A stretch of DNA of 35,047 nt, from positions 1 through 35,047 of IMG/VR virus record IMGVR_UViG_3300027833_000127; one strand, given 5' to 3'. The translations under genes were made by a program, and so were the position numbers. This DNA comes from a virus. This document shows positions 1-35,047 of the stretch, in pieces (positions within the stretch are counted from its first letter, which is position 1; every line of letters begins with the position of its first letter). The notes under the pieces are model-generated. The model was given only the letters and a program-made list of their open reading frames with translations. It did not search any database and had not been told where the DNA came from.

Positions 1-44
1 TCAAGTGTTTTTTTAAAGAAAATACATAAAAACTTATAAGTGGG

Positions 45-2111
45 TTAGCGTAGTCCTGCTAACTCACGAATTCTGTCATAATCGTCGTTTATTTCGTCTT
101 CCATTTGCTGTGGCTGTGTGCGCATTTGATACTCTTCAAACTTTGCAGTCACTTGCTCAATAAACCGCTTTGCAGGTTCAATATACTCTTCGCCATAGTC
201 TTTTTCAACCATAGTTAGTACTGCTGTTTCGCCTTTTGGAAATTGTCCATTCTCACGATCAAAGTATGATAGGATGAACTCACCTAATGGAGTCTTTTGT
301 TCTTTTTCTTCAGTACCGTCATCTTTACTTAATTGGCCTTTGTCATTAATTTTGACATCCATTGTATCGTCGTCTTCTTTTTTGTTTCTATCAAAGTCTG
401 TTGTATATAGATATTCTATTACAGGATACAACGTGTTAACAATTTGATTGCCAAACTTACCGTTCTTGCCTGACCCTGGCTCAGTTTCCAATTTCTTTGC
501 TTCACCACGTAGTTTCATCATTGCATCGATTGCTGCTTTAGCATTTTTGTCTAGTCCGCTAAATCCGTTTGTTCTTGCTTCAATAAATGAATATACATCC
601 CATACATCATTTACGTACTGATTTGCTAAGTTGCCTTGATCGTCATCTTGACCACGTTCAATCTTTTTTCCTTTGCCACGTAGTGCGCCTAATACATCAA
701 CCGCATCTTTACTTGTGTTAATATATGCTTCTTGTACATCGTCTTCGTTAGCGCCTTCATCAAATTCAATATCGCCGTTTTTCATTGCATCCATTGCTTG
801 TTGTTCAATGTCAGCGTCATCATAATAAAGGTTGTCTTCTGGTCCAGGTAATGATCTAGGATCAATCTCTGGCTTACCATTTTTAATTTGAACTTCAACT
901 TCTACTTCGTGTTCGCCGCCATCTTTATCAGTAACAAACAATGCCATAGTTCCTACTTGGCCTTCTTGTGCTTCGTTGGTTTCGCCTTCAGCAAACTGAC
1001 CCATCATTTCTTCAAAGCCTTGCTCTAGTTGAATTTCTTCTTTGGTCTTTTTATACTTGTCTTTGATTTTACCTTTTTCTTCTTCGTTTGTATATTTTTT
1101 CTGTGCACCTATCATTCTTCCGTCTAACTCATTTAAGTCATCCGGACCTAGTTCTGTTGCTTTAGTAGCTTCACTTACTAGGTTATAAATGTACGGAAAT
1201 ACATCTGATAGTTCTTCGTTAAACTGTTTGATAGTCAATTGGTCAATCCAGTTTTCTTTTACGTCTGCTGGCACATCTTCCATCATTGGTGTTTCAAATG
1301 CTGCAAATGTTTCTGCATAGTATGCTGGTTTTTGAAGATTTGTAATAGTTTTCTTAACTGTAGCAATACGCTCTTTAACAACATCTACATACCCTGCTAG
1401 GCTTTCTGCCATTACAGCTGAACGACCCATGTAGTTTTTAAACTTGCGTAATTTTGACATCTCTTCTGATAAACCTACAATATGTTTACCAAAATCATCA
1501 TATGTGTTTCCACCTTCAGCAACGTGTCTTGCCATTGCTCTAGCACCACTTAGGTGTTTGAATGGATAACGGAATCTTTCACCATCAGCACTTTCAATAT
1601 AAATTTTACCAATTTTTTGTGTACGTCCTATTGCACTTTCTTGATTAACACCTTCAGTGTGTTTAATTACAATACGTGCCTCGCCTATTTTTTGGTAGCT
1701 AATACGGCTTGTGCCATAAAGTTTTGATTCTGTCATTTGTCCGTCCTCAGGAGTTTTTGCTAAGAAGTTATAATCTCTTTTTGTTAAATTAGACTTTGTA
1801 ATATCTCTTACACTATAGTTTAGCATACGCTTCTTACCAAACACACGCAATTCTTTTAGAAAATCGTACCAAGATTCTTTAGTTTGTTCGTCTTGATCTT
1901 CCATAAAATCTTTGCTGTATATAACTGTTAGCCCGTCGTCTTCGTCTAAACTTACACTTACTTTTCCAAGTCCGTTGTAATCAAAATCAAAGAAACGAGC
2001 TTCTTTCGGCTCGTTGGTTACAGTTCCTTGCTCGTTACCTATTGTAACTTCAGGAAATCTTCCTCTAATCTTATTAAAAAGGTCTTCACCTATTGCGTCA
2101 AATTCTTGCAT
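45..2111 (-). CDS. Conserved marine T4-like phage protein, 688 aa, probably head/packaging related
   Basis: I cannot assign a function. The N-terminus (MQEFDAIGEDLFNKIRGRFP, then an ARFFDFDY segment near residue 40) resembles a conserved hypothetical protein of marine T4-like phages, recalled from family knowledge. The protein is soluble and strongly acidic. Residues about 360-480 are rich in Glu and Asp, and no signal peptide or membrane segment is visible. The C-terminus ends in RIRELAGLR, a tail I recall from other cyanophage virion proteins. It lies directly downstream of the large terminase gene with only about 20 bases between. Its start sits 4 bases after an ATAAATA late promoter and no Shine-Dalgarno is visible, so its own late transcript would be essentially leaderless. 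A structural or DNA-packaging role is inferred from position and late timing only. Confidence 0.75.
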   Translation of the reverse strand: MQEFDAIGEDLFNKIRGRFPEVTIGNEQGTVTNEPKEARFFDFDYNGLGKVSVSLDEDDGLTVIYSKDFMEDQDEQTKESWYDFLKELRVFGKKRMLNYSVRDITKSNLTKRDYNFLAKTPEDGQMTESKLYGTSRISYQKIGEARIVIKHTEGVNQESAIGRTQKIGKIYIESADGERFRYPFKHLSGARAMARHVAEGGNTYDDFGKHIVGLSEEMSKLRKFKNYMGRSAVMAESLAGYVDVVKERIATVKKTITNLQKPAYYAETFAAFETPMMEDVPADVKENWIDQLTIKQFNEELSDVFPYIYNLVSEATKATELGPDDLNELDGRMIGAQKKYTNEEEKGKIKDKYKKTKEEIQLEQGFEEMMGQFAEGETNEAQEGQVGTMALFVTDKDGGEHEVEVEVQIKNGKPEIDPRSLPGPEDNLYYDDADIEQQAMDAMKNGDIEFDEGANEDDVQEAYINTSKDAVDVLGALRGKGKKIERGQDDDQGNLANQYVNDVWDVYSFIEARTNGFSGLDKNAKAAIDAMMKLRGEAKKLETEPGSGKNGKFGNQIVNTLYPVIEYLYTTDFDRNKKEDDDTMDVKINDKGQLSKDDGTEEKEQKTPLGEFILSYFDRENGQFPKGETAVLTMVEKDYGEEYIEPAKRFIEQVTAKFEEYQMRTQPQQMEDEINDDYDRIRELAGLR

Positions 2112-2115
2112 AATG

Positions 2116-2123
2116 TATTTATC
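2116..2123 (-). promoter_or_regulatory. T4-type late promoter (GATAAATA)
   Basis: GATAAATA lies 4 bases before the ATG of the 688-aa gene. T4 late transcription starts about 6 bases after the octamer, so the start would fall within the AUG itself. Confidence 0.7.
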
Positions 2124-2130
2124 TACCTAG

Positions 2131-3711
2131 TTAAAAGTTACTACTTATAAAGATGGGCATGGGAGCTTCATAATCTTCCATTTCTTCCGCTTGTGTAAAC
2201 GTATTATAAATCCGTGGATCCCAATCTTTAAGTACTGCCATCATTCGTAGTGCTAATAATGTTGCACTAACTAAATCGTCTCCTATACCGGACTTGGCTT
2301 GATAACTTGATCCTGTTGCAACAAACCCTTTAAGTTCTGATATTAACGGTTTACTGTGTATAAGCATCTTGTCATTTTCTATCATAGTCTTTAATCGACT
2401 ACACGCTGTAATTTTAGTACCGTGTGTAGTGTTAAATCCCTTGCGAAACTTGCGTACATGTCCTTTACGCATAGGTTCACTAACAAACAACCCGGGAATG
2501 TTTTCTTCTCCAAAGTCATTAATTACTAGCAAACACGCTTCGCCGATGCCATTATTTTCGACACTCCAATATATGCCGTTGCTGTTTTGTGTTTCTTGTT
2601 GCAGATAATTGCATATATCTGCAAGTACTCTAATTTGTCCGGGGATAGCTGTTGTGTTATGTTGCCACTCTGCTACTTGTTCATAACTAGGTAACTCAAA
2701 AACCTGTATAGCAGCGTTGTCTCCACCTGTTCCCATTGACGGATCAAGTGCAACAGCATATGTATATTGTGAACTTGGCTTTTTATACCAGCGGGTTTGC
2801 CCCATGTTAAGTATAGGAGAAGTCCCGTCCATTACACTAAGTTTTAAACTATTAATTAATGTTTCATCAAATACTAAGAATTCACAACCGTATTCACGCC
2901 TAAACTTCTCTTCACCAATTCGCCCAACTTCTTCTACTTTCCATTTGTCATCTCTATCCGGATGTTCGTCCCATTGTGCTACAAAACTATGGAAGCCGTT
3001 TGAACCTAATTCTTGTTCATTGCCGTGTTCGTCAAATTTATTTTCTGCTTGTTTCCAAATGGTTGCAAAGGTATCTTCATCTGAGTTTGGTGTGCTTGTA
3101 ATAATAGCACGACCACCAGTTGCTAGCGTAGGAGATATTGAAGTCCAAAACTCTTCAGCAATGTTAGGTTGTACAAATGCAAACTCGTCGCAGTATAGTA
3201 GAGAGATACTCATACCACGTCCAGTATTTCCAGTAGTTGTTTGTGCTACTATACGTGATCCGTTTTCAAATTCGATTGATTGTTTATTATAACTTACAAC
3301 ACCTGCTCTAATATGATCTGGACAAGTTTCATACACAAAGCGTATGCGTGACATAATCTCTTGCGCACCTGTATATTTGTGTGCTGCAACAAGAATAGTT
3401 TGGTCTGGATTAAACATAGCATACCATGCTAGATAGATACTAGCACATGTAGTCTTACCTGTTTGTCTAGGCATCATGTTAATGTTAAATCGATAGCTGT
3501 GATAACTATGCATCAAACGTAGCTGATACTCAAACGGATCAAACAATAATTTGCCTTTTACAGGATGCTGAATAAATGCAAATGATCTTGCAAAGTGTAA
3601 GTATCCTTCGTCAGGGTCCATGCACTTCAGCAGTTCTTCAACTTGCTCGTTTGTATATGTTTCTTGTTTATTGGCTTTCTTAATAAGAACGCCATCTAAT
3701 GATGCTGCCAT
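2131..3711 (-). CDS. 17: Terminase large subunit, DNA-packaging ATPase/nuclease (T4 gp17-like)
   Basis: This is the packaging motor: an N-terminal ATPase translocates DNA into the prohead and a C-terminal RNase-H-fold nuclease cuts concatemers. Visible motifs (526-aa product) are Walker A RQTGKTT at about residues 82-88, Walker B ISLLYCDEF with D175/E176, the coupling motif TSTPNSD near 205, and a nuclease acidic motif ALDPSMGTGGD near 320. Length is slightly below T4 gp17 (610 aa). The longer reading frame would add nine residues (MLFFSINNT) but these overlap the TATAAATA box, so I start at MAASLDG. The start is 5 bases after the late promoter and has no Shine-Dalgarno. A strong terminator stands just upstream, giving gp17 its own transcription unit. 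Confidence 0.97.
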   Translation of the reverse strand: MAASLDGVLIKKANKQETYTNEQVEELLKCMDPDEGYLHFARSFAFIQHPVKGKLLFDPFEYQLRLMHSYHSYRFNINMMPRQTGKTTCASIYLAWYAMFNPDQTILVAAHKYTGAQEIMSRIRFVYETCPDHIRAGVVSYNKQSIEFENGSRIVAQTTTGNTGRGMSISLLYCDEFAFVQPNIAEEFWTSISPTLATGGRAIITSTPNSDEDTFATIWKQAENKFDEHGNEQELGSNGFHSFVAQWDEHPDRDDKWKVEEVGRIGEEKFRREYGCEFLVFDETLINSLKLSVMDGTSPILNMGQTRWYKKPSSQYTYAVALDPSMGTGGDNAAIQVFELPSYEQVAEWQHNTTAIPGQIRVLADICNYLQQETQNSNGIYWSVENNGIGEACLLVINDFGEENIPGLFVSEPMRKGHVRKFRKGFNTTHGTKITACSRLKTMIENDKMLIHSKPLISELKGFVATGSSYQAKSGIGDDLVSATLLALRMMAVLKDWDPRIYNTFTQAEEMEDYEAPMPIFISSNF

Positions 3712-3716
3712 AGTAT

Positions 3717-3724
3717 TATTTATA
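3717..3724 (-). promoter_or_regulatory. T4-type late promoter of gp17 (TATAAATA)
   Basis: Perfect T4 consensus octamer on the minus strand, 5 bases before the gp17 ATG. With T4 geometry the transcript begins at the A of AUG. It follows immediately after the UUCG terminator. Confidence 0.85.
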
Positions 3725-3753
3725 GAAAAAAATAGCACCCGAAGGTGCTATTT
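3725..3753 (-). terminator. Intrinsic terminator with UUCG tetraloop
   Basis: On the minus strand the RNA reads AAUAGCACC-UUCG-GGUGCUAUU followed by a run of U (stem arms 3744-3752 and 3731-3739, U-run 3725-3730). Nine base pairs, an extra-stable UUCG loop and a U-tract make this a textbook rho-independent terminator. It ends the transcript of the 433-aa gene and insulates gp17. Confidence 0.9.
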
Positions 3754-3772
3754 GGTATAACTTAATTATAGC

Positions 3773-5074
3773 TTATTTCTTAAACTGTGGAGGCACTTCG
3801 CCTTTTTTAGGCTTGCTGCCTTTGTCTTTAAGAGCTTTCTTCATCGGCTCTTTAGTATCACCGTCGTTGTCAATGTCAGGAAAGTCTGGCTTGCCTTTCT
3901 TCTCTTGTAGTGCTGCCAATAGTTGCGACTTGATTGTTTCAACCATATCTTCGTTGCCTGCTGTGTTTCTAACATTACGACGATTTGTTTTTCCGCCTGG
4001 CATTGGCAATTCACCTTGCTTGCGTCCTTTAATTCTGCTCGGATCGCTACGATCTTTATTTAAAATATAAAATTCGTCTGCTGCACTAAATTCATCTTGT
4101 TCTATGTTGCCTGTGGTATTATCTTTCCATTTAATAATAAAGGCTTCGTCGTCTCGCTTGCCCTTGCCTACAATTTTTCCTACTGCATTTGGCTTATGAT
4201 CTGCTTCGTCGTCACTGTCTGTATAATCACTGTAAAACAATTCTACAGTATCGCCTATTTTAGGATAGATTGTTGTACCGTCGTGATACTCCACTGCTCC
4301 GACATAGTTGTCATCGCTTTCAACAGCCATTGGATTGTCACCGTCTTGTGTAGCAGCATATGATTTCTTCTTGCGATTTAAATCATTACCATCTGGGATA
4401 GCATCGCTCATGTCACCGTATTGTGGGTCCGGTTCATTAGCATAGTCTCCAGCTTCATCAACGTCAGTATCTGAACTGCCTGACATACCTGCTAGTCTAG
4501 CAAGTTCATTTTGACTGGCCATATTCTTGCCTTTAACTTTAACATTGTAAGTACCTTCGCCGGACATATCTTCAGTTGCTACTTCTTCAGCAACAGCTTC
4601 ACAGCCTTCGCCGCAAGCACTACATCTACCAGTTCCATCACGCTCGTCTTGAACAGGAGCACTGCAACAGTTACTTACCATACCTTCTGCATTTTCATCA
4701 CCTGCAGAATATGCTTCGTCTGCATCAATGTCATCCATGCAGCTACTGTCGTCAACATCTGCATCGCCCGGTACATCATCTTTGCCTGGAATTTTTGGAT
4801 CATCCATAATACCTACTAGACGTTCCATATCCATGCGCGGTGACATCATTTTGTCTGCTGCTGGACCTGTATCGCCTAGTCCTGCATTTTTCATCATATC
4901 CAATAAATCAGCAACATGTTCTTTGCCGCTTGCATTCATTGATACACTTACTGTTACTGGATTACCTTTGTCCATCTCTGGTGCAGGCGGTGCCATAGCT
5001 GCCATAGGACCTTCATCAACTATTCCACATTCTTCTATGTGATCCATTGATTCTATAAGTTTTTTCATATTCAT
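3773..5074 (-). CDS. Acidic conserved phage protein with zinc-ribbon-like Cys cluster and EF-hand-like tail, 433 aa
   Basis: Function unknown. The start is set by a strong GGGAGG seven bases before ATG (MNMKKLIESM); a longer frame reaching 5167 would overlap the upstream gene by 89 bases and lacks support. The N-terminal part carries VSVSMNASG (residues about 42-50), familiar to me from marine T4-like phage proteins. A Cys cluster follows: NCC at 135-137 and CSACGEGC at 151-158, which looks like a zinc ribbon. A compact domain near residues 265-340 (KIGDTVELFYSDY to DEFYIL) could be SH3/Tudor-like. The C-terminus has DIDNDGDTKE, an EF-hand-like calcium loop, followed by a Lys-rich tail. It lies between probable gp16 and gp17, so a packaging or prohead role is plausible but only inferred. 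Confidence 0.75.
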   Translation of the reverse strand: MNMKKLIESMDHIEECGIVDEGPMAAMAPPAPEMDKGNPVTVSVSMNASGKEHVADLLDMMKNAGLGDTGPAADKMMSPRMDMERLVGIMDDPKIPGKDDVPGDADVDDSSCMDDIDADEAYSAGDENAEGMVSNCCSAPVQDERDGTGRCSACGEGCEAVAEEVATEDMSGEGTYNVKVKGKNMASQNELARLAGMSGSSDTDVDEAGDYANEPDPQYGDMSDAIPDGNDLNRKKKSYAATQDGDNPMAVESDDNYVGAVEYHDGTTIYPKIGDTVELFYSDYTDSDDEADHKPNAVGKIVGKGKRDDEAFIIKWKDNTTGNIEQDEFSAADEFYILNKDRSDPSRIKGRKQGELPMPGGKTNRRNVRNTAGNEDMVETIKSQLLAALQEKKGKPDFPDIDNDGDTKEPMKKALKDKGSKPKKGEVPPQFKK

Positions 5075-5078
5075 TTTA

Positions 5079-5636
5079 TCAGCCTCCCACAACTGCTTTA
5101 GTATTTTCAGTATCGCCAATGTCTGATGACTCTCCAATTGGTGCGCCTTCTGCACCACTGTGTTCATTTTCTTTGCGATCTTTTTCTAATTCTTGTAACA
5201 GACTCATTACTCTGTTACCAGCTACATTATCTTGTGCGCTCTCGCCGCCCATGTCTTCTTTAGTTAACATTGTTTCGTATGGAGCATCATCTTTCATTTC
5301 TTGATATTCTTCTCTAGGATCATTTGCATTACGTACAATTATATGTGCTTGGTCACATTTGCAACATTTTGCTACATATTCTTGTAGTACTTGACTAGTA
5401 GTTGGATATTCTAGTTCTGTTTCAAAATATGTAACTTCCATATTTTGTAACTGCGGAAAGTCTAGTGGACGTTCTTGTATTGGTGTTTTCTTGCCCGAAG
5501 TCATGTTTAACACTTTAAATTTCTTTAAACATGTTTCCATACTGTCTTCAAACCCTTCTGGTAAAGGTCCGGCAACACCTATTTTAAATTCATAAGTCTT
5601 TTTAGACTCTGTAAGTAGTTGTGTAAATGATCTCAT
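5079..5636 (-). CDS. Conserved marine T4-like phage protein, 185 aa
   Basis: I do not recognise a function. The N-terminal half (MRSFTQLLTESKKTYEFKIG, then PLDFPQLQNMEVTYFETELEYPTTSQVLQEY around residues 57-88) looks like a small alpha/beta domain. It contains one CCKC cluster near residue 92, in a family I recall as hypothetical in cyanophages. The C-terminal third is acidic, low in complexity and probably disordered. Translation starts after an AGGATC Shine-Dalgarno. A second ATG seven bases upstream is out of frame. The late promoter sits inside the last codons of probable gp16. The stop is followed five bases later by the ATG of the 433-aa gene, with the GGGAGG signal inside this gene's end, so the two are probably translationally coupled. 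Confidence 0.75.
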   Translation of the reverse strand: MRSFTQLLTESKKTYEFKIGVAGPLPEGFEDSMETCLKKFKVLNMTSGKKTPIQERPLDFPQLQNMEVTYFETELEYPTTSQVLQEYVAKCCKCDQAHIIVRNANDPREEYQEMKDDAPYETMLTKEDMGGESAQDNVAGNRVMSLLQELEKDRKENEHSGAEGAPIGESSDIGDTENTKAVVGG

Positions 5637-5662
5637 TGCGCATTGATCCTGTTCTATATGTA

Positions 5663-6169
5663 TTATTTATCTTTATCTATGCCTTTAAGCTTCTCTAAAA
5701 GACTGTTTCTATCAGTAACAACATAGCCTGCTCCGTTAACAATGTCGCCATCGCCCGGACCTTTGCCGTCATTGTCCTGCTTTTGTTTTTTAAGTTGTAG
5801 TTCGACTACTTTTAATTTATTATTAAGTTTAGCTACTTTAGCATCTAAACTAGTTTTAAGTAATCCGCCAGCAGTTTCAAATACCCTGCCGCTATAACGA
5901 CTTTCAACATTCATACCCAAATCCATTAGATCTTCATATGCTTGCATTGCTTTGTCTGCAACTTCATTAAGCTCGTCGTCTGCCATTTTGCCTAGACCTT
6001 TTATGGCAGGCAATGCACTAGCAATTTTATCAAACTCTTCTATATCACGGAATGTTTCAACTACATTGGCCATTTCGTGCTTTGTTTGCTCTGCTTCTTG
6101 AAATTCTGCTTGTTTTATAATTTCTTTTGAATCAGGTAAATTTAGTAGGTCTTCTAATTTTTTAGTCAT
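5663..6169 (-). CDS. 16: Probable terminase small subunit (T4 gp16-like)
   Basis: A 168-aa, largely alpha-helical, charged protein. Its segment LGMNVESRYSGRVFETAGG (residues about 83-101), then LLKTSLDAKVAKLNNKLKVVELQLKKQKQ, matches the pattern I recall for gp16 of marine T4-like phages. T4 gp16 is 164 aa, so the length agrees. Small terminases form rings that regulate gp17 and recognise DNA. A coiled-coil-like helix at about residues 107-132 would suit oligomerisation. The C-terminus (residues 133-168) is Gly/Asp-rich and then basic. Context supports the call: it is upstream of gp17 in the same late direction. It is not directly adjacent to gp17 as in T4; two conserved genes intervene. Identification is from pattern and context, not from a catalytic motif. 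Confidence 0.6.
   Translation of the reverse strand: MTKKLEDLLNLPDSKEIIKQAEFQEAEQTKHEMANVVETFRDIEEFDKIASALPAIKGLGKMADDELNEVADKAMQAYEDLMDLGMNVESRYSGRVFETAGGLLKTSLDAKVAKLNNKLKVVELQLKKQKQDNDGKGPGDGDIVNGAGYVVTDRNSLLEKLKGIDKDK
5664..5671 (-). promoter_or_regulatory. T4-type late promoter (GATAAATA)
   Basis: GATAAATA overlaps the last codons of the probable gp16 gene and lies 27 bases before the ATG of the 185-aa gene, leaving room for its AGGATC ribosome-binding site. Confidence 0.75.
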
Positions 6170-6195
6170 TTAAACTTTCCATTATATGCTACTAT

Positions 6196-6203
6196 TATTT
6201 ATC
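6196..6203 (-). promoter_or_regulatory. T4-type late promoter of probable gp16 (GATAAATA)
   Basis: The box overlaps the stop codon of the gp4-like gene and precedes the gp16 start by 26 bases. A GGAAAG Shine-Dalgarno lies in the leader. Confidence 0.8.
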
Positions 6204-6636
6204 TTTTACGTCCGGTGTGAAAAATATCATCTTCAGTAACAATACGGAATATAATTCCTTTTTGTTTGCACCATGCTCGTGCGGCTTCCCACTTAGCTTG
6301 ATTAACCACGTAATGTGCTTGATTGTGTTTGCTTTTGCCTAGCCTTTCACGCATTGCTTGGTTAGCAGGCTTAACTTCAATTAGTTCTACACGTTTTTTT
6401 GTACTCTTATCTGCATACGAAATAAAGAAGTCAGGAACATATACAGTTTGTTTGCCAGTTAGCGGATTACGGTAGGGTATACGCACTGCTTCACTTGCCC
6501 ATTGTTCTATTGCGGGATGTTCGTCACAAAACTTCATAAAGGTAAATTCCCAACCAGAACGGTATGTAGGAGTTTTGTTACCTATATATTTCTGTGGATT
6601 TTTTAGATTAAATTTACCTTGTGCAAAGCGAGACAT
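6199..6636 (-). CDS. 4: Head completion nuclease (T4 gp4-like)
   Basis: 145 aa. The opening (MSRFAQGKFN ... YIGN ... YRSGWEFTFMKFCDEHP) follows the T4 gp4 pattern (RFAQGKF ... YRSSWE ... FMKFLDEHP); T4 gp4 is about 150 aa. T4 gp4 is needed to finish the head before tail joining and belongs to a TnsA-like PD-(D/E)xK nuclease group. The motif is visible: P68-D69-F70, then E87-x-K89 in VELIEVKP, so the nuclease centre appears intact. The start codon overlaps the stop of the upstream 120-aa gene (TAATG) without an obvious Shine-Dalgarno, which indicates translational coupling. Confidence 0.85.
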   Translation of the reverse strand: MSRFAQGKFNLKNPQKYIGNKTPTYRSGWEFTFMKFCDEHPAIEQWASEAVRIPYRNPLTGKQTVYVPDFFISYADKSTKKRVELIEVKPANQAMRERLGKSKHNQAHYVVNQAKWEAARAWCKQKGIIFRIVTEDDIFHTGRKR

Positions 6637-6998
6637 TATACTATAATTTGTCGCTGATCAAATAGTTGTTTTTCTTCGGGCACTCTATAACCTAAAGTAC
6701 TAACTTTACTTCTGTTTAAATTTAAAATCTGAGCAACAACATTACTAAGTTGGACATCGTTAATGCCTTTTAGTGTATCTAATAATTTAAATACAGTAAG
6801 TTTATCAATTTCTGCTTGTTGTAATAAAATACTAGCGGTATTAACTGCTGATACATTATCAAACCCTCGTTTGAGAAAGTATCCAATAACTGCGTCAACT
6901 TCACTTGCGTTATAACTAATTTCTTTATTATAATAATTATCAAAAAACTTTTTTGTAAGTTCTGTAGATGTTGTTGTTGGATTAGAAGATGTTACCAT
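6636..6998 (-). CDS. Conserved small phage protein, 120 aa, unknown
   Basis: Not recognised. After a Ser/Thr-rich N-terminus (residues 2-13) the protein is predicted helical and soluble. It includes EVDAVIGYFLKRGFDNVSAV (about 38-57), a segment I associate with marine T4-like phage structural neighbourhoods but cannot name. Translation starts after AAGGAA, seven bases before ATG, and the gene follows the tube-fold protein after 11 bases. The stop overlaps the gp4 start. By position it could be a head-tail joining or baseplate accessory protein. In T4, gp53 neighbours gp4, but I see no motif that would support calling this gp53. Confidence 0.7.
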   Translation of the reverse strand: MVTSSNPTTTSTELTKKFFDNYYNKEISYNASEVDAVIGYFLKRGFDNVSAVNTASILLQQAEIDKLTVFKLLDTLKGINDVQLSNVVAQILNLNRSKVSTLGYRVPEEKQLFDQRQIIV

Positions 6999-7009
6999 GT
7001 CAAAGTTCC

Positions 7010-8230
7010 TTATGCTGCTTTTGCTTGATTTAGTGCTTGGGCTCCAAATGCAGCAGCTTTGCCGCCGCCAGCAATTTTACCAACTAACGCTTGTTTTATT
7101 TCTTGTTTTCCAGTACTATCTAATGCATTATACGATTCTAATGTTGTACCTGAGATTGCTCCAGTGTTAAGTGATTTTGCAACATAACTATTTAATGCCG
7201 ACGGGTTGGCAAGTAACCCGTCTTGAATTTCTTTAGTACTATTAAACTGGCTAGATGTTGTTGTAGTAGTTGTAGTTGTATTTGTATTAGTAGACGGAGT
7301 TGTTGGTACAACAATTTGCTCTAGTGAGCCAGCTGAACTATTAGTAGTAATAGGATTTGTAGGTTGAGAACTTGCACTATTAGAAGCATTTGCTATTAAT
7401 CCTTTAGGCACGTTACTATCTTGATCTAATAATTTAGGTGTAAGAAAATTTGACTTACTTATTGATCCTGGAGCATAGCCAAGGGGACTAGGTACATTAT
7501 CGTATAAAGTTTCTTGACTAGTAAATGTCTTTGGCTCGCCATCGAGGCCAATATCACCGCTATAGTATAACACAGATTCGTATGCAACTGTAATTTGATT
7601 TTCCATTGTGCCGGCACCGTCGCCATAAGCTAAATCACCGTGCTGCCATGCAGACAACAAAGGATTAACTAATGTATAACTAGCCCAGCTCTGTTTTGCT
7701 AATTGATATATTTTTATATATTCAAAAAATGGAACTTGCATAGTAACAGGGCCTTGGGTAGTTAATCCGTAACTAGGAACGTTTTCGTAAAATTTATCTC
7801 GAGGGTTATATGCAGCATGTATATTAGTCTGGCGACCGTCTGCATAATACCACTTATAGTATTCTTCAAGCATGCTACGAGTTGCACCGATATTGTCATC
7901 ATGCAAAGTTATATTAATATCTTGGTAATCTACTCTAGTTTGGATATTTTTTTTACGATTATATTGTTGTTTATTTTCGATACTTGCACGAAAGCTAGGA
8001 AGATCAAGAGATTTTGCAAGTACGCCAATTTCTTTTTGAAACTTTATTGTGTTTTTTAATGTTGCATCACCTACAGCAGGATGCGGTTGAAATACTACAT
8101 GATATAAAAATTTTGTCTTAGGAGCAAATGCATGACTATATTCACCAAATAATTGGTGTGCATGTCTTGCATCACGTAGGTGAACATCTATACCAGACGT
8201 ATTAATTATATAGGGATCAGTAACACTCAT
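7010..8230 (-). CDS. Tail-tube-fold structural protein (gp19/gp54-like), 406 aa
   Basis: The N-terminal 235 residues resemble the contractile-tail tube fold. A conserved FLYHVVFQ strand (about 41-48) is followed by DLPSFRASIENKQQYNRKKN (about 76-95) and VDYQDINITLHDDN (about 100-113), which corresponds to the LPG...N...R ... W.VTVYND pattern of gp19. Because gp19 proper is the next gene upstream, this is better seen as a tube initiator or baseplate cap (gp54/gp48 class) or a second tube-like protein. The C-terminal part is unusual: a Ser/Thr/Asn linker (about 280-335, with a run of eight Thr) and then a small helical Ala-rich domain. The start is 5 bases after a GATAAATA promoter without Shine-Dalgarno, so it is probably leaderless. 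Confidence 0.65.
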   Translation of the reverse strand: MSVTDPYIINTSGIDVHLRDARHAHQLFGEYSHAFAPKTKFLYHVVFQPHPAVGDATLKNTIKFQKEIGVLAKSLDLPSFRASIENKQQYNRKKNIQTRVDYQDINITLHDDNIGATRSMLEEYYKWYYADGRQTNIHAAYNPRDKFYENVPSYGLTTQGPVTMQVPFFEYIKIYQLAKQSWASYTLVNPLLSAWQHGDLAYGDGAGTMENQITVAYESVLYYSGDIGLDGEPKTFTSQETLYDNVPSPLGYAPGSISKSNFLTPKLLDQDSNVPKGLIANASNSASSQPTNPITTNSSAGSLEQIVVPTTPSTNTNTTTTTTTTSSQFNSTKEIQDGLLANPSALNSYVAKSLNTGAISGTTLESYNALDSTGKQEIKQALVGKIAGGGKAAAFGAQALNQAKAA

Positions 8231-8235
8231 AGTAA

Positions 8236-8243
8236 TATTTATC
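8236..8243 (-). promoter_or_regulatory. T4-type late promoter (GATAAATA)
   Basis: Five bases separate the octamer from the ATG of the 406-aa tube-fold gene, so a T4-like start site would coincide with AUG. A terminator lies 22 bases upstream. Confidence 0.8.
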
Positions 8244-8264
8244 CATTTATATTAACCGTGTATA

Positions 8265-8299
8265 TAAAAAAGCGAAGACTGAATTAACAATCTTCGCTT
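8265..8299 (-). terminator. Intrinsic terminator after gp19
   Basis: On the minus strand AAGCGAAGA (8299-8291) pairs perfectly with TCTTCGCTT (8278-8270) around a 12-base loop and is followed by TTTTATAT. It lies between gp19 and the next late promoter. Confidence 0.85.
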
Positions 8300-8330
8300 G
8301 TTTATTAAATGCCAATACTATTAAAAGTTA

Positions 8331-8975
8331 TTAGCCAGTGACTGCTGTACCACCAACTGAAGCATTAGTACTACGAGTTTCTGAAGAACCAATACCAATA
8401 AAGTCGTCATCAGCACCGAATTGGATAGCGTTATCGTAACGTATACTTAGTGTTGTTGTAACTGGTTCGTTGGTAGCGTATGCTAATGTGTTGTAATTAG
8501 CTGATTCAACATAGCAACCTACTAAGTGGAAGCGGTCAATTACGTTTGCTCCGTTAGCGCCGTTGCCACCATCTAGAATTTCAATTCTAGTTTGGAATTT
8601 ATAAGTACCACTTGCTACTGCACTAGACTGTTCATAAAAATCAAACTGTCTTTGAATTTGCTGACCAACAACTTTTTGTACATTGTTATTTGCATCTTCA
8701 CGTAGTGTTAGTGTAATTGGATCCCATGTGTGCTTACCTGCAAGATATGTTCTTGAGTTATAAGCTTCGATCGTCATTTGTTCAAAAGATAAGTTTGGAC
8801 GAGTTACGTCTACTACTTGTCTTGACATTTCTCTAGTACCGTCAGCTGCGCCCGTTGTACCAAAGTTATCTAAAAATACCCTGAAGCGATATTGTAATTT
8901 TGGCATCAATAAAGATGAATTACTTCCAGCGCCTTCTGTTGGTATCGAAATATTTGTTAATGTTGTAATTGGCAT
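8331..8975 (-). CDS. 19: Tail tube protein (T4 gp19-like), 214 aa
   Basis: Forms the inner tube of the contractile tail through which DNA passes. Start at MPITTLTNIS, chosen because AGGAGA lies eight bases before this ATG and a late promoter lies just upstream; a longer frame to 9029 runs through both. Tube-fold features are LQYRFRVFLDNFG (about 28-40), VVDVTRPNLSFEQ (about 53-65), TWDPITLTLREDANN (about 79-93) and a C-terminal strand TTTLSIRYDNAIQF. Length is slightly above T4 gp19 (163 aa), as is common in marine relatives. Its sheath partner gp18 is immediately upstream, separated by a strong stem-loop, and a terminator follows. gp19 is therefore a single-gene late unit, fitting a very abundant product. 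Confidence 0.93.
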   Translation of the reverse strand: MPITTLTNISIPTEGAGSNSSLLMPKLQYRFRVFLDNFGTTGAADGTREMSRQVVDVTRPNLSFEQMTIEAYNSRTYLAGKHTWDPITLTLREDANNNVQKVVGQQIQRQFDFYEQSSAVASGTYKFQTRIEILDGGNGANGANVIDRFHLVGCYVESANYNTLAYATNEPVTTTLSIRYDNAIQFGADDDFIGIGSSETRSTNASVGGTAVTG

Positions 8976-8994
8976 TCTTTTATCTCCTATGCAG

Positions 8995-9002
8995 TATTTA
9001 TG
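8995..9002 (-). promoter_or_regulatory. T4-type late promoter of gp19 (CATAAATA)
   Basis: CATAAATA precedes the gp19 ATG by 19 bases with an AGGAGA in between. It starts 4 bases downstream of the 3' arm of the stem-loop after gp18. Confidence 0.85.
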
Positions 9003-9006
9003 CTTA

Positions 9007-9034
9007 AATGAGTGGAGATTGTTCTCCACTCATT
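9007..9034 (-). terminator. Perfect 12-bp stem-loop after gp18, probable terminator
   Basis: AATGAGTGGAGA and TCTCCACTCATT pair perfectly around a 4-base loop. On the minus strand the stem is followed only by TTAAGC, so the U-tract is weak. It begins 11 bases after the gp18 stop. It may terminate partially or protect the 3' end of the sheath mRNA. Confidence 0.65.
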
Positions 9035-9045
9035 ATATGCGCATA

Positions 9046-12000
9046 TTAACCTAGTGCTGCAATTTCTCCTGTATTCTTAATACGCAATGGAATGTAAATA
9101 AATTCAATTGCTTTTACAGGTTCAATTGCGATGTCTAACCATAACTCATTACGATCAATCCTTGCTGGTGTGTTGTTACTTTCGTCACATACTGCTAGGA
9201 AGTCGTAAAGTGCTCTTAAACCAACTAGTTCTAGCAATAGCGCATCGGCTGCTGCTTTGATTTGATCACGTGTGATCTTATCATTTGGTTCAAACAAGTA
9301 TGGTCTTGCTAATAACTCTAGCTGTCCACGTAAGTATACAGTTAGACGTGCTACATTAACACGATCTAATGCACTTGCATTTCTTGCACGAGTTTTTTGT
9401 CCAAATACAACAAGTCCAGCGCCGCTAATAAACGTAATTGGATTGATGCTGTTGGCATACAGTGTATCGCGTTGTCCAGTGTTTAGTGCTACACTTTCAA
9501 ATTCGCCTTCACTAGTAATATAACCTGAACTTGTAGCGTTGGTTACGCCACCACGTCTTGTACCAGCTGGTGCAAACCAGGGGAATGCAACTTGGTCATT
9601 TAATATTAGTGTACGTAGTGCCATATGACTTGGTGGAACAACAACATTATTACCTGCGTTATCACTTGTAAAGCCCCATGGATAATACATACCCATATAT
9701 TCATCTCTGCTAACTGCACCTGCATCGTTATCTTCAACTGCTAAATTAACGTTAGTTGCCCATTCATTTAATGATGTTGCATCCGGTGTTAACCTTGCTG
9801 GTGTATCACCTACTACAAATGCTGTTAAACGTCTGTCATAGTTTAGTGTGATCATTTCACCGATTAGCTCTGGATAACCCGGAGTAGCCATTAAGTTAAA
9901 CTGACGACTTTCTTCGTCACGTATATCTTGGTTACCGTTAACTAGTGCTTGTAATGCTGTTACAACACTCTTACGTTGTGCATGGCGTCCGAAGCTACCT
10001 GAACCATCTGCTTGGTTACCTGAATCAGTAACCCAACGATGTGGATAGTAAAGTGCCATAGACTCGTCAACACCACCACTTTGATGACGTGTGTTGTTTG
10101 CAGTTGTGTCTACATAGTTACGCTCAAACCGCTTAACATTAAATCCACTTCTGCGTGTATTCCATAGCAACATACCTTCTGGGTATAGTGCAGGATCTGG
10201 TGCATCTGCGTCTAAGTAATCGTCAGCTAGTAGCTCTTCAATAGTGCCAGCTAAGTGCGAAGTAGTTGAGCCGCCGTTTGTGCTCCAACGTGCATCAGCA
10301 AACAAAATACCATTTTCTGTAGTTTGGTCTGCTTTGTCAACTAATACCCACTTTGCAAGTGTAGCATTATAGCGATAAAGTGTACCATACTCTTCAACGT
10401 TACTTGTATCAATCCAAAGATCGCCATCAACTAATGAAGTTACGCCGTCTGTTTGTTTAGTAGGCTGTGTAGCACTAACAATTGGTCCTGTTGCATTTGA
10501 ACTTGGATATTCTTGCATATATCCCTTCCAACCTGTACCATTGTGTACCATAATATCAGCTTCGTCAACAACTGAACTATACCAAAGTGTACCGTCTGCT
10601 GTTAAGCTTGCTGGTGCATTAGCACTTGCTGTTGCTACTAATGGTCTCCAGTTTGAAGCAACTAAATCGTTAGCAGCGTCACCTGTTGGCGCTGTATACA
10701 AGTTAGCTTTTTTATTGTTGCCTGTAGCTACAAACCCAGCTAGTGCTAGTACGCCGCCTGTGTCGGCAATTCTAATGTCGCCACCTGTTTTGTGTTGAAT
10801 AACAATTTTATTAGTTGCGTCAACTAATGCAACTACGTTTGTAAAGTTTGCTGCGTTAATTAAACCTGCAATTAAATCAGCATCTGTACTTGCACCTAAT
10901 GTAGTAACATTGACAGTTTTAGCTGTTCTTGTTAAAGAACCTGCTGTAGTTTCTTCTAGTGTAAATGCATATGTGTTTGCTGTAAGCTGTGTAGTAATTT
11001 TATCACTAGTTACTGAAGTTGCACCCGATGCTGCTCTTTCAAATACTGTAAAGTTTACAAGTGCTGGATTTACTTCTGATTCGTTAGCTTTTACATATAA
11101 ATCACCAGCTAGTAAATTGGTTCCGCCGCCTGCTTTGTCTAATCCAAATAATGCGCCTTCGGGGTGTGCATACATTGGTGCAGTTACAGCTCCCCATAAT
11201 TGTGTGTCGGTGCTATATTTTTTAACACTAAAGTCTGCGCCGCCATTTGGTTTAGTTGTTTTAATCCAAAGTGAACCAGTTGGTGCTTCAGCTGCGCCTG
11301 CAATTTTATATGCTGGAACATTTGTGTGAGGAGCAATAACTACTTTTGGTGCTGCGTATGTTTTAGTAACAATACCTAATGCACCGCCAGCATCGGATTC
11401 AATGCCAGGATCGCCAACTAGTGCGCCTGCGCCAGTTTCAATCTCAACAGCTACGCCAGTTGAGTAAATTTCTATTGCACTATCAACAACTGCTGCTGTA
11501 ACACCTGAAATACCACGGGCGTTAATATCAACTGCAAGTTGTGTAAGTGTTGTGCCAGTTGCAGTAACAACTAAGTTATTAATTGTTAGTTCGTCGCCTT
11601 GAGCAATTGAAACAGGTGTTGCTGTTCCGCGTACTGCTGGAAAACTTGCACTCCACTGTGTAGAACCTACTTTAACCCATGTGCCTGCAGTACCAGCTGA
11701 TGTGCTGTGTCCTGGAGTTTTATAAAATGCTCTAAATTTCTGTGCAGTGTCGCCTGCTGCAATAGTTGCGTCAATTGCATAGTCGCCTATTTGTCCAATT
11801 GATAGCTTTGGTGCGTCAGTGCCACTGTCAATGTCAGTAGCTTGAACAATTACAGTTCTTTCTACTGAACTAAATGACTGACCACCAGTTGTTGTAACTG
11901 CTGCTGAATTCCACTCAAGTATACCAAAATTAGTAACTTGTGTATCTACCCATGCTGCATTGTCTGCTGGTTCGCCACCTGGTGCTGTTGCACTTGCTGT

Positions 12001-12357
12001 AAGTGCTGCTAAGTCTAAATCTGCGCGAACAACATATGCACGATTTGATACAGCTAAAGTTGAATACGCTGTATTAAGACCGTATTCGTTAAGCTCTCCG
12101 CCGTGGATCATATTATTGTTTGCATCACTGTAAAATAGTGCATCGCCAAAAGTTTCGCCGAGCTCTCTTTGACTAGTGATTAAATAAGGTTTGCCTGCAT
12201 TTGCTTTGGTAGTACCTGCTGCAATTCCTGTTCCGCTACTTCTAGTTTTATTAGAAGCTGTAGCAACAAAAATCATAGGTACTGTTCCACCGCCTGCTGG
12301 AGTGTAGAATGATTCGTCAATTACATTGACTTCTACGCCTGGTGATACTAATGCCAT
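9046..12357 (-). CDS. 18: Contractile tail sheath protein (T4 gp18-like), 1103 aa with large insertion
   Basis: Sheath subunit that contracts to drive the tube into the host. The N-terminus has the sheath signature (MALVSPGVEVNVIDES, then PMIFVATASNK at about 27-37). The C-terminus has the conserved sheath core: YDRRLTAFVVGD near 840, PPSHMALRTLILND near 910, SGAGLVVFGQKTR near 980 and the final IEPVKAIEFIYIPLRIKN. T4 gp18 has 659 residues, so roughly 450 extra sit in the middle. That insertion (about 140-720) contains four G-[SDT]-L-[WY] beads: LWIKTT near 360, LYVK near 419, LWYSS near 590 and LWIDTS near 646. These suggest repeated beta-rich surface domains. AGGAGA precedes the ATG and a late promoter lies 40 bases upstream. 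Confidence 0.95.
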   Translation of the reverse strand: MALVSPGVEVNVIDESFYTPAGGGTVPMIFVATASNKTRSSGTGIAAGTTKANAGKPYLITSQRELGETFGDALFYSDANNNMIHGGELNEYGLNTAYSTLAVSNRAYVVRADLDLAALTASATAPGGEPADNAAWVDTQVTNFGILEWNSAAVTTTGGQSFSSVERTVIVQATDIDSGTDAPKLSIGQIGDYAIDATIAAGDTAQKFRAFYKTPGHSTSAGTAGTWVKVGSTQWSASFPAVRGTATPVSIAQGDELTINNLVVTATGTTLTQLAVDINARGISGVTAAVVDSAIEIYSTGVAVEIETGAGALVGDPGIESDAGGALGIVTKTYAAPKVVIAPHTNVPAYKIAGAAEAPTGSLWIKTTKPNGGADFSVKKYSTDTQLWGAVTAPMYAHPEGALFGLDKAGGGTNLLAGDLYVKANESEVNPALVNFTVFERAASGATSVTSDKITTQLTANTYAFTLEETTAGSLTRTAKTVNVTTLGASTDADLIAGLINAANFTNVVALVDATNKIVIQHKTGGDIRIADTGGVLALAGFVATGNNKKANLYTAPTGDAANDLVASNWRPLVATASANAPASLTADGTLWYSSVVDEADIMVHNGTGWKGYMQEYPSSNATGPIVSATQPTKQTDGVTSLVDGDLWIDTSNVEEYGTLYRYNATLAKWVLVDKADQTTENGILFADARWSTNGGSTTSHLAGTIEELLADDYLDADAPDPALYPEGMLLWNTRRSGFNVKRFERNYVDTTANNTRHQSGGVDESMALYYPHRWVTDSGNQADGSGSFGRHAQRKSVVTALQALVNGNQDIRDEESRQFNLMATPGYPELIGEMITLNYDRRLTAFVVGDTPARLTPDATSLNEWATNVNLAVEDNDAGAVSRDEYMGMYYPWGFTSDNAGNNVVVPPSHMALRTLILNDQVAFPWFAPAGTRRGGVTNATSSGYITSEGEFESVALNTGQRDTLYANSINPITFISGAGLVVFGQKTRARNASALDRVNVARLTVYLRGQLELLARPYLFEPNDKITRDQIKAAADALLLELVGLRALYDFLAVCDESNNTPARIDRNELWLDIAIEPVKAIEFIYIPLRIKNTGEIAALG

Positions 12358-12397
12358 TTTAATTCTCCTATTGAATATTAGTGTTTTCTCTATACAG

Positions 12398-12405
12398 TAT
12401 TTATT
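12398..12405 (-). promoter_or_regulatory. T4-type late promoter of gp18 (AATAAATA)
   Basis: AATAAATA about 40 bases before the sheath ATG, with AGGAGA in the leader. Confidence 0.75.
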
Positions 12406-12461
12406 ACAATGGCATCAAAACACCTAGCTAATACCTATAAAAAAGGCACCAAAAAGGTGAA

Positions 12462-12468
12462 CTAAATA
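12462..12468 (+). promoter_or_regulatory. Possible variant late promoter (CTAAATA)
   Basis: CTAAATA lies 4 bases before the ATG of the plus-strand HNH-like gene, the spacing seen for other leaderless late genes here. It differs from ATAAATA at one base. Confidence 0.35.
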
Positions 12469-12472
12469 CAAT

Positions 12473-12808
12473 ATGAGACCTTTATGCACTTGCGGAGAGC
12501 GTCCTGCGGCAATAAATTACCGCAAGGATGGTAAAACGTATTATAGAAAGAAATGCGAACGTTGTTTACGTAACGGAACAGGTCACGGAATACCGCTATG
12601 GAAACAGCGTGGTTATGAAAAGAAAAGTGTTTGTGAAAAATGCGGATTTAAATCAAATCATGCTGAGCAGTTTAATGTGTTCCATATAGATGGAGATCTA
12701 CAAAACTGCCGGCCCAATAATCTTAAAACTATATGTGCTAACTGCCAACGTATAACTCAAAAAGAAGGTATACGCTGGAAGCAAGGTGATTTACGTCCTG
12801 ATTTTTAA
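12473..12808 (+). CDS. Small HNH-like zinc-finger protein, 111 aa
   Basis: A Cys-rich protein with paired ligands C5/C7, C28/C31, C54/C57 and C88/C91. The segment FHIDGDLQNCRPNNLKTICA around H71 and N82/N83 fits the core of HNH nucleases (H-x-D-G ... N ... P-x-N-L ... C-x-x-C). The residue after the last Cys, usually His in the CH motif, is Gln (Q92). The enzyme may therefore be weakened, or the domain may only bind DNA. It could be a free-standing homing-type nuclease or a conserved phage DNA-binding protein. It is encoded opposite to its neighbours, and its TAA overlaps the stop of the P-loop kinase gene in a shared TTAA, so the two genes converge with overlapping 3' ends. Confidence 0.75.
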   Translation: MRPLCTCGERPAAINYRKDGKTYYRKKCERCLRNGTGHGIPLWKQRGYEKKSVCEKCGFKSNHAEQFNVFHIDGDLQNCRPNNLKTICANCQRITQKEGIRWKQGDLRPDF

Positions 12809-13326
12809 CACTGAGCTGTGTCGTATGGATTAATGTAATTAATAAGTTGACCTACATTAAATGCTAGATCCCCAAGGGTTCCATTATTATCAATAATATA
12901 ATCAGCCATCCAAGGTTCTAAACTCATTGAATCGTTACCTTCAGGAGGTAAGTGATCTGATCTATCTACCCAAATTACTTTGTCAAATACACCTGTATTC
13001 TTCATAGCATAATATTCTCGTTTGTTGCGTAGACCACAATAGATGTCATATTCAGCAAACATTTCTCTGCCTAGAGTCGCTGCATCAGGTACATTATAAT
13101 CGCAGATAGCATTATACCATTCTGCTCTGTGATTATGCCTGTCAGCATAACACTCTTCCTCATTAGCATATCCATACTTAACCTTTAATTGATTGTAAAT
13201 AAATTGTTTACTACAAAATTTTGAACTGCTTTCGAACGTGTATCTATACATATCTCGAAGCATTTCACACACAGTATCTTTGCCATGTCGGCCGTGGCCT
13301 ATTACTAATAATTTTAACTTGTCCAA
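12805..13326 (-). CDS. P-loop kinase-like protein, possibly dNMP kinase (T4 gp1-type), 173 aa, TTG start
   Basis: The N-terminus carries a strand then a Walker A loop GHGRHGKDT (residues 10-18). Its G-x4-GKDT form is typical of deoxynucleoside monophosphate kinases such as T4 gp1. A Walker-B-like strand VFDKVIWVDRSD lies at about 113-124, and a C-terminal NNGTLGDLAFNVGQL resembles the dNMP-kinase-like tail (..N.G....L). The likely role is nucleotide phosphorylation for phage DNA synthesis. The start codon is TTG, chosen because AGGAG lies seven bases upstream and no ATG is near. Unlike its structural neighbours it has a perfect TTGACA-17-TATAAT promoter, and the Shine-Dalgarno lies in a hairpin arm that the promoter bypasses. 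It is thus likely an early gene embedded in a late region. Confidence 0.75.
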   Translation of the reverse strand: MDKLKLLVIGHGRHGKDTVCEMLRDMYRYTFESSSKFCSKQFIYNQLKVKYGYANEEECYADRHNHRAEWYNAICDYNVPDAATLGREMFAEYDIYCGLRNKREYYAMKNTGVFDKVIWVDRSDHLPPEGNDSMSLEPWMADYIIDNNGTLGDLAFNVGQLINYINPYDTAQC

Positions 13327-13332
13327 AATAGT

Positions 13333-13370
13333 CTCCTAACTTTTATATATTATAAACTATAAGTTAAGAG
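13333..13370 (-). promoter_or_regulatory. RBS-sequestering hairpin with the -10 box in its loop
   Basis: On the minus strand CUCUUAACUU (13370-13361) pairs with AAGUUAGGAG (13342-13333), ten pairs with one G-U. The 3' arm contains the whole AGGAG of the P-loop kinase gene. The 18-base loop contains TATAAT. Transcripts started from that promoter (predicted near 13342) lack the 5' arm and have a free ribosome-binding site. Confidence 0.65.
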
Positions 13371-13377
13371 TTGTCAA
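13349..13377 (-). promoter_or_regulatory. Consensus sigma70-type promoter of the P-loop kinase gene
   Basis: TTGACA (13377-13372) and TATAAT (13354-13349) are both exact consensus with an ideal 17-base spacer. This indicates transcription by host RNA polymerase early in infection. Confidence 0.85.
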
Positions 13378-13380
13378 CCA

Positions 13381-13635
13381 TTAATCGTAATGTCCGCCTA
13401 ATACAGCTACATATGATCTTTCTTCATCTAGTACTTCGGCTTCTCTTGCTGCATATGCTGCTTCAAATCCACGTTCATATACGTCTAAGCACTGAGACTC
13501 ATTATTCCATAACCGTTTGAAATAGCTATTATAATATCCTTCTACAATTTCATCAGATTCTTGTTTTGGAATTAAATGCCCTTTAACTAACCAAAAATAT
13601 CTATTAGCTTCTTTTCTTACAAACGGTGAACACAT
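13381..13635 (-). CDS. Small protein of unknown function, 84 aa
   Basis: Not recognised. The sequence is soluble, rich in aromatic residues (RYFWLV near 12-17, GYYNSYFKRLW near 33-43) and predicted mainly helical, with ERGFEAAYAAREAEVLDEER in the C-terminal half. A GGGAG lies before the ATG and a GTAAATA late-promoter variant lies a further 10 bases upstream. The gene sits between gp13 and the P-loop kinase gene; the kinase's -35 box begins 4 bases after this stop. Coding status is supported by the ribosome-binding site, tight packing and absence of an alternative frame. Confidence 0.6.
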   Translation of the reverse strand: MCSPFVRKEANRYFWLVKGHLIPKQESDEIVEGYYNSYFKRLWNNESQCLDVYERGFEAAYAAREAEVLDEERSYVAVLGGHYD

Positions 13636-13657
13636 TGGACTCTCCCTACTGTAATTG

Positions 13658-13664
13658 TATTTAC
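13658..13664 (-). promoter_or_regulatory. Possible variant late promoter (GTAAATA)
   Basis: One mismatch to the ATAAATA core, located 22 bases before the ATG of the 84-aa gene, with GGGAG in between. Confidence 0.35.
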
Positions 13665-13706
13665 ATTGGTAGTAGAATGTTAGCGTAAACTTTGGGTGTT
13701 TTTAAG

Positions 13707-13748
13707 TCATTGAAATCATTGGATTATTTTCTTCAATGATTTCAATGA
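13707..13748. repeat. 15-bp perfect inverted repeat (stem-loop) after gp13
   Basis: CATTGAAATCATTG and CAATGATTTCAATG pair perfectly, extended by one outer T-A pair, around a 12-base loop. It begins two bases after the gp13 stop. Neither strand has a U-tract after it, so it is not a standard intrinsic terminator. An mRNA-stabilising or processing hairpin is possible. Confidence 0.75.
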
Positions 13749-13749
13749 G

Positions 13750-14505
13750 TTAGCCGATTGTAAAGCCGTATCCTGTGCCGCCTGGAACAGCCATTGAAAC
13801 TTCAACTTCTAGCTTTTCCATTTCAGCCTGTGCTTCAGCTTTGAGTGTATCGCCGTTAAGTGTTGATCCGCCTTGTGGGCCTGCAATCGTAGCAAACTTC
13901 GAACGTGCTTCGCCTAGCATATATTTACAACTAGCAAGTGTATAGTCTTTAATCCATTGACTTGCAAGGTAGTCACTTAATATTTCACTATCAGGACGGT
14001 AATTATAGCAATAAAGCAATAGTTCTTCTTCTGCCCTAGGACGCTGTAAAAGAGTAAGTTTTTTGCTCGTATTGTTCCATTTGAACTCGATAAAGCTACC
14101 AAACATTCTACCTACTAGCTCTTGGTGTTGTGCAAACATATCATATGTTGCTAATCCGCCAAGCTTTGATCCTGATAACAAATATGTATTTGTGTACGCT
14201 GCATTAAACGGTTCAAACACACTACCACTCGAACCACTGCCTGCACGTGAGCCGATACTGCTACGATACATTTTACGAACTTCCATTATTTCATTTGGTA
14301 ATACATAATCGTTTTGATCTACAACAGTTGTTAAAAACATATAGCTTTCTTCAACAGCGTGATCACTACGCATTCTATAACGTGTTAATGCTTTTTTCAA
14401 ACCAGTTTGATAATGTATAGGATCAAGTTCAACATCAACCATGCCTCCACCGAGGAATGTGTTAACATAATCGTATACTTCTTGTTTTTGTGTCGCTAGT
14501 GTCAT
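13750..14505 (-). CDS. 13: Neck protein (T4 gp13-like), 251 aa
   Basis: Part of the neck that closes the filled head and joins it to the tail. The sequence agrees with what I recall of marine T4-like gp13: VYDYVNTFLGGGMVDVELDP near residues 10-29, VEESYMFLTTVVDQNDYVLP near 51-70, and a C-terminal WIKDYTLASCKYMLGEARSKF region followed by GxxLN. T4 gp13 has 309 residues. Context supports the call: gp14 starts on the other strand from a back-to-back late promoter, with gp15 behind it. In T4, 13, 14 and 15 are co-directional, so here the block is split by an inversion at the gp13/gp14 junction. A GGAG precedes the ATG and the late promoter is 17 bases upstream. Confidence 0.8.
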   Translation of the reverse strand: MTLATQKQEVYDYVNTFLGGGMVDVELDPIHYQTGLKKALTRYRMRSDHAVEESYMFLTTVVDQNDYVLPNEIMEVRKMYRSSIGSRAGSGSSGSVFEPFNAAYTNTYLLSGSKLGGLATYDMFAQHQELVGRMFGSFIEFKWNNTSKKLTLLQRPRAEEELLLYCYNYRPDSEILSDYLASQWIKDYTLASCKYMLGEARSKFATIAGPQGGSTLNGDTLKAEAQAEMEKLEVEVSMAVPGGTGYGFTIG

Positions 14506-14522
14506 TTAAAAGTCTCCAATAG

Positions 14523-14530
14523 TATTTATC
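14523..14530 (-). promoter_or_regulatory. T4-type late promoter of gp13 (GATAAATA)
   Basis: GATAAATA 17 bases upstream of the gp13 ATG. It forms an inverted pair with the gp14 promoter. Confidence 0.85.
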
Positions 14531-14535
14531 CTGAG

Positions 14536-14543
14536 CATAAATA
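14536..14543 (+). promoter_or_regulatory. T4-type late promoter of gp14/gp15 (CATAAATA)
   Basis: CATAAATA on the plus strand. TATTTAT and ATAAATA face away from each other around a 7-base spacer, giving a bidirectional late promoter for gp13 and gp14-gp15. Confidence 0.85.
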
Positions 14544-14567
14544 TGTATAACGAATAGGAGAATAGAT

Positions 14568-15736
14568 ATCCCACGCCTCAGCTTATATAAACCAGAACGC
14601 GGTAATGATTATTATTTCTTGGACAAACAGATCCAAGAAATGTTTACTATTGGCGGAACAGATATTAATATCCACAAATTTCTTGGAGCAGAAAATCCTG
14701 CTGAAGGTGAAGGAACTGCTGACCAGCCAACATACGATGCTGTAAAAGAAACTAACATACAGGACTTACTATTTTTAGAAATAGAGATAGAAAGTACGAT
14801 CCTGATGTTTATACAATGCGTGGCATTTATAATGTGCAAGATATTGACTTTGATTTATCACAGTTTGGGTTATTTTTAAGTAATGACACACTGATGTTAA
14901 CTATTCATATTAATTCAAGTGTTAAGACATTAGGTAGAAAAATTATGAGCGGTGATGTAATTGAGTTACCACACTTAAAAGACGAATATGCTCTTAATGA
15001 TTATAGTGTTGCACTTAAACGCTTTTATGTTGTGGAAGATGTTAATCGTGCTGCTGAAGGTTTTAGCCATACATGGTATCCACACTTATACCGCTTAAAA
15101 CTAAAACAAATATACGATGGTCAAGAATACAACGAAATATTAGATTTGCCTGCAGAAGAAGGTAGTAATGACACGCTACGCGATATGCTTTCAACTTATG
15201 AAAAAGAAATGCAGATTTCCAATGCTGTAGTTGCACAAGCAGAAGCTGATGCTCCTAAGAGTGGGTATGACATTAGTCACTATTATACAGTAAGTACAAA
15301 CGAAGATGGCAGTGTTGATTTACAAACAGCAGACGATACTGATATCGATGCAAGTAATCTTAACATTAGTGCAGACGAAGTAGCAAATAGACCAGAACGC
15401 GAAGGTTATACTGGTTACTTAGTTGGTACAGGTGATAGTGCGCCTAATGGTGCACCGTTTGGATTTGGCATACAATTTCCTAGAAATAACGTAGATGGAG
15501 ATTATTTTTTACGCACAGACTTTTTACCAAATAGAATGTTCCGTTATGACGGCGCACGTTGGGTTAAAGTACAGGATGATATTAGAATGTCACTAAGCAA
15601 TACACTTGAAAGACAGACTTACAAGTCTAGCTTTATTAATAATACCAAAACTAGTCAAATTAGCGGCGAAACAGTTCAAGAAAGACAAAGTCTTTCTAAA
15701 GCACTTAAACCAAAGAAACCTACGGCGGATAACTAA
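14568..15736 (+). CDS. 14: Neck protein (T4 gp14-like), interrupted by a one-base frameshift; ATC start
   Basis: Neck protein forming the head-tail connector collar with gp13. Two reading frames make one protein. Frame 1 gives PRLSLYKPERGNDYYFLDKQ ... MFTIGGTDINIHKFLG ... NIQDLLFLE. At the AAA run 14779-14781 the sense continues in another frame: NRDRKYDPDVYTMRGIYNVQ, then DLSQFGLFL ... LPHLKDEYALNDYSV ... GFSHTWYPHLYRLKLKQIYD. Restoring one A gives an uninterrupted product of about 389 residues. The frame is open upstream of any ATG: AGGAG (14556-14560) is seven bases before ATC at 14568, which is the best start. An in-frame TTG at 14619 would remove conserved sequence. Two defects in an essential gene suggest sequence error, though real decay or recoding cannot be excluded. 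Confidence 0.8.
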
Positions 15737-17148
15737 TGCAGCATTTTTATGACGGACAAGTAAGAAGATATATTACTCAGATGATGAGAATACTTGCAAA
15801 CTTTCCTGTTCAAGACGGTAAGGGTGTGCAAAAGGATGTGCCAGTAACTTACGGTGATCTAACTCGACAAGTAGCAAATATCATTAGAGAAAACAGCGAA
15901 AACAAATTACCTAGTGCGCCTCGCATTGCTGTTTATTTAACTGGTCTCGAATTAGACAAGGATAGGCTAACAGACGCAACATACACACGCAAAACTAATA
16001 TTAGGGAACGTGCGTATGATGACGAAAATGAAGAATACTTAAATACTCAAGGTAAAAATTATACAGTAGAACGTTTAATACCAACTCCGTATATGATGCG
16101 TATTAACGCAGATATATGGACATCAAACACAGATCAAAAGTTACAAATATTAGAACAGATACTTGTGTTATTTAATCCTAGTTTAGAAATGCAAACTACA
16201 GATAACTTTGTTGACTGGACTAGTATTACAGTTGTAAATTTAGAGAATGTACAATGGTCGAATAGAAGTGTACCAGTTGGAGTTGACAGCGAAATTGACA
16301 TTTCTACTCTTACATTTAGTGTTCCAATTTATATTAGTCCACCTACTAAAGTGCGTAAAATGGGAGTTATTACTAATATTATTACAAGTATGTTCGATGA
16401 AGATCGCGGAACAATTGAAGACGGAGTTACTATTCCACAATTAAATCAATATGACGATGTTGCAAGAGCAGGTGTAACAAGCAACAAATTTGGTAATAAA
16501 GCTACTTCGCTTGTTGCAGAACAAATGGCAAATGTTAATTATAATAAGTACGGAGTATATGTAGATATTGATTCGATACAATTATATTCAAACGGTATTG
16601 TTGGCAACAAAAATTGGAGAGAAGTGTTTGAAGCACTTCCTGGTATATATGCTGCTGATGTTAGTCGTATATACCTTACAAGTACTGATAACGATAGTAC
16701 TGTAACAGGAACATTTACGTTAAGTCCATTTGACGAAACTAAAATATTATTAAATTGGGATACTGATAGTTTTCCAAGCGATACTGTAATAGATGGACGG
16801 ACTAGTATTGATTACATTATTAATCCACTTAGTTTTAACCCATCAAGTATTAAAGTATCCGGGTTAAGATTATTACTACTGGAAAACTTAGGCGATAGTA
16901 CTGCAACTAATATACCAGTTGCTTGGCAAAATGCAAACGGCAGTGGAATTGTAGCAAGTGCAAATGACATTATAGAATGGGATGGTTCTAAATGGAATAT
17001 TGTATTTGATGCAAACGGTACAACTGACGTTACGTATACTACAAATCTAAATACAAGTGTACAATATAGATTTAGTAATAATGAATGGCTAAAATCAGTT
17101 GACGGTGATTATCCAGTTGGGTCATGGAGAATCAATCTCGGAGGCTAA
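15736..17148 (+). CDS. 15: Proximal tail sheath stabiliser/tail terminator (T4 gp15-like), 470 aa
   Basis: gp15 caps the tail tube and sheath and connects them to the neck. The N-terminus (MQHFYDGQVRRYITQMMRIL) parallels T4 gp15 (YFYNSSFRRYATLM). The central region follows the family: PRIAVYLTGLELD near 62-74, then TPYMMRINADIWTSNTDQKL near 117-136, QILEQILVLFNP and TFSVPIYISPPTKVRKMGVI near 195-214. T4 gp15 has 272 residues, so about 200 extra residues at the C-terminus form an unrelated beta-rich extension ending in a WRINLGG tail. The ATG overlaps the gp14 stop (TAATG), so translation is probably coupled. The C-terminal extension is followed at once by the Nudix gene. Confidence 0.85.
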   Translation: MQHFYDGQVRRYITQMMRILANFPVQDGKGVQKDVPVTYGDLTRQVANIIRENSENKLPSAPRIAVYLTGLELDKDRLTDATYTRKTNIRERAYDDENEEYLNTQGKNYTVERLIPTPYMMRINADIWTSNTDQKLQILEQILVLFNPSLEMQTTDNFVDWTSITVVNLENVQWSNRSVPVGVDSEIDISTLTFSVPIYISPPTKVRKMGVITNIITSMFDEDRGTIEDGVTIPQLNQYDDVARAGVTSNKFGNKATSLVAEQMANVNYNKYGVYVDIDSIQLYSNGIVGNKNWREVFEALPGIYAADVSRIYLTSTDNDSTVTGTFTLSPFDETKILLNWDTDSFPSDTVIDGRTSIDYIINPLSFNPSSIKVSGLRLLLLENLGDSTATNIPVAWQNANGSGIVASANDIIEWDGSKWNIVFDANGTTDVTYTTNLNTSVQYRFSNNEWLKSVDGDYPVGSWRINLGG

Positions 17149-17156
17149 TTATATGT

Positions 17157-17597
17157 ATGAACAATATGATTACTTGCAGCGGTGCCCTGTTTTACACGCT
17201 AGATACAAATAGATTTTTATTTCTCCACCGTGCTCAAGGCAAGCGTAATAATTTGTGGGGTCTTGTCGGTGGCACTAATGAAGGCACCGAAACACCTTGG
17301 GAAGGATTACAACGAGAAATTGAGGAAGAAATTGGCTTTATTCCTGAAATTAAAAAGACACTTCCTTTAGAAAGTTTTATTTCACCTGATAGTAGATTTT
17401 ACTTCCATACATACCTGTGTGTAGTTTCTAGTGAATTTATTCCTCAACTTAATATAGAGCATGATGGATATGCATGGTGTAGTTTTACTAAATGGCCAAA
17501 GCCTCTGCATCACGGATTACGCAATACACTTCAAAGTAAAGTTAATCTAACTAAGTTAGATACTGTTTTTCAAACAATTAATTTACTTGACAAATAA
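17157..17597 (+). CDS. Nudix hydrolase, 146 aa
   Basis: A complete Nudix box, G-x5-E-x7-REUxEExGU, runs from G39 to F61 (GGTNEGTETPWEGLQREIEE and onward), with all acidic metal ligands (E54, E57, E58) present. Nudix enzymes cleave nucleoside diphosphates linked to another moiety. Candidates here are damaged dNTPs, nucleotide sugars, ADP-heptose-like donors or NAD. Residues 62-146 form the usual beta/alpha remainder. A start further upstream (17124) would lie inside gp15; I take the ATG at 17157, 12 bases after GGAGG. The GGAGG lies within the gp15 3' end, so it may be expressed with late gp15 mRNA. The hldE promoter's -35 box lies within its final codons. Neighbouring ADP-heptose genes suggest sugar-nucleotide turnover, but specificity is not readable. 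Confidence 0.9.
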   Translation: MNNMITCSGALFYTLDTNRFLFLHRAQGKRNNLWGLVGGTNEGTETPWEGLQREIEEEIGFIPEIKKTLPLESFISPDSRFYFHTYLCVVSSEFIPQLNIEHDGYAWCSFTKWPKPLHHGLRNTLQSKVNLTKLDTVFQTINLLDK

Positions 17598-17615
17598 CCT
17601 AAAAGATAGTATAAT
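17587..17615 (+). promoter_or_regulatory. Consensus sigma70-type promoter of the heptose cassette
   Basis: TTGACA (17587-17592), 17-base spacer, TATAAT (17610-17615), all exact. Only six bases follow before the hldE ATG, so transcription is expected to begin at or next to the A of AUG. No Shine-Dalgarno fits in that gap. Confidence 0.85.
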
Positions 17616-17621
17616 ATAAAG

Positions 17622-18761
17622 ATGAAAGTATTAGTTTTCGGCGATGTAATAATCGACAAATATATCTATGGCACTTCAGACCGTTTAAGTCCCGAAGCAC
17701 CTGTGCCTGTAGTTAAATACCAACGTGAAGTTGAAACATTAGGCGGTGCCGGGCTTGTTTACGAAAATTTAAAAAGCTTAGGTGTTGATGTAACACTACT
17801 TCAAACTGAACAACCTAGTAGTATTAAAACTCGAGTGATTTGTGACGGACATTATGTCACACGCATTGACGATGATAAACATGCAAACAGTGCCGCAGTA
17901 TTAGCTAATGTATTACGCAGTGATTTTTCTCAATGGGATTATGTAATACTAAGTGATTACAACAAAGGCGTACTTGACGAATCTCTTAAAATTATCGAAC
18001 ACATTAATAAATTTAATTGTAAGATTATTGTAGATCCTAAAGAACATGCAAATCAGTATAAGGGCGCATGGTTAATAAAACCTAACAACAGCGAATTTAC
18101 TAAGTTTGGATTTAACGATTGGCAAGGTAATATTATTACAACCAACGCAGGCGGCAATGTAAATGCTACTATCGACAACATTGAATATATTATTCCTGTA
18201 GATCAAGTTGAGGTCAGCGATGTTACTGGTGCGGGCGATTGTTTTTTAGCAGCATTTGTATATGCTCTTACAAAAGAATACACTTATGAAAAATGTTTAC
18301 AACTAGCAGTAAAAGGTTCTACTGAAGCTGTTACGCATGTAGGCACATACACGCTTGCTGTAAGCGATTTAGAAGATTGTATAGTATTTACTAACGGAGT
18401 GTTTGATATACTACACAAGGGTCATTTTGAGCTCTTAGCAGAAGCAAAAACACTTGGAGAGAAACTAATTGTAGGTATTAATAGCGATGCAAGTGTCAAA
18501 CGTCTTAAAGGCGAAAGACGGCCTATCAACAATCAAATAAAACGTATTAGTCAATTAGAAATACTGCCGTGGGTAGACGAAGTAATTGTATTTGACGAAG
18601 ATACTCCATACGAATTAATTAAAAAATTAAAGCCGCATGTAATTGTAAACGGCGGTGATTATACAATAGAACAAGTTGTAGGACATGACTTAACTGATGT
18701 ACATTTAGTACAAACTGTAGAAGGTTATTCAACAACAAGCATTATAGAGGCAAGCAAATGA
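17622..18761 (+). CDS. hldE: Bifunctional heptose-7-phosphate kinase / heptose-1-phosphate adenylyltransferase (HldE-like), compact, 379 aa
   Basis: HldE phosphorylates D-glycero-beta-D-manno-heptose 7-phosphate at C1 and, after removal of the 7-phosphate, adenylates the product to ADP-heptose. Domain 1 (residues about 1-245) is a PfkB/ribokinase-type kinase: GDVIIDKYIYG near 7-17, GGAG at 41-44, and the catalytic anion-hole motif DVTGAGDCF with GAGD at 203-206. Domain 2 (about 252-379) is a nucleotidyltransferase with TNGVFDILHKGH (HxGH at 265-268), then VGINSDASVKRLKGERRPIN and VEGYSTTSIIE. E. coli HldE is 477 aa; the kinase half here lacks about 65-70 residues, yet key motifs remain. The ATG lies six bases after TATAAT, predicting a leaderless mRNA. 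The stop overlaps the hldD start (ATGA). Confidence 0.93.
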   Translation: MKVLVFGDVIIDKYIYGTSDRLSPEAPVPVVKYQREVETLGGAGLVYENLKSLGVDVTLLQTEQPSSIKTRVICDGHYVTRIDDDKHANSAAVLANVLRSDFSQWDYVILSDYNKGVLDESLKIIEHINKFNCKIIVDPKEHANQYKGAWLIKPNNSEFTKFGFNDWQGNIITTNAGGNVNATIDNIEYIIPVDQVEVSDVTGAGDCFLAAFVYALTKEYTYEKCLQLAVKGSTEAVTHVGTYTLAVSDLEDCIVFTNGVFDILHKGHFELLAEAKTLGEKLIVGINSDASVKRLKGERRPINNQIKRISQLEILPWVDEVIVFDEDTPYELIKKLKPHVIVNGGDYTIEQVVGHDLTDVHLVQTVEGYSTTSIIEASK

Positions 18762-19576
18762 AAGTATTAGTTACAGGAAACGAAGGATTTATTGGCAAGA
18801 ATGTTGCAAGCTATTTGCAACAACAAGGGCACGAAGTAGAAGGTTGGGAATGGGAGCCAGGTGTGCTTCCGCATACTGAAGGATACGATTGGTGTATACA
18901 CTTAGGTGCTATTAGTTCAACTACATACACTGATGTAAATCAGATACTAGAACAGAATTTTGAGTTTAGTGTTAGGTTGGCACAAATATGCGAAAACTTT
19001 GGTACTAATTTTCAATATGCATCTAGTGCAAGTGTGTATGGGCCTACAGAGCATTTTACTGAAGATGGTCCATTACTTCCACAAAGTCCATATGCATGGT
19101 CAAAGTATATGTTTGACAGATTTATAAATCAATACATAAACGAATTTCAAATTAAAATACAAGGGTTTAGATATTTTAATGTATACGGCGAAGGAGAAGA
19201 ACACAAAGGTGATCAAGCAAGTCCGTATACTAAATTTGCATATCAAGCTAAGGACAACGGTGTAATTAAGTTATTTGAAGATAGTAATAATTATCTTAGA
19301 GATTTTGTATGTGTAGACGATATATGTAGACTACATGAAAAAATGTTTGATGTAGATCAATCGGGCATCTTTAATGTAGGCACAGGGCGTCCAGTAAGTT
19401 TTGAAACAGTAGCGCAATCTATTGTTAACAAACACGGAGGTTGCATTGAATACATACCAATGCCAGAAAATATAAAGTCACAATACCAAAAATACACTTG
19501 TGCAGATTTAACTAATTTAAATAGTGTAGTAGATATGCAGTGGTTAAACATAGAGGATTATATTAATGGAAAATGA
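18758..19576 (+). CDS. hldD: ADP-L-glycero-D-manno-heptose 6-epimerase (HldD-like), 272 aa
   Basis: Extended short-chain dehydrogenase that epimerises ADP-D,D-heptose to ADP-L,D-heptose. It shows the NAD(P)-binding loop TGNEGFIG (6-13), HLGAISSTT (48-56, as in HldD), the catalytic S/Y/K set with SSASVYG near 89-95 and YAWSK at 112-116, and the HldD-specific tail: RYFNVYGEGEEHKGDQAS, NYLRDFVCVDD, GIFNVGTGR and finally IEYIPMPENIKSQYQKYTCA followed by DLTNL. The last segment closely matches E. coli HldD (IEYIPFPDKLKGRYQ.FTQADLTNL), so I prefer HldD over a generic UDP-sugar epimerase. It is about 40 residues shorter than E. coli HldD (310). Its ATG overlaps the hldE stop, and its end overlaps the cupin gene by 11 bases. 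Confidence 0.92.
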   Translation: MKVLVTGNEGFIGKNVASYLQQQGHEVEGWEWEPGVLPHTEGYDWCIHLGAISSTTYTDVNQILEQNFEFSVRLAQICENFGTNFQYASSASVYGPTEHFTEDGPLLPQSPYAWSKYMFDRFINQYINEFQIKIQGFRYFNVYGEGEEHKGDQASPYTKFAYQAKDNGVIKLFEDSNNYLRDFVCVDDICRLHEKMFDVDQSGIFNVGTGRPVSFETVAQSIVNKHGGCIEYIPMPENIKSQYQKYTCADLTNLNSVVDMQWLNIEDYINGK

Positions 19577-19964
19577 ACCAACTAGACTAAACGGAGTTGT
19601 ACCTAAAGGATGGGGCTACGAATTAATTTGGGCATCGAATGACAAATATTGTGGGAAGATTATGTTCTTTGAAAAAGAAGGCGCACAATTTAGTATGCAT
19701 TTTCATCGCGAAAAAGATGAAACTTGGTTTGTTAATACTGGTAAATTTAAAGTACAATGGATTGATACTAAAACTGCTGTACTTTACGAAAACGAACTAA
19801 AGGAAGGCGATGTATGGCATAATCCGCCATTACAACCGCATAGATTAATTTGTTTACAAGCTGGTTCAAGTATTACTGAAGTTAGTACAGCAGACAGTGT
19901 AGAGGACAATTATCGAGTTGCGCCCGGCGATAGTCAAAGAGCAGAAACAATTAAAGATGTCTAG
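19566..19964 (+). CDS. Single-domain cupin, sugar-isomerase-like, 132 aa
   Basis: The metal-binding cupin motif is visible as MHFHREKDETWFVNTGKFKV (H45, H47, E51) with the second motif GDVWHNPPLQPHRL near 89-102. The opening KGWGYELIWAS resembles the C-terminal cupin of type II mannose-6-phosphate isomerase/guanylyltransferases (WG.Y..I). Single-domain relatives occur in sugar clusters. It lies inside the heptose cassette, where the pathway would need GmhA (sedoheptulose-7-phosphate isomerase), which is otherwise absent. GmhA is a SIS-fold protein and not a cupin, so a replacement role is only a guess. Other options are another sugar-phosphate isomerase or a regulatory binding protein. The start follows GAGG within the hldD 3' end. 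Confidence 0.85.
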   Translation: MENEPTRLNGVVPKGWGYELIWASNDKYCGKIMFFEKEGAQFSMHFHREKDETWFVNTGKFKVQWIDTKTAVLYENELKEGDVWHNPPLQPHRLICLQAGSSITEVSTADSVEDNYRVAPGDSQRAETIKDV

Positions 19965-20616
19965 TGTCTATCAATGGGGAAACCCTACAAATAATGAATA
20001 CACTCATTCTAAACCGCAATATGATCCTGTGCAAAAGTCTGAATATATTGCTCCTAGATGTGTAATTGGTTTAGATAGAGACGGCGTATTAAATATCGAT
20101 CGAGGAACTTATACGTGGAAAATTGAAGACTTTGTTCCTATTGAAAATAGTTTAGAAGCAGTTAGTCGACTACGGCAATTAGGACATAAGATAGCAATTA
20201 TTACAAATCAAGGTGGCATCGAAAAAGGACAATTTACAGAAAGAGATGTTGAAATGTTACATCAACACATGCTCGATCTGTTAGGCAATGCAGGATGTCC
20301 TAGTATCGATGCTATCTATTATAGTGCAAGTAGTAGAAAAACTGACGAGTGGGCAAAGCCTAATATAGGTATGTTTAAACTCTGTGAAAGAGAATATCCC
20401 CATATAAAATTCTCTAAAGGATTTTACGTAGGCGACAAAATAACCGATCTCAAAGCTGCAATAAAAATAGGTGCAAAGCCTGTGTTAGTTCGTACAGGGT
20501 ATGGTATAGAGACCGAGAAAGAACTTAAAAAGTTTACCTATCGCGATATAAAGAAAAAGGTCATCGTATTTGATGACCTTAATTCATTTGTTGATTGGAT
20601 AGAAGTGCAGTATTAA
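19957..20616 (+). CDS. gmhB: Heptose-1,7-bisphosphate phosphatase-like HAD enzyme (GmhB-like), 219 aa
   Basis: HAD-family phosphatase of the histidinol-phosphatase/GmhB group. It removes the 7-phosphate between the two HldE steps. The catalytic DxD motif is VIGLDRDGVLN (D40, D42); motif II is AIITNQGGI with Thr near 85, as in GmhB; motif III is KP near 141 (WAKPNIGMF); and motif IV is YVGDKITDLKAA with GD..TD. The zinc-binding Cys/His loop of E. coli GmhB is not evident. An N-terminal extension of about 33 residues (MSSVYQWGNPTNNEYTH) is unlike typical GmhB (191 aa). I start at the ATG overlapping the cupin stop; a TTG start further upstream is not needed. The 3' end overlaps the converging 2142-aa gene by four bases and contains a terminator acting on the opposite strand. 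Confidence 0.88.
   Translation: MSSVYQWGNPTNNEYTHSKPQYDPVQKSEYIAPRCVIGLDRDGVLNIDRGTYTWKIEDFVPIENSLEAVSRLRQLGHKIAIITNQGGIEKGQFTERDVEMLHQHMLDLLGNAGCPSIDAIYYSASSRKTDEWAKPNIGMFKLCEREYPHIKFSKGFYVGDKITDLKAAIKIGAKPVLVRTGYGIETEKELKKFTYRDIKKKVIVFDDLNSFVDWIEVQY
20551..20580 (-). terminator. Intrinsic terminator for the minus-strand tail gene, inside gmhB
   Basis: On the minus strand AAGGUCAUC (20580-20572) pairs with GAUGACCUU (20565-20557) around AAAUAC, followed by UUUCUUU. It lies 33 bases after the stop of the 2142-aa gene, embedded in the sense codons of gmhB. On the plus strand it lacks a U-tract. Confidence 0.8.
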
Positions 20617-23600
20617 GCCTGCGCTTCGCCCCAGTTAAGAATGACATTTGCAGGTGTAGCATTTCCTGCTGCTTTATATACATTAATAGCTAGTACATCA
20701 GGTCCATTTGGATAAGTACCTCTACCGCCTAACGGAGTATTAGTAAGCTCTTTTAGCTGACTAAAGTCTACAGTTGCACGTTCACCTGGATTAGCAATAA
20801 ACGAAAATACTGTTTCGCCCGGTTGTGCAAATGCCGGTTGTTCAAATACAGCTCCAACTGTGCCACTACCCTGTGTAAGCGTACCAGAGTACGAAGTATT
20901 AAATGATATTACATAGTACGTAGTTCCAGCAAATACTTCTAATTCAATTTTACTTATAGCCGAACTAGCTGGAAAACTAGGATTTGTAGTTGCAGGATCA
21001 ACTGCGGTGCCTATTGCTACAGCAGCAGCTTCAACACTTGCTTGTGTAAAGCGTCCAAAGTTTCTATTAGATAAGTCGCCGCCTCTGCCGAATGTAAAAG
21101 TAGTGCCTGTGTTACTATAGCCATTAAGACGTTGTGATAAATTAACTCGAACTTCCTGCATACCGCCATACGGATAAGGTGATGTTATGCTTGTTACAAT
21201 TGTGTTGCTTCGTACACCCGTTCCTGATACAGTATCACCTGACGCAATGCCTACTCCATCTGGTCCTACTCCATTTGCACCGTCATACCTCATATATAAA
21301 AAACTTCGGTTGCTGTAGTTCCGGTCGCTACTAACAGCAGTACCACTCAATGTTCCTTGTGCAGTAATTGTTGCAGTTGTAGCTGTAGTACCGGTTGTCC
21401 AGGTAATGCCTGCTCCAGCTGCAATCTGTGCAAAACTAGGCTGTCCACCTTGGGCAACACCTGCTAGTCCTGACCATTTTACAGAATTAGGATCTAATGG
21501 ATAGTTTTGTGGATTTAGCACGCCTTCTACAACAATGCCGCCAGTGATAGCATTAGTTCCGTCTGTGCCGTCTGATGTAATTTCAAGACTTTGTAGCAGT
21601 AATTGTGCTCTGTTTAATAGTTCTCTTTCGCCTAAGTCGCCAATAATAGCATTTGATACACTCGGTGATAGTCTAATCATAAATGCAGTTTGTTTTGTAA
21701 TGGTAACATCGACGCCTGTTTCTGCGTATGAGAAAATATAACCTCTATCTTCATCAAAGCCACCGTCTGTAATAAACGCACTACCCCAGTGACTAATCAA
21801 CGGAGTAATAGTTTGAGATATTAATATTACCCCTGTCCTATCAGTATGTGCAGAAGCAGCACTAGCATTATAATTTCTTGTTGCGCCTGCTTGGAAGTTT
21901 GTAAATGTTGCGCCTCTAGTTACTCCAGTTAGTGTATTAGTAGTTTTGTCATTACCGGTAAATGTTATAATCTCGTTGTCAATATAAATTGTGCCATAAT
22001 CTGGAAAGAAACTACTATCAATTAATGGAATAGTAACTTGTGCATCAGTTAATGCTTCACTAAGTTTGCCACTTGGTCCTTCGTTAGTAACTTCATAACG
22101 AACAGGTAAGTTACCTGATCTCATAAACGCTTCTGTGTTTACGTTTGAGTTACGCATTCTATGTGCAAATATAAAGTTACCATCTGATCCACGTAGCATA
22201 AAGTCAATAAAGCCTGCACCATACCAACTGTACTGAATACCGATCATTTGCATTTTAGCAATGTCAATATCGTAACCACTTGGTCCAGTTCCGTCTAATC
22301 TGTCTAAGTTAAAATCACGCTGCTTAGTCTTTTTGTCAACAATCAAGTTAGCTTTTGCACCGACAATATCTACTACGCCACGCCAATCAGGCGTAACAGT
22401 AATTTCTGTGTGATTATTAACATGTGATACAACATGTGTCATACCTTTGATAACAATTCTATCGCCAGCTTTTAACTGATCTAAGAAACGAGTGTTTGTT
22501 CCTGTTATTAAATTGTTGTCTACTTCTATAGCAATTGTGCCTGCAAGTTGTCTTGTACCTGTACGCTGTACTACACTAACCGTTGTGCCGTCGAACTCCC
22601 AGAAAATACCGTTTTGATCATCAAATATGCCCGAGCGTACTGTAGCACCGTGCCAGGAGACAACACTCATTTGTGATCCAAAGCCTAGTACAGCCGTTGT
22701 TGCGCCTAGTCTACGCTGTGCTCTTACTGTAAATGTGCGCTCATCAATTACACCTTCTACTGTGTAATCAAACTTAGGCGGCACAGCAGTATCGTTACCG
22801 CTATTAAAGCCAGGAGTTTCTACACCTAGCAATCTAATTACTCCGCCTGCTTGTACTCCGTGATCATTATCATCTGTTTCAATTGTAATTAATGATCCTA
22901 CTTCTACTCCATCTGAAGTTATACTGCGGATATCATAACTTGGTGCAAACAATGCACCAGTTGTATACATAATACCTTTACCTGACTGATATCTAATATA
23001 CTTTTTACTTTGACGTATTGCTTGCGCACCATGCTGTGGGCCGCCTGTGCCTAATTGTACGCCACCGTCAAACGGTCTGTGTACAAAGAAACTGTCTGGC
23101 CTTGGATAAACTGTTAATTGGATACTAGCTGATGAAGTATCGATGTTTCCAGCCGATCTAGCTAGATATTGTACTTTATTTACAGCAGGAATATTAGTAG
23201 CAAGGAATGACCCTGCTGCTAAATTGTGATTATTACTGCCGTCATCAGTGTTTACTATTGTAATAAAGGTATTACCTGGAATTAATCCGTGGGCATTTTC
23301 AAATGTAACTTCTAACGTCGGCAGTGCTTCATATGTAATTTCGTCATCTATAGAAATTATTCCTGTAGTAGCCTCAGTCATTATTACAGTTGATATTAAA
23401 TCAAAGTTACTTCCGTATGTTGCTTCTTGGTATGTGTAGGTTAGCGAAGTTATATCACCGCCCGCACCTACTGTAGCAACAGTTACTAGAATATCATTAA
23501 TTGTTGATGCGCCGTCAAAATCCGTTCCTGATAAAATAATACGGTCGCCAATTTTATATCCAGTACCTGCTGCTGATGTACTAATTGTACTATATGCTGC

Positions 23601-26600
23601 AAAATTTCTATTGACATTAAATGCTGCAGATGTTCCTATAGGTTGATCGTTTGTTCCTTCAGCAGCAGTAAACGTTCCACCAGGTGTAGCTATAGTTCCT
23701 GATGAACTAATTGTAGCAATTACGCCCGTTGATATCGCATCCACAGTGCCAATTACAATAGTAATGTCATTAGCGGGCGATGCACCTGCTACTAAATTTC
23801 CTAATATTGTAAGAGTCTGACCTGCTCCGTATCCAGTACCTCCAGAAGCAGTAGTTACAGTATAGCCTGCGCCGTTATCTGTTACATCAAATGTTGCTCC
23901 TGAACCAATAACATTTGAATTATTTGAAACTCCGTTATAGCTTGCTGAAGTAGATCCAGTACCTGTTACTGTTACTACTGTAACGGCTCCATTTGCATCA
24001 ACATTATCAATAGTAATAACCATGTCATTAGCAGGTGTTGCGCCTGATAATTTGTCACCAGTTACCGTAATTGTTTCTGTTGGTAGGAAATTAGTGCCGC
24101 CGGATGTAATATTTATTGTGTAATCTGTGCCAGCTTGATCTATTGAAAATATTATGCCTGCGCCGTTGGCACTGGTAGTAGTAAATCCTGTTTGACCACT
24201 CTGATACGATCTAACATATGCAGGCGGAGTTCCTGCATAACTTAAACTAGTTATTGCACCACTTCCGTTTACGCCATTAACAGTTACATATACATCGTGT
24301 ATACCGTCGACACCGCCAGCATCGCTTCCTAATATTAAGATTTTATCAGTTGCTATATAACCTGTCGAAGCGTCTTGTGTATTAATAGCAGTGCCGGTTA
24401 TACTTAATGTTAAAATTTCACCAGTGCCACTAACAGTGTCAATAGTTACAGTAGCATCATTAGCAGGTGATGCGCCGCCTAGTTCTGTTCCAAGAATTGT
24501 AAAAGTTTCTGCTGCAACATAGTCTTCTCCAGCAGCATCTAAAGCAACACTGTATACAGCTAAAGTTCTAGTTATATTAAATGTTCCGCCGAAGCCTGCC
24601 GCTCCGTTATATGTACTAGTTGGGTTAGTATATGCAACTGTTCCTGTTGATACGACAACACTTGTATATGCTCCTGCTGCAGAATCTAAATCAAATATTG
24701 CGCCTGAGCCTGTGCCGCCAGCATACGATGCACTAGCACCAGTAACTGAAAGTGATCCATCCCAATGTGCTCCGTCAAATGTTATGTTAGTAATACCGCC
24801 TGCTGCACTAATTCCTGTGACACGTATAGTAAGATCATTAACTACAGCTACGCCTCCAAGCTCGGCGCCGTCTATAATAATTCTATCGCTCACTTTATAG
24901 TCAGTACCAGCAGCATTAATAGAAACAGTATAATCACGAGCTACGTTTCCGCTTTGAGTAATATTAAATGTTGCATCAATACCGATTACACTATCGTTTG
25001 TACCAGAAATTGCTGTATATGTTTTTACATTAGCTGTTAGTGCAGAAGTAAAGCTGTCATCAAAATCAATAAAGTTAGAATCTATAGTGTTAATATTTAT
25101 TGCTGTGCCATCGCCTCTATCTGTTGCTAGACTTGGTACTATTCCGCTAACCGAGTCAAGATATACTCTGTTTTCGCCGATTGCAACATCAGCAGTTATT
25201 GCTGGTGTAATATATGTGCCGCCGCCAGCACTTGTGTCGTTAACACCTGTAACTTGAGAACCTGTTGGAATATTAGCATTAACTAAAGGTGCACCAGGGC
25301 CGGGTGCAGGACCATCAAACGGAATAATAGTACTACCGATCGGAACATCTAACTGTGCAAACATTGAGCCGTTAAAGCCATTAGAAACTACAGTTACTTC
25401 TGCACTTCTGCCGATAGAAGCACCAGTATAGAAAGCTGCTTGTCTTAATTGAGTGTATGTTGTAGAAAGTGTTGTTGGATTAACTGAGCCAACTTTAGCT
25501 TTGGCGTAAAAATTAAAAGTAGTATTAGATGGAATATTATTAATAACAAATGAACCTTCTGCTCTACTTGCACCACTAACACTATCTTCAAGTGCTTTAA
25601 TAGTTATCGGAGTTCCAGCTTCAAATCCATGTGGTCCAAGAGTAGTTACAGTTATTAAAGATTGGCCAATGCCATCAGTGCCTGCCGATGCATCAGTTAC
25701 AACACTTAGGACATTTATATCAGTTCCAGGTACTTCGTAAATTGAAGGATAACCTCGCATTGTTGAAATAGCAGCCCATTTTGTAGGCTGTAGTCCATAT
25801 TCAAAGTCAGCGTCTAGCATAGATACTGGAAGTGCTGCTCTTGGTCGTTCAATAGCATCTGTACCAAAGTCATGTGGTCTAGTAGTTACTACACTTTTAC
25901 CGTTTTCTATTTTTTCTACAAAAATTTGTAAATCGTCAGTTGCATTATGTCCTGATGTGTTGTAGTTTAGTTTAAGTGTTGCAATAGCATCAGTTGTTTC
26001 TAAATATTTACTAAAGTCTGGATCTAATGCTATATTGTCTGTTTTAAGACTAACTGACCCTCCTGTTTCAATAGAGCTAAAATTATATATAATTTCGTTA
26101 GAAGTTGTATTTGTAACTAATAGAAATTGGTCAAGATCCCATCTGCCTTGTATTTTAATTGTACCTACACCAGTAGGAACTAGTGTTGGTAATCCGTTAA
26201 GACCATTAGTAATAGTATCAACTGTATTAAATGCTAGTGTATTAATTTTTGCACTAGGGCCAGTTGTGACACCGTTTGATGTTGCACTATCGAATGAGTG
26301 TAATGACGTATCTGAAGATATTCCTACATTCATAGTAACAGTAGTACCAGTTACAGATGCAATTGTTAACGGTGCATAATAATACGGATCTCTTCCTTTT
26401 GCATTAGGGACACCAGATGCTCTAGGATAAGGATGTGTAGTTGCTCCGCCATCTAGCAAGCAAGTAAAAGTTATAGCACCCGGAGCAATATGGATTTCAT
26501 CTCCTACTTTTAGAGAATGGGTACCAATTGTCAATGTCATTACGCCTGTAGTAGGTGTGTAACTAGCATCTGTAGGTGTAAACTGTTGTGTAGCTTCGGC

Positions 26601-27041
26601 TGGCGAAGAAGCATTTACTGTTTGTGTTACTTCACTATTTGAAGCAGAATATAAATTATTTGCAAAGATATAATCTCTTATTAGTGTGCTAATAAAAGTG
26701 TGTGTTTGTATCTCAGGTTGTCTGTCGCCATCAACTTGTGCAACATCTTGATCCCAATAATACTTTATAGTTTTAATTACATTTTCATTGCCGCCGTATC
26801 GCAGATCTTTTAAGTATGCATCAACAACGTATCCTACGTCTCTTTCGCATTTTGCTTGATTGTATGTATAACCTACAAATCCTGCTGCGCCTGCTGTTAC
26901 TTGATCAGCTATCCATGCTGTTGCTTCTTTTTGTATAAAACTTTTATTTGCACTTAGCAAACTATAAGCATTGGGATATACATAATCTGTTGCTCCGATG
27001 CCTGGTTTAAATACGTAATTTTTTATTTGTGTTTTTGCCAT
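20613..27041 (-). CDS. Giant repeat-containing virion protein, 2142 aa, probably tail fibre/baseplate-associated
   Basis: The N-terminus contains KCERDVGYVVDAYLKDLRYGG (about 64-84, one residue omitted at the end in some relatives), a signature I recall from large structural proteins of marine T4-like phages. Residues about 670-1215 hold six diverged beta-rich repeats with cores like GTELGGASPAND. Surrounding regions carry HGLIPGN/HGFEAGT-type motifs (for example near 460 and 1245), common in phage fibre and adhesin domains. A conserved segment near 1500-1620 (WEFDGTTVSVVQRTGTRQLA, IQYSWYGAGFIDFMLRG) suggests another folded domain. The composition is rich in Gly, Thr, Ser and Ala with almost no Cys, typical of secreted or virion fibres. 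The gene starts three bases after the fibre-like gene stop and ends at a strong terminator. Exact virion location is not readable. Confidence 0.85.
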   Translation of the reverse strand: MAKTQIKNYVFKPGIGATDYVYPNAYSLLSANKSFIQKEATAWIADQVTAGAAGFVGYTYNQAKCERDVGYVVDAYLKDLRYGGNENVIKTIKYYWDQDVAQVDGDRQPEIQTHTFISTLIRDYIFANNLYSASNSEVTQTVNASSPAEATQQFTPTDASYTPTTGVMTLTIGTHSLKVGDEIHIAPGAITFTCLLDGGATTHPYPRASGVPNAKGRDPYYYAPLTIASVTGTTVTMNVGISSDTSLHSFDSATSNGVTTGPSAKINTLAFNTVDTITNGLNGLPTLVPTGVGTIKIQGRWDLDQFLLVTNTTSNEIIYNFSSIETGGSVSLKTDNIALDPDFSKYLETTDAIATLKLNYNTSGHNATDDLQIFVEKIENGKSVVTTRPHDFGTDAIERPRAALPVSMLDADFEYGLQPTKWAAISTMRGYPSIYEVPGTDINVLSVVTDASAGTDGIGQSLITVTTLGPHGFEAGTPITIKALEDSVSGASRAEGSFVINNIPSNTTFNFYAKAKVGSVNPTTLSTTYTQLRQAAFYTGASIGRSAEVTVVSNGFNGSMFAQLDVPIGSTIIPFDGPAPGPGAPLVNANIPTGSQVTGVNDTSAGGGTYITPAITADVAIGENRVYLDSVSGIVPSLATDRGDGTAININTIDSNFIDFDDSFTSALTANVKTYTAISGTNDSVIGIDATFNITQSGNVARDYTVSINAAGTDYKVSDRIIIDGAELGGVAVVNDLTIRVTGISAAGGITNITFDGAHWDGSLSVTGASASYAGGTGSGAIFDLDSAAGAYTSVVVSTGTVAYTNPTSTYNGAAGFGGTFNITRTLAVYSVALDAAGEDYVAAETFTILGTELGGASPANDATVTIDTVSGTGEILTLSITGTAINTQDASTGYIATDKILILGSDAGGVDGIHDVYVTVNGVNGSGAITSLSYAGTPPAYVRSYQSGQTGFTTTSANGAGIIFSIDQAGTDYTINITSGGTNFLPTETITVTGDKLSGATPANDMVITIDNVDANGAVTVVTVTGTGSTSASYNGVSNNSNVIGSGATFDVTDNGAGYTVTTASGGTGYGAGQTLTILGNLVAGASPANDITIVIGTVDAISTGVIATISSSGTIATPGGTFTAAEGTNDQPIGTSAAFNVNRNFAAYSTISTSAAGTGYKIGDRIILSGTDFDGASTINDILVTVATVGAGGDITSLTYTYQEATYGSNFDLISTVIMTEATTGIISIDDEITYEALPTLEVTFENAHGLIPGNTFITIVNTDDGSNNHNLAAGSFLATNIPAVNKVQYLARSAGNIDTSSASIQLTVYPRPDSFFVHRPFDGGVQLGTGGPQHGAQAIRQSKKYIRYQSGKGIMYTTGALFAPSYDIRSITSDGVEVGSLITIETDDNDHGVQAGGVIRLLGVETPGFNSGNDTAVPPKFDYTVEGVIDERTFTVRAQRRLGATTAVLGFGSQMSVVSWHGATVRSGIFDDQNGIFWEFDGTTVSVVQRTGTRQLAGTIAIEVDNNLITGTNTRFLDQLKAGDRIVIKGMTHVVSHVNNHTEITVTPDWRGVVDIVGAKANLIVDKKTKQRDFNLDRLDGTGPSGYDIDIAKMQMIGIQYSWYGAGFIDFMLRGSDGNFIFAHRMRNSNVNTEAFMRSGNLPVRYEVTNEGPSGKLSEALTDAQVTIPLIDSSFFPDYGTIYIDNEIITFTGNDKTTNTLTGVTRGATFTNFQAGATRNYNASAASAHTDRTGVILISQTITPLISHWGSAFITDGGFDEDRGYIFSYAETGVDVTITKQTAFMIRLSPSVSNAIIGDLGERELLNRAQLLLQSLEITSDGTDGTNAITGGIVVEGVLNPQNYPLDPNSVKWSGLAGVAQGGQPSFAQIAAGAGITWTTGTTATTATITAQGTLSGTAVSSDRNYSNRSFLYMRYDGANGVGPDGVGIASGDTVSGTGVRSNTIVTSITSPYPYGGMQEVRVNLSQRLNGYSNTGTTFTFGRGGDLSNRNFGRFTQASVEAAAVAIGTAVDPATTNPSFPASSAISKIELEVFAGTTYYVISFNTSYSGTLTQGSGTVGAVFEQPAFAQPGETVFSFIANPGERATVDFSQLKELTNTPLGGRGTYPNGPDVLAINVYKAAGNATPANVILNWGEAQA
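23491..24902 (-). repeat. Six diverged protein-level repeats in the giant virion protein
   Basis: Repeat cores, in protein order: VSDRIIIDGAELGGVAVVND (24902-24835), AAETFTILGTELGGASPAND (24523-24443), ATDKILILGSDAGGVDGIHD (24362-24293), PTETITVTGDKLSGATPAND (24092-24022), AGQTLTILGNLVAGASPAND (23833-23766), IGDRIILSGTDFDGASTIND (23560-23491). Spacing is about 390, 150, 270, 256 and 275 bases, so some units have lost or gained a subdomain. Confidence 0.8.
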
Positions 27042-27044
27042 GTT

Positions 27045-27932
27045 TTATAATCCAAATGCTATTGATAATGCTGTTGCTGTACGATCTACATATTTTTTAT
27101 TTGCTACTGCATTTAATTCTGCTGGTTCAGTACTAACTGTTGCTGAAGTAAATGCTGCTGTCGACGGCACAATAGCACCAATTGTAGTGTTATTTATAGT
27201 TGTATCTTCTACAGGAACACTGGATCCGGTAGATTTTATAATACCTAAATTACTTCCGTCTATTTTTACTACAATTTGATTTGTAGCTTCTAATTCTAAA
27301 TTTGTGGAAGAACTAATCTTTGTTATTCCAACGCCGTCGATGTTAAGAGACCCTGCAACATATAAATCGCCTGCAACGCCTAAACCGCCTGCTACTGTAA
27401 GCGCACCAGTAGATGAACTTGTCGATTCTATTGTTGAATTAACAGCAACAGTGCCAAATACACCTGTAGGATCAACTACATTAATAATTCCATATATTGT
27501 TCCCGCAGCATTACCGTAATATAAAATATTAGGTGTTGCGACCATTGGTGTTATATATAATCTTCCAGAAGCTTTTCCCTGTGCATCTGAATCTACTGTT
27601 CCGTCAGAATGTCTTAGTCCAGAGTTGTATGAAGTTACAGTACTGCCAACACTATCAAAAATATTAAATGTAAAATTAGTAAGGTCTAAGTCAATTGTGT
27701 TTCCAGTATTTCTAACAATTGTAATACTAGGATTGGTTACTGCACTATCAATTAATCTAAAATTACTAGCAGTATCTTGAAATTTAAAATCAGCAGCAAC
27801 ATCAACATTATCATCATCTGACACATCAAGCGTGATTGATCTAGCTGTAATATTTCCTGCAGAATCTACAGTAAAACTAGGACTTTCGTATCCAAATTTT
27901 GATCTTAAAGGTGTGTTTACAATCGTTGACAT
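27045..27932 (-). CDS. Fibre-like virion protein, 295 aa
   Basis: A Ser/Thr/Val-rich, beta-repetitive protein. The N-terminus (STIVNTPLRSKFGYESPSFT, then DSAGNITARSITL) and central STGALTVAGGLGVAGDLYVA (about 178-197) are typical of fibre or baseplate-attached proteins in marine T4-like phages. The C-terminus, with TINNTTIGAIVPSTAAFTSA followed by ELNAVANKKYVDRTA, is a common end of phage fibres that project from a trimeric shaft. It is probably a trimeric short fibre or a connector for the 2142-aa protein encoded next, three bases downstream, which lacks a late promoter of its own. The ATG follows GGAGT and a GATAAATA promoter. Confidence 0.8.
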   Translation of the reverse strand: MSTIVNTPLRSKFGYESPSFTVDSAGNITARSITLDVSDDDNVDVAADFKFQDTASNFRLIDSAVTNPSITIVRNTGNTIDLDLTNFTFNIFDSVGSTVTSYNSGLRHSDGTVDSDAQGKASGRLYITPMVATPNILYYGNAAGTIYGIINVVDPTGVFGTVAVNSTIESTSSSTGALTVAGGLGVAGDLYVAGSLNIDGVGITKISSSTNLELEATNQIVVKIDGSNLGIIKSTGSSVPVEDTTINNTTIGAIVPSTAAFTSATVSTEPAELNAVANKKYVDRTATALSIAFGL

Positions 27933-27951
27933 CTTTTACTCCGTTCAGTTA

Positions 27952-27959
27952 TATTTATC
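27952..27959 (-). promoter_or_regulatory. T4-type late promoter of the fibre gene pair (GATAAATA)
   Basis: GATAAATA 19 bases before the ATG of the 295-aa fibre gene with GGAGT between. It should also serve the 2142-aa gene. Confidence 0.85.
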
Positions 27960-27970
27960 AAATAAAATAC

Positions 27971-28387
27971 TTATCTAGAAAGAGGATTTAATGTATGGAA
28001 ATATTGTGCAGTAAATATAACCTTAGTTCCGTTATTCTGTCCTGCAGGTGATGATATTGCAGGATTCAATATAACGTCAACATAGCTATTGTTAACTGCA
28101 GGTTCAATTGCAATTAATTCACGCAACGTGTGGTTTCTAGCATATACTACTACACTTGCTCGATCGTCGGTTGCTGTTATTAATGCTTTGATTATTTCTT
28201 TATTATCAGTATCAAGATCTGCTGATATAGTATATTCTACTGACGAAAATTCTCCTACATGCCACCGATCAAGTAATGTATTTTCATATACTTGTTTCCA
28301 GGGACCTTTATGACTGGTCCCTGCATTATTTTTAAATAACAAAGTATTTTTTAGTCCGTCTGTTAAATATTTTTGTAAGTTTTGCAT
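27971..28387 (-). CDS. Small conserved structural-type protein, 138 aa
   Basis: Not assignable to a named T4 gene. It begins MQNLQKYLTDGLKNTLLFKN and contains WKQVYENTLLDRWHVGEFSS (about 30-49), then VEYTISADLDTDNKEIIKAL. The C-terminal half is beta-rich and ends in FTAQYFHTLNPLSR. I recall short proteins of this kind next to fibre genes in cyanophages. AAGGGG lies before the ATG and a CTAAATA variant late promoter overlaps the carbamoyltransferase stop. It is the first gene of the fibre block after the accessory operon and is followed by the fibre gene after 38 bases, so a virion role is inferred from context. Confidence 0.7.
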   Translation of the reverse strand: MQNLQKYLTDGLKNTLLFKNNAGTSHKGPWKQVYENTLLDRWHVGEFSSVEYTISADLDTDNKEIIKALITATDDRASVVVYARNHTLRELIAIEPAVNNSYVDVILNPAISSPAGQNNGTKVIFTAQYFHTLNPLSR

Positions 28388-28406
28388 TATTTGCCCCTTA
28401 TTGTAA

Positions 28407-28413
28407 TATTTAG
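28407..28413 (-). promoter_or_regulatory. Possible variant late promoter (CTAAATA)
   Basis: CTAAATA overlaps the last codons of the carbamoyltransferase gene, 19 bases before the ATG of the 138-aa gene, with AAGGGG between. It marks the switch from the accessory operon back to structural genes. Confidence 0.4.
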
Positions 28414-30242
28414 CAGTTCTTGACTGTAATTAACTTTCCGTGTTCTGGTAAGTATAGATATTCAATTTTACTATCTGATAAGGTGCGTAATGCATCATCG
28501 AGTGTTTCGACGAGAGGTTCTCCGCCTAGATTAAAACTTGTGTTAAAGATAATCGGTACGCCTGTACGTTCTTTAAATGCTTTAATTATTCTATAGTATA
28601 AAGGATTCTCTTCTTCAGTAACAGTTTGGATACGGCATGTTCCGTCGACATGAATAATAGCAGGAATCTTTTCTTCAATACCTGGCTGACAGTTTACAGC
28701 ATACATCATATGAGGTGTATCATCCATGCCACGTAAATCAAACCATTCATGTACATCTTCAGCTAAAATTGATCCTGCAAATGGTCTAAAATATTCTCTA
28801 TGTTTAATTTCATTTACATAATCTTTTCCGTCTTTAAACGTTGGGTCAAACATTAAACTTCTATTACCTAATGCACGTGGTCCAGCTTCTGAACGTCCTT
28901 GAAAACAAGATACAATATTTTTACTTGTCATTAGATCAATTACATCATCATCTGTAGCATCTTTAATTTCTGCATTATATTTTTTAGTTACGCTATTAAT
29001 TTCGTCAGCGGTGTAGTTATATTTTTGACCTAAATAAATTTCGCGTCCATTTAATTTATCAGAAGTTTCAGTTAAGTTATAAAATCCAAAAAGTGCTACA
29101 CCAATTGCAGTTCCGCTATCATTTGAAATAGGTTCAACGTATAATTCTATTCCTTCTTGATTTAGTCGATTTAAAAAATAGTAATTAGCAACACAATTAA
29201 GTGCATATCCTCCAGATAGTACTACTTTTTTCTTCCCAGACATTTTTGAAGCTTTAAGTATAAGTTTTAAAACTTGTTCTTGTGTTTCGGTTTGAACTGC
29301 ATATGCAAGATCTCTTCGATTTTGTTCTAGTGTAATATCATCAAAGGTACCTAACTTGGTATTTAATTCATCAAATAGCTCTGCATTTACAACAGCTCCT
29401 CGAGGATAATACGGAACAATAACGTTTGGATCTGATAATTCATAATCTCCAATTTTGTTAAACAATTTTGGTATTTTATTATTAGGCTTACCGTACGGAA
29501 ATAGCCCCATAGTTTTTCCTGCTTCGATTTCTTGGAACCCACAGTACTTAGTAACTGCTTCATATGTTTTAGTAATACCTGCATTTCTAGTATATAATCC
29601 GTGAAATGTATTACCTATCTCGCCATATATCTCTTCAGCTTCTTGTTCTTTATTACTATGTGTTAATATTGGTTCTTTTGATGCAGAATGTTTATATAAA
29701 TGATTTAAAGTTGCTGGATATTTGCAATCAATAATTGATTCAATTTCCCAAGAAAACGTGCTTAATTCATCATCTGGAGCAAATTTTGGATCAGTTACTT
29801 GTGTATATGGTAATTCAGATCCACATCCATCAACTACTAATGCTACAGCTTCATCAAACCCAGATCGATAAAATGCACACGCTGCATGTACTTTGTGATG
29901 TTGATGACTAAGATCAAATACTTGTGGATGATTATGAGGATCAGCATGTTGATCAATTAACCCTAATTTTCTAGCTAATCCGACATACATATTATCACCA
30001 CTAAAATCAATTGTTCCAGAGGTGTACATTGGCTGAGTATGTACTATAAACATATAATCTACTTTATCTGTATACTCTTTTACTTTTACCATTGATGCAA
30101 ATGGACTACCGTCATATTTTTTTCTACTAAGACGCTCCTCTTCTATTGCATATACAATCTTACCATTTTTTAATAAACATACACCTGAATTATGTCCTCG
30201 AGAAATGCCCATTATCCACAAATCTTTTTTTATTTCATTCAT
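28410..30242 (-). CDS. NodU/CmcH-type carbamoyltransferase, 610 aa
   Basis: Transfers a carbamoyl group from carbamoyl phosphate, through a carbamoyl-AMP intermediate, to a hydroxyl of a sugar or natural product. The N-terminal Kae1/TsaD-like domain shows GISRGHNSGVCLLKNGKIVY (about 12-31), EEERLSRKKYDG, the metal-ligand region HQHHKVHAACAFY near 115-127, VVDGCGSE near 137-144 and VVLSGGYALNC near 342-352. The C-terminal YrdC-like domain shows GRSEAGPRALGNRSL near 450, REYFRPFAGSIL, and VPIIFNTSFNLGGEPLV near 570. Length agrees with the family (about 570-620). I start at the ATG two bases after the GT9 stop; GTG at 30254 would overlap that gene. Last gene of the halogenase operon. The acceptor is unknown. 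Confidence 0.95.
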   Translation of the reverse strand: MNEIKKDLWIMGISRGHNSGVCLLKNGKIVYAIEEERLSRKKYDGSPFASMVKVKEYTDKVDYMFIVHTQPMYTSGTIDFSGDNMYVGLARKLGLIDQHADPHNHPQVFDLSHQHHKVHAACAFYRSGFDEAVALVVDGCGSELPYTQVTDPKFAPDDELSTFSWEIESIIDCKYPATLNHLYKHSASKEPILTHSNKEQEAEEIYGEIGNTFHGLYTRNAGITKTYEAVTKYCGFQEIEAGKTMGLFPYGKPNNKIPKLFNKIGDYELSDPNVIVPYYPRGAVVNAELFDELNTKLGTFDDITLEQNRRDLAYAVQTETQEQVLKLILKASKMSGKKKVVLSGGYALNCVANYYFLNRLNQEGIELYVEPISNDSGTAIGVALFGFYNLTETSDKLNGREIYLGQKYNYTADEINSVTKKYNAEIKDATDDDVIDLMTSKNIVSCFQGRSEAGPRALGNRSLMFDPTFKDGKDYVNEIKHREYFRPFAGSILAEDVHEWFDLRGMDDTPHMMYAVNCQPGIEEKIPAIIHVDGTCRIQTVTEEENPLYYRIIKAFKERTGVPIIFNTSFNLGGEPLVETLDDALRTLSDSKIEYLYLPEHGKLITVKNC

Positions 30243-30243
30243 A

Positions 30244-31200
30244 TTATAATCCACTTAAAATTTTATCTGCTATTTGTTTAATCTGATCGTCGGTCAATCT
30301 CATTGCCGATTCATTTTTTCTATCCGCACATTCGTCTACAGTAATGCGTATAGGACTGTATTCTTTATTATCTTTATTAAAATCAAAAATGTTAAATTGC
30401 TGACTTGTAGGATAAGATACATTTTCAGCAAATGTAGATCCAAGAACTAAGTACGTGCTTTTGTTAAACGAATGTGCAACATGTTGACCTATTGAGTCGC
30501 AACCTATAAATGCATCTGAAGCGTTTATCATTCCAAACCATTTTCTTAGATTTGTATTTTCAATAAAAAATGTTTCTTGTTTACATCCATATGCACTAAA
30601 ATCTACATTATATTCATTCATTAATAATACAGAGCATTTATGTTCAATTTGTTTTATTAATTTTGCAGCTAATTCAATAGTAAACGATCTTCCTGTTGAA
30701 TCAATTGGGCCCGATTGTGTTTCTATAGCATTTAATGTAATACCTTTACCAAACGGTTGAAAAATTACTAAAGGTTTCTTATGCTTGTCTCTCATATCCT
30801 TAGCCATATTAGCTGCGGTATACAATTCATCATTACTTAAATGTATAGAAGCACGTGGCAAATTAGTATCTAACTTTCCGTTAATTTCAATATCAAATGC
30901 TTGTGCAATATTACATTTTTGATTATAATACTCCCACACATAGTATGGTTCTGGTGCTACTATATTTCTATCTTTTAATGTATCTCTAAATAAGTGAGTT
31001 AAATTTGCAGGATATGATCTAGCATGCAGTGTCGGGTGACCCGAAAATGCTTCATATGCCCACTCTGAAAATATCACAAAGTCATCATCTGGATTATTTT
31101 CAAGATATTTTTCTAATGCCGGAATAGCACATACAGCTCTTCCAACGCCGCCGTTAATATAAAATGCTGTGCTACGATCTGTATTAATTGTTTTTTTCAT
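30244..31200 (-). CDS. GT9/heptosyltransferase-like glycosyltransferase (GT-B), 318 aa
   Basis: Family 9 glycosyltransferases move heptose from ADP-heptose to lipopolysaccharide core or related acceptors. The fold is visible as two Rossmann-like halves: FYINGGVGRAVCAIPALEKY (about 13-32; GVG and IPAL correspond to the GT9 N-terminal G.GD....P.) and KPLVIFQPFGKG near 142-153. The C-terminal donor-site part is VLLMNEYN, LRKWFGMINASDAFIGCDSI, GQHVAHSFNKSTYLVLGS; the GCDSIGQHVAH stretch matches the heptosyltransferase D-[ST]-G-..H-A-A pattern, with Ile-Gly replacing the usual Gly. Length fits (about 320-350). It overlaps the oxygenase stop (ATGA). Its ADP-heptose donor could come from the hldE-hldD-gmhB cassette. 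A diverged GT-B of other specificity is possible. Confidence 0.75.
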   Translation of the reverse strand: MKKTINTDRSTAFYINGGVGRAVCAIPALEKYLENNPDDDFVIFSEWAYEAFSGHPTLHARSYPANLTHLFRDTLKDRNIVAPEPYYVWEYYNQKCNIAQAFDIEINGKLDTNLPRASIHLSNDELYTAANMAKDMRDKHKKPLVIFQPFGKGITLNAIETQSGPIDSTGRSFTIELAAKLIKQIEHKCSVLLMNEYNVDFSAYGCKQETFFIENTNLRKWFGMINASDAFIGCDSIGQHVAHSFNKSTYLVLGSTFAENVSYPTSQQFNIFDFNKDNKEYSPIRITVDECADRKNESAMRLTDDQIKQIADKILSGL

Positions 31201-31838
31201 AAATTTAACTCGTTTAATGTTGTTTCATCGCCAAGTTTTCCCTTTACAAAAATATTAAAGGATAAACTTATTCTAGTTTTATCTGACATATTTGGATTTA
31301 CTTCATGGAATGTTTTCGAAGGAAAGAAAATAATATCATTATTCGTTACAGGAACAGTCCACTGATTAGAATTAGTTAAATTATAATTAGTGACATCAAT
31401 TTGTAATGTGGAGTTAGTTGTAACAGTATCATTATTATTAGAAATAAAAGTTATATTATCTTCTGGAAGTGTGTCTATATAATACACTCCGCTTATCAAC
31501 GAATTACTGTGATTATGTCTATGATGAGTAGTACCGGGTTCATTGAAGTTCAACCAAGATTGTGTAATATAAAACTCATATGCTGGATCTACAAATAATA
31601 CATCATTAACATATTGGCTAAGACCAAACATAACCCTGTCACGTATTATTTTATAAGATTCTAAATTTAATACTTTAGTTTCAACTGATGCAAAATTGCC
31701 GCCTATATTTTCACGGACGTCTTTGCGTTCATTTGCTGTATCATGTATACCATTTACTGTACTCGAATATTCATTACACATAAAAACTGGAGTACTAAAA
31801 AGTAATAATGTATTGTCTAATGGGTTAGTTTGATTCAT
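31197..31838 (-). CDS. 2OG-Fe(II) oxygenase, 213 aa
   Basis: Non-haem iron, 2-oxoglutarate-dependent dioxygenase of the double-stranded beta-helix fold, common in marine T4-like phages. The iron facial triad is plausible as H108/H110 in HHRHNHSNSLISGVYYID (residues 105-122) with distal H178 in FFPSKTFHEVNPN. R189 in KTRISLSFN would bind the 2-oxoglutarate carboxylate. The SGVYYI motif and N-terminal LLLFSTPVF fit the family of putative 2OG-Fe(II) oxygenases of about 200 aa. It probably hydroxylates a protein or small molecule; the target is unknown. AAGGAA lies before the ATG. The gene is separated from the preceding oxygenase by nine bases and overlaps the GT9 gene by four. Confidence 0.9.
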   Translation of the reverse strand: MNQTNPLDNTLLLFSTPVFMCNEYSSTVNGIHDTANERKDVRENIGGNFASVETKVLNLESYKIIRDRVMFGLSQYVNDVLFVDPAYEFYITQSWLNFNEPGTTHHRHNHSNSLISGVYYIDTLPEDNITFISNNNDTVTTNSTLQIDVTNYNLTNSNQWTVPVTNNDIIFFPSKTFHEVNPNMSDKTRISLSFNIFVKGKLGDETTLNELNL

Positions 31839-31847
31839 TTTTTTTCC

Positions 31848-32513
31848 TTAGTTAGTATTTGTATCTATTCGAATATTTCCAGAAACACTTATCCTATAAT
31901 CATCCGAAGTATAAAACGGATGAACGCAATGATTTAATCCAGCAGGAAACATTAAAATAGATCCCTCCCATGACTTATCGATTGGAACTGCTGTAGTTTG
32001 TGTTCTGCCTAATATATCACTATAAATAAAAGCAAGCTTTGAAGTAAAAGAATTTGACCTATCAGACTCTGTTTCCGACGAACTAGGAGGAAAGTAACTT
32101 TCTTCGTTTTCTAAATCGTAAGGTATTTTAATCCAAATTACAAAGCTTAACACACCCGAATGAACATGTATAGGATTAAACTCATATTTTTTTTGTTTGT
32201 TAACCCATAAATTACTTAGAGTTAAGCCATAGTTATTATATTTAGAAACTTCTTCGAATGAATCAATATATCCCGGATTAGCCTCTTTCCAAGTATCGGC
32301 CATTGCTAATAAAAAATCAGACATATTATCCTTAATATGATTTAATGAATACTCTTCTTGCATATGTCCTAATAAATTGCTATTATATTTTTCGTCTGAG
32401 TTAGACACATTATCAATAGTAGCTTTTAAATTTTCAAAAAGATCAAACGGAAGTTTAGATTCTAATATGCCAATATTAGGAAATGCCTTTGGCGATGCCG
32501 GTGTGTCAATCAT
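31848..32513 (-). CDS. Second 2OG-Fe(II) oxygenase-like protein, 221 aa
   Basis: Shows the same beta-helix signature as its neighbour but is clearly diverged. The first ligand motif is FNPIHVHSGVLSFVIWIKIP with H116 and H118, the distal His is H195 or H198 in FPAGLNHCVHPF, and R207 lies in DYRISVSGNI. The LSFVIWIKIPYD strand and GSILMFPAGLNHCVHP match phage 2OG-Fe(II) proteins. A Ser/Glu-rich loop near 142-155 interrupts the core. The N-terminal 60 residues are helical. Its start overlaps the halogenase stop by eight bases (ATGATTGA), indicating tight coupling. Having two different oxygenases next to a halogenase suggests successive oxidations of one scaffold, or independent protein hydroxylations. 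Confidence 0.82.
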   Translation of the reverse strand: MIDTPASPKAFPNIGILESKLPFDLFENLKATIDNVSNSDEKYNSNLLGHMQEEYSLNHIKDNMSDFLLAMADTWKEANPGYIDSFEEVSKYNNYGLTLSNLWVNKQKKYEFNPIHVHSGVLSFVIWIKIPYDLENEESYFPPSSSETESDRSNSFTSKLAFIYSDILGRTQTTAVPIDKSWEGSILMFPAGLNHCVHPFYTSDDYRISVSGNIRIDTNTN

Positions 32514-34095
32514 TTGTGTTAGTATCCTTGCTATTATATATATTCTGATCTAACCAATCATAGGCACTAAGCTGACTTTTGGCAGCAGTCTTCCACTGAT
32601 TCATTTTATTGTGTCTATTATACAAAAATCTTTCACAAAAATCACGCTGATTTACTTGCCTACCTAATTCATCTTTTACAATATCTACTTCAGTATATAT
32701 ATTATAATTCATGCCATTAGCTATACACACAATACCTGCTTTTCCAAAATGTCTAAGGGTATCTGTTTTTTTTACATATAGGTCATTAAATCCACTGTAA
32801 CTATTGCCTATATCTGGATCGTATACTCTTTCTCTATTTTTAATCCAATAATTAGAATCAGTTCTTATAGATAATGCATAGTGTAATGCAACAAAATCTG
32901 CAAAATTTTGATAAAATCTTCTTATACGTGCATTATACACATCTCTATCAAATTGATTGATTACTGGACGATCTACATGTCGACAGAATTCTAATAGAAA
33001 TTCATGCACACTTAATAATCCATTGCTTTCTAAAGGTTCAATGAATGCTGCTGCTAACCCAATTGCTAATACATTTTTAACCCATATGCGTTTGTGTATG
33101 CCTGTTCTAAAATTAATATGTCTAAAATTTAGTTCGTCAGTGACTCTATTAGGATTATGGACTGTCATTTTATCAGAATTAAGATGATCCTTAAATTCTT
33201 GTAATGCTTCTTCGTCTGATATAAATTCGTCTGAATAAACATACCCTGTGCCTATTCTTGACCATAAAGGAATATTCCAAACCCATCCATTAGTTAATGC
33301 AGTGCAATTTGTATATACTTCTAATTCTTTCTCTTTGTCAGTATACGGTACTTGTACTGCCCATGCTTTGTTGTTTGGTAAAATATCTCTATAAGAAACA
33401 AACGGTTCTTCTAATGCTTTGCCTAATAATAAACTTTCAAATCCGGTACAGTCTACATAAAGATCTGCTTGTAATTCTGTGCCGTCTTCTAATACTATTT
33501 TATCTATACCGTTTTCGTTTGTAGGAGTTTCGTTAACTGTTCCAACTATGTGGTTGACGCCTCGTGGTATACAATAATGATCTTTGAGATATTTTCCAAA
33601 TAGCAATGAATCAAAATGAAAAGCTGTGTCGTAATCAAATCTAAAATCATCAAAACTTCCGTCTTCGTTAGTTGATAATTTATTTTCATTTACTAGTGCC
33701 ATCGTAGGCCAAAAGTTTTCAGCGAAATCACTAGAATGTGTTTCGGGATAGTATATCTTTTTTAATTGCCAATCATTATAATTAATATCATCAATTTCAG
33801 ATGGATTACCAAACGGATAATGAAATCCACCATAATCTTTATCGTAAAAATCAGTAAATTTAATACTAAGCTTATATGTGCCGTTTGTGTGTTTAATAAA
33901 ATCTTTGTCGTCTATTCCAAGATATGCTGTCCAGTCTCGTATAAACGCTAGTGTACTTTCACCAACACCAATTTTAGGTACATCGGCACTTTCTACTAAT
34001 GTAATTTTTTTATTTGGAAATTTTTTAATTAATGTTGCAGCTGCCATCCAACCGGCTGAGCCGCCGCCAACTATTAATATACTATTAAATGCCAT
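32506..34095 (-). CDS. Flavin-dependent tryptophan halogenase-like enzyme, 529 aa
   Basis: Uses FADH2, O2 and halide to make hypohalous acid and halogenate an aromatic substrate. All landmarks are present: the FAD loop IVGGGSAGW (8-16), GVGEST (43-48), the catalytic lysine K75 in NGTYKLSIKF (equivalent to PrnA K79), the halogenase signature WxWxIP as WVWNIP (271-276), and IEPLESNG (352-359) carrying the conserved Glu region. Length matches PrnA (538). Substrate could be free Trp, a peptide or another indole; residues lining the pocket cannot be judged here. No flavin reductase is encoded in the window. AGGAGG lies seven bases before ATG, inside a hairpin arm. First gene of a five-gene operon with its own sigma70-type promoter. 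Confidence 0.95.
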   Translation of the reverse strand: MAFNSILIVGGGSAGWMAAATLIKKFPNKKITLVESADVPKIGVGESTLAFIRDWTAYLGIDDKDFIKHTNGTYKLSIKFTDFYDKDYGGFHYPFGNPSEIDDINYNDWQLKKIYYPETHSSDFAENFWPTMALVNENKLSTNEDGSFDDFRFDYDTAFHFDSLLFGKYLKDHYCIPRGVNHIVGTVNETPTNENGIDKIVLEDGTELQADLYVDCTGFESLLLGKALEEPFVSYRDILPNNKAWAVQVPYTDKEKELEVYTNCTALTNGWVWNIPLWSRIGTGYVYSDEFISDEEALQEFKDHLNSDKMTVHNPNRVTDELNFRHINFRTGIHKRIWVKNVLAIGLAAAFIEPLESNGLLSVHEFLLEFCRHVDRPVINQFDRDVYNARIRRFYQNFADFVALHYALSIRTDSNYWIKNRERVYDPDIGNSYSGFNDLYVKKTDTLRHFGKAGIVCIANGMNYNIYTEVDIVKDELGRQVNQRDFCERFLYNRHNKMNQWKTAAKSQLSAYDWLDQNIYNSKDTNTND

Positions 34096-34097
34096 AG

Positions 34098-34144
34098 CAA
34101 TGCCTCCTATAATGTATTTAATTATAACATCATAAGAGGCATTG
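34098..34144 (-). promoter_or_regulatory. 18-bp RBS-sequestering hairpin with the -10 box in its loop
   Basis: On the minus strand the 5' arm CAAUGCCUCUUAUGAUGU (34144-34127) pairs with the 3' arm ACAUUAUAGGAGGCAUUG (34115-34098), 18 pairs with two G-U. The 3' arm contains the whole AGGAGG and ends two bases before the AUG of the halogenase. The 11-base loop starts with TATAAT. Transcripts initiated in the loop (near 34114) lack the 5' arm. Confidence 0.85.
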
Positions 34145-34148
34145 TCAA
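34121..34148 (-). promoter_or_regulatory. Sigma70-type promoter of the halogenase operon
   Basis: TTGACA (34148-34143) and TATAAT (34126-34121) are exact consensus with a 16-base spacer. A TTAAATA (34121-34115), one mismatch from the late-promoter core, overlaps the end of the -10, so late use is also conceivable. Confidence 0.85.
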
Positions 34149-34161
34149 TGTGGTTTATATA

Positions 34162-34695
34162 TTAATCGTCAGGGTCTACTGGATCTGGTTCGCCTGGATC
34201 TGGAATTGTAACGCCTGGCGGTAGTGGCCAAGTAATCTCGTCTGCAGAAGCTATTGTTTCCCAGTTGATAGTGTCTGGAAGATCTCTTAGAGTTTGTCTA
34301 TAAGTTGCCCATGCTGCTTTGTCTTCATCACTCAATGCTGAATCAGGTAGTTGTGTCCAATCAGACGCTGGTAATAAATTTTGACGAGTGCGTTCCATAA
34401 ATCTAAATCGCTTTTCGATTACATCAATAGTTTGTTCGTTCCACTCTTGGGTGAAAACTCCGTCTTCATCTTTTACAATATTGCCTGGCTCTACATCAAC
34501 GTCGGTATCTCCGTTAACAACATTTCTTATTGAATCCCATACTGGAGCAAATCCTTTAGCACGGACTTCTTCTTCGGTAAAGCTCCAATCTACACCACCC
34601 ATTATATAAAATATATTGTCTGGGGTGATGAAGTGTTCGTCTACCATTTCGCCGTCTGCATCAATTGGTAAGTAGTTTACGTTTTGTAAATTCAT
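34162..34695 (-). CDS. Phage tail assembly chaperone-like protein, 177 aa
   Basis: The C-terminal half has the pattern of the Phage_tail_APC family: RQNLLPASDWTQLPD (about 103-117), then DEDKAAWATYRQTLRDLPD near 122-140, and a Pro-rich acidic end. Proteins of this class sit downstream of tail fibres and help fibre folding or attachment. The N-terminal part (residues 1-95, including NVNYLPIDADGEMVDEHFIT) may be a separate domain. I start at MNLQNVNYL because TGAGGA lies upstream; a longer frame adds only five residues. It follows the Gly/Cys-rich fibre gene after 20 bases, consistent with a fibre-chaperone pair. No own promoter is obvious, so it is probably read from the fibre promoter outside the window. 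Confidence 0.75.
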   Translation of the reverse strand: MNLQNVNYLPIDADGEMVDEHFITPDNIFYIMGGVDWSFTEEEVRAKGFAPVWDSIRNVVNGDTDVDVEPGNIVKDEDGVFTQEWNEQTIDVIEKRFRFMERTRQNLLPASDWTQLPDSALSDEDKAAWATYRQTLRDLPDTINWETIASADEITWPLPPGVTIPDPGEPDPVDPDD

Positions 34696-34715
34696 TATAT
34701 AATTCCTCAATCCTT

Positions 34716-35047
34716 TTATAAGTTATGTGTGTTAGTACAAGGCCAGCTTCTACCTTGACCCCAAATAATTCTAACAACGCCAGGTCCACCCCAGCCGCCG
34801 CCAGTCGATGTGCCGCCGCCACCTGAGCCGCCGCCGAAGATGCCACCGCAGTTGTAACCATTTCCATATGGGTTTGAATATGGTTCGCCTGGATTACCAC
34901 AAGATCCGCCTGAGCCGCCTTGTCCTGCGCCGCCTGAAGTACCGTGTCCAGTTCTGCCGTGTCCACATTTACCACAGCTTTCGCCATATGGGCCACCGTT
35001 AGCATAGCAGCACTTGCCGCATGAGCCTGTTCCGCCGCCGCCACCCG
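34716..35047 (-). CDS. C-terminal part of a Gly/Cys-rich tail fibre or adhesin (runs off the window edge)
   Basis: The minus-strand frame ending in TAA at 34716-34718 is open to the window edge and has no start inside it. It encodes about 109 residues, with Gly near 40 percent and eight Cys: TGSCGKCCYANGGPYGESCG, a KCGHGRTGHGTSGG stretch, CGNPGEPYSNPYG, then poly-Gly/Ser. It closes with GGPGVVRIIWGQGRSWPCTN followed by THNL. The VRIIWG...R.(F/W)P.TNT ending is a conserved terminus of Gly-rich fibre/adhesin proteins in marine phages, recalled from the family. A longer apparent Ala-rich frame (34661-35044) is a shadow of this gene. Followed by the tail-assembly chaperone gene. Confidence 0.8.
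   Translation of the reverse strand, partial: GGGGGTGSCGKCCYANGGPYGESCGKCGHGRTGHGTSGGAGQGGSGGSCGNPGEPYSNPYGNGYNCGGIFGGGSGGGGTSTGGGWGGPGVVRIIWGQGRSWPCTNTHNL

Follow-up and report, generated by a model that had tools for sequence, protein, structure and literature searches.

How is a metabolic operon translated when it lies behind the structural genes of a phage and its promoter is nested in a hairpin that covers its ribosome-binding site? The window, by which is meant the whole stretch of 35,047 nucleotides analysed from IMG/VR virus record IMGVR_UViG_3300027833_000127, raises this question at its tryptophan halogenase gene. The virus is a tailed marine phage with a T4-type terminase; among cultured phages, the closest terminases belong to Pseudomonas phages of PA5oct type (55% identity). 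The genes on either side of the hairpin are as follows.

34162-34695, minus strand: tail assembly chaperone gene, upstream and co-directional, the expected source of read-through RNA
32506-34095, minus strand: tryptophan halogenase (PF04820, E 9e-105), the first gene of the operon, with its ATG at 34095
28410-32513, minus strand: the rest of the cassette, co-directional, encoding two 2OG-Fe(II) oxygenases, a phrog_8954 protein and a carbamoyltransferase

The region from 28410 to 34095, comprising the halogenase and the genes after it (2OG-Fe(II) oxygenases, phrog_8954 and carbamoyltransferase), is a biosynthetic-looking cassette amid structural genes. In the 120-kb relative behind locus L005, the operon lies within a long co-directional block which includes structural genes.

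A promoter within a hairpin

The element between the chaperone and halogenase genes consists of the following parts.

34143-34148, minus strand: -35 hexamer TTGACA, invariant in all eight aligned sequences
34127-34144, minus strand: 5' arm of the stem, CAATGCCTCTTATGATGT, made up of the 16-nt spacer and the last two bases of the -35 and holding the anti-Shine-Dalgarno sequence
34121-34126, minus strand: -10 hexamer TATAAT, the first six bases of the loop (TATACT in three relatives)
34116-34126, minus strand: hairpin loop of 11 nt, TATAATTAAAT, starting with the -10
34113-34115, minus strand: predicted transcript start, 6 to 8 nt past the -10, inferred from promoter spacing and unmapped
34098-34115, minus strand: 3' arm of the stem, ACATTATAGGAGGCATTG, containing the Shine-Dalgarno sequence AGGAGG (34103-34108)

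Read down the minus strand from 34148, the order is TTGACA, 16 nt, TATAAT, TAAAT, ACATTATAGGAGGCATTG, CT and ATG. The promoter matches the consensus at 12 of 12 positions (TTGACA-16-TATAAT) and has a TG preceding the -10. The stem has 18 consecutive pairs, 16 of them Watson-Crick and two G-U, and the whole of AGGAGG is paired. Both parts of the geometry claimed in a sequence-only reading of this DNA, an 18-bp stem with two G-U pairs over the entire AGGAGG (34098-34144, minus strand) and an 11-base loop opening with the TATAAT of a TTGACA-16-TATAAT promoter, were found exactly so. The RNA fold of this region (86 nt) has an energy of -27.8 kcal/mol (z = -6.4), equalled by none of 200 shuffles. 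When the whole 35-kb sequence was resampled 60 times under a Markov-1 model, the longest stem (loop of 3 to 20, no more than two G-U pairs) was 14 bp, compared with the 18 bp observed.

Conservation and pairing in relatives

Eight related loci (L001-L008) carry halogenases 73 to 85% identical to that of this phage. L002 and L003 share one leader, giving eight distinct halogenase elements when the present phage is included. All eight relatives keep TTGACA, a spacer of 16 or 17 nt, a -10 of TATAAT or TATACT, and a stem covering the Shine-Dalgarno sequence; the arm sequences differ and the register shifts, with pairing retained. Pairing of each spacer with its own leader averages -24.9 kcal/mol, versus -16.5 kcal/mol with the leaders of relatives, and only 10 of 20000 arm-swap permutations were as good. 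This figure overstates independence, since the halogenase sequences form about three groups. Two-sided base changes occur at seven pair positions, flanking an unchanged GGAG, although the pair types at each position were read from individual folds and lean towards pairing. Compensatory change in the stems of relatives, which had been put forward as a check, was confirmed at the halogenase promoter and at two further gene families (described below). The element is absent from distant halogenases (L009 onward) and so belongs to this phage group rather than to the gene family.

A chance complement between a strong Shine-Dalgarno sequence and a promoter spacer, without function, is strongly disfavoured and can be given next to no weight: short CTCC/GGAG matches do arise by chance, as scan controls showed, but the stem is longer than that in any resampled sequence, and its conservation with co-evolution and its recurrence argue further against accident. 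It is unlikely that the hairpin serves to end transcription from upstream, as an intrinsic terminator whose loop carries a promoter. Such a terminator would serve the same end, insulation, and a U-run does follow the stem in four of the eight halogenase elements and in some other families (for example, L490 and L553). However, there is no U-run in the element of this phage, for which an intrinsic terminator was therefore rejected, nor in L006-L008; a terminator scan, limited to loops of 8 nt or less, found none here or at L005; and what every element retains is a paired Shine-Dalgarno sequence. Hairpins masking a Shine-Dalgarno sequence often are conditional RNA switches, which counts in favour of reading this one as a switch on the operon's own transcript, be it a thermometer or a leader under the control of a ligand or protein. 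That is nevertheless highly unlikely, as transcription from this promoter begins downstream of the 5' arm, leaving the native RNA unable to form the stem, and with 18 bp and near -27 kcal/mol the stem is too stable to act as a thermometer.

The inverted repeat might also act as DNA, a palindrome to which a repressor or activator of the promoter binds, with RNA pairing as a by-product. Its position across the -10 and throughout the spacer is a common one for operators, and in T4 the promoter of I-TevI is overlapped by a protein operator in addition to the hairpin (PMC2988022). The mismatches within the stems are informative here. A DNA palindrome is strand-symmetric, so G-T and A-C mismatches would be expected equally on the coding strand, but with a score treating all mismatches alike there were 42 G-U and two A-C in the three families (nine and zero in the halogenase family alone). 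Over distinct contexts in 30 gene clusters, the corresponding numbers were 28 and three (P = 5e-6). The G-rich 3' arms explain part of this bias; the excess of G-U over A-C nonetheless favours selection on the coding-strand RNA. In addition, the sequence of the stem varies freely while its pairing is kept, and the Shine-Dalgarno sequence invariably falls within the 3' arm. A DNA operator, disfavoured by the asymmetry of mismatches, is distinctly unlikely.

The proposed gate and comparable systems

Translation of the halogenase operon is probably gated by the origin of its transcript. The anatomy, the conservation with co-evolution of the arms, the bias of mismatches towards one strand, the presence of a co-directional gene upstream and the recurrence at other genes are all observed, whereas the start site, the timing and the failure of long RNA to be translated are inferred. 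Polymerase entering from the co-directional structural genes would copy the whole hairpin, and on this read-through RNA the 5' arm, provided by the promoter spacer, would pair with the Shine-Dalgarno sequence and close the halogenase start. RNA from the internal host-type promoter would begin in the loop or at the 3' arm and, being without the 5' arm, would leave the Shine-Dalgarno sequence open. Translation of the operon would then require its own sigma70-type promoter to fire and would not follow from late transcription passing through. That its own transcript lacks the 5' arm is deduced from the sequence only, the start being unmapped.

Computed accessibility agrees with the proposal, made in the sequence-only reading, of a site closed on read-through RNA and open on RNA from the internal promoter, although as a prediction only. 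All six Shine-Dalgarno bases are open with a probability of 9e-14 in the read-through RNA, versus about 0.4 when the RNA begins at the predicted start; these are model numbers. For several relatives, partial folding is predicted in the native transcript as well, with the bases open at a probability of no more than 0.01, making the contrast between closed and open a graded one. The stop codon of the tail chaperone gene at 34162 lies 17 nt ahead of the stem, from which it is inferred that a terminating ribosome would hardly open the hairpin. Two directions had been suggested for the gate, a reversal of the T4 logic or insulation of the operon from late read-through. The second fits best, the promoter being host-type; with structural genes upstream, the gate most likely silences an early-type operon on late read-through, its direction in time being inferred.

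In T4, gene e (lysozyme), soc, gene 49 and the gene for the intron endonuclease I-TevI have a promoter in a hairpin masking the ribosome-binding site (PMC3014915, PMC2988022), and the genes known to use this mechanism are late ones carried on early or middle transcripts (PMC2988022, PMC3014915). The mechanism has been demonstrated by experiment for gene e; in the same computation its Shine-Dalgarno sequence was open at 3e-10 in the long RNA and 0.0035 in the native one. The likeness to T4 that had been suggested thus extends to gene e, which goes from closed to much more open by computation, but is weak for soc. As in the T4 hairpins, the Shine-Dalgarno sequence is in the 3' arm and the native RNA would be without the 5' arm. 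In T4 the promoter is in the loop or 5' arm and read-through RNA is silent; here, silence is predicted from accessibility. Unlike T4, where a gp55-type late TATAAATA promoter has no -35, TTGACA-16/17-TATAMT is kept in all eight aligned sequences and the pairing arm is built into the spacer between -35 and -10. T4 protects late genes from early and middle read-through, whereas here protection would run the opposite way, and the gene order is reversed, with a metabolic operon behind structural genes. In mobE of phage Aeh1 and segB of T4, the ribosome-binding site is also masked on long transcripts (PMC2988022), but these are selfish homing-endonuclease genes with a late promoter in early or middle operons, unlike the halogenase element.

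A T4-like late promoter in the loop was considered and rejected: although TATAATTA differs from TATAAATA by a single base, TTGACA is invariant at the -35. The late motif TATAAATA has only a few sites, not above permuted motifs, and late drive of the upstream genes was not shown. At all five sites with a gene start following, TATAAATA is exactly 5 nt ahead of the ATG; one is at the terminase gene (3724, minus strand) and four are in the 120-kb relative behind L005. These sites may represent leaderless late messages, a reading for which the constant 5-nt distance is striking but the counts do not exceed those of permuted motifs.

Fold-back inhibition in the transposons IS10 and IS50 works on a similar principle, as transposase transcripts from outside promoters are closed and the transposase's own transcript is open. 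The promoter inside the hairpin is of the host sigma70 type, as it is here, and the arms belong to the terminal inverted repeat of the transposon. The halogenase element differs in that the downstream gene encodes a halogenase and the element is single-copy in the record, such elements being found at fixed phage genes; no transposon end or transposase was seen beside it. The principle is known (T4, IS10/IS50), and it is the sigma70, apparently widespread phage form that appears to be new. No earlier report of this form as a recurrent phage design was found in the literature, of which open-access coverage was partial.

Recurrence in viral and bacterial sequences

The only other minus-strand promoter with a perfect consensus in the 35-kb sequence, at 13377, also lies in a hairpin.

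13326-13377, minus strand: second promoter-hairpin, with TTGACA at 13377-13372, TATAAT at 13354-13349 in the loop and the start codon TTG at 13326
13370-13358 and 13345-13333, minus strand: its arms, CTCTTAACTT ... AAGTTAGGAG, with AGGAG in the 3' arm
12805-13326, minus strand: the deoxynucleoside monophosphate kinase-like gene under this element

Relatives of this element co-vary (27 distinct elements, with none of 20000 arm-swap permutations as good) and have two-sided changes at 14 pair positions. Their stems range from strong to weak, and some relatives have a leaderless start instead. A third family, of HslV-type proteases (Proteasome, PF00227), surfaced from a promoter-only scan in which no hairpin was requested. 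Nearly all of its 28 distinct elements have stems of the CCCCTCC/GGGAGGGG type, again with no arm-swap permutation in 20000 as good, and two-sided changes occur at 13 pair positions. The HslV-type gene immediately follows a small open frame on the same strand, the product of which looks like a membrane protein. Across the three families, each of the 64 members has an open frame on the same strand that ends between -26 and +27 nt from the -35.

In a first set of 93 gene clusters with promoter and Shine-Dalgarno sequence, there were 3.3 high-score clusters, versus 0.15 when spacers were swapped between clusters. Complete scans of viral contigs for TTGACA-N4-CTCCT-...-TATAAT-...-AGGAG gave 60 stretches with the complementary 5-mer, versus 15 with it permuted to CCTTC. 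Pairing extended at least five bases past the 5-mer in 31 of 47 distinct viral elements, compared with none of 12 permuted ones and five of 38 from bacteria (drawn from 257 Gb of bacterial genomes). A same-strand gene ended beside the promoter in 28 of 30 hairpin clusters, versus 143 of 195 without a hairpin (P = 0.02). The 30-cluster set was partly chosen for complementarity, which biases swap counts there; the 93-cluster swap and the complete scans are cleaner. Family counts include related sequences. Other genes under such elements include many of unknown function, besides members of the metallophosphatase, dCMP deaminase and PGDYG families. T5 and T5-like records had at most one weak candidate (T5 53903), and no cultured relatives with strong elements were found, part of the queries having covered neighbouring DNA only.

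We lean, with some reserve, towards the view that many lineages of tailed phages have repeatedly evolved the same insulated cassette, in which a host-type promoter with an anti-Shine-Dalgarno sequence in its spacer restricts translation of a gene lying within another operon to the gene's own transcript; this phage group has leaderless starts where a Shine-Dalgarno sequence is absent, and these may insulate likewise. If true, this would be a compact, protein-free way to place a gene in any operon under the control of its own promoter alone, would suggest how metabolic 'moron' genes persist within the late operons of phages, and would mean that RNA abundance of such genes late in infection will not match protein. 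An anti-Shine-Dalgarno sequence in the promoter spacer would be a signature by which such genes can be found, and the element could be a simple insulated part for gene circuits.

The start codon was exactly 6 nt past the -10 in nine of nine host-type promoters without a Shine-Dalgarno sequence, and their transcripts would thus begin at the A of ATG. This leaderless geometry is found at a host-type promoter at 17587-17622 (plus strand), which serves an HldE-like kinase/cytidylyltransferase gene, and in the related records L391, L393, L398, L402, L404 and L405.

In L490, L553 and L409, the hairpin is followed by a T-run and then the start codon; such an element may combine the roles of terminator, promoter and Shine-Dalgarno mask. 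A promoter-hairpin in a 204-kb viral contig (L519, 1601-1646) precedes a gene that by eye resembles one for a sigma factor, and would gate a regulator. Rare strong bacterial cases (L691, L694 and L696, from bacterial genome contigs) may be prophage or mobile genes, and one of them, in a Nitrospirae genome, precedes a gene for what by eye resembles a ribbon-helix-helix protein.

Other inverted repeats are present in the window. One of 15 to 17 bp, near-perfect and without a U-run (TCATTGAAATCATTG...CAATGATTTCAATGA, 13707-13748), comes directly after the stop codon of the gene at 13750-14505. Two of 12 bp, at 9007-9034 (AATGAGTGGAGA-loop-TCTCCACTCATT) and 8270-8299 (AAGCGAAGATTG-loop-CAGTCTTCGCTT), are both near gene ends in the structural region.
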